Assembly: GCF_036689815.1 (NCBI RefSeq)
Contig: NZ_JBAHUR010000010.1
Coordinates: 73,194 to 137,193, forward strand
Source of the DNA: Magnetovibrio sp. PR-2
Lineage (GTDB): Bacteria > Pseudomonadota > Alphaproteobacteria > Rhodospirillales > Magnetovibrionaceae
DNA length: 64,000 bases
Direction of reading: 5' to 3'
The notes under the pieces are model-generated. The model had not been told where the DNA came from, searched no databases, and was given only the letters and a program-made list of their open reading frames with translations. Position 1 is the stretch's first letter. Every line of letters starts with the position of its first letter. Below are positions 1 through 64,000 of the stretch, piece by piece. Position numbers and translations under genes: made by a program.

Positions 1-396
1 GCCTTGGATGAGTATGTGGCCCTGTTGAAGGTCTCGCCGGAAAACGCCGAATGGGTGGCGCAAATCCAATCCCGTATGCAAGGCCTGGCGGCGGGGCTTG
101 GCATTGACGTTCCCCAAGTGACCATGCTGCCGCCCATGGAGGTGGCAGAGCCTGAACCCGCCCCCGCACCTGCACCGGGGCCGACGGCGGAGCAAGTCCA
201 AGACGCACAGCAGATGTCTGCGGAGGACCAAAACGCCATGATCCAGGCGATGGTCGAACGTTTGGCCGACAAGCTCAAAGAAAACCCCGACGACTTGGCG
301 GGCTGGAAACGCTTGGCCCAGGCTTATCGCGTGCTGGGCAACGCCGAAGGCTTGGCCGAGGCCGAAGCCAACATCAAACGTTTGGGTGGGTCTTAA
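1..396 (+). CDS. ccmI: Cytochrome c biogenesis protein CcmI, C-terminal part (5' end outside window)
   Basis: The reading frame is open at the left edge, so only the last 131 or so residues are seen. They contain a Pro/Ala/Glu-rich linker followed by a tetratricopeptide unit (around NPDDLAGWKRLAQAYRVLG) typical of the C-terminal TPR domain of CcmI/CycH, which holds apocytochrome c for haem ligation in the periplasm. In this family the gene usually closes a ccm operon, which would lie to the left. It is convergent with a c-type cytochrome gene, with only 7 bases between the stop codons. Assignment rests on a short fragment; another TPR protein is possible. Confidence 0.7.
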   Translation, partial: ALDEYVALLKVSPENAEWVAQIQSRMQGLAAGLGIDVPQVTMLPPMEVAEPEPAPAPAPGPTAEQVQDAQQMSAEDQNAMIQAMVERLADKLKENPDDLAGWKRLAQAYRVLGNAEGLAEAEANIKRLGGS

Positions 397-403
397 GCAA
401 GAC

Positions 404-802
404 CTACTGCCCCGACATATACGTTATGAAGTCGACTTTTTCTTGCGCGGTGCATTCACGTCCCAAGACGGAATTGCAGTTGCGGCGGAACCATTTTGCG
501 ACCTTTTTGGGATCGGTGTAGCGCGCGGGCGTTTTGGACACGGCCATGGGCTCAATCACTTTGCCGGTGCGGGTCTCTCCGCTGGTGAACGGCGTTGCGC
601 CATGGCATGTGGTGCAGCTGGGGGTCTCGGGCTTGCCGAGGCCGAACTTGGTGGTGAAGAGTTTTTGGCCGCGCGCGGCGTCACCGGACGCAGCACCTTG
701 GGCCATAAAGCTTTGTACGATGTCGTCGCGTGGCCCGGCTTGTGCGGCTGTCGTCAAGGTGGCGACAAGCAGGGCGGCGGTGAGTGCTGTTACGATTTTC
801 AT
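404..802 (-). CDS. SHP-type (sphaeroides haem protein, DUF1924) monohaem cytochrome c
   Basis: A 132-residue exported c-type cytochrome. Residues 1-22 are a signal peptide ending AQA. The haem motif is C63-T-T-C-H67, inside the family signature KPETPSCTTCHG. The downstream segment RNCNSVLGREC (107-117) closely matches the SHP region that carries the asparagine sixth ligand and a disulfide. SHP proteins are high-spin periplasmic cytochromes that bind oxygen through displacement of this Asn. The start at 802 is chosen over an ATG 15 bases upstream because AGGAGA sits just before it. The gene is divergent from a cytochrome b561 and a two-component system. Known SHP clusters also carry a dihaem cytochrome c, which is not seen here. 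Confidence 0.85.
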   Translation of the reverse strand: MKIVTALTAALLVATLTTAAQAGPRDDIVQSFMAQGAASGDAARGQKLFTTKFGLGKPETPSCTTCHGATPFTSGETRTGKVIEPMAVSKTPARYTDPKKVAKWFRRNCNSVLGRECTAQEKVDFITYMSGQ

Positions 803-841
803 GAATTTCTCCTGCAATCATTTTGCACACCCTAACGTCGG

Positions 842-883
842 CAAGCTGAACTCAAGCTGAAGGGGGGTGTTCAGCTTGGGTTC
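842..883. promoter_or_regulatory. Operator-like repeats between SHP and cytochrome b561
   Basis: The 9-mer CAAGCTGAA occurs at 842-850 and again at 853-861, exactly 11 bases apart, and in inverted form at 870-878. Positions 848-861 and 870-883 form a 14-base inverted repeat with one mismatch around a G-rich spacer. Direct half-sites at an 11-base pitch are typical of OmpR-family regulators, and such a regulator is encoded 1 kb downstream. The site lies between divergent starts at 802 and 936. Binding is inferred. Confidence 0.6.
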
Positions 884-935
884 ATATCTAGAGGCTATGA
901 TGTCCACAGTTTAAATTCAGCCGCGGACAGAAGAG

Positions 936-1601
936 ATGACAACCGATCAAAGCACAAAACGCACCATCAAAGTTTGGGACATGCCCACCCGCTTTTTCCA
1001 TTGGAGCTTGGCGAGTTTAATCCTTGTCGCGTTTATCTCCGCCGAAGCGGGGGCGAGCATTTTTTGGGTGCATATTTACACGGGTACTGCCGTTTTGGGC
1101 TTGGTGGCCTTTCGCTTGGTTTGGGGTGTGTGGGGCAGCCGCTATGCGCGCTTTGACGATTTTGTACACGGGCCTGAAACCGTCGGTGACTACGCCAAAA
1201 AGCTGTTGCAGTTTCGCCCGCCCCACCACGTCGGCCACAACCCCCTGGGCGGCTGGATGGTCGTGGCGTTGCTGGCGACGGTCATGGTAATTTCCTTGTC
1301 AGGGCTGATGACGTCCGAAGACGGCTACGTTGGGCCTTTGGCCTTTATCGGGGGCGGCTGGATGGGCGAGCTGCACGAAGGCTTGGGCCATTTTTGGATC
1401 CCCCTGGTGGCATTGCATGTTGGCGGTGTTGTGGTGCACGGTTTGATCTCGCGGGAAAATTTGGTGCGTGCTATGTTCACCGGCAAGAAGCATGTGTCTG
1501 GTGATGAAGCCGACAAAGAGATCAAGCCCATCGGGTTTATCCGTCCGGCGATCGCGATTGCCATAGGCCTTGCGGTCGGCGGTTACTTCTTGTGGATATG
1601 A
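936..1601 (+). CDS. Cytochrome b561-family membrane dihaem protein
   Basis: A 221-residue integral membrane protein with about four core transmembrane helices (roughly 22-40, 44-66, 107-125, 153-172) and a hydrophobic C-terminal helix. The N-terminal motif WDMPTRFFHW supplies H22, and H46, H147, H152, H161 and H168 lie in or near helices, as in the Ni/Fe-hydrogenase cytochrome b/cytochrome b561 superfamily that ligates two haems b. It probably passes electrons between the quinone pool and a periplasmic cytochrome, here most plausibly the divergent SHP protein. It is the first gene of a tight run with a PepSY protein, a response regulator and a histidine kinase. The upstream RBS is weak. Confidence 0.85.
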   Translation: MTTDQSTKRTIKVWDMPTRFFHWSLASLILVAFISAEAGASIFWVHIYTGTAVLGLVAFRLVWGVWGSRYARFDDFVHGPETVGDYAKKLLQFRPPHHVGHNPLGGWMVVALLATVMVISLSGLMTSEDGYVGPLAFIGGGWMGELHEGLGHFWIPLVALHVGGVVVHGLISRENLVRAMFTGKKHVSGDEADKEIKPIGFIRPAIAIAIGLAVGGYFLWI

Positions 1602-1609
1602 GGTGGCAT

Positions 1610-1930
1610 ATGAAATTGAGCTCTTGGATTTCGCTGGTTTTTGCAACCTGTTTCGGCGCTGCCGTCTTGGCAAGCCCCGCTGTGCAGGCGGACGGGGATA
1701 AACTGGATCAAGAACGCGCCCGCGAAGCCGTCTTGAAAGGTGAGATTGAGCCCTTGGCCAAAGCGCTGAAAGTTGTCGACAAAGAATTTGGTGGCGAAGT
1801 GATTGAGGTCGAACTGGAAGACGAATACGGCGGGTTAATCTACGAGATTAAAGTGCTGCAAAAGGATGGGCGCGTTCTTGAGGTTGAGCTGGACGCGAAG
1901 ACGTTGAAAATCTTAGACGTCGAGCATTAA
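1610..1930 (+). CDS. PepSY-domain periplasmic protein
   Basis: A 106-residue protein with a signal peptide (1-22, ending VQA) followed by one PepSY-like unit: a helix rich in charged residues, then strands with EVIEVELEDEYGGLIYEIKV and a terminal pattern VLEVELDAKTLKIL. PepSY units are found in protease propeptides and in small periplasmic proteins next to cytochromes b and QseBC-like systems. The ATG at 1610 is preferred over the GTG at 1592 because GAGGTGG precedes it and the signal peptide then starts at the N terminus. It begins 8 bases after the cytochrome b stop and 18 bases before the response regulator, so co-transcription is likely. A role in sensing or haem handling is inference. 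Confidence 0.75.
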   Translation: MKLSSWISLVFATCFGAAVLASPAVQADGDKLDQERAREAVLKGEIEPLAKALKVVDKEFGGEVIEVELEDEYGGLIYEIKVLQKDGRVLEVELDAKTLKILDVEH

Positions 1931-1948
1931 AGCGGGAGGGGATCACAC

Positions 1949-2614
1949 ATGCGTGTTTTGGTGGTCGAAGACGAACAGGATTTGCGCGAACAAGTCGCAG
2001 GCGCGCTCACAGACGCGGGTTATACCGTGGACCAAGCCCCGGACGGCGAAGAAGGCGCGTTTTTAGGCGATACCGAACCCTATGATGCGGTGGTTCTGGA
2101 CCTGGGCCTGCCCAAAGTGGACGGCATCACGGTCTTGAGTGGCTGGCGCAAAGACGGGCGCGACATGCCGGTGTTGATTTTAACCGCGCGCGACAACTGG
2201 TCCGAAAAGGTCGGCGGGTTTGACGCAGGGGCGGACGACTACCTCACCAAACCGTTTCATATGGAAGAGCTGTTGGCGCGGGTGCGGGCACTCATCCGTC
2301 GCACGGCGGGGCACGCGACCTCAATGCTCAGCTGCGGTCCGGTGGAGCTGGATACAAAATCGGGCAAGGTTACGTTTGAAGGCGAGGCCGTAACCCTGAC
2401 CGCGCACGAGCTGAAAGTGTTGTCGTACTTCATGCACCATCAAGGCAGCGTGATTTCACAGACCGAGCTTATCGAGCATGTCTACGACCAAGACTTCGAC
2501 CGCGATTCCAACACCATTGAAGTGTTCATTGCGCGCTTGCGCAAAAAGCTCCAGCCCGCGCTTATACAAACCCACCGTGGACGCGGCTATTCGTTCGGCG
2601 AACCTGAGGCCTAA
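1949..2614 (+). CDS. OmpR/PhoB-family response regulator (QseB/PmrA-like)
   Basis: A 221-residue two-domain regulator. The receiver domain (1-115) has the acidic pair D8/E9, phospho-acceptor D51 (VVLDLGLPK) and the conserved KPF lysine. The C-terminal winged helix (about 125-218) ends in the typical RLRKKL...IQTHRGRGYSF pattern of OmpR-family DNA-binding domains. An RBS (GGGAGGGG) precedes the ATG. The partner kinase starts 3 bases after its stop. The repeated CAAGCTGAA sites upstream of the operon are the obvious candidate target, suggesting autoregulation together with the SHP gene. Confidence 0.93.
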   Translation: MRVLVVEDEQDLREQVAGALTDAGYTVDQAPDGEEGAFLGDTEPYDAVVLDLGLPKVDGITVLSGWRKDGRDMPVLILTARDNWSEKVGGFDAGADDYLTKPFHMEELLARVRALIRRTAGHATSMLSCGPVELDTKSGKVTFEGEAVTLTAHELKVLSYFMHHQGSVISQTELIEHVYDQDFDRDSNTIEVFIARLRKKLQPALIQTHRGRGYSFGEPEA

Positions 2615-2617
2615 TGG

Positions 2618-3970
2618 ATGCAAAACGTGTTGGGCCGCTCCGTTTCCTTACGCCTGATCATTTTGTCTTTGGCGTGGATTGTGACGGCCTTGGCCGTGGG
2701 CGGTTGGGTTTTGGCGGCGCACTTCGAACAGCACGTTGAACGTTCTTTCGACGCCGAGCTGGAACGCAACATCGCCGACACCCTGGCGTTTGTCGAAGTG
2801 GTGAACGGGCGCGCCACCATGCGCGAACGCCCGGCGAACCCCAACTACAACCGTCCGCTTTCGGGCTGGTATTGGCAGCTCAGCGTCGACGGCGGCGCGG
2901 TGGAACGCTCGCGCTCGCTTTGGGATCAAGTGTTGGAAGACGTGCGTGAACCGGCCTCTGGCGAAGTGAAGGCTTACAACGCCTCGGGCCCCGGGGGTGA
3001 GGAGCTCCGCATGGTGGTGAAAACCTATCAGCTGTCCAATTTCAGCCAACCCGTATCCATCGCCTACGCAGGCCCCTTGGACGTTATCGAAGACGCCGCC
3101 GTTGAGTTCAGTGAAGCGTTGGCTGTGTCAATGTTGGTGCTGGGGCTAGGTCTATTGGTCGCCGTGGTGCTTCAAATCATTTGGGGTTTGAGGCCGCTAA
3201 GTTTGGTGCGCACAAAACTCGCGGACGTTCACGCGGGCGAAGCGGCTAAGATGGACGGCGAGTTTCCCTCCGAAGTCGAAGCCCTTGTGAACGACCTCAA
3301 CAGTTTGTTGGACCACAATGCACAAGTGATCGAACGCGCCCGCACCCACACGGGCAACTTGGCGCACGCGCTGAAAACGCCCTTGGCGGTGTTGAGCAAC
3401 GAAGCGGACAAGCTGGACGAAAACAGCCCGCGCATCGTGCGCGAACAGGTCCAGTCCATGAACGAACTGGTCAAGCGCCACCTGGCCCGCGCGCGTGCGG
3501 CAGGGGGCTTGGCGGCTCCTGGGCAAGTGCTGGACTTAGCCGAGGTCTTAACCCCGCTGCAACGCACCTTGGTGCGCATCTACCAAAACAAAAACGATGG
3601 GGCAGGGGTTGCGATTTCCCTGAATGCTCTGGACGGTTTTCGTGTGGCGGGCGAGCGTGAAGACTTAGACGAAATGCTCGGCAACCTGTTGGACAATGCG
3701 TGTAAGTGGGCGGCGTCCAAAGTCGAGGTCACGGCCCAGCGCGACGGCCGTCAAGTTTTGATCCGCATTGCCGACGATGGTCCGGGTATTGCGGATGAAG
3801 CCACCGACACCGTCTTGCAACGCGGCAAGCGCCTGGACGAGGCCACGCCCGGCAGCGGTTTGGGCCTCGCCATCGTGTTGGAGTTGGCGGAGCTTTATCA
3901 CGGCTCTTTGCGGCTGAGACGGTCAGACTTTGGCGGCCTGGAAGCCCGATTACGCCTGCCCGCCCAATAA
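2618..3970 (+). CDS. Membrane sensor histidine kinase of the SHP/cytochrome b cluster
   Basis: A 450-residue kinase with two transmembrane helices (about 10-32 and 165-190) flanking a periplasmic sensor of some 130 residues with no recognised domain. A HAMP-like linker follows. The phospho-acceptor is H250 in the motif LAHALKTPLAVL, and the ATPase domain has the N box (GNLLDNACKWA), DDGPGI and GSGLGLAI. The order matches QseC/PmrB-type kinases. It is separated from the response regulator by 3 bases. The signal is unknown; redox state or oxygen sensed through the neighbouring cytochromes is a hypothesis only. Confidence 0.9.
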   Translation: MQNVLGRSVSLRLIILSLAWIVTALAVGGWVLAAHFEQHVERSFDAELERNIADTLAFVEVVNGRATMRERPANPNYNRPLSGWYWQLSVDGGAVERSRSLWDQVLEDVREPASGEVKAYNASGPGGEELRMVVKTYQLSNFSQPVSIAYAGPLDVIEDAAVEFSEALAVSMLVLGLGLLVAVVLQIIWGLRPLSLVRTKLADVHAGEAAKMDGEFPSEVEALVNDLNSLLDHNAQVIERARTHTGNLAHALKTPLAVLSNEADKLDENSPRIVREQVQSMNELVKRHLARARAAGGLAAPGQVLDLAEVLTPLQRTLVRIYQNKNDGAGVAISLNALDGFRVAGEREDLDEMLGNLLDNACKWAASKVEVTAQRDGRQVLIRIADDGPGIADEATDTVLQRGKRLDEATPGSGLGLAIVLELAELYHGSLRLRRSDFGGLEARLRLPAQ

Positions 3971-4143
3971 GGTAGGCCCTTATAGGCAGGGCATTTTCTC
4001 CTCTTGCCTTTTGTTGAGAGTCCCCCCATAAAACACACAAGAAAGACGCCGACGGCCTTCCTCCCCAGCCGACCGGATATGTCCACAAATGTAGAGAAGA
4101 GCGAAAACAGGGAAGCAGGCTGGGCCTGCGTGAAGGAAAAACC

Positions 4144-5337
4144 ATGAGCACTTTCAAAACCATTGACGATCTTGATGTGGCTGGAAAAACCGTTTTGGTC
4201 CGCGCGGACTTGAACGTTCCCATGGCCGACGGCAAGCCCACCGACACCACCCGCATCGACCGTTCCGTTTCCACCATTGCCGACTTGGCCGCCAAAGGCG
4301 CCAAAGTCGTGTTGCTGACGCACTTCGGTCGTCCGAAGGGCCAAGTCGTGCCTGAAATGTCGTTGAAGCCGGTGGCCGAAGCCATGGCATCTGCATTGGG
4401 CAAAGACGTTGCGTTCGCCACCGATACCATCGGTGACAGTGCCAAATCCACCATCGCCGCCATGAACGACGGTGACGTCGCCATGCTGGAAAACGTGCGC
4501 TTCCACGCCGAAGAAACCGACAACGACGACGGCTTTGCTTCGAGCTTGGCCGAGCTGGGCGACGTCTACGTCAACGACGCGTTTTCCACCGCCCACCGTG
4601 CACACGCTTCGACCGAAGCGCTGGCCCGCAAGCTGCCCGCAGCTGCTGGCCGTTTGATGCAGGCGGAGCTGGAAGCCTTAGGTGCCGCTTTGGGTACGCC
4701 GCAAAAGCCGGTTGCGGCTGTTGTGGGTGGCGCAAAAGTGTCCACCAAGATGGAAGTGCTGGGCAACTTGTCCAAGAAAGTCGACATGATCATCATCGGT
4801 GGCGGCATGGCCAACACCTTCTTGTTCGCCAACGGCCATGATGTGGGTTCCAGCTTGTGCGAAAAAGACATGGCGGACGATGCCAAGAAAATCGTTGCCG
4901 ACGCCGCCGCAAACGGTTGCGAAATCGTTCTGCCGGTTGACGTGGTGGTGGCGAAGGAATTTGCGGCCAACGCCGACAACCAAGTGGTCGCCATCGACGC
5001 CATTCCGTCCGACATGATGGCTTTGGACATCGGTCCGGACACCATCGCCGACGTTGAAAAACGCCTGGAAGGCTGCAAGACCTTGGTTTGGAACGGCCCG
5101 TTCGGTGCGTTCGAAATCGAACCGTTTGACACAGGCACCAACGCTGCTGCCCAAGCCGCAGCACGCCTGACCAAAGCGGGCACGTTGCGCTCTGTCGCCG
5201 GTGGTGGCGACACGGTGGCGGCTCTGGCCCATGCGGGTGCGGCGGACGACTTTAGCTACATCTCCACGGCAGGCGGTGCATTCTTGGAATGGATCGAAGG
5301 CAAAACGCTCCCGGGCGTGGCCGCGCTGGAAGGCTAA
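4144..5337 (+). CDS. pgk: Phosphoglycerate kinase
   Basis: A 397-residue cytosolic enzyme that interconverts 1,3-bisphosphoglycerate and ADP with 3-phosphoglycerate and ATP. The N-terminal signature [15 protein letters not shown], the substrate-binding THFGRPKG and the nucleotide-binding GGGDTVAAL near the C terminus are all present, and the length is normal for the family. It stands alone, with 173 bases upstream free of genes and an intrinsic terminator downstream. The usual partners gap or fba are not seen next to it. Confidence 0.97.
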
Positions 5338-5363
5338 GCACAAGACTCCAACACAATTTTAAG

Positions 5364-5395
5364 CACCCCCGGCTTTTGGGTCGGGGGGTGTTTTT
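5364..5395 (+). terminator. Intrinsic terminator after pgk
   Basis: A GC-rich hairpin (CACCCCCGGC against GTCGGGGGGTG, one bulge) is followed by TTTTT, 26 bases after the pgk stop. Confidence 0.85.
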
Positions 5396-5504
5396 ATGCA
5401 CGTTTTCAGTGCTTTAAGAAGGTGTCTTCACATCCCTGGTGAGTTATGTTATAAATATAGAGTCAGCGTCTGTGTTACGGACTTGCTTAAAAGGCTGTAG
5501 CACA

Positions 5505-5553
5505 AGCGACAGACACTAGCGTGGGACACGAATTGTCCCACAATAGCGACAGA
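5505..5553. repeat. Inverted repeat flanked by two copies of AGCGACAGA
   Basis: A perfect 8-base inverted repeat, GTGGGACA (5521-5528) and TGTCCCAC (5534-5541), with a 5-base loop, is flanked by the direct repeats AGCGACAGA at about 5505-5513 and 5545-5553. It lies about 85 bases before the start of the 72-residue gene and has no U-tract. It could be a leader hairpin or an operator. Confidence 0.5.
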
Positions 5554-5625
5554 AACGTTGCTTTAGAACTGTGGTTTGGTGGCTCAAAGCTACTTAAACC
5601 CGGGTTCCGAGAAAGGAGAGCCGAT

Positions 5626-5844
5626 ATGTCTGTTAACTCAGCTGGTTCAGCCCTCAACGTTCAACAAGCACTTGTCGCTCTTCGCCAGACTGTACAGGCG
5701 GAGCATGTTGCAGCAGCTGCTGTCACGGAGGTTGCCAATCAGGCAGCTCAATCCGTTCAGCAGACCAACTCTGCAGCACAGGATGCCCACGATGCGGCTA
5801 GCTCGCAAGATGGGCGTGGTGAAGTGGTTGACGTTGAAGCCTGA
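5626..5844 (+). CDS. Small Ala/Gln-rich hypothetical protein
   Basis: A 72-residue soluble protein, not recognised with certainty. The ATG at 5626 has a strong RBS (AAAGGAGAG), which decides it over a longer frame from 5521. Residues 10-58 look like one long amphipathic helix rich in Ala, Gln and Val, and the C terminus is acidic (GRGEVVDVEA). Small helical proteins of this look occur near motility genes in related bacteria, but no motility gene is adjacent here. A hairpin follows the stop at 5903-5934. Confidence 0.6.
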   Translation: MSVNSAGSALNVQQALVALRQTVQAEHVAAAAVTEVANQAAQSVQQTNSAAQDAHDAASSQDGRGEVVDVEA

Positions 5845-5902
5845 CCAAAACTTCGCGTTTCGCAGAAAGTGAGCGTGATAACCTAGGCAAGTCTACCAAC
5901 GC

Positions 5903-5934
5903 AGACCCGTTCCATCCTTGTGATGGGCGGGTCT
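5903..5934 (+). terminator. Terminator-like hairpin after the 72-residue gene
   Basis: The arms AGACCCG and CGGGTCT plus an inner CCATC/GATGG pair form a stable hairpin about 60 bases after the stop. No T-run follows, so it may act only as an RNA 3' end or a weak terminator. Confidence 0.4.
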
Positions 5935-6003
5935 CTGTGTTTCTGGAGAGAATTTAGTGAAATCTGGGGGCATAACCCTGGCTACGGGGACGTGGTGAGG
6001 CTG

Positions 6004-6083
6004 TTTTTTCACCACAGAGGACACAGAGCTAAAATTAAAAAACTCTGCGCACTCTCTGCTCTCTGTGTCCTCTGTGGTAAAAA
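6004..6083. repeat. Long palindromic repeat of the CACAGAGGACACAGAG type
   Basis: The 18-base arm at 6011-6028 and its exact reverse complement at 6061-6078 enclose 32 bases, and the stem can continue into T-rich and A-rich flanks (6004-6009 with 6079-6083). The inner part again contains CTCTG motifs. In translation it gives the peptide TTEDTE on one strand and SSVSSVV and CALSALCVLCG in other frames, which I recognise from spurious ORFs annotated in many unrelated bacteria. It therefore looks like a copy of a widespread dispersed palindromic repeat, not a gene. No transposase is adjacent. Confidence 0.75.
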
Positions 6084-6198
6084 TACCACCGCCGTCACTT
6101 TGCACAGCGATTGCGTGGGGGCTCTAAACGATTCTATTTGCAGGGTTTTCCAACCCAAGGTAATCTTTTGTTAACCATTTTCTGGCACCCTGGGCGTT

Positions 6199-6447
6199 AT
6201 GGCTGATATTACGAACGTTTCCACACCTGTCGTCCGCCCCACCGTGCAAGCGCGGGGCTCGAACGCGGGTGCGCAACAAAACGGCTATCAAAACGCAGAC
6301 GAGGTCAATCGTCGCGCGTCTGTTTTGAATGCGGTCGACAGCCCGGAAAACATCGCCTCGCTCAATCGTCTGGACCGCATTCTGTCATCCGACAAACCGC
6401 TGCGCACGGATGTCCCACGGGGGTTTTATTTAGATCTAAAGGTCTAA
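6199..6447 (+). CDS. Hypothetical protein, 82 residues
   Basis: A small soluble protein that I cannot assign. The N-terminal half is Asn/Gln/Ala-rich and probably flexible; the second half (about 38-82) is well ordered, with NIASLNRLDRILSS followed by LRTDVPRGFYLDLKV, which has the look of a conserved domain end. No signal peptide or membrane segment. The RBS is poor (GGGCGTT), so the start is uncertain. A clear terminator follows 23 bases after the stop, supporting a real transcription unit. Confidence 0.6.
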   Translation: MADITNVSTPVVRPTVQARGSNAGAQQNGYQNADEVNRRASVLNAVDSPENIASLNRLDRILSSDKPLRTDVPRGFYLDLKV

Positions 6448-6470
6448 CGAAAACACGCTGCTGATCACGG

Positions 6471-6493
6471 GCCCTGCTTTGCAGGGCTTTTTT
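6471..6493 (+). terminator. Intrinsic terminator after the 82-residue gene
   Basis: GCCCTGC and GCAGGGC enclose a TTT loop and are followed by a run of six T. Confidence 0.9.
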
Positions 6494-6570
6494 GTGCGCG
6501 GGGTTTGGCCGTGCTAGGGTGGTGGCGAACACAGAGATTCTGACGAAACTAAAGACGGAAAGATCGTTTT

Positions 6571-6786
6571 ATGGCCAGCCACACCGCCATCGCCGCCAAC
6601 CTTCTTCGCAACGCCGCGACATTTTTTCGCGATATCGGCACCAACAATCCCGATCTTAAAGATCAAATGGAAGCCAATGCCGAAACTTACGACACGGTGG
6701 CGGAAATGTTGGAAAACGATCCCGATGGTGAATTGACGTTGCCCAGCGAAGATGCCGCCAACGGCAACGAAACGCCGCCAAACTAG
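6571..6786 (+). CDS. Hypothetical protein, 71 residues
   Basis: A small acidic, mostly helical protein with no signal peptide or membrane helix. It opens MASHTAIAANLLRNAATFFR and ends in an acidic, Asn/Pro-rich tail. The family is not recognised. It is convergent with ftsY, its stop lying 7 bases from the ftsY stop, so the two messages must overlap at their ends. The position after a terminator and the coding-like composition support a real gene. Confidence 0.6.
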   Translation: MASHTAIAANLLRNAATFFRDIGTNNPDLKDQMEANAETYDTVAEMLENDPDGELTLPSEDAANGNETPPN

Positions 6787-6793
6787 AACTAAG

Positions 6794-7712
6794 TTAATCC
6801 AGCCCCATCAGATTGCAGGCAAAGTCACGGGCTGCGAACGGGCGCAGATCGTCTGCGCCTTCGCCGACGCCGATGGCATGCACGGGCAGCCCAAACTTGT
6901 CGGCCAGCGCCACAACCACACCACCTTTGGCGGTGCCGTCCAATTTGGTCATGACCAAGTCTGTGACGTCGACCGCTTGGCGGAAGGTGTCCACCTGGGC
7001 GTGGGCGTTTTGGCCAACGGTGGCGTCTAAGACCAACAAGACGTCATGCGGTGCGTCGGGATTGAGTTTTTTGATCACACGCACGATCTTTTCCAGCTCT
7101 TCCATCAAGTGGATTTTGTTTTGCGGCCGCCGGGCGGTGTCGATCAACAACACATCCTACGCCGTCTTGCGAGGCTTGTTCGACGGCGTCATAAGCTAGG
7201 ACTGCTGCGTCCGCTCCGATGTCGCGGGCGATGACGGGGGTGTTGGTGCGCTCCCCCCAAACTTGCAGTTGTTCGATGGCGGCGGCGCGAAACGTATCAC
7301 CGGCAGCCAGCATGAGGGACTTGCCTTCGTCTTTGAACTGTTTGGCAAGCTTGCCGATGGTGGTGGTTTTGCCCGCACCGTTCACACCACAAACCAAAAC
7401 CACGTGGGGTTTGAGATCGGCGCGAATGTTGAGAGGCTTGGCGACGGGCTCCAAGATTTCAGTGATGTCGGCGGCGAAGGTTTCGCGCACCTCTTCATCG
7501 GTGATTTCTTGATCAAAGCGGGTTTTGGCGAAGTTGGCTGCAATTTTTGCAGCTGTGGTGACCCCCATGTCGGCGGTGATCAAAACCTCTTCCAGCTCTT
7601 CCAGCGTGTCATCGTCCAAGCGGCGCTTGCCGGTGAACAAATCGCCGATGCCACCGGTGAGGCGGGACGAGGTCTTGCCCAAGCCCGCTTTCAGTCTGTC
7701 AAACCAACCCAT
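6794..7712 (-). pseudogene. ftsY: Signal recognition particle receptor FtsY, frameshifted
   Basis: FtsY is the membrane-associated GTPase that docks the signal recognition particle. The N domain and P-loop (CGVNGAGKTTT) are in the first frame (7712 down to about 7160) and the rest, from LLIDTA to the C terminus, is in a second frame (to 6794). One extra base near 7158 creates an in-frame TAG; removing it restores DGVDVLLIDTA. Close by, the invariant G3 motif DTAGR reads DTARR and the next Leu is Pro. The rest is intact, with TKLDGTAKGG and a normal NG-domain length of about 305 residues. ftsY is essential, so a local sequence error or a second copy elsewhere is likely. The start abuts the mtaB stop (TAAATG). 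Confidence 0.9.
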
Positions 7713-9011
7713 TTATTCCGCTGCCCAATTCTTATCCGTGAGAGGGGTGAAAAGCTCACCGCCTTTGTGCCCGGCAAGTTGGACAGAGGCAAGGGTGCCG
7801 GGGGTGAAAGTGCCGTCCAGTCGGACAGGCGCAAAACTCTCGGTGCGCCCGAAGTCGGGTTTTTCGACCAGCACGGTTTGTTCGGTATTGCAGAGCGCGT
7901 CTAAGTGGAGTGCCAGATTGGCCTCACCTGTTTCACGCAAAATTTTGGCGCGCGCTTTTGCAACGTCTCCGCCGACTTGCGGCATCTTCGCCGCCGGTGT
8001 GCCGGGGCGAGGCGAGTAGGGGAAAACGTGTAGGTACTGCAGCCCCATCTCTTCGACATTCATGCGCGTGGTTTCGAATTGCGCGTCGGTTTCGGTGGGA
8101 AAGCCCGCGATCAGGTCCGCGCCGAACACCACGTCGGCGCGCGCTTGGCGCGCGCGTAGGGCCAAGGCTTTGACGTCAGAGACAGCGTGACGGCGCTTCA
8201 TGCGTTTGAGCACCAAGTCGTCGGCGGATTGCAGGCTGAGGTGCAGGTGCGCCATCAAGCGCGGCTCGCTTTCCAACAGGGCAAAAAATTCATCATCCAG
8301 GCGGGCCGGGTCCAAGGAGCTCAACCGCAAGCGCGCCAAGTCCGGCACGGCGTTCATGATCGCGCGAATGACAGCTGTCAAGCCCGTGCCGTTTTCATCG
8401 CACAGGCCTGTGTCCGATCCGTAAGCAGCAATGTCGACGCCTGTGAGTACGACTTCCAAATGCCCGGCATCCACCAGTTTGTGCACTTGTTGGACGATGT
8501 GATCCATGGGCACAGAACGGTTGGGGCCGCGTGCGGCAGGAATGATGCAGAACGTGCAGTCGTTGTCGCAGCCTTGTTGGATCATCACAAACGCACGCGT
8601 GCGGCCTTCCAGGCCGGAAACCAGATGGCCTGCGGTTTCGCGCACGTCGTTGATGTCGGAGACGACGATGGAGGTTGCTTCGTTCTGACCAGCACCCAAC
8701 AAAGTATCGCCGTTGAGTTTTTCAAGGTTCCCGACGACGCGCTCAACCTCGTCCATTTCGGCGAATTTTGTCGGGTCCAGTTGGGCGGCACAGCCGGTGA
8801 CGATGATGCGGGCTTCGGGGCGTTCGCGTTTGATGCGGCGAATGGTCTGGCGCGCTTGGCGTTCGGCTTCAGCCGTGACGGCGCAGGTGTTGACGATCAC
8901 AGCGTCGTTCACGCCCGCCTTGGCCATTTCATCGCGCATGACTTCAGATTCCAAGGAGTTCAGACGACACCCCAGCGTGATGATGTCGCGGCTCTGTTCG
9001 CGGGTGCTCAT
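7713..9011 (-). CDS. mtaB: tRNA t6A37 methylthiotransferase MtaB
   Basis: A 432-residue radical-SAM enzyme that adds a methylthio group to t6A at position 37 of tRNAs reading ANN codons. The UPF0004 domain carries three Cys for one iron-sulfur cluster (TLGCRLN, NTCAV, VTGCAAQ), the radical-SAM motif is GCDNDCTFCIIP, and a TRAM-like C-terminal domain follows. The ATG at 9011 overlaps the dapF stop as ATGA, which decides it against a longer frame from 9101. It is translated between dapF and ftsY in an apparent operon. Confidence 0.93.
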   Translation of the reverse strand: MSTREQSRDIITLGCRLNSLESEVMRDEMAKAGVNDAVIVNTCAVTAEAERQARQTIRRIKRERPEARIIVTGCAAQLDPTKFAEMDEVERVVGNLEKLNGDTLLGAGQNEATSIVVSDINDVRETAGHLVSGLEGRTRAFVMIQQGCDNDCTFCIIPAARGPNRSVPMDHIVQQVHKLVDAGHLEVVLTGVDIAAYGSDTGLCDENGTGLTAVIRAIMNAVPDLARLRLSSLDPARLDDEFFALLESEPRLMAHLHLSLQSADDLVLKRMKRRHAVSDVKALALRARQARADVVFGADLIAGFPTETDAQFETTRMNVEEMGLQYLHVFPYSPRPGTPAAKMPQVGGDVAKARAKILRETGEANLALHLDALCNTEQTVLVEKPDFGRTESFAPVRLDGTFTPGTLASVQLAGHKGGELFTPLTDKNWAAE

Positions 9012-9850
9012 CCGTCTTGCTCCCACAATGCGGAACTGATGGTGCCGCTGAAGCTGGTGGCGACGGGGCCGGTCATCAATACGTTGTTGTCGGGCAGCCA
9101 TTCAATGGTCAGCGTGCCGCCGTCCAAAACCACATCGGCTTTGCGGCCCGTGAGGCCCCGGCGCGCGGTGGCGACCAATGCGGCACAGGCACCCGATCCA
9201 CAGGCTTGCGTGATGCCCGCGCTGCGTTCCCACACCCGCATGCGGATATGGCTTTCGTCTATGATATGAACGGCTTCGACGTTGGTGCGCTCGGGGAACA
9301 GTTTGTGGTGCTCGATCAAGGGGCCGAAGACTTCTAGGTCAATGGCTTCGGCGTTATCGACCATGAACACGGCGTGGGGATTGCCCATGTTAACCCCGAC
9401 GGGGTTTTTCAGGGGTCCGGCCTCAATGTTCAAGTGTTCGGTGTCGCAGGCTTCAGACACGGGAATGTCGCGCCAATCTAAGCGTGCCGGGCCCATGTCC
9501 ACACTGTACAAACCGTCGCCCAAATTTTCGCAATCGAGCAAGCCGGAAATGGTTTCAATGATGATGTGGCTTTCCGCGCGCTCTTCCATAATCAAAGACG
9601 CCACGCAGCGCGTTGCATTACCGCATGCGCCGCTTTCGGAACCGTCGGGATTGTAGATGCGCATGAACACGTCCGAGTCCACCGATGTCGGGTTTTCCAT
9701 CACGATCAATTGATCGCAGCCCACGCCACGGCGGCGGTCTGCAATGGCGCGCACGCCATCGCGCGACAACGAAAATCCGTCGCCACGTCCGTCAATGATG
9801 ACGAAGTCGTTGCCGAGCCCGTGCATCTTTATGAAAGCCAGAGTGCTCAT
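9008..9850 (-). CDS. dapF: Diaminopimelate epimerase
   Basis: A 280-residue PLP-independent racemase that converts LL- to meso-diaminopimelate for lysine and peptidoglycan. The N-terminal MHGLGNDFV motif and the two catalytic cysteines, in GACGNATRC and ACGSGACA, are present in the two mirrored halves. The stop overlaps the mtaB start (ATGA), placing it first in a dapF-mtaB-ftsY operon. It links functionally to asd further right, which makes the shared precursor aspartate semialdehyde. Confidence 0.96.
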   Translation of the reverse strand: MSTLAFIKMHGLGNDFVIIDGRGDGFSLSRDGVRAIADRRRGVGCDQLIVMENPTSVDSDVFMRIYNPDGSESGACGNATRCVASLIMEERAESHIIIETISGLLDCENLGDGLYSVDMGPARLDWRDIPVSEACDTEHLNIEAGPLKNPVGVNMGNPHAVFMVDNAEAIDLEVFGPLIEHHKLFPERTNVEAVHIIDESHIRMRVWERSAGITQACGSGACAALVATARRGLTGRKADVVLDGGTLTIEWLPDNNVLMTGPVATSFSGTISSALWEQDG

Positions 9851-10151
9851 AGGGGGCTTTATATGGGGGGGAAATGCCCAAAAGTCCAGAAAATTGCCTG
9901 TCTATCGCCTTTCAGGGACGCATAGCCATTGCGGCGCTTAGATCAACTAATAGATGTTCGCGTAAGTATTAATCAATCACCTATAATAACCATCCAAAAA
10001 TTAGGGCTTAATATTCTTGATTATTTATTCATAAATAAAGTTAATGATGGATTTAGCTTGGTCGATTATTTCAATTAATTTGAACTTCTTGACTGGAATT
10101 ACCAGCTAATAAAACCATAGAGATTATTACTTGTGGGTTCTTGATTAGGCA
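9851..10151. other. AT-rich divergent intergenic region
   Basis: About 300 bases, clearly richer in A and T than the flanks, between dapF (minus) and the FecR/RTX gene (plus). An exact TATAAT occurs at 9982-9987, but no good -35 box at the right distance was found. No gene seen. The composition change marks the left edge of a probable accessory segment. Confidence 0.5.
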
Positions 10152-13049
10152 ATGCGCATGAAACAATTGGACCCGCAAAAACAGTCATTACGTGAGCTTG
10201 AAGGCCGCGCCCCGCAGGGCAGCGACTTTGTTGTGCCCAGCCATGTTCTGGACAATGGCGCGTTGAGCTTGAGCGTTCCAAAAGGGTTTGAACTGTCGGG
10301 TGAGGGTATTGGTCTTGATGTGGGCGTACCCGATGGCGTTCGAGTGGCGCAATTGTCCATTGACGGTGTCTCGACCGATTCAGGCCCCGGCGTCGCTCAA
10401 AGTGAACCCATCGGCCAAGTCAGCGACTTAGAAGGTTCGGTCACAGCAACCCGGATTGATGGCAGCCAAGTCGCCCTCAATACAGGGGATTCCATTTTCC
10501 AAGGCGACGTCATTGAAACGGGTGCAGACGGCAGCATCGGCGTGATCTTTGTGGATGACACGGTCTTCACCTTGGAAAATGACGGCCAGATGGTCATGGA
10601 TGAAATGGTCTATGACCCCGACACCCAAGACGGCGTGTTCAATGCCAAGGTGGTCCAGGGCGTTTTTTCCATGGTCAGTGGGCAAATTGCCAAAACCTCC
10701 CCCGACGGCATGGCGCTATCGACACCGACGGCGACCATCGGCATTCGCGGGTCCACCTTGATTATTGAAATGGACCAAAACGGCGCTGTGAAGAACGCCA
10801 CTTTGGTCAAAGACGTGGACGGCGGCATTGGCGAGATCGTCTTGGTTACACCGTCGGGTAATTCCGTTGTCCTGAACCAATATGGCGCGACCACGTCTGT
10901 GGGCGCTGACGGCACTGTGCGTCCGGTGCAGATTCTGACCGAGCAACAAATTCAACAAGCCCACGCCAAAGTTTTGACCAAGGTTGTGAAGGCGGTCGCC
11001 AAGCAGGCTGAACAAAAGGCCGAGAGAGCCGCCGACGAGGCCGCCCAGGCTGAAGCCGAAGCCGCCGCCGCCGAAGCTGAGGCCGCCGCTGCTGAAGCTG
11101 AAGCCGCCGCCGCCGAAGAAGCTGCCGCGACCGCGGGAGCCGAAGCCGCCGCCGCTGCCGCCGAAGCCGAAGCCGCCGCTGCCGCTGCCGAGGCCGCCCT
11201 GGCCGCCGCCGAAGCCAGCGGAGACGCCGAAGCCATGGCCGCCGCCGAAGCTGCTGCTGCCGAGGCCGAAGCGTTGGCTGTCGAAGCCAAACAAGTTGCC
11301 GCCCAGGCAGAAGCAGAGGCCTTTGCCGCCACCCAAGCTCAGGCCGCTGCCGATGCCGCTGCGGCTGATGCGAACGCCTTGGCTGCTGAAGCCGAAGTGG
11401 CTGCTGCTCAGGCGGAACAGGCCCAGGCGTTTAGCTCCCTCGCCGACACGGCCTTTACAGCGCAATCCCAAGAATTTGAGCAAGTTCAGCAAAACGCGGG
11501 TCAAGATGGGGGCGGCGAGGGCAATGAAGATCCTAATGCCGAGAACCAAGACCCACAATCCGGCACCGCCGATACGGCGGATACCGTCGCGGGAGATGGT
11601 CCTCCAGGGGAAAACCTGTTGGCTGGCGATTCCTTGTTTGGGGAGAACGATCCGTTGTTGAATGACCTCGGACTCAATTTTTTTGCCGATGGCCCCATAG
11701 GGTTTGGCAGCGCGGGGCTAAGCGGGTTTGACGAAGAGTTTTTGATCGACCTCATCGAATCATTGAACGATGATACACAAGAAGAAGAGGAAGAGGTTGG
11801 CGACAACGACGACGACGATCAAACCGTGGTTGTTGAAGAGGAAAGCTCCACTTCAACAGATGACACGCCTTTCTCCCAATGGGCAACGGGTGCAACGGCC
11901 TCAACGGAATACAACCCATCACCGGATGACTGGAGCGCAGACCAAGCGAAAGATGAGCCGAATACATTCACCTATGGCGATATCGAAACCGCCTGGACGG
12001 CCGACGATTATGATGACGGCACCCCCGATTGGTTGGAAGTGACCTATGACACGGCCGTGTATGCCACGGGCCTGACGATCTATGAATCGTACAACAACGG
12101 CTTTGTCTATCAAGTCGATCTGATTGATGCGAACGGTAAATACAACACCATATGGACGGGCCACGATACGTCGGAAAAATTGAATTACAACGATACGCTT
12201 GGATATGAAAGTCAGTTTGCCCTGCGCTTTGAAGCCACCTCGTATCTGGTTGACGGTATCAAAATCTATACCAGCAACATTTACAATTGGGACGAGATTG
12301 ACGCCGTCGAACTTCTTTCCGGCACCCAAGACATTGGTACCAGCCAATACGAAACGGTGATGAGTTACGGCGGTGACGAAACCATTGATGGGGGAGCTGG
12401 AACGGACACCATCGATTACAATCATTCATCCGACGCCATCACCGTTGATCTCAGCGTGCAAGACGGCACCACATCGCAAGTGATCAGCTCGTCTCAAGGG
12501 TCGGACATTCTCTTGAGTTTTGAGAACGCTGCCGGATCCATTTACGCCGACGACATGACGGGCGATAGCAACGCCAATGTCCTCAATGGGCGCGATGGCA
12601 ACGACATCATCAATGGCGGCGCGGGTACGGACACGCTCATTGGCGGGGCTGGGAATGACACGCTCACCGGTGGTTTGGGTAATGATGTCTTTGTCTATTA
12701 CTCCAGAACTCTTGGCTCAGACGACCTGGAAACGGGTGGGTTCGACACGACGGATGCTTATCAAGGCGACACCATCAATTTTTATCAAGAGTTGATGGGC
12801 CAGTTGAAAATTGGCGGAGCGTTGGTCTCGAGCGTTCGCGATGGAACGGCCCTGCCGACGGCTTTAAGCAACGGAACCGGCACGGAAGATTCCATTGCGC
12901 TGGTCAACCTCAGTGGGGATTACCAAATTCATCTCGACTTTGATGGTGACGCTTCTGAAGATTTTACCATCGACATCAACGACAACGTGTTCCAAGCCAC
13001 CGTCAGTGAAGCCAATTCCATCACTTCGATTTCACTCGTCGACGTGTGA
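10152..13049 (+). CDS. Large FecR-domain/RTX adhesin-like protein
   Basis: A 965-residue acidic protein with no N-terminal signal peptide. In order: a leader (1-87); a FecR-like domain (about 88-245, with GDVIETGADGSIGVIF and TPTATIGIRGS); an Ala/Glu-rich helix of some 140 residues (283-427), probably a coiled coil; an acidic linker (440-570); a discoidin-like segment (about 575-724, WSADQAKDEPNTFTYGD...TSYLVDGIKIY); and RTX calcium-binding repeats (740-850, GGAGTDT, GGAGNDTLTGGLGNDVF). RTX proteins usually leave by type I secretion, but no such transporter is nearby. ATGs at 10152 and 10158 are equally plausible. It is convergent with an XRE regulator. A surface or secreted adhesin is the best guess. 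Confidence 0.8.
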   Translation: MRMKQLDPQKQSLRELEGRAPQGSDFVVPSHVLDNGALSLSVPKGFELSGEGIGLDVGVPDGVRVAQLSIDGVSTDSGPGVAQSEPIGQVSDLEGSVTATRIDGSQVALNTGDSIFQGDVIETGADGSIGVIFVDDTVFTLENDGQMVMDEMVYDPDTQDGVFNAKVVQGVFSMVSGQIAKTSPDGMALSTPTATIGIRGSTLIIEMDQNGAVKNATLVKDVDGGIGEIVLVTPSGNSVVLNQYGATTSVGADGTVRPVQILTEQQIQQAHAKVLTKVVKAVAKQAEQKAERAADEAAQAEAEAAAAEAEAAAAEAEAAAAEEAAATAGAEAAAAAAEAEAAAAAAEAALAAAEASGDAEAMAAAEAAAAEAEALAVEAKQVAAQAEAEAFAATQAQAAADAAAADANALAAEAEVAAAQAEQAQAFSSLADTAFTAQSQEFEQVQQNAGQDGGGEGNEDPNAENQDPQSGTADTADTVAGDGPPGENLLAGDSLFGENDPLLNDLGLNFFADGPIGFGSAGLSGFDEEFLIDLIESLNDDTQEEEEEVGDNDDDDQTVVVEEESSTSTDDTPFSQWATGATASTEYNPSPDDWSADQAKDEPNTFTYGDIETAWTADDYDDGTPDWLEVTYDTAVYATGLTIYESYNNGFVYQVDLIDANGKYNTIWTGHDTSEKLNYNDTLGYESQFALRFEATSYLVDGIKIYTSNIYNWDEIDAVELLSGTQDIGTSQYETVMSYGGDETIDGGAGTDTIDYNHSSDAITVDLSVQDGTTSQVISSSQGSDILLSFENAAGSIYADDMTGDSNANVLNGRDGNDIINGGAGTDTLIGGAGNDTLTGGLGNDVFVYYSRTLGSDDLETGGFDTTDAYQGDTINFYQELMGQLKIGGALVSSVRDGTALPTALSNGTGTEDSIALVNLSGDYQIHLDFDGDASEDFTIDINDNVFQATVSEANSITSISLVDV

Positions 13050-13051
13050 CG

Positions 13052-13447
13052 TCATTTGCCCAGAACCAAAGCGTGGATCAGGGCGGTGAGCTCTGAGCGC
13101 ACCACCGGGTCCTTGATGCGCATGAAGTTCAGCAAGAATTCTTGTTGCTCCAATTCGTGCTCGGTGGTGAAGATCGGTTTTTCGTTCAGCCCCGACGGCG
13201 TAAAAAAGTATTCCATCGCGAGGCCCGTTAAACGACAAATTTCGAAAAGGTGGGTGCTGTAAATGCGTTGATCGCCCCGCTCCAGCCGACCGGTTGTCCC
13301 AACATTGAAGCCCGCTTTACGATCCAACGTGGTGGCGCTGATCCCCAACGCCCGGCGAAGGGCCTTGAGACGGGTTGCGATCATGGCTTCCAGTTCCGGG
13401 TCTATGCGCCCGTTTTGCGTCGAAGGGGTATGGGGATTTGAGGGCAT
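13052..13447 (-). CDS. XRE-family transcriptional regulator
   Basis: A 131-residue protein with an N-terminal helix-turn-helix (about 22-80: LKALRRALGISATTLDRKAGFNVGTTGRLERG...) and a C-terminal helical region. It ends 2 bases from the FecR/RTX stop on the opposite strand. A 12-base palindrome, TAGTTGTAACTA, lies 22 bases upstream of the start and could be its own operator. Targets are unknown; the neighbouring RTX gene is a candidate. Confidence 0.8.
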   Translation of the reverse strand: MPSNPHTPSTQNGRIDPELEAMIATRLKALRRALGISATTLDRKAGFNVGTTGRLERGDQRIYSTHLFEICRLTGLAMEYFFTPSGLNEKPIFTTEHELEQQEFLLNFMRIKDPVVRSELTALIHALVLGK

Positions 13448-13468
13448 ATGAGGATGAGTACAGTGTTT

Positions 13469-13480
13469 TAGTTGTAACTA
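13469..13480. promoter_or_regulatory. Palindrome TAGTTGTAACTA upstream of the XRE gene
   Basis: A 5-base inverted repeat around GT, 22 bases before the start of the 131-residue XRE regulator. Size and position suit an autoregulatory operator. A second pair, GTGCACCAAA at 13504-13513 and TTTGGTG at 13542-13548, lies further upstream. Confidence 0.35.
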
Positions 13481-13621
13481 ACTACCCATACACTATATGA
13501 GTTGTGCACCAAAGGGTATACTTAAAAATACCGTGCACTTATTTGGTGTGCATGGGGGTGGCAAAACGCCGCACCATAAAGATGCGACGTTTATTGTCCC
13601 GTGATCTCTATTGTCTACGCT

Positions 13622-14053
13622 TTAGTCTTCGCTGGGGTTCAGTTCCTCAGCATCTGCAATAGATTTGACCAGCTGAAAAACCCGAGACCGCACGCCTGGC
13701 GCAGCGATGCGGAAGTAGTTATGAACCAGCTTGATGGATTCAGGCTGGGTCATCGGGTCATGATTGAATTCAGCGGCCGGTTGGTCGGATAAGGACTTGA
13801 TTTTCGAGGCGTCTGGCATGTCCTCGAAAAAATAGCCCACGTTGACGTTCAAAGCTTGGGAAAGCTTGAACAGGTTACTTGCACCGACACGGTTGGCGCC
13901 GTTTTCATATTTCTGAATTTGCTGGAACGTCACGCCCAAAGCCTTTCCGATTTCGGATTGGCTGATGCGTAAGCCGACGCGACGTGCTTTCAGACGCTGC
14001 CCAACATGTAGATCAATAGGATCCGGGGCCTCTTTGGGGGGTCTGCGGCTCAT
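13622..14053 (-). CDS. XRE-family transcriptional regulator
   Basis: A 143-residue protein of a common alphaproteobacterial type: helix-turn-helix at about 15-75 (VGQRLKARRVGLRISQSEIG, then ALGVTFQQIQKYENG), a linker, and a C-terminal helical region (NYFRIAAPGVRSRVFQLVKS). It lies in the same orientation as the 131-residue XRE gene, 174 bases away, so the two are probably separate transcripts. Relatives regulate many processes, and no target can be named. Confidence 0.85.
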   Translation of the reverse strand: MSRRPPKEAPDPIDLHVGQRLKARRVGLRISQSEIGKALGVTFQQIQKYENGANRVGASNLFKLSQALNVNVGYFFEDMPDASKIKSLSDQPAAEFNHDPMTQPESIKLVHNYFRIAAPGVRSRVFQLVKSIADAEELNPSED

Positions 14054-14235
14054 TCGTAATTCTCCAGAAACAATGGGTTAATTAATTTTGACAATCTATA
14101 AAACAACCAAACAGGATATCATTTCAACCAATTTGAACCATGAGCTGTTCGATTTTTATTCATCATATGAATTATACGATAGGGGTAAATGGCTTTTTGT
14201 CCCGCCTTAAGGGCTAGATATTTGGGGAAAAACGG

Positions 14236-14265
14236 TTGACTTCGGGGGCTTGAGAAGGGTACATA
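14236..14265 (+). promoter_or_regulatory. Probable sigma-70 promoter of ffh
   Basis: TTGACT (14236-14241) and TACATA (14260-14265) are separated by 18 bases, about 150 bases before the ffh start. Confidence 0.5.
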
Positions 14266-14316
14266 CCCGCACCCAATCAGCTCTATCTGCTGAACCGAAT
14301 TCACCTTGAGGGGTGC

Positions 14317-14345
14317 CGCCAGTCTGCGAGTTTCGCACACTGGCG
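14317..14345 (+). other. Hairpin in the ffh 5' leader
   Basis: CGCCAGT pairs with ACTGGCG and, within it, GCGA with TCGC around a GTT loop; a short T-run (CGTTTTG) follows. It could be an attenuator or only a leader structure. Confidence 0.45.
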
Positions 14346-14415
14346 CGTTTTGCGTTTGGCATTTTGTGTGCGAATGGGCATGGGAAGACGAAATGGATTC
14401 TAAGGGTTTGAACGT

Positions 14416-15816
14416 ATGTTCGAAGGATTGAGCGATAAGCTTGGCGGTGTATTCGACAAGCTCACAAAACGCGGCGCGCTGAAGGAGTCTGATATCAAAG
14501 ACGCCATGCGCGAAGTGCGCGTGGCGCTGCTCGAAGCCGACGTCGCTCTGCCCGTGGTCAAAGATTTTATCGCCAAGGTTTCCGAAGAAGCGGTTGGCGA
14601 AAAGATCCTGCGCTCCGTCACGCCGGGTCAATTGGTCATCAAAGTGGTGCACGACCACTTGGTGGACATGTTGGGCGCGGACGCCGAGCCGCTGCGCGTG
14701 GGTGGCAACCCGCCCAACGCGGTCCTGATGGTCGGTTTGCAAGGTTCCGGTAAAACCACCACCACGGCCAAGATCGCGTCCCGCCTGACGCGTCTGGAAA
14801 AGAAAAAAGTTCTGATGGCGTCCTTGGACGTCTACCGCCCGGCTGCGCAACAACAGCTGCAGCAATTGGGCGATCAAAACGGTTTGAGCGTTCTGCCCAT
14901 CGTCTTTGGTGAGCAACCCGTTGCCATCGCAAAGCGCGCCATGCACGTGGGCCGCACCGAAGGCTACGACGTGGTCATGCTGGACACCGCTGGCCGTTTG
15001 CACATCGACGAAGAATTGATGAGCGAAGTCCAACAGGTCCGCGATGCGACGAACCCGGGTGAAACCCTGCTGGTCACCGACGCCTTGATCGGTCAAGACA
15101 GCGTCAACGTCGCCAAAGAATTTAACGACAAGGTCGGCATTTCCGGCATCGTGCTGACCCGTGTGGACGGTGATGCGCGCGGTGGTGCAGCCCTGTCCAT
15201 GAAGGCCGTCACCGACACCCCGATTAAATTCTTGGGCGTTGGTGAAAAAATCGATGAGTTGGATGCGTTTGACGCCCGTCGTGTTGCCGGTTCCATCCTG
15301 GGCCAAGGCGACGTTGTGGGCTTGGTGGAGCGTGCAGCCCAAGTCATCGACCAAGAAGAAGCCGAAGCCCAAGCCAAGAAGATGATGAAGGGCCAGTTCA
15401 CCTTGGAAGACATGGCCAACCAAATCGGCCAGCTGCGCAAGATGGGCGATCTGAAAGGCCTGATGGGCATGCTGCCGGGCATGGGCAAGATGAAAAAGCA
15501 AATTGCCAACGCCGACATCGACGAAAAGAAAATCGCGCGTCAAGAAGCGATTATTCGCTCCATGACGCCGCGCGAACGCAAAAACCCGAAACTGATCAAC
15601 GGCTCGCGGCGCAAACGCATCGCGGCCGGTTCCGGCACCACGGTGACGGACGTGAACCGCTTGCTCAAACAGTTTACCCAAATGAGCAAGATGATGAAGA
15701 AAATGGGCAAGATGGGCGGCAAAGGTCTGGCCGGATTGCCTGGAATGGGAGGTGGCGGCATGCCTGATATGCCGCCGGGTGGCCTCCCGCCTGGAATGAT
15801 GCCGCCTTTTAAATAA
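14416..15816 (+). CDS. ffh: Signal recognition particle protein Ffh
   Basis: A 466-residue GTPase that binds signal peptides and 4.5S RNA and delivers nascent membrane proteins to FtsY. The N domain (1-85), G domain with GLQGSGKTTT, DTAGR and TRVDGDARGG, and a Met-rich M domain (about 300-466) are all present. The C-terminal tail is rich in Met, Gly and Pro. It opens the run ffh-rpsP-rimM-trmD-rplS, conserved in many proteobacteria. Its intact DTAGR contrasts with the damaged motif in the ftsY receptor gene of the same window. Confidence 0.97.
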   Translation: MFEGLSDKLGGVFDKLTKRGALKESDIKDAMREVRVALLEADVALPVVKDFIAKVSEEAVGEKILRSVTPGQLVIKVVHDHLVDMLGADAEPLRVGGNPPNAVLMVGLQGSGKTTTTAKIASRLTRLEKKKVLMASLDVYRPAAQQQLQQLGDQNGLSVLPIVFGEQPVAIAKRAMHVGRTEGYDVVMLDTAGRLHIDEELMSEVQQVRDATNPGETLLVTDALIGQDSVNVAKEFNDKVGISGIVLTRVDGDARGGAALSMKAVTDTPIKFLGVGEKIDELDAFDARRVAGSILGQGDVVGLVERAAQVIDQEEAEAQAKKMMKGQFTLEDMANQIGQLRKMGDLKGLMGMLPGMGKMKKQIANADIDEKKIARQEAIIRSMTPRERKNPKLINGSRRKRIAAGSGTTVTDVNRLLKQFTQMSKMMKKMGKMGGKGLAGLPGMGGGGMPDMPPGGLPPGMMPPFK

Positions 15817-15848
15817 GACGGCGACTTGAGTTTTTTGGATTAACCAAC

Positions 15849-15866
15849 GTCCTTCTTCGGAAGGGC
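15849..15866 (+). other. UUCG-tetraloop hairpin in the rpsP leader
   Basis: CCTTC and GAAGG enclose TTCG, extended by two further pairs. No T-run follows, so it is more likely a stabilising or regulatory leader hairpin than a terminator. Confidence 0.45.
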
Positions 15867-15894
15867 AAAATTGAGAAAAAGGATAGCGAGAAAA

Positions 15895-16347
15895 ATGTCT
15901 CTGCGTATTCGACTTTCCCGTGGCGGCGCGAAAAAGCGTCCCTACTACCGCATCGTTGTTGCGGATTCCCGCAGCCCGCGTGACGGCCGCTTTATCGAGC
16001 GGATCGGCACGTACAACCCGATGTTGGCTAAAGACCATGCTGATCGCATCAAGCTCGACGCTGAGCGCGTGAAGCATTGGATCGGTCAAGGCGCACAGCC
16101 GTCTGACCGTGTGGCTCGTTTCTTGTTTGCCGCTGGCCTGGGCGATAAACCCGCCATTCCTGAGCAAACCAAAAAGAACAAGCCGAAGGCTAAAGCTTTG
16201 GAACGCATGGAAGAAAAAGCGCAAAAAGCTAAGGAAGCTGAAGAAGCTGCTGCTGCAGCCGCTGCTGAAGCCGCCGAAGCTGCTGCTGCCCCGGCAGAAG
16301 AAGCTCCGGCAGAAGACGCTGTGGCTGAGGAAGCTGCTGAGGGCTAA
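15895..16347 (+). CDS. rpsP: 30S ribosomal protein S16 with long Ala/Glu tail
   Basis: The start at 15895 gives the standard S16 N terminus, [20 protein letters not shown]; an ATG 24 bases upstream lacks support. Residues 1-85 are ordinary S16. The remaining 65 residues are an added tail, Lys/Glu-rich and then almost pure Ala/Glu, bringing the protein to 150 residues against about 82 in Escherichia coli. Alphaproteobacterial S16 proteins are often extended, but this tail is long and low in complexity. It is followed by rimM and trmD. Confidence 0.95.
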
Positions 16348-16358
16348 GGCCCTTGGCG

Positions 16359-16376
16359 AGATCTCTGCTGAGATCT
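16359..16376 (+). other. Small hairpin between rpsP and rimM
   Basis: AGATCTC and GAGATCT form a perfect 7-base stem around TGCT, 22 bases before the rimM start, with no T-run. It may tune rimM translation relative to the highly expressed rpsP. Confidence 0.4.
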
Positions 16377-16397
16377 GTTGGCTAAAGGTGCTGGCTT

Positions 16398-16961
16398 ATG
16401 GCTGATCCGCGCTCACGCCGCCCGCAAGAGGACTTGATTTGTGTTGGACTGTTAGGTTCGGCACGCGGTCTGAAAGGCGAGCTTCGCGTCAAAAGTTTTA
16501 CCGCTGACGCAAAAGCGCTGGCCGCGTATGGGACGCTCACTGATGAAAACGGTGAGAAAGCGTTCGAGCTGAAGGTCACAGGCAAGCACAAAGAACAACT
16601 TGTTGTTCGTATCAAGGGTGTCGAGGACCGCGAAGCGGCTGAAGCACTGAACGGTCAAAAGCTCTATGTAGCCCGGGACCGACTGCCCGAAACGGGAGAA
16701 GATGAGTACTACTTTTCTGATCTCGCTGGGTTGGATGCAGAATTCACGGACGGTTCTGCGTTCGGACAAGTTGTCGAAGCCAACGATTATGGCGGAGGAC
16801 CGTTCTTAGAGGTCAAATCACCAGAGCACGGAAACGTGCTGGTGCCATTTACCAAGGCCGCAGTGCCATTGGTGGACCTTGATGCCAAACGGGTGGTCAT
16901 AGACCCCCCTGAAGGTTTGCTGGAACCGGGCGATCCGGAACCGCAAGACGGAACGGTTTGA
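16398..16961 (+). CDS. rimM: 16S rRNA processing protein RimM
   Basis: A 187-residue assembly factor for the head of the 30S subunit. The N-terminal RimM beta-barrel ([21 protein letters not shown]) and the C-terminal PRC-barrel ([16 protein letters not shown], then [12 protein letters not shown]) are both present. It acts with ribosomal proteins S13 and S19, and its position next to rpsP and trmD is conserved. The stop codon overlaps the trmD start (TGATG), indicating translational coupling. Confidence 0.95.
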
Positions 16962-17695
16962 TGAGTGGCAGTGAAACCAAAGCTCCTTGGCGAGCGGTGG
17001 CGTTGACACTCTTTCCGGAAATGTTTCCGGGCTCGCTCGGTCAGTCATTGGCTGGCAAAGCGATGGAAGATGGGCTGTGGTCCATGGACACGGTGGATAT
17101 TCGGGACTTCGGTTTCGACAAACACCGCAACGTGGACGACACACCTTTTGGCGGTGGGGCAGGCATGGTGATGCGTCCCGATGTGGTTGATCCCGCGATC
17201 AATCATGCCAAGACCACGTTCGGTGGCGATGTGCCGCTGATCTACATGACCCCCCGGGGTCGCCCGCTCACTCAGAAACGAGTGCGGGAGCTGGCCGAAG
17301 GGCCGGGTGTTGCGGTTTTGTGCGGACGCTTTGAAGGTGTGGACCAGCGTGTGCTGGACGCTCATGAAGCCGAGGAAATCTCGGTCGGCGACTACGTGTT
17401 GTCGGGCGGGGAATTGGCGGCGCTGATACTGATGGACGCGTGCGTGCGTCTGATCCCAGGCGTGATGGGGTCTGACAGCTCGCACGAAGAGGAAAGTTTC
17501 GAAGCGGGGTTATTAGAGTATCCCCACTTCACGCGGCCCCAAGACTGGGCGGGTCGCAAAGTGCCGGACATGTTGTTGTCCGGCCACCACGCAAACATAC
17601 GCGCTTGGCGGCGCGAACAGGCCGAAGCCATCACCCGGGAAAGACGCCCGGATTTATGGGAAGCCTATCAAGCTGCTGAACGTGACGAGAACTGA
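16961..17695 (+). CDS. trmD: tRNA (guanine-N1)-methyltransferase
   Basis: A 244-residue SPOUT-class methyltransferase that makes m1G37 in tRNAs with a G at 36, preventing frameshifts. The trefoil-knot motifs are visible: LLCGRFEG-type ([15 protein letters not shown]), the loop [17 protein letters not shown], and the C-terminal [12 protein letters not shown]. The ATG at 16961 overlaps the rimM stop and replaces an upstream TTG. Normal length. Confidence 0.97.
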
Positions 17696-17714
17696 GTTTT
17701 GAATTGAAAGTTTC

Positions 17715-17731
17715 ACCGGAGATGATCCGGT
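17715..17731 (+). other. Hairpin in the rplS leader
   Basis: ACCGGA and TCCGGT pair around GATGA, about 30 bases before the rplS start. Possible leader structure of a ribosomal protein gene; no known class was recognised. Confidence 0.4.
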
Positions 17732-17761
17732 CGAAGAATTGGTAAAAGAAGGATGAGTGCC

Positions 17762-18241
17762 ATGAACATCATCGAACAGCTCGAACAAGAGCAGGTGTCC
17801 AAGCTCACTGCGGACAAAGACATTCCGGATTTCGGTCCGGGTGATACCGTTCGCGTTCAAGTGAAAGTGGTTGAAGGCTCGCGTGAGCGTTTGCAGGCCT
17901 TTGAAGGCGTTTGCATTGCGCGCAAAAACGCAGGTCTGAACTCCGCGTTTACGGTTCGCAAAATTGCGTCCGGCGAAGGTGTGGAACGTGTGTTCCCGAT
18001 CTACTCGCCCAACGTTGCGGCTGTTGAAGTCGTGCGTCGTGGTGACGTTCGCCGTGCCAAACTGTACTACCTGCGTGGCCGTACCGGTAAATCTGCACGT
18101 ATCGCAGAACAAAAAGACGGTCACAAAGCGAAGCTCACGCAAGCCGATCACGCTGCTGCTGCAGCCGTCAAAGCCGAGCGCGACGCTGCTGCGAAAGCGA
18201 AAAAAGAAGCCAAAGCAGCTGAAGCAAAAGACGGCGAATAA
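17762..18241 (+). CDS. rplS: 50S ribosomal protein L19
   Basis: A 159-residue protein of the large-subunit interface. The core ([11 protein letters not shown]... to KSARIAEQK) is standard. The C-terminal 35 residues are an Ala/Lys/Glu-rich helix-like extension ([20 protein letters not shown]). The ATG at 17762 is preferred because AAGGA lies 9 bases upstream; an ATG at 17753 overlaps that RBS. It closes the ffh-rplS group. Confidence 0.95.
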
Positions 18242-18376
18242 GCCTCTTTCTTCTTTTGGCGCTTTTCCAATGCTGGACCGTCTGGGACATCCGTTCCCGG
18301 GCGGTCTCGGCTGTGGAATGGCGTGCTTAATAAATCGCGACCTTGAACGTAACTTGGAACAAGACAGGCCCTGAAA

Positions 18377-19789
18377 ATGCCAAAGACCTTATTCGATAAA
18401 ATCTGGGATGCCCATTTGGTGGACGTGCAAGACGATGGCGAAGAGGGGGGCACCTGCCTCATCTACATCGACCGTCACCTGGTTCATGAAGTCACCAGCC
18501 CCCAGGCGTTTGAAGGTCTACGCACCGCCGGGCGCGACGTGCATCGCCCGGACGCGACGCTGGCTGTGGCCGATCACAACGTGCCCACCACGGACCGGTC
18601 CAAAGGCATTGCCAACCCCGAAAGCCGCGTTCAAGTCGAAACCTTGGAAAGCAACGTCGAAGCGTTTGGTGTGCCGTACTTCAAAACCGATGACATCCGC
18701 CAAGGCGTGGTGCACATCGTTGGTCCTGAGCAAGGCTTCACGCTTCCCGGCACCACGATCGTATGCGGCGACAGTCACACGGCGACCCACGGCGCGTTCG
18801 GCGCGCTGGCGTTCGGCATCGGCACGTCGGAAGTCGAGCACGTGTTGGCGACGCAAACGCTGTTGCAAAAGCCGGCTAAAAACATGCTGATCAAAGTGAC
18901 GGGCACCTTGCCGGATCACTGCTCTGCCAAAGACATCGTCTTGGCGATCATTGGTAAAATCGGCACCGCAGGCGGCACGGGTTACGTGGTCGAATATGCG
19001 GGCGAAGCCATCGAAGCCCTGTCCATGGAAGGCCGCATGACGGTCTGCAACATGACCATCGAAGGCGGCGCGCGTGCAGGCTTGATTGCACCGGACGAAA
19101 AAACGTTTGAGTACATCATGGGCCGTCCCATGGCACCCAAAGGTGCGGCTTGGGAACAAGCGGTGGATTACTGGAAGACGTTGCACACCGACGAAGGGGC
19201 CGAATATGACGAAGTGATCGAGCTCGACGTCACCGACATGGCGCCGCAAATCACCTGGGGCACGTCGCCGGAAAACGTTCTGTCCATCGAAGAGAACGTT
19301 CCGAACCCGGCGGACGAAGCCAACCCTGAAAAGAAAACGTCGATTGAACGCGCCATTGGTTACATGGACTTCAAAGCCGGTCAGCCCATCGAAGGCGTGG
19401 AAATCAACACGGTCTTTATCGGGTCGTGCACCAATGGGCGCATCGAAGACTTCCGCGAAGCAGCAAGCATCGCCAAAGGCCGCAAGGTCAAAGAAGGCGT
19501 GCGTGCGTTGGCTGTTCCCGGATCCGGTTTGGTCAAAGAACAAGCCGAAGAAGAAGGTCTGGACAAGATTTTTGTTGAGGCAGGCTTTGAATGGCGCGAG
19601 CCGGGCTGTTCCATGTGCTTGGCCATGAACGACGACCGTTTGAGCCCGGGTGACCGTTGTGCATCCACATCCAACCGCAATTTCGAAGGCCGTCAAGGCA
19701 AAGGCGGACGCACACACCTCGTCAGCCCCGCCATGGCCGCAGCCGCCGCGATTGCGGGCTGCCTCACCGACGTGCGCAAGCTGGGTTAA
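18377..19789 (+). CDS. leuC: 3-isopropylmalate dehydratase large subunit
   Basis: A 470-residue aconitase-family subunit that, with LeuD, isomerises 2- to 3-isopropylmalate in leucine synthesis. The [4Fe-4S] cysteines are visible in [19 protein letters not shown] and [11 protein letters not shown]. The C-terminal [20 protein letters not shown] motif is typical. It begins 135 bases after rplS and is followed 13 bases later by leuD, so leuCD is one unit. Confidence 0.97.
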
Positions 19790-19802
19790 GGGAAACAGAC
19801 CG

Positions 19803-20414
19803 ATGGAAAAATTCACCAAACTCACCGGTGTTGCCGCCCCGATGCCGATCCGCAACATCGACACCGACATGATCATCCCCAAGCAGTTCTTGAAAACCAT
19901 CAAGCGCGAAGGTTTGGGTGTGCACCTGTTTGACGAAATGCGTTACCTGGACGACGGGTCTGAAAACCCGGACTTCGTCTTGAACAAAGACGCCTATCGC
20001 AAAGCCACCATCATTGTCGCGGGCGACAACTTCGGTTGCGGCTCGTCGCGCGAACACGCGCCGTGGGCGTTGAACGACTTTGGCATCAAAGTCATCATCT
20101 CCACCAGTTTTGCCGACATCTTCTACAACAACGCGTTCAAGAACGGCATGCTGCCGATCCGCGTTGACGAAGAAACCCTTGGCAAATTGATGGACGACGC
20201 CGAACGCGGCGCCAACGCCACTTTGAGCGTGGACTTGGAAACCCAAACCATCACGGGTCCGGACGGCGGCGAAGTGAAGTTCGACATCGATCCGTTCCGC
20301 AAGCACTGCCTGTTGGAAGGTCTGGACGACATTGGTTTGACCAAGCAGAAGTCCGACAAGATCGAAGACTTCGAAGCCAAACGCAAAGCCGACCAACCCT
20401 GGTTGTTTCGCTAA
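19803..20414 (+). CDS. leuD: 3-isopropylmalate dehydratase small subunit
   Basis: A 203-residue swivel-domain partner of LeuC. Diagnostic segments are [17 protein letters not shown] and [14 protein letters not shown], the substrate-specifying loop. The start at 19803 fits the LeuD N terminus (MEKFTKLTG); the longer frame from 19650 runs inside leuC. A weak GC hairpin lies between leuD and leuB (about 20435-20456) and could lower leuB expression or terminate part of the transcripts. Confidence 0.97.
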
Positions 20415-20478
20415 TCGCACCACATCATTTTTGGGCGGCTCTTTTGGGGTCGCCCCTTTCATTTGAGGAAGAAAAAAC

Positions 20479-21597
20479 GTGTCCAACACCAAAAATATTT
20501 TGATGGTCGCCGGCGACGGCATCGGCCCGGAAGTGATGAACGAAGTCAAAAAGGTCATCGACTGGTCCAACGACAAACGCGATACCGGCTTTCAGATCGA
20601 AGAAGACCTGGTCGGCGGTGCGTGTTACGACGTGCACAAATGTGCCGTCACCGATGAAACAATTGAAAAAGCCAAAGCCGCCGACGCTGTGATGCTGGGC
20701 GCAGTGGGCGGTCCGAAGTGGGACAACGACACAAGCATGGCCCGCGAACACCGTCCCGAAGCCGGTCTGCTGGCTTTGCGCAAAGAGCTCGACCTGTTCG
20801 CCAACCTGCGCCCGGCGTTGGTGTTCGACGCGCTGATCGACAGCTCCACCTTGAAGCCCGAGGTCGTGCGCGGTTTGGACATCATGATTGTGCGCGAACT
20901 CACCGCCGGTGTGTACTTCGGCGAGCCCCGCGGTGAAGAACTGCGCGACGGTGTGCGTTATGGTTTGGATACGCAAATCTACAACGAAAACGAAATCACC
21001 CGCGTGGCCCGTGTGGCGTTTGACTTGGCCAAGAAACGCAACAACAAAGTGACCTCCGTTGAAAAAGCCAACGTGATGGAATCAGGTCTGTTCTGGCGCA
21101 AGGTTGTCAAAGAACTGCATGAAGCTGAATTCAGCGATGTCGAGCTTGGCAACATGTACGCCGACAACTGCGCCATGCAGCTGGTGCGCTGGCCGGGCCA
21201 ATTCGACGTCATCGTCACCGACAACCTGTTCGGCGATCTGCTGTCCGATTGCGCCGCCATGCTCACGGGCTCGCTGGGCATGTTGCCGTCCGCAAGCTTG
21301 GGCACCAAAGATCCAAAAACGGGCCGCATCCCGTCCATGTACGAACCGGTCCACGGCTCGGCCCCCGACATCGCGGGCGAAGGCAAAGCCAACCCGCTGG
21401 CCATGCTGCTCAGCCACTCCATGATGTTGCGTTACAGCTTCGACATGGGCGATGACGCGGATCAGTTGGACAGCGCGGTGCAAAGCGTGCTGGCCCGAGG
21501 CCTGCGCACCGGAGACATCATGACCGACGGCTGCACCCAAATCAGCACATCTGAAATGGGCGATGCGGTGATCGAGGAGCTGGAGAAGCTGAATTAA
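20479..21597 (+). CDS. leuB: 3-isopropylmalate dehydrogenase
   Basis: A 372-residue NAD-dependent decarboxylating dehydrogenase of leucine synthesis. It starts with GTG, preceded by GAGGAAG, giving [19 protein letters not shown]. The active-site patterns [15 protein letters not shown]-like ([11 protein letters not shown]), [13 protein letters not shown] and [27 protein letters not shown] are present. Length is normal. It ends the leucine group before a strong terminator. Confidence 0.97.
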
Positions 21598-21624
21598 GCT
21601 TTTTCAAAGTTCTGAAAAACAAAG

Positions 21625-21656
21625 AAAGCCGGGTCTCGAAAGAGGCCCGGCTTTTT
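21625..21656 (+). terminator. Intrinsic terminator after leuB
   Basis: AAAGCCGGG and CCCGGCTTT form a 9-base stem ending in TTTTT. It also suits the convergent lipoprotein gene on the other strand. Confidence 0.92.
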
Positions 21657-21684
21657 GCTGGTCAGGTATTATTTGTGACGGGAG

Positions 21685-22053
21685 CTATGGGTAAAATCCA
21701 TCTTTCAACGATCTCGCATTATCTCTGTTCGTAGAGCAGGTTCCCATGCGTCGATCCGGGCTGTATATGGCATTCCCGTCCAGTCGTTGGTTGCTGTAGG
21801 TATAATATGTGAAATCGATTACCGTCCAGCCGTCTGCTTCAGTTGAGAGTGTATTGATCAGGAGGTTGTCGGGATTTGGGGCGTGCCCGTCTGAAGAACT
21901 ATTATTGGTATGGACAATGCGACAAGTCCTTGAAATCACATATTGGGCAAATCGCCCCACGCTTGGGTCCACACCAGGTGCATACCCACTTGTCTGACAG
22001 CCCCCAACGGCCAGAGCTAGAAAGACGGGGAAAAATATAAGTTTTGTCGGCAT
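21685..22053 (-). CDS. Small hypothetical lipoprotein
   Basis: A 122-residue predicted lipoprotein: a hydrophobic N terminus ends in the lipobox AVGGC at about 19. The mature part has two further Cys, many Asn, Ser and Tyr, and no recognised domain. It follows the second lipoprotein gene by 6 bases, and both begin their mature part Cys-Gln-Thr and share a similar size and Cys spacing, so they may be diverged paralogues. Inserted between leuB and asd, which are adjacent or close in related genomes. Confidence 0.7.
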   Translation of the reverse strand: MPTKLIFFPVFLALAVGGCQTSGYAPGVDPSVGRFAQYVISRTCRIVHTNNSSSDGHAPNPDNLLINTLSTEADGWTVIDFTYYTYSNQRLDGNAIYSPDRRMGTCSTNRDNARSLKDGFYP

Positions 22054-22059
22054 GATTTC

Positions 22060-22425
22060 CTACTTCCCGTAAGGGGGTATAGTCGCAATAAAGTGCTTTG
22101 CGCTGGCTTGACCGTCGTTCCATTCTGCCGTTGAACAGGCCAATTCAGACGTTTTGGTGTTGGCATATATATCGAGACCCTGACTGCGTCGGTATGCCTT
22201 GGCCTTGATCCAACCGTCTTGGTCCGGCGCTGAAGCTGTCCAAATCTCAACATCGTTGAGATAATTTTCGATGCTCGTTGCTGCTCTGGGCCCTGCACAG
22301 TGCTTTTTAACGAGACTGATGAGCCAAGTGTCATGTGGAGAAGCGGTGTTCGTCGTTTGACAGCCGCTGAGGATAGCGACAGCGCTTAATACAGTGGAGG
22401 CAACCCAGATTTTTTTTAATGTCAC
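22060..22425 (-). CDS. Small hypothetical lipoprotein
   Basis: A 121-residue predicted lipoprotein with the lipobox ILSGC at about residue 22. The mature domain includes a CAGP and an ELACSTAEW motif and a central segment IWTASAPDQDGWIKAKAY. No family recognised. First gene of a two-gene minus-strand unit; base composition is more AT-rich than the flanking leu and asd genes, suggesting a later arrival. Confidence 0.7.
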   Translation of the reverse strand: MTLKKIWVASTVLSAVAILSGCQTTNTASPHDTWLISLVKKHCAGPRAATSIENYLNDVEIWTASAPDQDGWIKAKAYRRSQGLDIYANTKTSELACSTAEWNDGQASAKHFIATIPPYGK

Positions 22426-22516
22426 TAATCAAAATCCTCAATCAAATGTATGCATAGATGAAGCGCGCACAATCATAAAGTCGGAACTGGGTTGAGTAAA
22501 TGGCTAAAGCATTCCC

Positions 22517-22545
22517 TTGCCATACCCCTCAAATCCCGCTACAAA
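22517..22545 (+). promoter_or_regulatory. Probable promoter of the asd leader
   Basis: TTGCCA (22517-22522) and TACAAA (22540-22545) with a 17-base spacer, placing transcription start near 22552, about 24 bases before the leader-peptide ATG. Confidence 0.5.
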
Positions 22546-22575
22546 TCCCCCAAGATTTAAAGCTAAGGACAAGAC

Positions 22576-22695
22576 ATGAGCCACGTTTCGGCACATTTTG
22601 AGAATTTCTCCGCCACGGCACCTGCCGCTGGCGCGCCCGTGCTTGGGCTGTCCTTTGCAAAAACCACCACCAAAACCACCAAGACTGCTGTTTAG
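22576..22695 (+). CDS. asd leader peptide, 39 residues, Thr/Lys-rich
   Basis: A short open frame with an excellent RBS (AAGGA six bases before the ATG). The peptide ends in K-T-T-T-K-T-T-K-T-A-V: nine consecutive residues are Thr (six) or Lys (three), right before the stop. Threonine and lysine are end products of the pathway that asd feeds, so this has the hallmarks of a ribosome-mediated attenuation leader comparable to thrL. The following RNA can form alternative hairpins (see the attenuator entry). The inference of regulation is mine; I know of no description of it in this lineage. Confidence 0.75.
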   Translation: MSHVSAHFENFSATAPAAGAPVLGLSFAKTTTKTTKTAV

Positions 22696-22749
22696 CGGGC
22701 TTTCGGTTTTGCTTAGAATGCAACCAGGCCCGCGGACAGCTCCGCGGGC
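22671..22749 (+). promoter_or_regulatory. Candidate asd attenuator
   Basis: Four segments fit mutually exclusive pairing. CAAAACC within the Thr/Lys codons (22671-22677) can pair with GGTTTTG (22705-22711). GCGGGC at the leader stop (22695-22700) can pair with GCCCGC (22728-22733). GCCCGCGGA (22728-22736) can instead pair with TCCGCGGGC (22741-22749), a 9-base stem with a CAGC loop. The last hairpin would be the terminator, but no T-run follows it. A further hairpin, 22763-22785, lies before the asd RBS and could act at translation. Confidence 0.55.
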
Positions 22750-22807
22750 TTCGGTGTATGGGGCCCTTGGAGCACTTCCAAAGGCTCTTACATAGGAGAA
22801 GAAGAAA

Positions 22808-23833
22808 ATGGGTTTTAAAGTCGCCGTCGTCGGTGCCACGGGCAATGTGGGCCGCGAAATGATGCAAACGATGGTCGATCGCAACTTTCCGGCCGACGAA
22901 GTCGTCGCGCTGGCCAGCCATCGGTCCGTCGGCAAAGAAGTCGCTTATGGCGATGACAAAACGCTGAAATGCGAAGACTTGGCAACGTATGACTTCACCG
23001 GAACCGACATCGTGCTGTCCAGCCCGGGCGCTTCGGTGTCTGCCGAGTTTTCCCCCAAAGCTGCGGCTGCGGGGGCTGTGGTCGTGGACAACACGTCGCA
23101 TTTTCGCATGGACCCGGACGTGCCGCTGGTGGTTCCCGAAGTGAACCCTGAAGCCATCGCGGACTATAAGAAAAAGGGCATCATCGCCAACCCCAACTGC
23201 TCCACCATCCAAATGTTGGTGGCGTTGAAGCCGCTGCACGACTTGGGCACGATCATGCGCGTCGTGGTTTCTACGTATCAGTCCGTTTCCGGTGGTGGCA
23301 AGTCGGCCATGGACGAGCTGTTCAACCAAACCCGCGGCGTCTATATGAACGAACCGGCGGAGAAGCATCGTGAGAACTTCACCAAGCAAATCGCGTTCAA
23401 CGTCATCCCGCACATCGACAAATTCATGGACGACGGCCAAACCAAAGAAGAATGGAAAATGGTCGTCGAAACCAAGAAGATTTTGGATCCGAAGATCAAA
23501 GTCTGCGCCAACTGCGTGCGCGTCCCGGTGTTTATCGGTCACGCCGAAATGGTCAACGTGGAATTCGAACGCGAAGTGTCCGCCGACCAAGCCCGCGAAG
23601 CTTTGAGCGAAGCGCCCGGTTGCGTCGTGGTGGACCACCGCCAAGACGAGGGCTACGTCACCCCGGCAGAGTGCGCGGGCGAAGACGCGGTTTATATCTC
23701 GCGCATTCGCGATGACGCCTCAACGGAGAACGCGTTGAACTTCTGGTGCGTGTCCGACAACTTGCGCAAAGGCGCGGCGCTGAACACGGTGCAAATCGCC
23801 GAGATTTTAGCGAGTGACTATTTGGGCAAATAA
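22808..23833 (+). CDS. asd: Aspartate-semialdehyde dehydrogenase
   Basis: A 341-residue NADPH-dependent enzyme reducing aspartyl phosphate to aspartate semialdehyde, the branch point to lysine/diaminopimelate, threonine and methionine. The Rossmann motif VVGATGNVGREM, the catalytic Cys in NPNCSTIQM, and the substrate-binding RVPVFIGHAE are clear. A good RBS (TAGGAGAAG) precedes the ATG. Its transcript appears to start about 256 bases upstream with a Thr/Lys-rich leader peptide. It is the last gene of the leu-asd region and is followed by a two-way terminator. Confidence 0.97.
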   Translation: MGFKVAVVGATGNVGREMMQTMVDRNFPADEVVALASHRSVGKEVAYGDDKTLKCEDLATYDFTGTDIVLSSPGASVSAEFSPKAAAAGAVVVDNTSHFRMDPDVPLVVPEVNPEAIADYKKKGIIANPNCSTIQMLVALKPLHDLGTIMRVVVSTYQSVSGGGKSAMDELFNQTRGVYMNEPAEKHRENFTKQIAFNVIPHIDKFMDDGQTKEEWKMVVETKKILDPKIKVCANCVRVPVFIGHAEMVNVEFEREVSADQAREALSEAPGCVVVDHRQDEGYVTPAECAGEDAVYISRIRDDASTENALNFWCVSDNLRKGAALNTVQIAEILASDYLGK

Positions 23834-23860
23834 GCCAGATCAGACATGTTAAAAGAAAAC

Positions 23861-23888
23861 GCCCCGGCGCCTGCGTCGGGGCATTTTT
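23861..23888. terminator. Bidirectional terminator between asd and the response regulator gene
   Basis: GCCCCGGCGC and GCGTCGGGGC pair almost perfectly and are followed by ATTTTT on the plus strand and TTTTCTTTT on the minus strand. Confidence 0.85.
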
Positions 23889-23891
23889 GCG

Positions 23892-24530
23892 TTAGGGCTT
23901 GGCCGTTGGCTCTTGCACCTGATCGTCGGGGTGGTCGGAGTCTGGGTTGAACATGGCGTTGATTTGGTCTTGTTCCATAAGCTGTTCGTCGGGGACCGAG
24001 ATTTCCTGGTTGTCGGCGCGGCGCTCTTGGGCGGTTTGTAGGTCTTGGCGACGACGGTCGGGACCAAAAAAGCCCGGTGCACTGATGTATTGGCGCGGGC
24101 GTTCGATCACGGCGCGGATGCGCGAAAACAGGGATCTCGGTGATACGGGTTTGACCAAAAACTCGTTCACGCCGACGTTGCGGGCCTGTTGAATGCGCCA
24201 AAATTCCGAGTGCGCCGACACCATGATAATGGGGACGAAGCGGTCTTCACTATCCACTTGATTGCGGACGGTGCGGGTGAATTCGATCCCATCGAAGGGC
24301 TGCATTTCCCAATCGAGTAAGATGATATCCGGCGACCATGTCTTCATGATGGAAAGCGCTTCGGCTCCGTCGTTGGCTTCGCGGATTTGACGCACGTCAA
24401 AATGCATCAGCACTTCGCGCAAAATCTCGCGCATGAAACTGCTGTCTTCGACCACAAGAAATTGCAGATTATGAAGATAGCCGTGTTCGTCGTCGGATTT
24501 GTCTGTTTTGCTTGTAAATACAGGACACAT
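23892..24530 (-). CDS. CheY-like response regulator with C-terminal FliM-like tail
   Basis: A 212-residue protein: a receiver domain (about 22-145) with phospho-acceptor D73 (ILLDWEM), the switch Ser in MVSAHSE and the KP lysine (FLVKP), then a tail with the motif APGFFGPDRRR (151-161) and, near the end, MEQDQINAMF (185-194). There is no output domain. The same layout is found in the adjacent upstream paralogue. The tail motif resembles the N-terminal CheY-binding peptide of the flagellar switch protein FliM (consensus close to LSQDEIDALL). A chemotaxis or motility role is inferred from that alone. Confidence 0.85.
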   Translation of the reverse strand: MCPVFTSKTDKSDDEHGYLHNLQFLVVEDSSFMREILREVLMHFDVRQIREANDGAEALSIMKTWSPDIILLDWEMQPFDGIEFTRTVRNQVDSEDRFVPIIMVSAHSEFWRIQQARNVGVNEFLVKPVSPRSLFSRIRAVIERPRQYISAPGFFGPDRRRQDLQTAQERRADNQEISVPDEQLMEQDQINAMFNPDSDHPDDQVQEPTAKP

Positions 24531-24561
24531 AATCAGGCCATTCGGTTATGTATCTTTGAGT

Positions 24562-25182
24562 CTAATGCGTTTGTGAATGTATGTCTTCTTCGTTTTCAGA
24601 ATGATATTTGGCCAAACGGGCCGCACCCGGTTCTGAATTGAAATATGTGTTGATTTCGTCCTGGCTCATGGAGCGATCCGGTGCGATTTCGTTGGGGCCG
24701 TGTTCGCGTCGTTCTTCATCGTGGGCGACATCATGACGGCGGCGGTCCGGACCAAAAAATCCCGGTGCAGCCACAAATGGGCGCGGATTTTCGATCACAT
24801 TTCGAATGCGTGAGAACAGGGAATTGGCCGAAATCGGTTTGACCAGAAATTCCGTCACACCAGCATCGCGCGCGGCGGAAATGCGCCAATACTCTGAATA
24901 TCCAGAAATCATGATGATGGGCATGTAGGGGGTTTGAATGTCGTCGGACGTGCGCACCATATGCGCAAACTCGATCCCATCGAACGGGGTCATTTCCCAA
25001 TCCAACAAGACGATGTCGACCGGACAAGATTGCAAGATTTGAAGCGCCTCGGCACCGTCACGGGCTTCTAACACATCGTGTACGCCCAACGCCATGAGAA
25101 TGCGCCGAATGATCGTGCGCATGAACGTGTTGTCATCAACGATCAGGAACTTGATCTTGGACAGGTAACATTGTTGTCCCAT
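24562..25182 (-). CDS. CheY-like response regulator with C-terminal FliM-like tail (paralogue)
   Basis: A 206-residue receiver-only protein, D61 in VLLDWEM, KP lysine in FLVKP, followed by AAPGFFGPDRRR (138-149) and MSQDEINTYF (172-181). The ATG at 25182 has a strong RBS (GAGGAGG), which rules out the longer frame from 25245. It lies 31 bases upstream of the second copy in the same direction; the two are clearly duplicates, sharing the WR...AR..GV.EFLVKP region and the tail layout. FFGPDRRR-type tails occur on many Rhodospirillales receivers. Partner kinase unknown. Confidence 0.87.
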   Translation of the reverse strand: MGQQCYLSKIKFLIVDDNTFMRTIIRRILMALGVHDVLEARDGAEALQILQSCPVDIVLLDWEMTPFDGIEFAHMVRTSDDIQTPYMPIIMISGYSEYWRISAARDAGVTEFLVKPISANSLFSRIRNVIENPRPFVAAPGFFGPDRRRHDVAHDEERREHGPNEIAPDRSMSQDEINTYFNSEPGAARLAKYHSENEEDIHSQTH

Positions 25183-25624
25183 CTCGTCCTCCTCAAGCAC
25201 AGCTTGCTTTCTTTTAATGGTAACACAAATAAGATTACAACTCAATTTAGCTTGCCCTTATATATGGTTTGCGCGTGAGCGGGTGCGAGAGAAAAGTGTG
25301 CAGCTTGAACAATTGGGGATCTATTCCCGAGGGGGCGGCATCTTCGTGCGGTTGGGCCCAGTTGGTTTGCACCGCCGAAAACCGGGCTCAAGGGGCCCGC
25401 AAAATACAGTTTTACCGGGCGATTGGGCGGCAATATCAAGATATTGCACTTTTTGCTAATTTAACCAGCAGTTGAAGGTGGTTAGTGGCCTGTCAGTGCG
25501 GCATCCTTGCGTTGAAAACCGGGGCTTGCCTTGAGGGCTCAACAAGGGCATATTGCACCCTTCGCAGGTGCACAATAATAATTCGCACCCACAAAAAAAT
25601 AGATCTATCAGTGGAGGCCTCCCC
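25183..25624. other. Divergent intergenic region upstream of the CitE-type lyase
   Basis: The 442 bases contain a palindrome at 25430-25447, a GC-rich inverted repeat CGGGC/GCCCG near 25383-25400, a TTGAG/CTCAA palindrome near 25530 and, at about 25553, TTGCAC with GTGCAC facing it. No supported gene. It must contain the promoters for the response regulators (minus) and the lyase-mch pair (plus). Confidence 0.5.
25430..25447. promoter_or_regulatory. Operator-like palindrome GCAATATC-AA-GATATTGC
   Basis: Perfect 8-base arms around AA, about 180 bases before the lyase start. It has the size and symmetry of a dimeric regulator site; the regulator is unknown. Confidence 0.45.
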
Positions 25625-26518
25625 ATGCCGACGACCGCGCGTCCGCGCCGTAGTGTTCTGTATATGCCGGGTTCCAACGCCCGCGCCCTTGAAAAAGGTC
25701 GCACGCTTGCGTGTGACGCTCTGATTATGGATTTGGAAGACGCTGTTGCGCCGGACGCCAAAGAGCAGGCCCGCGAACAGATCGTTGCAGCTTTGGGTGA
25801 AGGCGGTTACGGACAGCGCGAAATCTTGGTCCGCACCAACGGTTTGGACACACCTTGGGGCTATGACGACATCGTCGCGGCGGCCGCGTCCGGTGCCGAC
25901 GGCATTTTGCTGCCGAAGGTCGAAGACGCAGGCATGATTCGCCAGGCCGAACGCATCATGGACGCTGCCGGTGCTCCGGCAGAACAAAAAATCTGGTGCA
26001 TGATGGAAACACCCTTGGGCATTTTGAACGCGCAAGACATTGGCGCCGCTAGCGACCGCGTTGGCGGCTTTGTCATGGGCACGTCGGACTTGGCCAAAGA
26101 TATGCACGGCCACCACACCCGTGAACGCGTACCGTTCCAGTCTTCTTTGAGCCACTGCGTTTTGGTTGCGCGGGCTTACGGCTTGGCGATTGTGGACGGC
26201 GTTCACTTGGACTTGGCCGATGACGAAGGCTTTGCCTATTCCTGTCAGCAAGGCCTGGAAATGGGCTTTGACGGCAAAACCCTGATCCACCCGAAAACCG
26301 TCGGCAAAGCCAATGAAGTCTTCGGGCCGAGCGAGAAGGCCGTCGCGTGGTCCAAAACCATCATCGACGCGTTCGAAGCCGCCCAGGCTGAAGGCAAAGG
26401 CGTGGTTGTGGTTGACGGCAAATTGGTGGAGAATCTTCACGTTGCCGAAGCCAAACGCTTGGTCGCCCTGTCCGATCTGATTTCACAAATGGAAGCCGAC
26501 CTGGCGGACGCTGGGTAA
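25625..26518 (+). CDS. CitE/HpcH-family CoA-ester lyase (malyl-CoA lyase or thioesterase type)
   Basis: A 297-residue TIM-barrel protein of the citrate-lyase beta family: RSVLYMPGSNARALEKG at the N terminus, MDLEDAV with metal and CoA-binding acidic residues, and MMETPLGIL. The opening resembles (3S)-malyl-CoA thioesterase more than the malyl-CoA lyase type, but I cannot separate the two with confidence. GGAGG before the ATG at 25625 decides the start. It is followed 17 bases later by mch, so it probably acts on beta-methylmalyl-CoA or malyl-CoA in the ethylmalonyl-CoA pathway. Confidence 0.85.
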   Translation: MPTTARPRRSVLYMPGSNARALEKGRTLACDALIMDLEDAVAPDAKEQAREQIVAALGEGGYGQREILVRTNGLDTPWGYDDIVAAAASGADGILLPKVEDAGMIRQAERIMDAAGAPAEQKIWCMMETPLGILNAQDIGAASDRVGGFVMGTSDLAKDMHGHHTRERVPFQSSLSHCVLVARAYGLAIVDGVHLDLADDEGFAYSCQQGLEMGFDGKTLIHPKTVGKANEVFGPSEKAVAWSKTIIDAFEAAQAEGKGVVVVDGKLVENLHVAEAKRLVALSDLISQMEADLADAG

Positions 26519-26535
26519 GGGAGACACGAAAAAAC

Positions 26536-27594
26536 ATGTCCAACAAAATCGGCACCGGAAACTTTTTTGAAGATTTTAAACTCGGCCAGTTGATCGCGCA
26601 CGCCACGCCGCGCACCGTCACCGAAGGCGATGTGGCGTTGTACTGCGCCCTGTACGGTTCGCGCTTTGCGGTTCAGTCCGGCGACACGTTCGCCATGGAC
26701 ATCGGATACGAAGCCGCGCCTATGGATGACCTGCTGGTTTTTCACGTGGTGTTTGGCAAGTCCGTGCCTGACATTTCGCTCAACGCGGTTGCCAACTTGG
26801 GCTACGCCAACGGTCGCATGGTCGCCCCGGTTTATGCAGGCGACACCCTGACGGCGAAATCCGAAGTCATCGGTTTGAAAGAAAACTCCAACGGCAAAAC
26901 GGGTGTGGTTTACGTGCACACCGTGGGCGAAAACCAAAAAGGCGAAGTGGTTGCCGACTTCGTGCGCTGGGTGATGGTCAACAAAAAAGACCCGTCCAAC
27001 CCCGCACCTGAAACGGTTGTTCCCGACCTGCCCAAGGCCGTCACCGCCGAACACTTGGCCGCACCGACCGATTTGGACATGAAGGAATACGACTTCACCT
27101 TGGCCGGAAGCCCGTTCGTTTGGGAAGACTACGAAGCCGGCGAAAAAATCGATCACGTTGATGGTTTCACCGTCGAAGAAGCCGAACATGCTTTGGCGAC
27201 ACGCCTCTATCAAAACACCGCGCGGGTGCATTTTAACCAGCACACAGAAAAAGATGGCCGCTTTGGCAAGCGGATCGTCTATGGTGGACATGTGATTTCG
27301 ATTTGCCGGTCCATCACGTTCAACGGATTGGGCAATGCGTTCAAGGTGGCCGCCATCAACGGCGGGCGTCACGTCGCTCCGATCTTTGCGGGTAACACCG
27401 TTTATGCGTGGTCGGAAGTTTTGGAAAAAATGGAAGTTCCGGGTCATCCGGGCCTGGGCGCTTTGCGCCTGCGCACGGTGGGTTTGAAAGATCAAAACGC
27501 CCAGGGCTTCCCGTACAAAGACGACGAAGGAAAATACGATCCGGCTGTCGTTTTGGATTTTGACTATACTGTTTTGATGCCGCGCCGTGTTTAA
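26536..27594 (+). CDS. mch: Mesaconyl-CoA hydratase (beta-methylmalyl-CoA dehydratase)
   Basis: A 352-residue double-hotdog (MaoC-like) enzyme. The opening NFFEDFKLGQLIAHATPRTV, then ALYGSRFA and FGKSVPDISLNAVANLGYA, match the characterised Mch proteins of the ethylmalonyl-CoA pathway, which hydrate mesaconyl-CoA to beta-methylmalyl-CoA. A second hotdog begins near 195 and includes YQNTARVHFN. It is coupled to the CitE-type lyase and lies upstream of sdhCDAB. Its presence implies acetyl-CoA assimilation without, or beside, the glyoxylate shunt; the other pathway genes are outside the window. Confidence 0.93.
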   Translation: MSNKIGTGNFFEDFKLGQLIAHATPRTVTEGDVALYCALYGSRFAVQSGDTFAMDIGYEAAPMDDLLVFHVVFGKSVPDISLNAVANLGYANGRMVAPVYAGDTLTAKSEVIGLKENSNGKTGVVYVHTVGENQKGEVVADFVRWVMVNKKDPSNPAPETVVPDLPKAVTAEHLAAPTDLDMKEYDFTLAGSPFVWEDYEAGEKIDHVDGFTVEEAEHALATRLYQNTARVHFNQHTEKDGRFGKRIVYGGHVISICRSITFNGLGNAFKVAAINGGRHVAPIFAGNTVYAWSEVLEKMEVPGHPGLGALRLRTVGLKDQNAQGFPYKDDEGKYDPAVVLDFDYTVLMPRRV

Positions 27595-27648
27595 GTGGAA
27601 AATAGATCGGACACGATCCACTTAGATACTGTGAAGCATTGATATCAT

Positions 27649-27668
27649 ACCCGTTGGGGGACGGGTTT
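27649..27668 (+). terminator. Weak terminator-like hairpin after mch
   Basis: ACCCGT and ACGGGT pair around TGGGGG and are followed by TT only. It lies between mch and sdhC. Confidence 0.4.
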
Positions 27669-27702
27669 CATTGGACCTCTGGAAGGGAGGGGAGCACTGC
27701 TC

Positions 27703-28098
27703 ATGCCTGACACGAACAGACCTCTATCACCACATTTGCAGGTTTATCGCCCGCAAATCACATCCGTCCTGTCGATTTTGCACCGGATCACCGGCGTCGC
27801 CTTGTCGTTCGCCGCGTTGTTGTTGGCCTATTGGCTGATTTCCGCTGCATACGGCCCCGAAGCCTTTGAACGCGCCCAGGCCTTGCTGGAATCCTGGTTT
27901 GGCCGTTTGGTGTTGTTCGGCTTCACGTTTGCGCTGTTTTATCACATGTGCAACGGCATCCGTCACATCGGCTGGGACATGCGTTTGGGTTTCGACCTGC
28001 CGACGGTGCGCTTCACCGGCTTGCTGAGCGTGCTGGTTGCTGCTGCGCTGACGATTATCACCTGGCTCATGGCTTACGGCCATGTCGATAAGCTTTAA
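27703..28098 (+). CDS. sdhC: Succinate dehydrogenase cytochrome b556 subunit
   Basis: A 131-residue membrane anchor with three transmembrane helices. The signature RPLSPHLQVYRPQITSVLSI-like N terminus and HRITGVALS supply the quinone-site residues, and LFYHMCNGIRHIGWD carries a haem-ligand His. First gene of sdhCDAB, with GGAGGGGAG as RBS. Confidence 0.95.
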   Translation: MPDTNRPLSPHLQVYRPQITSVLSILHRITGVALSFAALLLAYWLISAAYGPEAFERAQALLESWFGRLVLFGFTFALFYHMCNGIRHIGWDMRLGFDLPTVRFTGLLSVLVAAALTIITWLMAYGHVDKL

Positions 28099-28113
28099 GG
28101 AGGAGCGGATACA

Positions 28114-28518
28114 ATGATTAACACTCCTCAGGAGCAACGCATCTTGCAATCGAAACTGGGCCGCGTGCGTGGTCTGGGTTCCACTAAGGAAGGCGTGCAC
28201 CACTGGTGGGCACAGCGCATGAGCGCCGTCGCTCTGCTGCCGTTGGCACTGTGGTTCGTCATTTCCGTCATTTCGTTGACCGGTTCGGATTACGCTTCGT
28301 TCACCGCGTGGGCGGGCGAGTTTGGCAACTCGGTATTGTTGGTTTTGTTGGTGGTCACCATGTTCCACCACGCGCAATTGGGCCTGCAGGTCGTGATTGA
28401 AGACTACATCCATTCCGAAATTTGGAAGGTTGGCCTTTTGCTATTTGTCAAATACGGCGCTGTCGTGTTTGGCTTCGGTGCCATCTTCGCCATTTTCAAA
28501 ATCTCGATTGCTGGGTAA
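28114..28518 (+). CDS. sdhD: Succinate dehydrogenase hydrophobic anchor subunit
   Basis: A 134-residue protein with three transmembrane helices. KEGVHHWWAQRMSAVALLPL is typical of alphaproteobacterial SdhD, and FHHAQLGLQVVIEDYIH carries the second haem His. It follows sdhC by 15 bases and precedes sdhA by 6. Confidence 0.94.
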   Translation: MINTPQEQRILQSKLGRVRGLGSTKEGVHHWWAQRMSAVALLPLALWFVISVISLTGSDYASFTAWAGEFGNSVLLVLLVVTMFHHAQLGLQVVIEDYIHSEIWKVGLLLFVKYGAVVFGFGAIFAIFKISIAG

Positions 28519-28524
28519 CGCGCT

Positions 28525-30318
28525 ATGACAAAATCTTATCAGATTACTGATCACACATACGATTGCGTCGTCATCGGCGCAGGTGGTGCGGGTCTGCGCG
28601 CCACGTTCGGTATGACCCAAGCGGGCCTCAAGACGGCCTGTATCACCAAAGTTTTCCCAACCCGGTCTCACACCGTGGCGGCACAGGGCGGCATAGGCGC
28701 TGCGCTGGGCAACATGGACGAAGACAGCTGGCAGTGGCACATGTACGACACGGTCAAAGGGTCCGACTGGTTGGGTGACCAAGACGCCATTGAATATATG
28801 TGCCGCAACGCGGTTCCGGCCGTGTACGAGCTGGAGCACTTCGGTGTGCCGTTTTCGCGCACGGAAGAAGGTAAAATCTACCAACGTCCCTTTGGCGGTC
28901 ACATGAAGAACATGGGCGAAGCCCCGGTGCCGCGCGCCTGCGCAGCCGCCGACCGTACGGGTCACGCCATTCTTCACACGCTCTATCAACAAAGCTTGAA
29001 GCACGACGCGGAATTTTTCGTCGAGTTCATCGCCCTTGATCTGATCATGGACGACGAAGGCAACTGCCGCGGTGTGATCGCATGGAACATGGAAGACGGC
29101 TCCATCCACCGTTTCCGCGCCCAGCAAACCGTGCTGGCGTCGGGTGGGTATGGCCGGGCTTGGTTCTCTTGCACGTCGGCGCACACCTGCACCGGCGACG
29201 GCCACGGCATGGTGGCACGTGCCGGTCTTCCGCTGCAGGACATGGAATTCGTTCAGTTCCACCCGACCGGCATTTACGGCGCGGGTGTGCTGATCACCGA
29301 AGGCGCTCGCGGTGAAGGTGGCTACCTCACCAACGCCAACGGTGAACGGTTCATGGAACGTTACGCCCCGACCGCCAAGGACTTGGCATCGCGCGACGTT
29401 GTGTCGCGCGCCATGACCATGGAAATCCAAGAAGGCCGCGGTGTGGGCGACGAACAAGACCACATCATGCTGCACTTGGAACACTTAGGTGCCGATACCT
29501 TGAACATGCGTCTGCCCGGCATTTCGGAAAGTGCCAAGGTCTTTGCCGGTGTTGATGTGACCCGCGAACCGATCCCCGTGATCCCGACGGTGCACTACAA
29601 CATGGGCGGCATTCCCACCAACATTTACGGTGAAGTGCTGCGCCCGACCGCAGACGACCCGGATGCGGTTTGCCCCGGCCTGATGGCCATTGGCGAAGCG
29701 GCCTGCGTGTCGGTCCATGGTGCGAACCGTTTGGGTACGAACTCTCTGTTGGACATCGTGGTGTTCGGTCGTGCGGCTGCAATCCGCGCGAAAGAAACCT
29801 TGAAGCCTGGCGAAGAGCAAAAGCAACTGCCCAAAGACAGCGCCGACAAAGCGCTGGATCGTTTGGACAAGCTGCGTCACGCAGACGGCGCATTGTCGGT
29901 TGCCTCTATCCGCGACGACATGCAACGCACTATGCAGCGCAACGCCGCCGTGTTCCGCGAAGCGGGCGTCTTGAACGACGGTCAGAAGAAGATCGACGAC
30001 ATTCGCTCGGGCTTCTCCGAAGTCGACGTGAAGGACCGCTCCATGATCTGGAACTCGGACCTGAACGAAGCGTTGGAACTGGACAACTTGTTGGCTTGTG
30101 CGCAAGCCACCGTTCACTCGGCCTTGAACCGCGAAGAAAGCCGTGGCGCACATGCCCGCGACGACTTCCCGGATCGCAATGACGAGACCTGGATGAAGCA
30201 CACGGTTTCGTGGCTTGATCTGGAACAAAACAAGGTCAAGCTCGACTATCGCCCGGTCCACACCTGGACGCTCACGGACGAAGTCGAATACATCGAACCC
30301 AAAGCACGCGTGTACTAA
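28525..30318 (+). CDS. sdhA: Succinate dehydrogenase flavoprotein subunit
   Basis: A 597-residue catalytic subunit oxidising succinate to fumarate. The FAD site [11 protein letters not shown] and the covalent-FAD histidine in [13 protein letters not shown] are present. Later catalytic segments [19 protein letters not shown] and [13 protein letters not shown] are intact. Length is standard. Confidence 0.98.
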
Positions 30319-30339
30319 GAGGGGAAGAGGAGAAAGAAA

Positions 30340-31116
30340 ATGGTTGAACTCAGTCTTCCCGCAAACTCGAAAGTCGTTGAAGGCAAGTACGTCAAAGCCC
30401 CTGAGGGTGCGACGAACATCCGCAAGTTCAAGGTCTATCGTTATGACCCGGACAGCGGTGAAAATCCGCGTTTGGATACCTTCGAAGTCGATCTCGACAA
30501 ATGCGGTCCGATGGTTTTGGACGGCTTGGTCAAGATCAAGAACGAGCTGGATTCCACGCTCACCTTCCGCCGGTCTTGCCGCGAAGGTGTGTGTGGCTCG
30601 TGCGCGTTTAACATCGACGGCACCAACACGTTGGCGTGCACCAAGCCGATTGCGGACATTCGCGGCGACATCAAAGTCTATCCGCTGCCGCACATGCCGG
30701 TGATCAAGGACTTGGTTCCGGATTTGTCTGTGCCTTACGCGCAGTACGCTTCGATCCAACCGTGGATGAAGTCCGACACCCCCGCACCGACGGCGGAACG
30801 TCTGCAATCGGTGGAAGAGCGTGAAAAGCTCGACGGGATGTGGGAATGCATCTTGTGTTTTTGCTGCCAAACCAGCTGCCCGAGCTATTGGTGGAACGGT
30901 GATCGTTACTTAGGCCCGGCCATCTTGCTGCAAGCCTACCGTTGGATTGCGGACAGCCGCGACGAAGCCAAGGGTGAGCGTCTGGATAACTTGGACGATC
31001 CGTTCCGCTTGTATCGCTGCCACACGATCATGAACTGCACCAACACCTGCCCGAAACACTTAAGCCCGGGCAAGGCCATCGGCGAAATCAAACACTTGCT
31101 GTTGAAGCGCCGCTAA
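30340..31116 (+). CDS. sdhB: Succinate dehydrogenase iron-sulfur subunit
   Basis: A 258-residue protein carrying three clusters: [2Fe-2S] in [16 protein letters not shown], and [4Fe-4S] and [3Fe-4S] in [16 protein letters not shown] and [15 protein letters not shown]. It passes electrons from the flavin of SdhA to quinone at SdhCD. The four-gene operon ends with a strong terminator 27 bases later. Confidence 0.98.
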
Positions 31117-31142
31117 ACCAAAGTTGGTTCAAATCAAAGAAC

Positions 31143-31170
31143 AGGCCGCTCCTTTTGGGGCGGCCTTTTT
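31143..31170 (+). terminator. Intrinsic terminator of sdhCDAB
   Basis: GGCCGCTCC pairs with GGGGCGGCC around TTTT and is followed by five T. Confidence 0.92.
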
Positions 31171-31189
31171 CTTGTGGATATACTCTGTT

Positions 31190-31526
31190 TTGATTTTCGC
31201 GCTTGCTGGGGCGCGGGCGTACTCCACTGTTCAAAACACACCCAACTCAGTTTTGTTTTCCGTCGCGCGCACGCCGGACCGGGAAGACTTGTTCACGTGG
31301 ATTGGCACCCTTATCGATTTTGCCGTGCACATTGACCGAAAAAGCCATCGTGCCGACATCCAACTGAACAGCGAAGACGGATTATTTAAAAAAGCGTGGC
31401 GTGTCCGTGCACGAAGTCCCCAGTGAAGAAGCCGCGTTTAAACTGCTGAATCTGGGCCGTGTGGATTTGGTTGCGTCCGATAAAAATGCTGCCGAGTATC
31501 GCATGGCGGAACTCAACGCCGATTAA
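31190..31526 (+). pseudogene. Remnant of a family-3 solute-binding protein gene
   Basis: Two consecutive frames read as one degraded protein. The first (through about 31393) contains TVQNTPNSVLFSVARTPDRE and DLFTWIG, a pattern typical of polar-amino-acid-binding proteins; the second (about 31398-31526) reads GVSVHEVPSEEAAFKLLNLG and then RVDLVASDKNAAEYRMAELN to a TAA. A run of six A at 31388-31393 where five would keep the frame explains the shift. The first part of the usual protein is missing and an sdh terminator sits at its upstream edge. Its stop overlaps that of the intact, related binding protein on the other strand. A non-functional relic. Confidence 0.75.
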
Positions 31527-32539
31527 CGAAAGGGCGGGGCGTACATCAAACCGCCTTTGGTCCACAGGTTGTTCAACCCGCGGCTCAATCCCAGTGGCGT
31601 TTGCTCGCCGACATTGCGTTCAAAGATTTCACCATAATTGCCGACGTGTTTGATCACGTTGTAGGCCCAATCTTGGGGCAGACCCAAGGCATCGCCTAAC
31701 TCAGACGTTTGTCCCGTAAAGCGACGCAACGCGGGGGACGTCGCCGTTTTGGCAGCGTCGATGTTTTTGGAATTCAAGCCCAGTTCTTCGGCTTCGACAG
31801 TGGCGAGCAACGACCATTTGACGATGTCGAACCACTGTGGGTCGTCGTTGCGCACGACCGCGCCCAAAGGCTCTTTGGAAATGGTGTCGGGTAAAATGCG
31901 GATGCGTTCGGGCAGGGGTGCATCACTGGCGCGGATGGAGGCCAAGCCAGAGCGATCATCGGTATAGGCGTCGCATTTGCGGGTGAAGAAGTTGTTTTTC
32001 AAAATGTCTTCGTTGGAGCCCAGCTCAACCGTCCACGGTTTTTTGTGAAGCTTGATGTAGTCTTCAAGGTTCTTATGCGTCGTGGTGTCGGCGTTCACGC
32101 AGATGTTTGCAGGGCCCAGGTCCGCCAAAGTGGTGACCCCACTGTCGGCGTGCACCATAAAGCCTTGCCCGTCATACATGTTGACGCCGGCAAAGTCCAA
32201 GCCTGTGCCGGCGTCTCGCATCAATGTCCATGTGGTGGTGCGATACAAAACGTCGTATTCGCCAGCGGACAAAAGCGTGAGGCGCTTTTCATTGCTGACC
32301 ACACTAAAATCCACGCGGTCGGGATCGCCAAACAAAGCCGACGCGACAACGCGGCAGAAATCGATGTCGAAACCTTCAACCCGCCCATTGGTGTTGTGGA
32401 ACGTAAAGCCCAAGTGGGTGGTTTCGCCGATGCCACACCGCACGTACCCTCGCTCAAGGGTTGACTGGAGCGTGATGCCCGCATTTACTGTGGTTGTGCT
32501 GGCAAGCAGAAAGCCAAAAAACAAGTAAATTAAGCGCAT
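31523..32539 (-). CDS. Amino-acid ABC transporter substrate-binding protein (AapJ-like)
   Basis: A 338-residue periplasmic protein with a signal peptide (1-20, ending VNA) and a family-3 solute-binding fold. RGYVRCGIGE, EGFDIDFCRVVASALFGD, TTTWTLMRDAGTGLDFAGVN and YDGQGFMV closely follow the AapJ (general L-amino-acid) branch. No aapQMP permease or ATPase gene is beside it, so it is an orphan or serves another transporter or sensor. It is divergent (88 bases) from a hybrid histidine kinase, which makes a sensing partnership possible. Confidence 0.88.
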   Translation of the reverse strand: MRLIYLFFGFLLASTTTVNAGITLQSTLERGYVRCGIGETTHLGFTFHNTNGRVEGFDIDFCRVVASALFGDPDRVDFSVVSNEKRLTLLSAGEYDVLYRTTTWTLMRDAGTGLDFAGVNMYDGQGFMVHADSGVTTLADLGPANICVNADTTTHKNLEDYIKLHKKPWTVELGSNEDILKNNFFTRKCDAYTDDRSGLASIRASDAPLPERIRILPDTISKEPLGAVVRNDDPQWFDIVKWSLLATVEAEELGLNSKNIDAAKTATSPALRRFTGQTSELGDALGLPQDWAYNVIKHVGNYGEIFERNVGEQTPLGLSRGLNNLWTKGGLMYAPPFR

Positions 32540-32627
32540 TAGACAATTCCATTCGGCCTAGTCAAAGATACAATATCCCTTAACATATAACCCGGTTGAT
32601 TCACCATATTTTTTAGGCTGGCACACC

Positions 32628-34841
32628 ATGCAGCTTCAAGACAGCGCACACAAAGAAAAGGCCCAGGGGCGTTTTCGCTTCTCTTCCCAACTCTATGCGC
32701 TGTTTGTGATTTCCGTCACCATTATTGCAGCAGGGTTGGTGTTTGCCTTGGCGACCTTGACGGTGGTGCGCCAAGATCTCAACGAAATCAGCACGTCTCA
32801 CTTGGAACTGATTTCGCGCGCTTTGGAACTTGCGGAAAGAACCGGAACGTTGAGCGCCATGACCTCTTCGTTGGTCGGCGCAAAGTCTATTGCCTCTCAC
32901 GAATCCGCGTATCGTGCTGTGCGCGACCGGACCGAGCAGTTGAATACGGACATTGACCAGTTGGAAGGTATGGACGTTGACCACGAACTTTGGGCAACCT
33001 TGAACGTAACGGTGGTCGAATTTTCGGTACTGGCGGCGCAGATTGGCGAGAACTCATCCCAGCGAACCCAGGTGCGTGATGAGCTCACTCATCAGCTCCA
33101 AGAATTAGAAGCAATTTTGCGCAGGCCCGGACAACACAGGTTGACCCAGGACGACCATCGGGCGGTGACCTTGATCCAACTGTTGTTCGCGGCGCAAACG
33201 CAAAATGCCTATCACCGTTGGGAACGGAACCTAAGCCCCTTGCTGAGCGGGCTCTTGGATACCTCACCGATCAAAGAGTTTGCCCAACCCGAAGCGCTGT
33301 CGTTGCGGTCGCAAGAACTGCGTTTAGACGCCGTTTTGGATGGTCAAATTGCCCATTTTAAACGCCTTGCGGATCGCATGATCTATATCGCCAATGAAAT
33401 CTATTTCCAGTCGCGCAACAAAGCCTTGGAGATTTCTCATCAAACCAACGACATTTTGGCGTGGCGTATGCCGCTGTTGATCGGGACTTTGATGCTGACG
33501 GCCTTGGTGGTTTTGTTGACCTGGATGTTCATCCACACCCGCTTGGTCAAGCCGCTCAACAAACTTTATGACGAAGTCCAGGCCCATGCCGCAGGCGATC
33601 ACACGGATTTCGACGTGCACGGCCCGTTGGAAATCAAACGCGTCGCACAAATGTTGGACGCCAGCACCAAGGACGCGAAAAAGCGTGAAGCCGATGTGCT
33701 GTCGGCCTTGAGCGAAGCGAAGCTGGCCAACCAGTCCAAAAGCCAGTTCTTGGCTGCGGCTAGCCACGACCTGCGCCAGCCGCTTCAGGCGATTAAGTTG
33801 TTTTGTGAAGTGTTGCGTTCAGGGCTGGCCAGCAAAGCACTGGACAGTGCGGAGAAGAACCTGTTCTTTCTCGACAACATCGAACAGGCCATCGGTGGGT
33901 TGGGTGAATTGTTGAATGCGTTGCTGGACATGTCCAAGCTGGAAGCCAACATCGTGAAAAAAGATATTTCGGTGTTTGCCATTGATGACGTGTTGTTGCA
34001 TGTGACGAAAACGTATTCGACCTTTGCCGGTGATCGTGGGGTGAAGCTAACCGTTGTGCCAAGCTCGTACCATGTGAAGAGCGACCCCATTTTGTTGAAA
34101 CAAATCGTTGATAACCTGGTTTCAAACGCGGTGCGCTATTCGGAAGGCGGGCGCGTGGTCGTGGGGTGTCGCAAACACGAGAATATGCTGCGCCTGGAAG
34201 TTTGCGACAATGGGGTGGGCATCCCCCGGGATGAACAGGAACGCATTTTCGACGATTTCTACCAATTGAACAACCCAGGACGTCAGCGCGCCAAGGGCTT
34301 GGGGCTTGGGCTGTCCATCGTGCGCCGGACGGCGGAAATTTTAGAGCATCCGATTTCTTTGACGTCGACGCCCGATGCGGGCTCGATCTTTTCGTTGCTC
34401 ATTCCTTTGGATGCAGACCCGAAATCTTTGGTGTTGAGGCCGAAGCTGAAACTCGACGACACCAAGCCCAGCCTCAACGGCCTTGTGTGGCTTGCCGAAG
34501 ATGATGCAGCTGTGCGCAGTGCCATGAAGTTGTTGTTGAACAGTTGGGGTGTGCGCGTGATCGCCATGAGCTCTGCGCACGAAACCATGCTGCTCGCCAT
34601 CAAAACGCAGAAACTTCCGGATTTGTTGTTGTTCGATTACCAGTTGGACGAAAAAATGAACGGGTTGGAGCTGTTTCAAACCTGCACGGCACAGTGGGGG
34701 AAAGAGGTGCCGTGCATCATTCTGTCCGGCAATACGCTTCCCGCAGATTTGGATAAGATTTCCCAATCCAAAGTGGACTTATTGACCAAGCCCGTTTCTG
34801 CCCAAGAGCTTTTGGCAAAAATTCAGCCGATTCTGAGCTAA
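32628..34841 (+). CDS. Hybrid sensor histidine kinase with C-terminal receiver
   Basis: A 737-residue membrane kinase: transmembrane helix at about 22-46, a helical periplasmic sensor of about 235 residues, second helix at about 282-305, HAMP linker, histidine box with H380 (AAASHDLRQPLQAIKL), an ATPase domain with DNLVSNAVRYS, DNGVGI and GLGLGLSIV, and a receiver (about 625-737) with D670 (LLFDYQL). The all-helical sensor recalls TorS/NarX-type four-helix modules. Such kinases usually need a phosphotransfer protein or a separate regulator, and none is adjacent. The neighbouring solute-binding gene may supply its ligand. Confidence 0.9.
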   Translation: MQLQDSAHKEKAQGRFRFSSQLYALFVISVTIIAAGLVFALATLTVVRQDLNEISTSHLELISRALELAERTGTLSAMTSSLVGAKSIASHESAYRAVRDRTEQLNTDIDQLEGMDVDHELWATLNVTVVEFSVLAAQIGENSSQRTQVRDELTHQLQELEAILRRPGQHRLTQDDHRAVTLIQLLFAAQTQNAYHRWERNLSPLLSGLLDTSPIKEFAQPEALSLRSQELRLDAVLDGQIAHFKRLADRMIYIANEIYFQSRNKALEISHQTNDILAWRMPLLIGTLMLTALVVLLTWMFIHTRLVKPLNKLYDEVQAHAAGDHTDFDVHGPLEIKRVAQMLDASTKDAKKREADVLSALSEAKLANQSKSQFLAAASHDLRQPLQAIKLFCEVLRSGLASKALDSAEKNLFFLDNIEQAIGGLGELLNALLDMSKLEANIVKKDISVFAIDDVLLHVTKTYSTFAGDRGVKLTVVPSSYHVKSDPILLKQIVDNLVSNAVRYSEGGRVVVGCRKHENMLRLEVCDNGVGIPRDEQERIFDDFYQLNNPGRQRAKGLGLGLSIVRRTAEILEHPISLTSTPDAGSIFSLLIPLDADPKSLVLRPKLKLDDTKPSLNGLVWLAEDDAAVRSAMKLLLNSWGVRVIAMSSAHETMLLAIKTQKLPDLLLFDYQLDEKMNGLELFQTCTAQWGKEVPCIILSGNTLPADLDKISQSKVDLLTKPVSAQELLAKIQPILS

Positions 34842-35158
34842 CCCGAAACCTGCGCTGCAAACCAAATGATCGCCCAAAAGGCCGGGATCAGCGGATAATA
34901 CTTCGCCCCGTCTGCGTCTCCGCGATTGATTTTGGTAAACGCCATGACATTGCAAAAAATCCACACCAGCGGTGAAGCCATGCCCCAATAGGTGAGAATT
35001 TGTGCGAACGTTTCCCCGCCTTGTTCTTGGCCCATGGTGATGCCGCTGAAGGCCATCAAGGTCATCCAGATGGTCGACATCAACGTGGCGAAGCCGAAGA
35101 TGGAGACCATCATGCGTTGGGCTTTGATGATCTCTTCGGGGCTGCGATTGTCTTCCAT
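34838..35158 (-). CDS. Small membrane protein, 106 residues
   Basis: A hydrophobic protein with about three transmembrane helices (roughly 17-38, 52-72 and 86-104) and an acidic, charged N terminus (MEDNRSPEEIIKAQR). No family recognised. Its stop overlaps the end of the hybrid kinase gene on the other strand. It is the third gene of a minus-strand group with a membrane hydroxylase and an unassigned 140-residue protein, separated by 2 bases from the latter, so a lipid or membrane role is plausible. Confidence 0.7.
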   Translation of the reverse strand: MEDNRSPEEIIKAQRMMVSIFGFATLMSTIWMTLMAFSGITMGQEQGGETFAQILTYWGMASPLVWIFCNVMAFTKINRGDADGAKYYPLIPAFWAIIWFAAQVSG

Positions 35159-35160
35159 AG

Positions 35161-35583
35161 CTAGTCCTTTACGCGTTTTTCAATGGTGACTTTCGACATA
35201 ACTTTAAGCGCGGACAAATCCTGTGCGCCGTCTTCGGTAAGCATGTGAAAGGTGTTTTCTTCAAATCGTATGGGAAAGGTCACAAACACGTAACCCGCAC
35301 CCGTGTCCAAGGCTTCTGTTAAAGCTTTTTCAGGGACATGTTGTGCCAGTGTTGTTTGGCTTTGCATCAAAAACCAACTGAGCAGCTCTTCGGTGGAAAA
35401 ACCGTCGCCCGAGGCATTTTGGATGAAAATCTCAGCGTGCTCGCGGTCTTGCTCAAACTGCGCCACCACTTGGTCGGCCAGACGCAACTGTCGGCCTTTG
35501 GGGTGGTGAAAGTCCAAATCCAGGCCGATGTGTTGAACGTCGAAATTAAACTCAGCGCTTTCGCGTCCGGCTTTCATCACCAT
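35161..35583 (-). CDS. Hypothetical protein, 140 residues
   Basis: A soluble acidic protein with no signal peptide. Mixed alpha/beta pattern, beginning MVMKAGRESAEFNFDVQHIG; nothing recognised. The ATG at 35583 overlaps the hydroxylase stop as TGATG and has AAGGGA nine bases upstream, which decides it against a TTG at 35592. Translational coupling ties it to the hydroxylase. Confidence 0.65.
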   Translation of the reverse strand: MVMKAGRESAEFNFDVQHIGLDLDFHHPKGRQLRLADQVVAQFEQDREHAEIFIQNASGDGFSTEELLSWFLMQSQTTLAQHVPEKALTEALDTGAGYVFVTFPIRFEENTFHMLTEDGAQDLSALKVMSKVTIEKRVKD

Positions 35584-36425
35584 CAGTCCCAATCCCTTCG
35601 GTTAATGGCGTACTCGCCTTTGGCATCGCGCAACGGTTGGATCAGCATTTGATCCAAACGTTCATCTTTTTCCTCGCGAAACATATCCAAGCCAATCTGC
35701 ATGCCTTCGTGGCCCAATTCCGGCTGGGCCGTGTAGGTGGCGAAGACGCGATCCCACACAGACAGGTTGAAGCCGAAGTTGGAATTGCATTCGCGCGGTA
35801 TGGCCGAATGGTGCACCCGGTGCATGTCCGGTGTCACCACCAACAGGCGCAAAACCGCATCCAACCCCAGCGGCAATTTAAAGTTCGCATGATTGAACAT
35901 GGCCATGGCGTTCAAGATGACTTCGAAAACCAGCACGGCCACCGGGCTTGCGCCCAACAGGGCGATGACACAGAACTTAATGCCAAACGACAGCAAAATC
36001 TCAACCGGGTGAAACCGCGCCCCGGTGGTGACGTCGTAATCCAAGTCCGTATGGTGCATGCGGTGCAAGCGCCACAGCATGGGGATCGCATGAACCATGA
36101 CGTGTTGCAGCCAGATGAAAAAATCCAGCAAGACCACGGCCAAGGCCAATTCCAGCCAGCCGTTCCAGTCTAAAATATTCAAAACACCCCAGCCGTTTTC
36201 AGCACACACAAAGGCAAACGCCACCGGGGCCATGGGGAAAATCACCCGTGCGATGGCGGTGTTGAGCGCAACGATGCCGAGGTTAGAAAACCACCGCAGC
36301 CCCTTAGACACCGTCAATTCGCGACGCGGCGCCAACAGCTCCAACGCCGCCATGACGGCGAAGATGCCGAAAAAGGCCGATAGACGGACGGCTGGCTCGT
36401 GGGCCAAAAGACTTTCACCGATCAC
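35583..36425 (-). CDS. Sterol desaturase/fatty acid hydroxylase superfamily membrane protein
   Basis: A 280-residue integral membrane di-iron enzyme with about four to five helices. The conserved His boxes are HVMVH (about 109-113), HRMHH (120-124), a central H in MFNHANF, and HRVHH near 207-211, matching the FA_hydroxylase family. Substrates in bacteria include sterols, carotenoids, hopanoids and sphingolipid-like lipids and cannot be told from sequence. It heads a three-gene minus-strand group. Confidence 0.88.
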   Translation of the reverse strand: MIGESLLAHEPAVRLSAFFGIFAVMAALELLAPRRELTVSKGLRWFSNLGIVALNTAIARVIFPMAPVAFAFVCAENGWGVLNILDWNGWLELALAVVLLDFFIWLQHVMVHAIPMLWRLHRMHHTDLDYDVTTGARFHPVEILLSFGIKFCVIALLGASPVAVLVFEVILNAMAMFNHANFKLPLGLDAVLRLLVVTPDMHRVHHSAIPRECNSNFGFNLSVWDRVFATYTAQPELGHEGMQIGLDMFREEKDERLDQMLIQPLRDAKGEYAINRRDWD

Positions 36426-36652
36426 GGTGTACCCCCATGTGCTCTAGGATTCTTGACAGTCTGCCTGCTTCTCAGGGCCCGGGCAAGCGACGGATGCGCC
36501 CCTGTGTTCGTGCCACGTCACAAAAGAGTTACATATTGAAGCGATTTCTAATATTAGAGGCTTAAAGTACAGTAAAAACAGTTATTTACACGGGGGGTTC
36601 GAATGCCTACGTTATGCATTGTGCAGATGCGAAATGAGGGTAACGATAACCG

Positions 36653-37798
36653 ATGTCCGACGTTGGGGATTTGGTCCCGGCAGGTCCGCTTTTCGAATAC
36701 CGCGCCCGGATTGCTTCAAAGGAATTGAAGCACGATCCGGCGCAAGCCCTTGCCGTTGAAAAACTCCAAAGCCTGTTCAAAGCGCTCCAAGCTTATCAGC
36801 GCCAATCCGGCCAGATGGGCTGGAAGGAACGATTCGGTCTGGGACGCAGGCGCGAAGACCCGCCCCAGGGCCTCTATTTTTATGGCGGCGTGGGCCGGGG
36901 CAAATCCATGCTGATGGATATGTTTTACGAAGACGCTCCCGTGAAGCGCAAACGCCGGGTGCACTTCCATGCCTTCATGCAGCAAGTCCACATCCGCCTC
37001 AATGAATACCGAAAATTCAAAGGTCGTGAAGCGGACCCCATTCCCCCCATTGCCGAACAACTCGCCAATGAAGCGACGCTGCTCTGCTTTGATGAATTCC
37101 AAGTCACCGACATTGCCGATGCGATGATCTTGTCGCGCCTGTTCGAAGTTTTGTTCGAAGAAGGTGTGGTCGTGGTCTCGACCTCGAACCGCCCGCCGCA
37201 AGACTTGTACAAGGACGGCCTGCAGCGCGAAAAGTTCTTGCCGTTCATCGACTTGATCGAAGACAAAATGGACGTGCTGCAACTGGATGGCCGCACCGAT
37301 TACCGTCTTGAGCACCTCAAACAGTTGGAAGTGTTCCTCTATCCCGACGACGAAGCCGCGCGCCAAAAGTTGGACGAGGCGTTCGAAACGCTGACCCACG
37401 GTGCGCGCCCGCACGCCGCCTCCATCCCGGTGCAAGGCCGCGACGTGGCTGTGCCCAAGGCTGCGCAAGGTGTGGCCATGGTCGCGTTCGAAGACATCTG
37501 CGGACGGCCCTTGGGCCCGGCGGACTATCTGGAACTGTCCCGGCGATTTCACACCATCATCATTCCGTCCATCCCCGAAATGGGACCGGACAACAAAGAT
37601 GTGGCGCGGCGTTTCGTGACGCTGATCGACGCCATGTACGAAGGCCACGTCAAGCTGATTTGCTCAGCAGACGTGGGGCCCATGGACCTCTACAACGAAG
37701 GCGAGGGGTCCTTTGAGTTCGAGAGAACCGCATCCCGCCTTGTGGAGATGCAATCGGAGTCTTACATGCAACGACAACACGCGAAACGCGTTGGTTGA
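36653..37798 (+). CDS. zapE: Cell division protein ZapE (AFG1-family ATPase)
   Basis: A 381-residue P-loop ATPase. Walker A is GGVGRGKSMLMD, Walker B LLCFDEFQVTD, followed by the sensor STSNRPP and the family segment SRRFHTIIIPSIP. In Escherichia coli ZapE destabilises the FtsZ ring late in division. In Rhodospirillales it commonly lies upstream of mdh-suc, as here. No RBS stronger than GGGTAACG is seen. Confidence 0.93.
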   Translation: MSDVGDLVPAGPLFEYRARIASKELKHDPAQALAVEKLQSLFKALQAYQRQSGQMGWKERFGLGRRREDPPQGLYFYGGVGRGKSMLMDMFYEDAPVKRKRRVHFHAFMQQVHIRLNEYRKFKGREADPIPPIAEQLANEATLLCFDEFQVTDIADAMILSRLFEVLFEEGVVVVSTSNRPPQDLYKDGLQREKFLPFIDLIEDKMDVLQLDGRTDYRLEHLKQLEVFLYPDDEAARQKLDEAFETLTHGARPHAASIPVQGRDVAVPKAAQGVAMVAFEDICGRPLGPADYLELSRRFHTIIIPSIPEMGPDNKDVARRFVTLIDAMYEGHVKLICSADVGPMDLYNEGEGSFEFERTASRLVEMQSESYMQRQHAKRVG

Positions 37799-38004
37799 GG
37801 GGGGAATAGGCCGAGAAAAACGACATGAATGTGTGATTTGAAATGAATCCCACCCCTTTGGGCAGTTTTGCCTTGTTTGGGAGGTCAAATTGCGCTACGA
37901 AACTGGCAGATTTTTGTGCGCCGCAACATGCGCGCACGCTCCGCCGGGGCCGGGTAGGGTCCTGGTGGGTTTAGTTAAACACTCACAGGGCGTTCTTTTA
38001 TTGA

Positions 38005-39108
<1,104 letters not shown>

Positions 39109-39118
39109 TAACCGAGGG

Positions 39119-39136
39119 CAGACCCCTTAAGGTCTG
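39119..39136 (+). other. Hairpin between mdh and sucC
   Basis: CAGACC and GGTCTG form a perfect 6-base stem around CCTTAA, 13 bases before the sucC start. It may protect or separate the mdh and sucCD messages. Confidence 0.4.
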
Positions 39137-39149
39137 AGAGGAAAGTCAA

Positions 39150-40319
39150 ATGAACATTCACGAGTATCAGGCTAAACAGCTGCTCGCCAAATTTGGCGTC
39201 GCTGTGCCGAACGGCAAGGTGGCTTACACCGCGCCCGAGGCTGAAGCCGTTGCCAAAGAACTGGAAGGTCCGGTGTACGTCGTCAAAGCCCAGATCCACG
39301 CAGGTGGACGCGGCAAAGGCGGCGGCGTCAAAGTGGTGAAATCCATCGAAGACGTCCGCGACACCGCAAACGACATGCTGGGCATGCAACTGGTCACCCA
39401 TCAAACGGGTCCGGAAGGCAAAGAAGTCAAGCGCGTCTACATCGAAGAAGGCTGCGACATCGCCCGGGAACTGTACCTCAGCTACCTGATTGATCGCGCA
39501 ACGTCTCGCGTGACCATCATGGCGTCCACCGAGGGCGGCATGGACATCGAAGAAGTCGCCGAAAAAACGCCTGAAAAAATCGTCACCGTCACCATTGATC
39601 CGGCGACCGGCATGCTGCCGTTCCACGCCCGTCAAGTGGCGTTCGCCCTGGGCCTTGAAGGCAAGCAGGTCGGCGCGGGTGTGAAGTTGATGTTGGGCAT
39701 GTACAAAGCGTTCAACGATCTCGATGCTTCGATGATGGAAATCAACCCGCTGGTCGTCACCGGCGAAGGCGCTGTCATGGCGCTGGACGCCAAGATGAAC
39801 TTCGACGACAACGCTCTGTTCCGTCAAAAAGACGTGGCTGAACTGCGCGACGAAGACGAAGAAGATCCGGCTGAGCTGGAAGCGGCACGCCACGACCTGA
39901 ACTACATTAAGTTGGACGGCAACATCGGTTGTATGGTCAACGGTGCAGGTTTGGCTATGGCCACCATGGACATCATCAAGCTGTTCGGCGGCGATCCGGC
40001 GAACTTCTTGGACGTTGGAGGCGGGGCCACCAAAGAACGCGTCACCACAGCGTTCAAACTGATCCTGTCCGACAGCAACGTCGAAGGCATCTTGGTCAAC
40101 ATCTTCGGCGGCATCATGCGCTGCGACGTCATCGCCGAAGGCGTTGTCGCAGCGGCTCGCGAAGTCAGCCTGAACGTTCCGCTGGTGGTTCGCCTCGAAG
40201 GCACCAACGTGGAGCTGGGCAAGAAGATCTTGGAAGAATCGGGTCTGCCGATCGTTTCCGCAGACGACTTGTCCGACGCTGCCGAGAAAATTGTCAAAGC
40301 CGTGAAGGAGGCCGCGTAA
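39150..40319 (+). CDS. sucC: Succinyl-CoA synthetase beta subunit
   Basis: A 389-residue ATP-grasp subunit. [17 protein letters not shown] is the family N terminus; [15 protein letters not shown] is the nucleotide-binding loop, and MEINPLVVT and [17 protein letters not shown] follow. With SucD it converts succinyl-CoA to succinate with formation of ATP or GTP. It is one base from sucD. Confidence 0.98.
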
Positions 40320-40320
40320 G

Positions 40321-41196
40321 ATGTCTGTACTCGTAGGTAAAGATACCAAGGTCATCTGTCAGGGCTTCACCGGCGCGCAGGGCACCTTCCACTCCGAACA
40401 AGCCATTGCTTATGGCACCAACATGGTCGGTGGCGTTACGCCGGGCAAAGGTGGCACTAAGCACTTGGACCTTCCGGTTTACGACACCGTTGCTGACGCT
40501 GTCGATCAAACCGGCGCCAATGCTTCCGTGATTTATGTGCCGCCGCCGTTCGCTGCGGACGCCATCTTGGAAGCCATCGACGCCGAAGTCGAACTGGCTG
40601 TTTGCATCACCGAAGGCATTCCCGTTGTGGACATGGTCCGCGTCAAGCGTGCGTTGGAAAATTCCAACACCCGTTTGGTCGGCCCGAACTGTCCGGGCGT
40701 CATCACGCCGGGTGAATGCAAAATCGGCATCATGCCGGGTCACATTCACACCCGTGGCACCGTCGGCATCGTATCGCGTTCCGGTACGTTGACGTACGAA
40801 GCTGTGGGTCAAACCACCGCAGCCGGTTTGGGTCAAACGACCTGCATCGGTATCGGCGGCGATCCGGTCAATGGCACCAACTTCATCGACTGCTTGGACA
40901 TGTTCTTAGGTGACGACGAAACCGAAAGCATCATCATGATCGGTGAAATCGGCGGCTCTGCTGAAGAAGAAGCGGCAGAGTTCTTGAAACAGTCCAAAAC
41001 CAAAAAACCTGTGGTCGGCTTCATCGCCGGCGTTACGGCACCTCCGGGACGCCGCATGGGTCACGCGGGTGCGATCATCGCGGGCGGCAAAGGAACCGCA
41101 GGCGATAAGATCGAAGCCATGAAGAGCGCCGGAATTTCCGTCGCAGACTCACCGGCGACGCTCGGTAAAACAATGCTGGATGTCCTGAAGGGCTAG
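40321..41196 (+). CDS. sucD: Succinyl-CoA synthetase alpha subunit
   Basis: A 291-residue CoA-binding subunit. [17 protein letters not shown] is the CoA-binding motif and the phospho-histidine lies in [34 protein letters not shown] is typical. It ends the mdh-sucCD unit in front of a long perfect terminator stem. Confidence 0.98.
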
Positions 41197-41205
41197 AGCA
41201 TTCGG

Positions 41206-41246
41206 TTTCGCCCGGCAAGTTGAGGTAGCTTGCCGGGCGAAATTTT
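41206..41246 (+). terminator. Intrinsic terminator after sucD
   Basis: A perfect 14-base stem (TTTCGCCCGGCAAG against its complement) with a 9-base loop, followed by TTTT. Confidence 0.9.
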
Positions 41247-41312
41247 CTGGGGACTTACAATCAGAGGCGGGACGATCTGGCCCTAAGACCGGGCGGCCCG
41301 AAAATAGGGATC

Positions 41313-44273
41313 ATGGCATCCGCGGATACATTTCTTTCAGGCGCTAACGCGCAATACGTAGCCGAGCTCTATGCCCGGTTTACGGAGAATCCCAAAACGG
41401 TCGATCAGACCTGGCAGGATTATTTCTCCGCCTTGGATGACGAAGAACGTGAAATTCTCGTCGATCTCACAGGCGCTTCCTGGTCACCGAGCGACACAGG
41501 CGTCGTTGGCCAGTTCAGTTCTAGCGGCTTGCTTGAAGCCGAAGCCGGACCGAAATCCGAACAAGCGCACATGGCGCAAAACGTGGCATACATGCCGCAA
41601 ATGGTCGGAGCCGCCGCACCCAATGCAGACACCATTCGTGCAGCAACGAAGGACACCATTCGTGCCTTGATGTTGATCCGCACATATCGTGTGCGCGGTC
41701 ACTTGATTGCGAACTTCGACCCGTTGGGTTTGGAAGGGCGCACCCAGCACCCCGAGCTTGATTACCGCACGTATGGTTTTACCGACGCCGATCTGGATCG
41801 TCCGATCTTCATCGACAACGTGTTGGGCCTGGAAACGGCAACGCTGCGCGAAATCTTGCAGGTGTTGAAAGACACCTACTGTTCGTCCGTCGGCGTGGAA
41901 TTCATGCACATCCAGGAACCGGATGAAAAAGCCTGGATCCAGCGCCGTATCGAAGGTATCCGCAACCAGACCGACTTCACGCTCAAAGGCAAGCGCGCCA
42001 TCTTGGAACGCTTGGTGGAATCGGAAGGTTTCGAGAAATTCCTGGACGTGAAGTTCAAAGGCACCAAACGTTTCAGTTTGGACGGTGGCGAAAGTGTGAT
42101 CCCCGCCATTGAACAAATCATCAAGCGCGGCGGCCAGTTGGGCATTAAGTCGGTTATCATGGGCATGGCCCACCGGGGCCGCTTGAACGTCTTGGCTTCG
42201 GTCATGCGCAAACCCTACATGTCGATCTTCGCCGAGTTTTTGGGCAAGTCGGTCGTGCCAGACGAACTCGACGTGTCCGGCGACGTGAAGTATCACTTGG
42301 GCGCATCGGCTGACCGTGTGTTTGACGGTGAGAGCATTCACTTGTCTCTGACAGCCAACCCGTCTCACTTGGAATGCGTCAACCCGGTTGTTTTGGGGAA
42401 GGTGCGCGCCAAGCAGCGTCAAAAGGGTGACACTAAACGTGACCAAGTCATGGGCATCTTGCTGCACGGTGACGCCGCGTTTGCAGGCCAAGGGTTGGTT
42501 CCGGAAACGCTGGATCTGTCGCAGCTTCGCGGCTATGAGACCGGCGGCACGGTGCACATCATCATCAACAACCAAATCGGCTTTACGACGCACCCGTCGT
42601 ATTCGCGGTCCTCGCCTTATCCGTCGGATGTGGCGAAGATGATCCAAGCACCGATTTTCCACGTCAACGGCGACGACCCCGAAGCCGTGGTTCACGTATC
42701 ACGCATCGCCGCTGAGTTCCGTCAGGAATTTAAAAAGGATGTGGTCATCGACATGTTCTGTTATCGCCGCCACGGCCATAACGAAGGTGACGAGCCCATG
42801 TTCACCAACCCGGTGATGTACAAGACCATCGCCAACCATCCGACCACGCGCGAAATCTATGCGCAGAAGTTGGTGGGCGAAGGTGTCATTACCGAAGCCG
42901 AATCCGATCGGATGACAGGTGATTTTGCCGGGTTCTTGGAAAAAGAACGCCAATCGGCAGCCGGTTACAAACCGAACAAAGCCGATTGGTTGGAAGGCAA
43001 ATGGGCTGGGCTGTTCTATCTGGAAGGTCCGGAAGAAATGCGCGACGACGACACGTCGTGTGAAATGGAGTTGCTGCGCGAAGTCGGCCACGCCATTTCC
43101 GAACCGCCGGAACTGTTCCACACCAACACCAAAATTTTGCGCCAGTTCAAAGCCAAGCGCAAAATGATCGAAACCCAAGAAGGCGTCGATTGGGCCACGG
43201 CGGAAGCTTTGGCTTACGGCACACTTTTGGTGCAAGGTCACGGTGTGCGTTTGTCGGGTCAGGATTCCGGTCGTGGTACGTTCTCGCATCGTCACTCGGT
43301 CTTGGTGGATCAAGAAAACGAAGAGCGCTACATCCCGCTCAACAACATTCGCCCGGGCGACCAGGCGCACTACGAAGTCATCGACAGCCCGTTGTCAGAG
43401 GCCGGCGTGTTGGGCTTTGAATACGGCTACTCCCTGTCCGATCCGCACTGCCTGACCATTTGGGAAGCTCAGTTCGGCGATTTCGCCAACGGTGCACAGG
43501 TCATCATCGACCAATTCGTGTCATCCGGTGAAACCAAGTGGCTGCGTATGTCGGGCTTGGTGATGTTGCTGCCCCACGGCTATGAAGGCCAGGGGCCGGA
43601 ACACTCTTCCGCACGGTTGGAGCGTTACCTGCAATTGTCTGCCGAAGACAACTGGCAAGTGGTCAACGTCACGACGCCTGCGCAGTTCTTCCACGTCATG
43701 CGCCGTCAGCTGTGCCGCAACTTGCGCAAACCGCTGATCGTCATGTCGCCGAAGTCTTTGCTGCGTCACAAGTTGGTGACGTCCAACTTGGGCGAAATGG
43801 GTCCGGGCACGCGTTTCCGCCGCGTTTTGCCGGAACACGACAACTTGGTCTTGGACAAAGAGGTCCGGCGTGTCGTGGTCTGCTCCGGCAAGGTTTATTA
43901 CGATCTGTTGGAAGAACGCCGCAAGCGTGAGATCAAAGACGTCGCCATTGTGCGTTTGGAACAAATCTATCCGTTCCCGTGGAAAGGTCTCATGCAACAA
44001 CTTGGCCGTTATCCGCACGCCGACGTGGTTTGGTGTCAGGAAGAACCGGCCAACATGGGTGCATGGTTCTTTGTCGGTCAACGGCTCGACACCATCTTGC
44101 GCGATTTGAACAACGATCACTTGGTCACCAACTATGTTGGTCGCCGTGGTGCTGCGAGCCCGGCGACGGGTCTCAATTCGCGCCACCACGAAGAGCAGAA
44201 ATGGATCGTGGACCAAGCCTTGTCTGGAAACCTGGAAGACTTGGTGCAGCCGCACCAACGTCCCCAATACTAA
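41313..44273 (+). CDS. sucA: 2-oxoglutarate dehydrogenase E1 component
   Basis: A 986-residue thiamine-diphosphate enzyme that decarboxylates 2-oxoglutarate and loads the lipoyl group of E2. The N-terminal E2-binding peptide (FLSGANAQYVAELYARF), GMAHRGRLNVL, the ThDP/Mg motif HGDAAFAGQG...NNQIGFTT and the transketolase pyrimidine domain (SGQDSGRGTFSHRH) are in order. It is preceded by a terminator, so sucA-sucB-lpdA probably has its own promoter between 41246 and 41313. Confidence 0.98.
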   Translation: MASADTFLSGANAQYVAELYARFTENPKTVDQTWQDYFSALDDEEREILVDLTGASWSPSDTGVVGQFSSSGLLEAEAGPKSEQAHMAQNVAYMPQMVGAAAPNADTIRAATKDTIRALMLIRTYRVRGHLIANFDPLGLEGRTQHPELDYRTYGFTDADLDRPIFIDNVLGLETATLREILQVLKDTYCSSVGVEFMHIQEPDEKAWIQRRIEGIRNQTDFTLKGKRAILERLVESEGFEKFLDVKFKGTKRFSLDGGESVIPAIEQIIKRGGQLGIKSVIMGMAHRGRLNVLASVMRKPYMSIFAEFLGKSVVPDELDVSGDVKYHLGASADRVFDGESIHLSLTANPSHLECVNPVVLGKVRAKQRQKGDTKRDQVMGILLHGDAAFAGQGLVPETLDLSQLRGYETGGTVHIIINNQIGFTTHPSYSRSSPYPSDVAKMIQAPIFHVNGDDPEAVVHVSRIAAEFRQEFKKDVVIDMFCYRRHGHNEGDEPMFTNPVMYKTIANHPTTREIYAQKLVGEGVITEAESDRMTGDFAGFLEKERQSAAGYKPNKADWLEGKWAGLFYLEGPEEMRDDDTSCEMELLREVGHAISEPPELFHTNTKILRQFKAKRKMIETQEGVDWATAEALAYGTLLVQGHGVRLSGQDSGRGTFSHRHSVLVDQENEERYIPLNNIRPGDQAHYEVIDSPLSEAGVLGFEYGYSLSDPHCLTIWEAQFGDFANGAQVIIDQFVSSGETKWLRMSGLVMLLPHGYEGQGPEHSSARLERYLQLSAEDNWQVVNVTTPAQFFHVMRRQLCRNLRKPLIVMSPKSLLRHKLVTSNLGEMGPGTRFRRVLPEHDNLVLDKEVRRVVVCSGKVYYDLLEERRKREIKDVAIVRLEQIYPFPWKGLMQQLGRYPHADVVWCQEEPANMGAWFFVGQRLDTILRDLNNDHLVTNYVGRRGAASPATGLNSRHHEEQKWIVDQALSGNLEDLVQPHQRPQY

Positions 44274-44332
44274 GTTAACGAACGAATTTTAGATGCCCGA
44301 AAAGGGCAGTATGGAAGTGAGAGGTCAAAAAA

Positions 44333-45628
44333 ATGGCTACCGATATTAAAGTGCCTGTTCTGGGGGAATCGGTCACTGAAGCAACGGTCGCAAAATGGTT
44401 TAAACAACCGGGCGAAGCCGTGGCGCAAGACGAACCCATTGTCGAGTTGGAAACCGATAAAGTCACGGTCGAGGTTCCGGCCCCGGCTGCTGGCACGCTC
44501 AGCAACGTCGCCGCCCCTGAAGGCACCGATGTTGAGCTCGACACAATCTTAGGCACCATTGATGAAAGCGGCGCAGCGGCTGCTCCGGCGGCTCCGGCCC
44601 CTGCGGCTGAAGCTCCGGCACCTGCTGCAGCTCCGGCACCTGCAGCTGCACCTGCTGCGGCCAGCACGTCGGCTGCGGATCAGCTGTCCCCGGCGGTGCA
44701 AAAGCTGATCACCGAAAACAACATCAACCCGTCGGCCATTCGCGGCACCGGCAAAGATGGCCGCATCGTCAAAGGCGACGTGTTGGCGCATTTGGAAACG
44801 GCCAAGGCTGCTCCGGCACCCGCAGCTGTCTCGGCTCCGGCACAAAGCCCGTCTGAAGCTGCAGCCAATGCTTCGGCCAGCGTCGCAGCACCAAGCCCGG
44901 CACAGTATCCGCCGCGCCCGGTCGGCCCGCGCGAAGAACGCGTGCCCATGACACGTCTGCGTCGCCGCATTGCCGAACGCTTGAAAGAAGCGCAAAACAC
45001 GGCGGCCATGCTGACCACGTTCAACGAAGTCGACATGACCAACGTGATGGAATGCCGCAATCGTTTGAAAGACGACTTCTTGAAGAAACACGGCGTCAAG
45101 CTGGGCTTCATGTCGTTCTTCACCAAAGCGTGCGTTACCGCACTGCGTGAGTTGCCGGCGATCAACGCTGAGATCAACGGCGACGACATCATCTACAAAA
45201 ACCACTATGACGTCGGCATCGCTGTCGGCACCGAAAACGGTCTGGTGGTTCCGGTGGTTCGCGACTGTGACACGTTGGGTTTTGCCGGCATCGAACAGTC
45301 CATCACCGATTATGGCACGCGTGCCCGTGAAGGCCGTTTGACCATGGACGAAATGGCGGGCGGTACGTTCACCATCACCAACGGCGGCATCTTCGGTTCG
45401 TTGTTGTCCACGCCGATCTTGAACCCGCCGCAATCGGGCATCTTGGGCATGCACAAAATTCAGCAACGCCCCATGGTCATGGCAGACGGTTCTATCGAAG
45501 CTCGTCCGATGATGTACTTGGCGCTGTCTTACGATCACCGCATCGTTGACGGTCGCGAAGCAGTGACCTTCCTGGTGCGCGTTAAAGAGTGCTTGGAAGA
45601 TCCCGAACGCATCCTGTTGGACGCTTAA
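44333..45628 (+). CDS. sucB: 2-oxoglutarate dehydrogenase E2 component (dihydrolipoyl succinyltransferase)
   Basis: A 431-residue core protein. One lipoyl domain (1-77) has the lipoylated lysine in [17 protein letters not shown]. An Ala/Pro-rich linker precedes a peripheral-subunit-binding domain (about 121-156: [20 protein letters not shown], then [13 protein letters not shown]) and a second linker leads to the catalytic domain (about 205-431), with the active-site motif [14 protein letters not shown] single lipoyl domain is usual for SucB. Confidence 0.98.
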
Positions 45629-45651
45629 GAGAAAAGGTGAGGATTTAACAA

Positions 45652-47046
45652 ATGGCCGATAACGCATTTGACGTCATCATCATCGGCGGCGGGCCGGGCG
45701 GTTACGTCGCCGCCATCCGCGCCGCGCAATTGGGTTTCAACACGGCGTGCGTCGACAAACGCGAAACGCTGGGCGGGACGTGTTTGAACGTGGGCTGTAT
45801 TCCGTCCAAAGCGTTGCTGCAGTCTTCGCATCTTTATGAAGAAGCGGCGCACGGCATGGAAGCCCACGGTGTGAAAGTTGCCAAGCCCAAGCTGGATCTG
45901 AAAGCCATGCTGGGGCGCAAAGACGCCGTGGTCGGCGATCTGACCAAGGGCATCGACTTCCTGTTCAAAAAGAACAAAATCACCCGTATTGTCGGCGCTG
46001 CCGAATTCACCAAACCCGGTGAAATCAAAGTGGGTTCCGACACCTACACCGGCAAACACATCATCATCGCAACGGGTTCCGAGCCTGCTCCGCTGCCGGG
46101 TGTGGACATCGACGAAAAACAAATCGTCACGTCAACGGGTGCATTGAGCCTGCCCAAAGTTCCCAAATCCATGGTCGTCATCGGCGGCGGTGTTATCGGT
46201 TTGGAGCTGGGTTCGGTCTGGCGCCGGTTGGGCGCGGACGTCACCGTGGTCGAATTCCTGCCCGCGATTTTGCCGGGCATGGACGGTGAAGTGGTCAAGC
46301 AAGCCCAGCGCACGCTGAAAAAGCAAGGCATGAACTTCAAAACCGGCACCAAAGTCACGGCGGCGAAAACGTCCAAAAGCGGCGTGACGCTAACGGTCGA
46401 ACCGGCTGCGGGTGGCGACGCGCAAGAGCTTAAAGCCGACGTGGTTCTGGTGGCCATTGGCCGTCGTCCGTTCACGGACAATCTGGGTCTGGACAAAGCG
46501 GGCGTGGAAACGGATGAGCGCGGGTTTGTGAAAACCGACGGTCACTTCAACACCAACGTTCCGGGCATCTACGCCATCGGCGACGTCATCGGCGGCATGA
46601 TGCTGGCCCACAAAGCCGAAGAAGAAGGTATCGCCTTGGTCGAAACCTTGGACGGTCAAGCCGGCCACGTGAACTACGGCGCCATCCCCGGCGTTGTCTA
46701 TGTGGAGCCGGAAATTGCCGCTTTGGGTCGCACCGAAGAAGGCCTCAAAAAAGACGGCATTGACTACACCGTCGGCAAGTTCCCGTTCATGGCGAATTCG
46801 CGCGCGCGTGCGGTGGGCAACACCGAAGGCTTCGTGAAGATTTTGGCCGACGCCAAAACCGACCAGGTCTTGGGCGCACACATCATCGGCCCGGGTGCAG
46901 GTGAGCTGATCCAAGAAGTCGCGTTGGCGATGGAATTCGGCGGCTCGTCCGAAGACATCGCCCGCACATCCCACGCCCACCCCGGCACGTCCGAGGCGGT
47001 CAAAGAAGCCGCCCTAGCTTGCTTGGGACGCGCTATACACGTCTAA
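45652..47046 (+). CDS. lpdA: Dihydrolipoamide dehydrogenase (E3)
   Basis: A 464-residue FAD disulfide oxidoreductase that reoxidises the lipoyl group of E2 and reduces NAD. The FAD motif [17 protein letters not shown], the redox disulfide [13 protein letters not shown] and the catalytic His in [14 protein letters not shown] are all present. It is the third gene of the complex, 23 bases after sucB; a strong terminator follows. Confidence 0.98.
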
Positions 47047-47065
47047 TCCAGACGTTTTCAGTATC

Positions 47066-47097
47066 AAAAGGGCGCGGAGCCATTCCGCGCCCTTTTT
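47066..47097 (+). terminator. Intrinsic terminator after lpdA
   Basis: AAAAGGGCGCGGA and TCCGCGCCCTTTTT pair perfectly around GCCAT. Confidence 0.95.
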
Positions 47098-47169
47098 GTT
47101 GGATTTGATCCAGAACAGCGACCGCCACAACGACGCTAAGTTTCGGGTATCAAGGGTTGATCGGGCGGT

Positions 47170-48234
47170 CTACAAAAGATCAAAAGCTGTCAGGATACCT
47201 ATGATGGACTTGCCGATGTGATCGGCATTGGATTTCTGATACCCGCCAGAGAGGGTCATGACGATCGGAATTTCCAGCTCTTTTGCGGCAAGGAAAACGG
47301 CAAGGTCGCGGGCTGCCATACCCTCTGGAGAGACGTCCAATCCACCTAAAGGATCCCCGCTCAGGATGTCGGAGCCAGCATAATAAAAAATCAAATCAGG
47401 CCGATACTGCGTTGTGGCGCTGTGTAGGGCATTTTTGATTGTCCGAAGATAGACTTCTGTTGGCGTGCCCATACCGAGTTTAACGGACCAATCAATTGCG
47501 CCGTAAAGGTGCTGGGCATAGGGATATACCTGCGCGTTGAAGGCATCCAAAATTCTCACGTTTGGATCATCGCCATAGATGCTTTCATGCCCGTTGCCTT
47601 GGTGTGCGTCGAAATCAATGATCAGGAATTTCTTTGGGCCTAAGCTGTTCGCCCGAACATGTTCGATGGCAATGGGCACATCGGCATAGGCGCAAAATCC
47701 CTCAGCAGTCGTTTGCCCGGCATGGTGATACCCCCCACCTAAGTTGATTGACCATCCGTGTTTCAATGCAAGCTGAGCAGCAATGACCGTTCCGCCGGTG
47801 GCCAGCCGTTGGCGAGAGGTCAGTACATTGTCGATTAAATCATTGGGCAGGTATGCCAATGTTGACATTTCCGTGTACTTCGCTGCTGCTGATGCAGTTG
47901 TTAAATAAGCTAAATGCGCTGGTGGATGCACCCGCAAGAGATCGGCCTCACTTGGCATTGATGCTTGCACGGGATCAAATCGGTCGAATAGACCAGCGCC
48001 TTCAAGATAGTCATAAATCTTTTCGTATTTTCGCGTGTCGAATGGGTGAAAATTTTCGAGACCGAGAAAACGGATGTTGTAATTTGGATGATAGACGATG
48101 GGCAGGACCGGCTTCTGCACCGCTGCGGGCATGTGTTTATCATCTAGATTTTTAGCGTGGGCAAAACCGCTAGCGAAAACGATCAAGAGAACGAGGTAAA
48201 TACCTGTGTTTCTCATAAACGGATTTCCGAGCAT
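47170..48234 (-). CDS. Histone-deacetylase-family protein with a signal peptide
   Basis: A 354-residue protein. The N terminus has a charged start and a hydrophobic run ending ASGFAHA, a good signal peptide (about 1-27; an ATG at residue 7 would also work). The rest is an arginase/deacetylase fold of the HDAC/acetoin-utilisation family: GGGYHHAG (general-base His pair), DFDAHQGNG (zinc Asp and His) and AGSDILSGDPLGG (third zinc Asp). Most bacterial members are cytosolic, so a predicted export is unusual. Substrate unknown; acetylated polyamines, peptides or cell-wall groups are possible. It stands alone, divergent from a small gene. Confidence 0.85.
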   Translation of the reverse strand: MLGNPFMRNTGIYLVLLIVFASGFAHAKNLDDKHMPAAVQKPVLPIVYHPNYNIRFLGLENFHPFDTRKYEKIYDYLEGAGLFDRFDPVQASMPSEADLLRVHPPAHLAYLTTASAAAKYTEMSTLAYLPNDLIDNVLTSRQRLATGGTVIAAQLALKHGWSINLGGGYHHAGQTTAEGFCAYADVPIAIEHVRANSLGPKKFLIIDFDAHQGNGHESIYGDDPNVRILDAFNAQVYPYAQHLYGAIDWSVKLGMGTPTEVYLRTIKNALHSATTQYRPDLIFYYAGSDILSGDPLGGLDVSPEGMAARDLAVFLAAKELEIPIVMTLSGGYQKSNADHIGKSIIGILTAFDLL

Positions 48235-48577
48235 TTTTTATCCCCCAGTGTAACGTACGGTTATTGCAATCACTTTTGCAAGAGTTTCTGTGGCTTGCCG
48301 AAACCATGGATTGATCAGGCTCAGCCTATCAGAATTGAACGAAATGTCTCCTTATGGTTTGTCGGGGACGCTCGTTCAGAGATCGAAATGCGTTGGATTG
48401 TTTTTGAGCCCTTTTTTGTTGGATTTTGGGCAAATTTGGCCCCTGAAAAAAGGGGATTTGCATGTTTGAGCCTAATCTGTATATTATGTTTTCGAAATAT
48501 GAGAAAAATCTGTTGGGATCACGTTCAGCGCTGTCGCTGGTTGAGGGGGTCTCGACTGTCTAACGAGAGGTGAATTC
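48235..48577. other. Intergenic region with the promoter of the 52-residue gene
   Basis: 343 bases, AT-richer in the right half. It holds a good promoter candidate at 48458-48487 and an A/T-rich leader. No other gene with an RBS was found. Confidence 0.5.
48458..48487 (+). promoter_or_regulatory. Probable promoter of the 52-residue gene
   Basis: TTGCAT (48458-48463) with TATTAT (48482-48487) at 18 bases, or TATATT (48480-48485) at 16 bases; either is close to the sigma-70 consensus. Confidence 0.5.
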
Positions 48578-48736
48578 ATGGCTAACGTAAGCATGCGTGA
48601 TAAGGTTCCTGAAGGTAAAACCGAATACCTGACCACGACCCAAATGGAGCCGAACGAAAAAGGCTACGTCGGTTACAAAACCACGTGGGTTGAGTTCCAA
48701 AAAGAAGTTCCTTACACCACGCCGAAAAAGCCGTAA
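48578..48736 (+). CDS. Small conserved-looking protein, 52 residues
   Basis: An open frame of 52 codons with its own strong RBS (GAGAGGTG), a good promoter upstream and a perfect terminator 24 bases after the stop. The peptide starts MANVSMRDKVPEGKTEYLTT and continues as a charged, Thr/Tyr/Lys-rich chain ending YTTPKKP; no Cys, no signal peptide, no membrane segment. Codon use resembles that of highly expressed genes in the window. The family is not recognised and the function unknown. Confidence 0.75.
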   Translation: MANVSMRDKVPEGKTEYLTTTQMEPNEKGYVGYKTTWVEFQKEVPYTTPKKP

Positions 48737-48760
48737 GGTCAATTCGACCGTAAGGTTTCG

Positions 48761-48795
48761 AGGCCGCGCGATCCCCATGGGTCGCGCGGCCTTTT
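48761..48795. terminator. Terminator shared by the 52-residue gene and cytochrome c gene
   Basis: AGGCCGCGCGA and TCGCGCGGCCT form an 11-base stem followed by TTTT on the plus strand. It lies between convergent genes. Confidence 0.88.
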
Positions 48796-48807
48796 GCGTC
48801 TGCAGAC

Positions 48808-49230
48808 TTATTTCGTATTCATGCGTTCTTGGCGCGCGCGGGCCATGGGGGTCCAGCGGTTTTTGATATAGCGCAGCACGATCCAGATTTGTTCGTCTGT
48901 GAGATGCTCTTGAAAACTTGGCATGTTGCTTGGAAAATTGGATGGAACGATGGACGTGCCTCCCAATTTGATGGAGCGAAACAGCAAGTCGTCGCTGAGC
49001 TTCCAGGCCCGTCCTTCGCCGTTTAGCGGCGCGGCGGGCACGGTCCCGTCCGCGTTTTGGACCTGCCAGTTGGGCTGTCCTTGAAGGTCCGGCCCGTGAC
49101 ACTGGGCGCAATGCTCTTGATAGATTGCTTCCCCGGCGGCCAATTCAGAAGTCACAGATTTTTCAGGGCTATCATCACAAGCGTTGAGAAAGACAATGGC
49201 TGTGAAAAGATAGAATGTGCGTTTCATCAT
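48808..49230 (-). CDS. Lipoprotein-type monohaem cytochrome c
   Basis: About 140 residues. The hydrophobic N terminus (MMKRTFYLFTAIVFLNAC) ends in a lipobox-like FLNAC, suggesting a membrane-anchored lipoprotein. The mature domain has one haem site, HCAQCHGPDLQGQP, and a Met ligand in SNMPSF, the class I cytochrome c pattern, then an Arg-rich tail. The start is uncertain: no clear RBS, with ATGs at 49230 and 49227 and a TTG at 49266. It probably accepts or donates electrons in the periplasm; its partner is not in view. Confidence 0.8.
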   Translation of the reverse strand: MMKRTFYLFTAIVFLNACDDSPEKSVTSELAAGEAIYQEHCAQCHGPDLQGQPNWQVQNADGTVPAAPLNGEGRAWKLSDDLLFRSIKLGGTSIVPSNFPSNMPSFQEHLTDEQIWIVLRYIKNRWTPMARARQERMNTK

Positions 49231-49340
49231 ACATAAATTAAAGCACTGTTTAAACCGGGAGGACAAGCTCTATCTATCGGTGAGCGTTGGTATAGCCAAT
49301 ACCCCATTGTTGACGGGGCAATGGGGGCAATGCGTGTCTC

Positions 49341-50507
49341 TCAATCGGAAAAATAATTGACGATGTGCTGGGCGCGGGACTGGGTTGGATCGTTTGTATA
49401 TGTCTGGTCCGCCAGTCGTGCACGTTCTTTTGAAAGCGCGTCACCTTGGACCCATTTAGCTAAAGAGCGTGACAGGTCTTCATCGTCCAATTCCAAGTCG
49501 ATAAAACGAACCCCTGGGATATCTGACGCGCCCGACAGCTGCGTTGTCTGCGTGGATAAAACCAGTGCGCCTTGTGTTAAGGCATCCCATACGCGTTCTG
49601 TCGCGCCACTGGCATACTTTGGCGTGACATTCGCCACGGCTTGCCGTGTGCCACATGCGCTTAAGACGGTTTCATAATCGCTTACGCCATGGAAGTAGAT
49701 GGTTTTGCCGTCGAATTCGGCGGGGTTTGCAACGTCACCAAAGACATCCACTTCAACGTGATTGGCAAGGGCTTTGATCAATCTGCGTCGCGCCAGATTT
49801 TGTCCTGTGCTCTCGATATACGACAACAAACCGGAACGCAGATCGGCATTGAGCTCAGCCATGTTGGCGCCTACAGACGTGCAGCTGTCTTGAAATAGGT
49901 CATGGACGACGCCAGGTTTGCGGCTGAGCGTTTCGGCGGCTGCACAGGCGGCCTCAATGTAGGGGTGCAGCTGGGGCGGGTTTTGGCTTTTGAAGGCCTC
50001 GCAGGACAGGACGGGACCAATGTTTCCTGGAACGGCGACGGCATTTGTTCTGTTGCTTTGAGACGCGAAGTCAATGGACAAGCTGTCGGGTTTGTGCGGA
50101 ACAAAGAGACCTTGAAGATCCAAATCAAGCCAGCGCAGCGCGGATATATGGCTTTCGTCAATGACGCCGATGTATGTATCGGGTGGGAGCCGGCGCAGAG
50201 CTTGTAAATGAGCCCCCGGATTGTCCACGATCCAGCACAAGTGGCGACACCCCAGCTTATAAGGTTCGCCATTGGGAAGTTGGCCTGGAAACTCAACCCG
50301 GCCGTTGAACGTTATCAAAAGACGATCTTCAGACGGCGTTGCAAGCTTATCGAGGAGAAGATTAATGTCTTCACGGGCCAGTTGATCCAAGGCGACCCGC
50401 TCAACGGTCAGGCCGACGTTTTCCAAATCAGCACATAAGCCAGATATGAGACGCGTGGCCCAACCATGAAGGTTGCCGGTGGTTAGGAAAAGGATTTCTT
50501 TCAGCAT
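49341..50507 (-). CDS. Glycosyltransferase-like protein (CgeB/family 1-like C-terminal domain)
   Basis: A 388-residue soluble protein. The C-terminal third carries a GT-B-like pattern: GVSDYETVLSACGTRQAVANVTPKYASGATERVWDALTQGALVLS in pieces, matching the sugar-nucleotide-binding region in CgeB-type transferases (a conserved E in ATERVWDAL). The N-terminal half begins LFLTTGNLHGWATR and is less recognisable. Such genes often modify flagellin or surface glycans, but no flagellar or polysaccharide gene is adjacent. Acceptor and donor unknown. Confidence 0.65.
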   Translation of the reverse strand: MLKEILFLTTGNLHGWATRLISGLCADLENVGLTVERVALDQLAREDINLLLDKLATPSEDRLLITFNGRVEFPGQLPNGEPYKLGCRHLCWIVDNPGAHLQALRRLPPDTYIGVIDESHISALRWLDLDLQGLFVPHKPDSLSIDFASQSNRTNAVAVPGNIGPVLSCEAFKSQNPPQLHPYIEAACAAAETLSRKPGVVHDLFQDSCTSVGANMAELNADLRSGLLSYIESTGQNLARRRLIKALANHVEVDVFGDVANPAEFDGKTIYFHGVSDYETVLSACGTRQAVANVTPKYASGATERVWDALTQGALVLSTQTTQLSGASDIPGVRFIDLELDDEDLSRSLAKWVQGDALSKERARLADQTYTNDPTQSRAQHIVNYFSD

Positions 50508-50566
50508 CTTGTTTCATCCCCAAGCCTTGGAATGAACAAGATTAAGGCGAAAATCTTGCGTTCTGC

Positions 50567-51091
50567 TTAATCGTCATATTGAAAAAATGCAGGCCGGGAT
50601 GGCGGGGGGGCAACCACCAGTGCGAGGGTCATCACCCAGGTCAAAGTGCCCGAGCGGTCTTTTGTTAAGATAACGGCACTGGTGTCATACCCGACAATCA
50701 CGGGGCGATAGCTGCGTCCCGACAACAGAACGCACCGCCCCCGCGTTTTGATTTTGGACATCAGCTTTCGGTCATCGTCTGTTTTGGCTTGGTTGTAGGC
50801 CAGGATGTCTTCGCGCTTTTTGCACCCGACGTAATTCCCTTTGAACACGCCCGGGCGGCTTCTGGTTTTTCTCGACGCGTCCACTTTGTCGCGATCAAGG
50901 CGACCTTCGTAGGTCGGAATGGTTTGGCCCAAAACTTTGTAGCTGAAATCTTTGCTGTCATCTTTCGCCAGGGATGGAGAGGCCCAAGCAACAATCGACA
51001 CGATAACCAAAAGGGCGCGTGCGCAGCCAAACCTGGGGCCACTTCGCCACAGAGCATGGAGAATTCTTCGATCCCGTGTGAAAACGACCAT
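50567..51091 (-). CDS. Hypothetical exported protein, 174 residues
   Basis: An N-terminal hydrophobic segment (about 24-42, LLVIVSIVAWASPSLA) ends in a signal-peptidase-like site before KDDSKDF; the real start may lie further in. The mature part is basic with two Cys (GCKKRED and RGRCVLL) that could form a disulfide, and ends with a second hydrophobic stretch (WVMTLALVVAPPP). No family recognised. Position between a glycosyltransferase and a winged-helix gene gives no clue. Confidence 0.55.
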   Translation of the reverse strand: MVVFTRDRRILHALWRSGPRFGCARALLVIVSIVAWASPSLAKDDSKDFSYKVLGQTIPTYEGRLDRDKVDASRKTRSRPGVFKGNYVGCKKREDILAYNQAKTDDDRKLMSKIKTRGRCVLLSGRSYRPVIVGYDTSAVILTKDRSGTLTWVMTLALVVAPPPSRPAFFQYDD

Positions 51092-51180
51092 GTGTAAAAC
51101 GCCATCCCTTTTCTATGGCTTCAAGATAATGCGAACGTGTCTGACACAACAGTCAGAATGCGTGTGGAAAAACAAATGTT

Positions 51181-51624
51181 TTAAGCGTGCAACGCGCCTA
51201 AGGCCAAATCGGTGAACTGGCTGTGGACTTCGCCTTCGTTTTGGACGTAACACGCCATACCGTCGACGTTGTGGGAAAATACCAAGCCGCGCCGCTCCAA
51301 GTCGTCCAACAGGACTTGGCAACGTTTGGTGGACATGTGCATCAATTCGGCAATGTCCGTGATGCAGAGTTTGGCGATATGCACCAACGCCAGTAAGCGG
51401 GCCTCGAGAACGTCAATTTGACCGTTGGTGGCGACAACCATGCGCTCAGCGGCGAAGGTGCTGATCAACATCAACTCTTCTGCCGACCCTGACAATTGGC
51501 AGATGTATGGCACGCGCACAGCATCATGCCCCCCTAAGGCCACACGGGCCGCACGGCGTGTGATCTCGTCCAGGCAGTTTTGCGAGTCTACAGGGTCAAG
51601 CTGTACGGGATGTAAGGAATTCAC
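51181..51624 (-). CDS. Winged-helix (MarR-like) regulator, 147 residues
   Basis: The C-terminal half reads as a winged helix: LARLLALVHIAKLCITDIAE-like helices, LMHMSTKRCQVLLDDLERRGLV (recognition region) and the wing VDGMACYVQNEGE. The N-terminal half is helical and may form the dimer interface. Probably a small DNA-binding regulator; the ligand and targets are unknown. Four Cys are scattered through the protein, which would be compatible with redox or metal sensing, but no motif supports it. Confidence 0.6.
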   Translation of the reverse strand: MNSLHPVQLDPVDSQNCLDEITRRAARVALGGHDAVRVPYICQLSGSAEELMLISTFAAERMVVATNGQIDVLEARLLALVHIAKLCITDIAELMHMSTKRCQVLLDDLERRGLVFSHNVDGMACYVQNEGEVHSQFTDLALGALHA

Positions 51625-51741
51625 GCGCGCTCTCCTTATGGTTGATCGAATTTAACCATACTTAGAACTATCAGGCAATTGGAACAATTTGATTGTGATT
51701 GCGTGAAGCCTATAAGTCAGGTCTGCGTCAGATTGAGAAAA

Positions 51742-51779
51742 CCGCTGGCAACATAGAGAAAGTCATATGTTGCCAGCGG
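51742..51779 (-). terminator. Terminator of the exported 311-residue gene
   Basis: A perfect 14-base inverted repeat (CCGCTGGCAACATA and complement) with a 10-base loop, followed on the minus strand by TTTTC, 19 bases after the gene's stop. Confidence 0.85.
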
Positions 51780-51797
51780 CTTAAACTTGGACGCTTG

Positions 51798-52733
51798 TTA
51801 GTCTGCATACTTACCGTCACCGGTGTACGTGCCCCCGGCAACCAGGGTCTGGGCCTTTTGAATGGCAATGGGTGCACCCATGATATTCATAAAGCTGTTG
51901 TCCCCGGTCATGCTCAGATCGGGGAAATTGATGGCGATGCGAAAGCGCGCGGACAACGCCCAGGCGAATTTTCCGCTGACCACGATTTCGACCGGCAGGT
52001 GCGCGGTGGACCGGGTTGGTTTGAAGTCAATCTCACTCATGACCCAAGCATCGTCTTGCTGGCGGCCCTCTTCGCCTTCACCTTTTAGGCCAATGCCAAA
52101 GACGGTGGATTCCTTGCCGGGGATGTCAATGCGATACACCTTGCTGGCTCCGCCGACACCTTGGGCGAGGTTGGTTTCGATACGTTCGACCATCTCCGTG
52201 TACGATTTGGCGGAGCCCAAACGGTTCGGGTCGTCGAAGTAGGGCATCAAAAACATGTAGTGATAGTCTTCCAGATCATCCGCCGTCATGCCTTCTTCGG
52301 GGCCAAATTCACCTTGATTGCCCAGCGCCGTTTCCAGGGCTTGGGCAACGGGGGCCATATCGGCGTCCATGCGATAAGCCGCCGCCATATAGGCAGGGTT
52401 GGTGTAGGCGACTTGAATTTCGCCGTTCATATCGGTGATGGAGATGCGCTGCGCCGCGCCATAAGCCCCAAATTCGGTTTTGGCGGCTTGTTTTTTCAGA
52501 TGGTCATTGGTGACAATCAAAACCTCCGCCCCGGCGAACGGTGCATAAGTGCCAACAATGTCGAACCCGGCTTGGTCCAATTTTGCAGAAACCTGAGCTT
52601 TGCGCGCTTCGACGGAACCGGATTCCACCGACGACAATATGAACGGTTTCATGACGGTTTCAGCCATGGCCGTTGAGGTTGCGCCGAACAGCGCAGCCAA
52701 GCTCACAAGCACGACGGATATCGTACGTTTCAT
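51798..52733 (-). CDS. Exported hypothetical protein, 311 residues
   Basis: A periplasmic protein with a clear signal peptide (1-24, MKRTISVVLVSLAALFGATS then AMA). The N-terminal part (about 40-105) recalls a DUF302-like fold (AKLDQAGFDIVGTYAPFAGA, then QRISI), but the match is weak; the remainder is unassigned, rich in Met, Asp and Gly. RBS AAGGGGAG precedes the ATG and a perfect terminator follows, so it is a one-gene unit. Confidence 0.65.
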   Translation of the reverse strand: MKRTISVVLVSLAALFGATSTAMAETVMKPFILSSVESGSVEARKAQVSAKLDQAGFDIVGTYAPFAGAEVLIVTNDHLKKQAAKTEFGAYGAAQRISITDMNGEIQVAYTNPAYMAAAYRMDADMAPVAQALETALGNQGEFGPEEGMTADDLEDYHYMFLMPYFDDPNRLGSAKSYTEMVERIETNLAQGVGGASKVYRIDIPGKESTVFGIGLKGEGEEGRQQDDAWVMSEIDFKPTRSTAHLPVEIVVSGKFAWALSARFRIAINFPDLSMTGDNSFMNIMGAPIAIQKAQTLVAGGTYTGDGKYAD

Positions 52734-52873
52734 GGTGTCGTTCTCCCCTTCGTTTTTTATCAGTTGATCAGTTTTATATTAGAAAAGCTCAAAACAAGGG
52801 CAGTACTATGCGCCCACGGTTTTTGCGTGGGGTTTGAAGGACTTGGTGCGGGGTGTGGTGGGTCTTTAAGTCT

Positions 52874-53842
52874 TCAACGCCGGCGTTTGGCGCGCGGGTG
52901 CGCTGTGGAGTAAACCGCATGCAGGCGTTGGGCGTCGACATCGGTGTAGCGCTGGGTGGTGGATAGGGTCTCGTGGCCCATCAATTCTTGGATGGTGCGC
53001 AAGTCTCCGCCACCGCTGAGCAGGTGCGTGGCGAAGCTGTGGCGGAGCGCATGCGGGGTGACGGAATCGGGCAAACCCATCAGCGCGCGGATTTTGCGCA
53101 CTTGGGCTTCGGCGGTGCCGGGGTTAAGGCGTTTTCCACGCACGCCCAAAAACAGCGGGCTGTCCTGGGTCTGCGGGTAGGGCGATGCTTTGACGTAGGC
53201 TTCAATGGCGGATTTGACGGCAGGCAGGACCGGCACGACGCGTTGCTTGTTGCCTTTGCCGGTGATGGTCATGGTGTCGCCTGCGGGAATGTCACAGACG
53301 TTGAGGTTCAGGGCTTCGCTGATGCGCAGACCACAGCCGTACAGCAGTTTCAACAACGCTTCATCACGCTTACCAACCCAGGGCTCGTCGCTGAGTTGGC
53401 TCACGGTTTCGACCATTTCCAGGGCGTCTTCCATGGTCAACGCCTTGGGCACAGATTTAGGCAGCTTGGGCGTGCGCACAGCGTGAACGGCGGCGTTGTT
53501 CACCAGCCCTTCGCGCTCAAGATATTTATAAAGGGTGCGCAGCGATGAAAACTGGCGGGCCATGGTGGTGCGGCTTTTCCCGGCGTCATTGAGCCGCGCC
53601 AGCCAACTGCGAAAATCCAGGGCTTTGAGGTTGTCCAACATATTGAGGTCGGGCGCGCGGCCTTTGTGGGCGCTGAGAAAGCTCAGAAACTTTGCACAAT
53701 CGCGTAGGTAATTGTCGATTGTGTGGGGGCTATAGCGTTTTTCATGGCTGAGCCAATCCAGCCACTTGGACAGCGCATTCACAACATCCGGCGCCGCCGG
53801 AACGTCTTGCAGAGGTGTACCGTTTAGCCCTGGGACAGCCAT
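52874..53842 (-). CDS. xerC: Tyrosine recombinase XerC
   Basis: A 322-residue site-specific recombinase that resolves chromosome dimers at dif with XerD. The N-terminal SAM-like domain (about 20-110) and the catalytic residues are visible: Arg in GCGLRISEAL, Lys in TGKGNKQR, HALRHSFATHLL, the last His in LMGHETLSTTQRYT and the nucleophile Tyr in that segment. Its start overlaps the upstream DUF484 gene by 19 bases. The DUF484-xerC pair is a common chromosomal arrangement, so this is the housekeeping copy, not an integrase. Confidence 0.94.
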   Translation of the reverse strand: MAVPGLNGTPLQDVPAAPDVVNALSKWLDWLSHEKRYSPHTIDNYLRDCAKFLSFLSAHKGRAPDLNMLDNLKALDFRSWLARLNDAGKSRTTMARQFSSLRTLYKYLEREGLVNNAAVHAVRTPKLPKSVPKALTMEDALEMVETVSQLSDEPWVGKRDEALLKLLYGCGLRISEALNLNVCDIPAGDTMTITGKGNKQRVVPVLPAVKSAIEAYVKASPYPQTQDSPLFLGVRGKRLNPGTAEAQVRKIRALMGLPDSVTPHALRHSFATHLLSGGGDLRTIQELMGHETLSTTQRYTDVDAQRLHAVYSTAHPRAKRRR

Positions 53843-54528
53843 TTGGTGAACAGCTTTTCAGTGACCCGCGCCAAGAAGTTGAGCAAGTCGGTGCCTTGGC
53901 CCGGGTGGAACGCGCCGGGGATGGAGGAACCTAAGGCAAGCACACCGCCCGCCAGTGTCGCGTTGGGCCGCAAACGGGCAAGGGCTGCGGAACGCACCAT
54001 GGTGCTGTCTTCGCCAAACACGGTGCCGTCATCCAGCATGTCACGGACCAAAGCCACATCGGCGCCTTCACCCAAAGTCGCATCCAGATAATGGAACGGC
54101 AGCATTTTGACGCCGGGCAGGCGCAGCGCGGCTTCGGCTTTATAGTCTTGTTCGAAGCCGAAGCTGACGCAATCCACGTCCAGCAACAGCGGTAAATCTT
54201 GGGTCATGATGCGCGCCATGTGCTCGGCGTCTTGGGCCGACAACAAGGCCAAGGTCGCCGCGTGGGTGCGCGTCAGGTAGGTCATGTTGGTGCGGCTGGT
54301 CTCAATCACGTCTTGGGCGCAGGCCGTCAGGTTCTGCATCTCGTCGCGCATTTTGTCGACCATGGCGGCTTGGAAATCGATCGCGCCGTCGGGGCGCTCC
54401 AGCGCCACGGGGCCGTTCATCTGCACCAAAACGTCCGGGTTTCTGGAAAAGAAATCCGGGTGTTTCACCAAGTATTGGCCGATTTCATCCTCACTTAAAA
54501 AGGATTTGGCGTGTTGTGTGCTGCTCAT
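53824..54528 (-). CDS. DUF484 family protein
   Basis: A 234-residue protein: short N-terminal helical segment (LSEDEIGQYLVKHPDFFSRN), a coiled-coil stretch (about 55-90), and a GAF-like domain (about 105-230) ending GVLALGSSIPGAFHPGQGTDLLNFL. DUF484 proteins are nearly always encoded directly upstream of xerC, as here; the role is not established. It is divergent from priA. Confidence 0.9.
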   Translation of the reverse strand: MSSTQHAKSFLSEDEIGQYLVKHPDFFSRNPDVLVQMNGPVALERPDGAIDFQAAMVDKMRDEMQNLTACAQDVIETSRTNMTYLTRTHAATLALLSAQDAEHMARIMTQDLPLLLDVDCVSFGFEQDYKAEAALRLPGVKMLPFHYLDATLGEGADVALVRDMLDDGTVFGEDSTMVRSAALARLRPNATLAGGVLALGSSIPGAFHPGQGTDLLNFLARVTEKLFTKWLSQG

Positions 54529-54660
54529 GGTCGTCCCTCTGGCCCCTGTTTAGGCATCTCGCGCAAATGCCCCGGTTGATGGGGCGAATCGATGGGTTCA
54601 TATTCTGATCCATATTCGTTAAGGCTTTCCTTCCAAGCATTTGGACTTAAGCTTAGGGCC

Positions 54661-56853
54661 ATGAGTGACGATTCGATGGAAATGGGACCAGGTGAACGGT
54701 GCGGCGTTTTGCTGCCGGTGCCGTTGGGTAAGGTCTATGACTATAAAGTCCCGCCAGGCCTAAGCCTGCGCCCCGGCGATTTTGTGCGCGTGCCATTGGG
54801 GCCGCGCAAGCTCATCGGCGTGGTTTGGGGCGAAGGCGCGGGGGACGTCGCGGACAGTAAATTGCGCGCCGTCTTTGAAAAGTTGCCCGCCCCGCCCATG
54901 AGCGAAGTCTCGCGCAAATTCGTCGATTGGGTCGCGAGCTACACCTTGTCGTCTCAGGGTGCCGTTTTAAAGATGGCCATGAGTGTGACCGACGCCATTG
55001 AACCGCCCAAGGGGGTGAAGGCCTACCGTGTGGCCGACCCGCTGCCTGACATCAAAATGACCAAGACCCGCGAAAGTGTGTTGAAGGTTCTCAAAGACGG
55101 CCCGCCGCTCACCGCGTCCGAAGCGGCGTTGGAGGCCGGGTGCTCGCCTGCGGTCGTTGCGGGGCTCGCCAAACAAGGCGCGCTGGTCGAAGCCCAACAG
55201 GTCCGGCCTCAGCACTTCGATCGACCCGACCCGGACAAAGCGGGGCCAGAGCTGTCGCCAGCACAGAAATATGCCGCCGACCAAATGGCGGCGAAGGTGG
55301 GGCGGGAACGCTATACATCCATGCTGCTGGACGGCGTGCCGGGCTCGGGCAAGACCGAGGTCTATTTCGAAGCCGTCGCCGAAGCTGTGCGCCAGGGCAA
55401 ACAGGTTTTGGTGTTGTTGCCGGAAATCGCGCTGGGGTCACAGTGGCTGGCGCGGTTTGAAAAGCGTTTTGACGCGCGCCCGGCCCAGTGGCATTCAGAC
55501 CTGGGCCAGCGCGAACGGCGCGAAACGTGGCGCGCGGTGGCGGACGGACGGGCCAGCGTCGTGGTCGGTGCACGCTCGGCTTTGTTTCTGCCTTACAAAG
55601 ATTTGGCCCTGATTGTCGTGGACGAAGAACACGACCCGGCCTTTAAACAAGAAGAGGGCGTTATCTATCATGCCCGGGACATGGCGGTTGTCCGTGGGCA
55701 CTTGGGGAAAATCCCGGTTTGTTTGGCCTCGGCCACGCCATCGCTGGAAAGCGTGATCAATGCACAAACCGGCAAATATGCCCTGTTGCATTTGCCCGAA
55801 CGCCATGGCGGTGCGGTTCTGCCGGAGCTCGACTTGATCGACATGCGCAAGGAAAAGCTGCCCGCGACGCGCTGGTTGTCGCCCAGTTTGCAAGAGGCGC
55901 TCACCCAAACCTTCGAAGCGGGCCAGCAGGCCATGCTGTTTTTGAACCGGCGCGGCTATGCGCCGCTGACCCTGTGTCGGACCTGCGGGTTTCGCATGAA
56001 ATGTCCCAACTGTTCGGCGTGGCTGGTGGAACACCGGGTGCGGGGGCGTTTGCAGTGTCACCACTGCGGCCACAACATTCAGATGCCCACCCAGTGCCCC
56101 GAATGTTCTTGCGAAGGCACCTTTGCCGCGTGCGGGCCGGGGGTGGAGCGCTTGGCCGAAGAGGCCATGAACACGTTCCCCGACGCCCGCTTAGCCATGG
56201 CGAGCTCCGACACCATTACCGGACCCATGGCCGCCCAAGCGTTGGTGGAGAAAATTGAGCGTCACGACGTGGACTTAATTATCGGCACGCAATTGGTGGC
56301 AAAGGGCTACCACTTTCCGCTGTTGACCCTCGTGGGCGTGGTGGATGGGGACCTCGGTCTGGCCGGGGGCGATCTGCGTGCGGCGGAGCGGACTTATCAG
56401 CTTTTGTATCAAGTCGCCGGGCGCGCCGGGCGCGGGGACAAGCCTGGCCGCGTGCTGGTGCAGACGTTTCAGCCCGACCATGCGGTGATGCAGGCGATGA
56501 AGTCCGGCGTGCGCGACAGCTTCATTGCCGAAGAGATCCGCGCGCGCGAAGAACTCTCCATGCCGCCGTTCGGACGCTTGGTGTCGCTGATTGTGTCGGG
56601 GAAAAACGTCATCGATGTGGAAAATCAGGCCGCCAACCTGGCGCGTTCGGCGCCCAGATATGACGGGGTCCAAGTTTTGGGCCCGGCACCCGCCCCTTTG
56701 GCCCAATTGCGGGGCAAATTTCGCCACAGATTGCTCATGAAACTGGAATCTGGTGTTGCACCGCAAAAAATTGTGAGCGAATGGTTAGGCCGCGTCACCC
56801 GCGTCAAGGGTGCCCGAATCCAAATCGACGTCGATCCGCAAAGTTTTTTGTAA
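54661..56853 (+). CDS. priA: Primosomal replication helicase PriA
   Basis: A 730-residue superfamily-2 helicase that restarts stalled replication forks. The 3'-DNA-binding domain (1-100), Walker A GVPGSGKTE, DEEHDPAFKQ (DEAH-like box) and the eight-cysteine zinc-binding region (CRTCGFRMKCPNC ... CHHCGHNI ... CPECSC) are in order, with the conserved helicase motif VAGRAGRGDKPG. The start at 54661 (MSDDSMEM) is chosen over an ATG 69 bases upstream by RBS and family length. It is followed by the atp genes. Confidence 0.96.
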   Translation: MSDDSMEMGPGERCGVLLPVPLGKVYDYKVPPGLSLRPGDFVRVPLGPRKLIGVVWGEGAGDVADSKLRAVFEKLPAPPMSEVSRKFVDWVASYTLSSQGAVLKMAMSVTDAIEPPKGVKAYRVADPLPDIKMTKTRESVLKVLKDGPPLTASEAALEAGCSPAVVAGLAKQGALVEAQQVRPQHFDRPDPDKAGPELSPAQKYAADQMAAKVGRERYTSMLLDGVPGSGKTEVYFEAVAEAVRQGKQVLVLLPEIALGSQWLARFEKRFDARPAQWHSDLGQRERRETWRAVADGRASVVVGARSALFLPYKDLALIVVDEEHDPAFKQEEGVIYHARDMAVVRGHLGKIPVCLASATPSLESVINAQTGKYALLHLPERHGGAVLPELDLIDMRKEKLPATRWLSPSLQEALTQTFEAGQQAMLFLNRRGYAPLTLCRTCGFRMKCPNCSAWLVEHRVRGRLQCHHCGHNIQMPTQCPECSCEGTFAACGPGVERLAEEAMNTFPDARLAMASSDTITGPMAAQALVEKIERHDVDLIIGTQLVAKGYHFPLLTLVGVVDGDLGLAGGDLRAAERTYQLLYQVAGRAGRGDKPGRVLVQTFQPDHAVMQAMKSGVRDSFIAEEIRAREELSMPPFGRLVSLIVSGKNVIDVENQAANLARSAPRYDGVQVLGPAPAPLAQLRGKFRHRLLMKLESGVAPQKIVSEWLGRVTRVKGARIQIDVDPQSFL

Positions 56854-57220
56854 GCCTAAAATTGAACCGATTTCGCACCTGCGGAATCTATGCAGAATCT
56901 AGAACGTCTCCAAAAGCTGCTTTTTGTATGTGAATTATGGGCGGAATTCCGCCATTTGTGAAATTTTTGAGAGGGTTCATTTCGGCGGTGGCTAATATGT
57001 GCAAAATGGCATGTACGGCAGTTTGTCACAAACCTGCCAAAGCCTAAGAATTCCGGGCAAAAAAATATCCGAAGAGTCGTCTTGCAAGGCCCAAAACCGT
57101 GTGATAGATAACACCGCGTTCGCACTAGCAGCATGAACACTTTATGCAGCGGTGCGACATTCATGAAAAGGGGGCCACTAAGGCCCCTCAGGCTAACACT
57201 CAGGTCAGGGATTCTCCCAG
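56854..57220. other. Promoter region of the atp operon
   Basis: The 367 bases hold a 14-base perfect palindrome, GGCGGAATTCCGCC (56940-56953), an imperfect palindrome GGCAGTTTGT-C-ACAAACCTGCC (57017-57038) and a GC hairpin AGGGGGCC/GGCCCCT (about 57170-57188) near the atpH start. No gene with an RBS was found. Some of this must be the atp promoter. Confidence 0.5.
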
Positions 57221-57781
57221 GTGTCATCCGAGACCACAGGTACAACCGGCCTTGCGGGCCGCTACGCCAAAGCTCTATTCGAGCTGGCCGAGTCCGCAAA
57301 CAAGCTGGACAAAGTCGCCGAAGACCTCAAAGCATTGGGGTCTTTGATCCAAGACAGCGAAGAATTGGGCTCTGTCCTTTCCTCGCCGGTCCTTTCCCGC
57401 TCCGAACAAGCCAAGGTTATGACGGCCATTGCCGACAAAGCCGGAATGGATGAGCTCACGTCCAACTTCGTTGGAACCGTCGCTCAAAACCGTCGCTTGT
57501 TTGCGCTGGACAGCATGATCAAGGCGTTTCTCAGTCAGTTATCTCACCGCCGGGGCGAAGCCACGGCGCAGATTGTTTCGGCGAAGACGTTGAGCGATGC
57601 TCAACTCTCTGCCGTTTCCGACGTGTTGAAAAAAGCAGTGGGGACCAATGTCTCCGTGGAGGCCGAGGTGGACGAAAGTCTGCTTGGCGGCATGATCGTC
57701 AAGGTCGGCTCCCGCATGATCGACTCGTCGCTTAAAACCCAGTTGCAGCAACTACACCTCTCAATGAAGGGGATTGGATAA
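57221..57781 (+). CDS. atpH: ATP synthase F1 delta subunit
   Basis: A 186-residue stator subunit linking F1 to the peripheral stalk. It starts with GTG and reads [20 protein letters not shown], the family N terminus, and ends with [25 protein letters not shown] overlap with atpA indicates coupling. The a, b and c subunit genes are not here, as is usual for alphaproteobacteria, where the F0 genes are elsewhere. Confidence 0.97.
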
Positions 57782-59313
57782 TGGATATCCGTGCCGCGGA
57801 AATTTCCGCAATTCTGAAAGATCAAATCGCTAATTTTGGAACCGAAGCAGAAGTTGCTGAGGTTGGTCAGGTCCTGTCCGTTGGTGACGGTATCGCTCGC
57901 GTTTACGGTTTGGACAATGTCCAAGCCGGTGAAATGGTCGAGTTCCCGGGCGCCATTAAAGGCATGGCGCTCAACCTCGAAGAAGACAACGTTGGTGTTG
58001 TTATCTTCGGCGATGACCGTACCATCAAAGAAGGCGACACTGTTAAACGTACCGGTGAAATCGTTGACGTACCGACCGGCAAAGGCCTTCTGGGCCGTGT
58101 TGTCGACGGTCTCGGCAACCCCATCGACGGTAAAGGCCCGATCGAAGACGCGACCCGCAGTCGTGTTGAAGTGAAAGCCCCGGGCATCATCCCGCGTAAA
58201 TCGGTTCACGAACCGATGCAAACGGGTTTGAAAGCGATCGACTCTCTGATCCCCATTGGCCGCGGCCAACGTGAATTGATCATTGGTGACCGCCAAACCG
58301 GTAAAACCGCCGTGATCATCGACACCATCATCAACCAAAAAAGCATTAACGACGCCGCGACGGAGGACAGCGAGAAGCTGTTCTGCATCTATGTGGCTGT
58401 CGGTCAGAAGCGCTCCACGGTTGCTCAGTTGGTGAAATCTCTCGAAGAGAACGGCGCGATGGAATACTCCGTGGTTGTGGCGGCTACCGCTTCCGACCCG
58501 GCTCCGATGCAGTTCTTGGCACCGTACACGGGTGCGACCATCGGTGAATTCTTCCGCGACAATGGCCAGCACGCGGTCATCTTCTACGATGATTTGACCA
58601 AGCAAGCTGTTGCGTATCGCCAAATGTCTCTGTTGCTGCGCCGCCCGCCGGGCCGCGAAGCTTATCCGGGTGACGTGTTCTACTTGCACTCTCGCTTGTT
58701 GGAACGCGCCTGTAAGCTGGGCGACAAAGCCGGCAACGGTTCTTTGACGGCTCTGCCGGTCATCGAAACCCAAGCTGGTGACGTGTCCGCATACATTCCG
58801 ACCAACGTGATTTCCATCACCGACGGTCAGATCTTCTTGGAATCGGAACTCTTCTACAAAGGCATCCGCCCGGCTGTGAACGTCGGTCTGTCGGTGTCTC
58901 GTGTGGGTTCATCCGCTCAGGTGAAAGCCATGAAGCAGGTTGCTGGCTCCATTAAGTTGGAACTGGCTCAGTACCGTGAAATGGCAGCGTTTGCGCAGTT
59001 CGCATCCGACTTGGATCCGGCGACGCAGAAACTGCTGGCCCGTGGTGCACGTTTGACCGAGCTTTTGAAGCAGCCGCAGTACAGCCCGCTCACCGTTGAA
59101 GAGCAGGTTGCGATTATCTACTCGGGTGTTAAAGGCTACCTGGATAAGATCGACACCAAAGACGTGACCCGTTACGAGCATGCTTTGCTCGGCGAGTTCC
59201 GCTCCAAAGGTGCCGACATCCTGGCCACCATCCGCGATGAGAAAGCGCTGTCTGAAGAAACCGAAGGCAAACTGGCGAAGTTCATCGAAGACTTCACTAA
59301 AACGTTTGCTTAA
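57781..59313 (+). CDS. atpA: ATP synthase F1 alpha subunit
   Basis: A 510-residue non-catalytic nucleotide-binding subunit. Walker A is GDRQTGKTA, followed by the alpha-subunit signature [18 protein letters not shown]-terminal [13 protein letters not shown] is typical. Length normal. Confidence 0.98.
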
Positions 59314-59348
59314 TTTGAGAGCTTAGGAACGGAGCGGGACAACGTCTC

Positions 59349-60239
59349 ATGCCTAACCTTAAGGACCTAAAAAACCGGATCGACAGCGTCAAATCGACGC
59401 GCAAGATCACTTCGGCCATGAAAATGGTTGCGGCGGCTAAACTCCGTCGCGCCCAGGAGGCCGCCGAGTCCGCTCGCGCTTATTCCGAGCGCATGGACAC
59501 GGTGCTGCGTTCCCTTGCCGGCTCTTTCGCCGGTCAGGAAGGTGGTCCGGAGCTTCTTGCCGGTAACGGTAACGACCAGACGCATTTGTTGGTCGTTTTC
59601 ACTTCGGACCGTGGCCTGTGTGGCGGCTTCAACGGCTCCATCGTTCGCGAATCCCGTCGTCTCGTTCACGAGATGAAGGGCGAAGGCAAAACGGTGAAAC
59701 TGTTGTGTGTCGGGCGCAAAGGTGCGGACCTTCTGAAAGCTGAATTCAAAGGCGATATCGTTGATAGCGTCATTGGTGTCGGCGGCAAGAAGGGCATCCA
59801 ATACGCCGAAGCAACCGCCGTATCCGATAAGATCACGGAAATGTATGAAGCAGGCGAGTTTGATGTCTGCTCCATCGTCTTCAACAAATTCCAATCGGCC
59901 ATGACGCAAATCGTCACGAACACCCAGCTGATCCCGTTTGCATCGGACGATGCAATGGACCCGGCTGACGACGGTGAGCTGAAAGCTGCGTACGAATTCG
60001 AACCCGAAGAAACCGAAATCTTGGAAGTCTTGCTTCCCAAGAACCTCGGTGTTCAAGTTTTCCAAGCTATGTTGGAAAGCTCGGCGTCCGAACACGGCGC
60101 ACGCATGACCGCTATGGACAACGCTACCCGCAACGCTGGGGACATGATCGACAAGTTGACGCTGACGTACAACCGTTCGCGTCAGGCGGCGATCACCAGT
60201 GAATTGATTGAAATTATCTCCGGCGCGGAAGCGCTGTAA
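59349..60239 (+). CDS. atpG: ATP synthase F1 gamma subunit
   Basis: A 296-residue rotor subunit. The N-terminal helix ([20 protein letters not shown], then [16 protein letters not shown]) and C-terminal helix ([20 protein letters not shown], then [20 protein letters not shown]) form the coiled-coil shaft; both are well conserved. It lies 35 bases after atpA. Confidence 0.98.
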
Positions 60240-60259
60240 GAATACGCTGATACCTTTAA

Positions 60260-61693
<1,434 letters not shown>

Positions 61694-61719
61694 TCCTCTC
61701 TTAAGTTGGAGTAAAGCAC

Positions 61720-62139
61720 ATGGCCGAACGGGTCGAATTCGAACTGGTCTCACCGGAACGCCTGGTTAAATCCCAAGGTGTGGACATGGTCGTCGTACCG
61801 TGCTCCGAAGGTGACATCGGTGTATTGGCGGGTCACACGCCGCTGATCGGAACCGTGCGCCCGGGTGTGGTGGACATCCACGAAAACGGCAAGGTGATGG
61901 AAAGCATTTTCGTCTCCGGCGGTTTCGTTGAAGTCACGCCCGACCGTTGCACGCTGTTGGCGGAAGAAGCCACGTCCGTGATGGAGCTCAACGAAGAAAC
62001 CGCACAAGCCCGTCTCGAAGCGGCTCAAGCGGCTTTGGAAAAAGCATCCAGCGACGTGGAAAAAGCCAACGCCGAAGCAGAAATCGCAACGGCTGAAGCC
62101 ATGCTGGGTGCTCTGGGCGCAAGCCCTGCGGCTCACTGA
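61720..62139 (+). CDS. atpC: ATP synthase F1 epsilon subunit
   Basis: A 139-residue regulatory rotor subunit. The beta-sandwich domain (1-85: FELVSPERLV, GDIGVLAGHTPLIGTVRPGV) is followed by a helical C-terminal hairpin (about 92-132) that in this family can inhibit ATP hydrolysis. Last gene of atpHAGDC; a terminator follows. Confidence 0.97.
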   Translation: MAERVEFELVSPERLVKSQGVDMVVVPCSEGDIGVLAGHTPLIGTVRPGVVDIHENGKVMESIFVSGGFVEVTPDRCTLLAEEATSVMELNEETAQARLEAAQAALEKASSDVEKANAEAEIATAEAMLGALGASPAAH

Positions 62140-62162
62140 TCCAGCTGACCAGCTAAATCTAT

Positions 62163-62192
62163 AAAACGGGCTCCTTTGCGGGGGCCCGTTTT
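62163..62192 (+). terminator. Intrinsic terminator of the atp operon
   Basis: AAAACGGGCTCC pairs with GGGGGCCCGTTTT around a short loop and runs into TTTTGTTTTG. Confidence 0.88.
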
Positions 62193-62285
62193 GTTTTGTC
62201 GTCCTTTTCCAATTTGTGTAACATATCCCGACAGGGAGAAGGGCCAAGCCTTGGGGCTTGTAAACGAACATCTATGGGGACCTAA

Positions 62286-62747
62286 ATGAAGAACTGCTTA
62301 CTGTGCCCAAAAGGCACGAAATGCCGGGGCTATGTGTTGTCCGAGCTTATCTTGAAGCTCTATGACGCCGTGTCCAAAGGACTGGACGCCACGGCCATTG
62401 CTCAACAGCTCACCGTTGAGGATATGGAGCTGCTGTCCGCCCAGGGCGACAAGGCGCGCATCACGTGTTGGAGCAAAGGCTTCGTCTTGGTGCTGGCGCG
62501 CAAAGTGGCCGACATTTCCAAAAATGCAGAAAGCGAAGTCGAACTGCGCATCGGCATTGAGCGTTTGGTGGTGCAGATGGACGGTCTGTTTTCCAAGCTA
62601 CCCAAGGGCCTCAGCATCGACTTGGCCGACTTGGTTATGGACATCTACAACCGCGCCACCGAAATCATGGCCGACGAAGGCAGCACATGTGTCGTCCCGG
62701 CCACCATTTTGGGCAAGGTTGTGCACGACGCGGCGCGCGGGGCTTAA
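62286..62747 (+). CDS. Hypothetical protein with N-terminal Cys cluster, 153 residues
   Basis: The N terminus MKNCLLCPKGTKC has three closely spaced cysteines (C4, C7, C13), which could bind a metal or cluster; two more Cys lie at about 61 and 136. The rest is predominantly helical (ELILKLYDAVSKGLDATAIA and VELRIGIERLVVQMDGLF). No family recognised. It is followed by a hemerythrin gene on the opposite strand, 24 bases away. No clear RBS, so the start could be later. Confidence 0.6.
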   Translation: MKNCLLCPKGTKCRGYVLSELILKLYDAVSKGLDATAIAQQLTVEDMELLSAQGDKARITCWSKGFVLVLARKVADISKNAESEVELRIGIERLVVQMDGLFSKLPKGLSIDLADLVMDIYNRATEIMADEGSTCVVPATILGKVVHDAARGA

Positions 62748-62771
62748 GCTCTGGGATTTAAGTGGCGGGAA

Positions 62772-63170
62772 TTAGTTTTCCAGGTACTCGGCGTAGCCTT
62801 GGTCGGCCCTCATGATGTGATTGGTGAGCCACTTTTTTAGAAATTCCAAGACTTCACGGATGTTGATGGCATCTGGATTGGTTTGGTAGATCGTCGCAAT
62901 GTCCTTCACAGTTTTGCGAATGTCATTGTGCATGTCCAGATGCTTGTCTTTGTCCGGATATGCGGAGTTCAAAAACAGCTCTTCTTCGCGCTCAAAATGG
63001 CGTTCTACATAATCGATCAGGTGATGGATAATGCTCGCGATTTCGGCGTTTTTAGCACCGCGCTCGACCCGCATAAACAAGTCGTTGGTGATGTTGACCA
63101 GGGTGATGTGGTCAAAGTCCACGACCTTATGGCCGACCTTGTAATTTTCGTTCCACTGAATGAAGTCCAC
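62772..63170 (-). CDS. Bacteriohemerythrin
   Basis: A 132-residue single-domain protein with the di-iron ligand pattern of hemerythrin: H21 in DFDHITL, the His and Glu in ERHFEREEELF, H-x3-H in KHLDMHNDIR, and HIMRAD at the C terminus. It binds oxygen reversibly through two irons. Stand-alone forms are common in microaerophilic and motile bacteria, where they may store, sense or carry oxygen. No partner gene is adjacent. Confidence 0.94.
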   Translation of the reverse strand: MDFIQWNENYKVGHKVVDFDHITLVNITNDLFMRVERGAKNAEIASIIHHLIDYVERHFEREEELFLNSAYPDKDKHLDMHNDIRKTVKDIATIYQTNPDAINIREVLEFLKKWLTNHIMRADQGYAEYLEN

Positions 63171-63358
63171 GTCTCAAGTCCACATTATTTGTTTATGAGG
63201 TTGTTCTGAAAATAGTCCGTTTCGCGTAGCACGGTCAATCTTTCATTGAAAAGGCATGTTTAAGCACACTTTACTGATCCAATTGATGCGTTGTTTGGAG
63301 AACTGGGATGTGCTGAAATCCTCTGATAAGCGCTGGGGGTCACGGATAGGGAGTTTAC

Positions 63359-63850
63359 ATGCGATTATATTTGGTGCGCCACGGTAAGGCCGAGTTTGGA
63401 GCGGACGAAGACGCCAACCGTCATTTGTCGCCGCGCGGACGCTATGATGTGGACATGATCGGCCAACATATGGCACGCCAGGACATTCCGATCAAACACA
63501 TCTTCCATTCTGGTCTGGTTCGTGCGCACGAAACGGCGGAAATTTTGGGCCTTCATTTGGCCCCGAAAGTCGAACCGGAACTCCTATCCGGCATTGAGCC
63601 ATGGGGTGATGTGAAAGCCTTCGCCAAATTGGCGGAGAGCTGGAAAGAGCCCACAATCGTCTGCGGGCACGAACCGTTCATGGGCTCGGCGGTTTCTCAA
63701 CTTGTGACGGGCAAGCCGGGAAACGACTTGGTCGAGGTGAAAACAGGCTCGGTGATGGCGCTGAGCCCGGCCAAATGGGGCGACAACTGGGTGCTGCGTT
63801 GGATGCTCAATCCGCGCATCATCCGCGGCCCCAAAACCATGGAGGATTGA
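63359..63850 (+). CDS. sixA: Phosphohistidine phosphatase SixA-like
   Basis: A 163-residue histidine-phosphatase-superfamily protein. The N-terminal catalytic motif is VRHGKAEFG, a second conserved region is SGLVRAHETAEIL, and the third His is in VCGHEPFMG. SixA removes phosphate from phosphohistidine of phosphotransfer proteins in Escherichia coli. A second, related gene starts 13 bases downstream. Confidence 0.85.
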   Translation: MRLYLVRHGKAEFGADEDANRHLSPRGRYDVDMIGQHMARQDIPIKHIFHSGLVRAHETAEILGLHLAPKVEPELLSGIEPWGDVKAFAKLAESWKEPTIVCGHEPFMGSAVSQLVTGKPGNDLVEVKTGSVMALSPAKWGDNWVLRWMLNPRIIRGPKTMED

Positions 63851-63863
63851 GGGAGCAGCTGTG

Positions 63864-64000
63864 ATGAAACTGTACCTTGTGCAACACGCCGATGCGTTGT
63901 CCAAAGCCGACAACCCAGAACGGCCCTTAAGCGAAAAGGGCGTGGCCGACGCGGTGCGCATGGCGGCTTTTCTGGACGTGGCCGGAGTGCGCGTGGACGA
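63864..64000 (+). CDS. Second SixA-like phosphatase, N-terminal part (cut by window end)
   Basis: The visible 45 residues (MKLYLVQHADALSKADNPER, then PLSEKGVADAVRMAAFLDVA) match the N terminus of the SixA branch. The usual RHG triad reads QHA: the catalytic His is kept but the preceding Arg is Gln, as in a subset of SixA-like proteins. RBS AGGGAG precedes the ATG at 63864; a GTG at 63861 is also possible. Tandem with the first sixA gene, so co-transcribed. Confidence 0.75.
   Translation, partial: MKLYLVQHADALSKADNPERPLSEKGVADAVRMAAFLDVAGVRVD

Follow-up and report, generated by a model that had tools for sequence, protein, structure and literature searches.

A leader peptide rich in threonine and lysine codons and a probable two-input transcription attenuator upstream of asd in Magnetovibrio and its relatives

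The window analysed here, a 64,000-nucleotide stretch of DNA from Magnetovibrio sp. PR-2, contains asd, the gene for aspartate-semialdehyde dehydrogenase, and upstream of it a short open reading frame that nearly ends on an unbroken row of threonine and lysine codons. The enzyme, Asd, supplies the last precursor shared by lysine, threonine, methionine and diaminopimelate. Does translation of the short frame control the gene behind it? Comparison with relatives strongly supports the interpretation that the first-pass annotation had offered (starvation for Thr or Lys, ribosome stalling, an altered RNA fold): the asd leader is very probably a ribosome-mediated transcription attenuator with two inputs, Thr and Lys.

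Leader frame, predicted promoter and competing stems in the window

The features of the locus are:

22517-22545, plus strand: predicted promoter, TTGCCA (22517-22522), 17 nt, TACAAA (22540-22545); start expected near 22552
22565-22569, plus strand: Shine-Dalgarno sequence AAGGA of the leader ORF, 6 nt 5' of its ATG
22576-22695, plus strand: leader peptide ORF, 39 codons, ATG to TAG; translation MSHVSAHFENFSATAPAAGAPVLGLSFAKTTTKTTKTAV
22660-22686, plus strand: control codons KTTTKTTKT, nine Lys or Thr codons in an unbroken row
22671-22677, plus strand: strand 1, caaaacc, pairing with ggttttg at 22705-22711; putative pause/protector hairpin
22695-22711, plus strand: strand 2; GCGGGC (22695-22700) is the putative antiterminator half, GGTTTTG (22705-22711) pairs with strand 1
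22728-22736, plus strand: strand 3, gcccgcgga; gcccgc (22728-22733) can pair with strand 2 (antiterminator) or the whole with strand 4 (terminator)
22741-22749, plus strand: strand 4, tccgcgggc, 3' arm of the putative terminator hairpin (covariation; dG -28.5)
22749-22760, plus strand: imperfect U-tract CTTCGGTGTATG
22794-22798, plus strand: Shine-Dalgarno sequence AGGAG of asd, unpaired in the local fold
22808-23833, plus strand: asd, aspartate-semialdehyde dehydrogenase, 341 aa (PF01118, PF02774)
23861-23890, plus strand: predicted terminator-like hairpin 3' of asd

The 39-codon frame, its ribosome-binding site and the nine Thr or Lys codons near its stop are all found where the first-pass annotation had placed them; the peptide ends in KTTTKTTKT, then Ala-Val and the stop codon (22693-22695). 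Within the window by itself, such a tail is rare and not unique: among 2,054 frames of at least 14 open codons, four reach seven Thr or Lys codons in the last 14 and two, the asd leader being one of them, reach nine. Across relatives it is far beyond chance. The closest named relatives of the window's Asd are those of Magnetovibrio, at 91% identity.

In an alignment of ten family sequences, the TTGC and the TA of the second promoter box are invariant upstream of the leader, as is the AGGA of the leader Shine-Dalgarno sequence. The predicted promoter at 22517-22545 is absent from the consensus promoter matches. A transcription start before the leader is predicted from the conserved TTGC..TA pair; the first-pass annotation had held a start downstream of 22695 to be incompatible with its reading, and the promoter-like pair sits upstream of the leader. 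Farther upstream, between leuB and the asd promoter, the minus strand carries two adjacent ORFs of 122 and 121 aa (21685-22053 and 22060-22425) with lipoprotein-like N-termini and no Pfam match.

All three competing stems that had been described are present in the sequence. Folded separately, the stretches of the 1:2, 2:3 and 3:4 stems yield -13.9, -19.9 and -28.5 kcal/mol (z -1.8, -2.6 and -3.0, respectively, relative to dinucleotide shuffles). When 22576-22770 is folded as one piece, the 1:2 and 3:4 hairpins coexist, matching what is expected of the terminated state. The first base of strand 2 is the third base of the leader stop codon.

These elements suggest the following sequence of events. 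RNA polymerase would start near 22552 and a ribosome would translate the leader. With Thr-tRNA and Lys-tRNA both charged, the ribosome would reach the stop codon at 22693-22695 and cover strand 2; strand 3 would then pair with strand 4, and transcription would end before asd. A shortage of either tRNA would stall the ribosome within 22660-22686, leaving strand 2 free to pair with strand 3; the terminator could then not form, and asd would be transcribed. If the leader were not translated at all, the 1:2 hairpin would hold strand 2 and the 3:4 hairpin would be the default terminator. Promoter use, translation in this organism, stalling, termination, the direction of the response and the sufficiency of a single amino acid are predictions from this architecture.

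Conservation of the peptide tail and of alternative pairing

A search of 41 genomes supplied 30 asd loci and genome contigs a further 80; removal of 10 duplicates leaves 100 upstream regions. Among their 17,022 stop-terminated frames, 48 have at least seven Thr or Lys codons in the last 14, and 42 of the 48 lie at -170 to -90 of asd on the asd strand. With the cut set at five in that interval, 46 of the 100 loci qualify; L042 (a tail of five at the end of a ~70-aa ORF) is left out because R1, a covariance model described below, finds nothing there at E ≤ 1, so that 45 leader loci remain. L042 shares with L041 and L043 an ORF of ~50-70 aa before asd that is Thr-rich near its end (e.g., DTTTTKP) and that may encode another small protein or represent a derived leader; L041 and L043 fall below the cut in Thr/Lys tail count. 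Thirteen leaders from genomes of the class outside the order bring the set to 58 (L252, whose switch is doubtful, is included; L180 is the same contig as L060 and is counted once).

The first-pass annotation had proposed looking for the frame and its Thr/Lys run across Rhodospirillales. Both are kept there, with synonymous third-base changes. In the 58 leaders, the Thr/Lys share of the last 14 codons is 61% in frame vs 13% and 3% in the shifted frames, and the run stays in frame while its third bases vary: Thr is encoded by ACC (222), ACT (43), ACG (50) and ACA (22), Lys by AAA (98) and AAG (61). None of the 58 has fewer than two Thr codons or lacks a Lys codon, and 57 have at least two Lys codons; the leaders were picked for Thr and Lys content, so the level is partly a product of selection, which the presence of both in every leader is not. 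Ile occurs in 21 of the 58 and Met in eight. An in-frame start with a Shine-Dalgarno-like 4-mer is found in 43 of the 58 only.

Counted back from the stop, codons -3 to -10 are Thr or Lys in 78-90% of cases, falling to 26% at -14 and 10% at -1, and the strand-2 motif begins 2-7 nt past the first base of the stop codon in 51 of the 58 leaders. A ribosome stalled at least five codons before a stop would leave strand 2 free, given the size of its footprint. Read from sequence, the Thr/Lys plateau is the ruler of a stalling switch, in which a ribosome at the stop codon would cover strand 2.

The N-terminal part of the leader varies freely between genera; the Thr/Lys tail is the conserved part. This pattern bears on the idea that the small peptide, or the terminated RNA as an sRNA, acts in trans and that the switch is secondary, for which peTrpL and rnTrpL of S. 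meliloti are the precedent (described in PMC7298713 and in passages of PMC10117765): a free N-terminal part with a retained tail is what control in cis predicts, and action in trans is accordingly highly improbable as the main function. At L037/L162 the attenuator hairpins are kept and the Thr/Lys run is lost (only VRITAGG precedes the stop), as in a decaying or re-purposed switch.

The gene order around asd would fit a more trivial origin, a chance ORF before an ordinary terminator between leuB and asd: leuB lies within 1,500 nt upstream of asd in 22 of the 45 leader loci (its end 232-363 nt before asd in 17 of those 22), as it does in 22 of the 55 loci without a leader. The comparison already refutes this origin, which is vanishingly improbable against a conserved frame, codon plateau and alternative pairing and their link with asd.

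Compensatory changes in both alternative stems had also been anticipated, and here the result is divided. In the alignment of 37 leaders, 89.3% of the cells of the terminator helix are paired, and its covariation score (0.137 vs 0.084 in shuffles) is reached by none of 500 shuffles; this is one of five measures, two of which are without excess over shuffles in that alignment (pairs changed on both sides, 33/500; pair types, 117/500), and relatedness among sequences can by itself produce an excess over shuffles, with no structure involved. The terminator thus bears out the expectation by covariation score and does not by both-side changes and pair types. The antiterminator is 92.9% paired in the same alignment and is nearly invariant, which is why no covariation beyond shuffles is found within the order; its compensation appears across lineages, where the pairing is kept with changed letters. 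Strands 2 and 3 read GCGGGC/GCCCGC in most of the alignment, GCGGCC/GGCCGC in family f59 and GAACCTC/GGGGTTC in f118.

Among 20 representatives, none of 20,000 permutations matches the preference of strand 2 for its own strand 3 over those of other lineages, and own pairing beats the mean of the others in 18 of the 20 (the exceptions are L197 and L025). The preference persists without hand-set arms (0/20,000 with 17 automatic arms) and with one representative per family (5/20,000 with 11 representatives, the family of L039 being assumed); three control stretches, upstream and downstream, have no own-partner preference in the permutation test. The 1:2 pairing, a hairpin that in the window overlaps the control codons, is weakly supported within the family (285/20,000) and unsupported across lineages (2,085 and 3,876 of 20,000 permutations). 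Mutually exclusive antiterminator and terminator pairing is, on this reading of the sequences, kept by evolution. Sequence and comparison establish the peptide frame, the control codons, their spacing, the alternative stems, their conservation and the link with asd.

Distribution of the probable attenuator and its predicted terminating step

Covariance model R1, built on the 37 leaders and applied with a cut-off of E ≤ 1e-4, has 113 matches in 110 of 281 genomes of the order, and 104 of the 113 lie upstream of asd (75 assigned by their position or from a fetched locus, plus all 29 of a later fetch, each of the latter with a Thr/Lys tail of at least five). A detectable asd leader is thereby found in 103 of the 281 genomes, asd itself being present in 273; in the other 178 R1, which is tuned to one set of letters, detects no asd leader. 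Named carriers of the leader include Magnetovibrio blakemorei MV-1 (L006/L034) and Telmatospirillum siberiense (L056). The fetched stretches of the remaining nine matches, all weaker than E 2e-6, contain no asd by tblastn; most of the nine end a longer ORF and resemble ordinary terminators. One weak match (L151, G211:C252:16-128, E 5.9e-6) lies at a contig start and has a Thr-rich tail, VTTTTAMTER, before a stop codon; there is no asd within the 2.5 kb fetched. Genome G099 has two asd copies (on C87 and C1), each with its own attenuator by R1.

In the window's genome only the asd site is a clear match (E 1.8e-13), and no second copy of the switch is found by R1: the runner-up (E 6.7e-4) covers model positions 45-115 only and overlaps an opposite-strand match. 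No tail of at least six Thr or Lys codons is found in the 1-1.5 kb fetched upstream of hom and lysC in this genome. The feature is real, conserved and tied to asd as far as these searches reach.

The gap between the R1 match and asd is 32-162 nt in 70 of 72 cases measured; it is 540 and 598 nt in the other two, with a GNAT gene in between. A GNAT acetyltransferase gene between attenuator and asd is seen in G100, G060 and G061 (L157:634-1146:+, L158:1211-1771:- and L285:151-696:-), so that the switch would control both genes there.

The first-pass annotation had remarked on the missing T-run after the last hairpin, and the defect is real: the tail 3' of strand 4 is CTTCGGTGTAT, a poor U-tract. 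This is the main reservation against the reading as a classical transcription attenuator, and transcription termination is assigned here by prediction. The tails of relatives read, e.g., GGGCCTTGGTTTT or GGGCCTTTTCGTT; in many relatives a T-rich stretch follows a GC-rich hairpin, and CCTTTTCGTT is a clear example of such a stretch. No U-tract is found after the terminator-like hairpin in L046, L059, L060, L211 and L290, which keep leaders and alternative hairpins, and a search by the T-rule finds no terminator in L046, L059, L060, L211 and L252. Clades that lack the U-tract and keep leader and hairpins suggest another means of halting transcription there.

Two further readings start from these tails. 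If the leader controlled asd translation, the position of the ribosome changing access to the asd ribosome-binding site (e.g., via a hairpin at 22760-22788), the weak U-tract in the window and its absence from L046, L059, L060 and L211 would cause no difficulty. That hairpin exists, but its stability does not stand out (z -1.4), and in the local fold the asd Shine-Dalgarno sequence remains unpaired; the T-rich stretches that follow GC-rich hairpins in many relatives, and the R1-to-asd gaps, two of them spanning a GNAT gene, also count against control at the asd ribosome-binding site, which is improbable. The specific version that the first-pass annotation had left available, through a hairpin at 22763-22785, is unsupported because the asd Shine-Dalgarno sequence stays free, and we have rejected it. 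Alternatively the same switch could operate with Rho or pausing as the cause of the premature stop, at least for clades lacking a U-tract. This overlaps with the two-input attenuator and differs from it in the last step only; a strong hairpin with a poor U-tract or none in several clades fits it, whereas clear T-rich tails, e.g., CCTTTTCGTT, are seen in relatives that share the architecture, and it retains a small but appreciable likelihood.

The asd leader itself extends beyond the order. In a sample of the class, R1 has matches in 13 of 387 genomes, eight of which are asd leaders. Two of these eight belong to the order (the window's genome and one other); the rest are G288 (f31), G447 and G526 (f157), and G316, G505 and G572 (f59). 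The fetched loci of the remaining five genomes contain no asd. R1 being tuned to one letter set, asd upstream regions in the class were read directly, and a Thr/Lys tail of at least seven is found in 8 of 80 and in two of nine further regions (f118, f59, f120 and f132), although L252, from f132, lacks a clear switch. Many lineages are without the leader: no Thr/Lys tail is found in the interval in loci of Azospirillum (2), Skermanella (2), Inquilinus (1) and Pelagibius (3). On balance, with considerable room for doubt, the asd attenuator responds to lack of either Thr or Lys and has an ancient origin within Alphaproteobacteria, occurring both in the window's order and in several other families, its RNA letters replaced wholesale while peptide tail and pairing logic were kept, with SEP5 of Sinorhizobium as one case.

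Known leaders and the aspartate pathway

The control codons of the enteric thr leader are those of Thr and Ile. The thrL-thrABC attenuator of enterics (Rfam RF00506, Thr_leader) likewise has a short leader with control codons, 1:2, 2:3 and 3:4 strands and an aspartate-family gene downstream; its target is thrABC, whereas the asd leader has Thr and Lys codons and the gene asd. RF00506 scores 26.9 bits (E 0.0043) at the leader on the window stretch, relative to a gathering score of 55, and gives sub-threshold coding-strand matches in 12 of the 18 relatives examined, at 22.2-37.6 bits with E from 0.002 to 8.7 (less than 0.05 in two); it also matches the opposite strand in L107 and L011. Filing the asd leader under Thr_leader is rejected, since every locus scanned is below the gathering score, the best at 37.6 bits. 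No Rfam family is matched at gathering score in the window and 20 relatives. The asd RNA motif of streptococci (RF01732) also lies upstream of asd; it is not known to have a leader peptide. It shares that position with the asd leader, and it is unmatched at gathering score in the window and 20 relatives. The key comparison of proteobacterial attenuators, by Vitreschak in 2004, reportedly has an abstract without asd; its full text could mention asd.

In Alphaproteobacteria, passages of PMC1273637 and PMC10117765 mention an ilvB leader peptide and a trpL leader, respectively: same mechanism and same class, with other amino acids and genes. Closest to the case at hand is SEP5 of Sinorhizobium meliloti, a translated sORF (Ribo-seq, Western blot) treated in passages of PMC10117765 (2023), where it is noted to carry six Thr and three Lys codons close to the 3' end, to lie in the 5'-UTR of an 'aspartate dehydrogenase' gene, to be a possible leader peptide and to be conserved only in Sinorhizobium; those passages give no hairpins, mechanism or wider distribution. 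Two leaders of family f120, L211 and L290, likewise contain six Thr and three Lys codons among the final 24, and from this shared composition we infer that the gene downstream of SEP5 is asd. SEP5 is probably the same thing as the asd leader, in a distant relative. The first-pass annotation's remark that no such leader is known for asd in Rhodospirillales accordingly needs a footnote for SEP5 as those passages of PMC10117765 describe it; among the matches listed for the open-access literature, titles and the starts of abstracts describe no such attenuator in Rhodospirillales, and a term look-up in PMC2965389, PMC8632094, PMC1262725 and PMC1273637 finds no mention of asd. The proposed mechanism is the classical one; for the combination of Thr and Lys codons with asd as the target, no description was found apart from the SEP5 remark.

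The retention of the leader across relatives suggests that it probably lets the cell raise Asd when Thr or Lys is short. A leader that reads Thr and Lys jointly would explain how two branches are balanced by one RNA switch and no regulator protein; if true, joint control of the aspartate-pathway branch point by its end products would here take place at the level of RNA. By R1 the family spans 103 of 281 genomes in the order, with others in the class, and it provides a test set for the action of two codon types within one stalling window. It also offers a predicted function for small ORFs of a class that is easy to overlook, and it suggests that SEP5, a translated small ORF reported as genus-specific, belongs to a much wider group.
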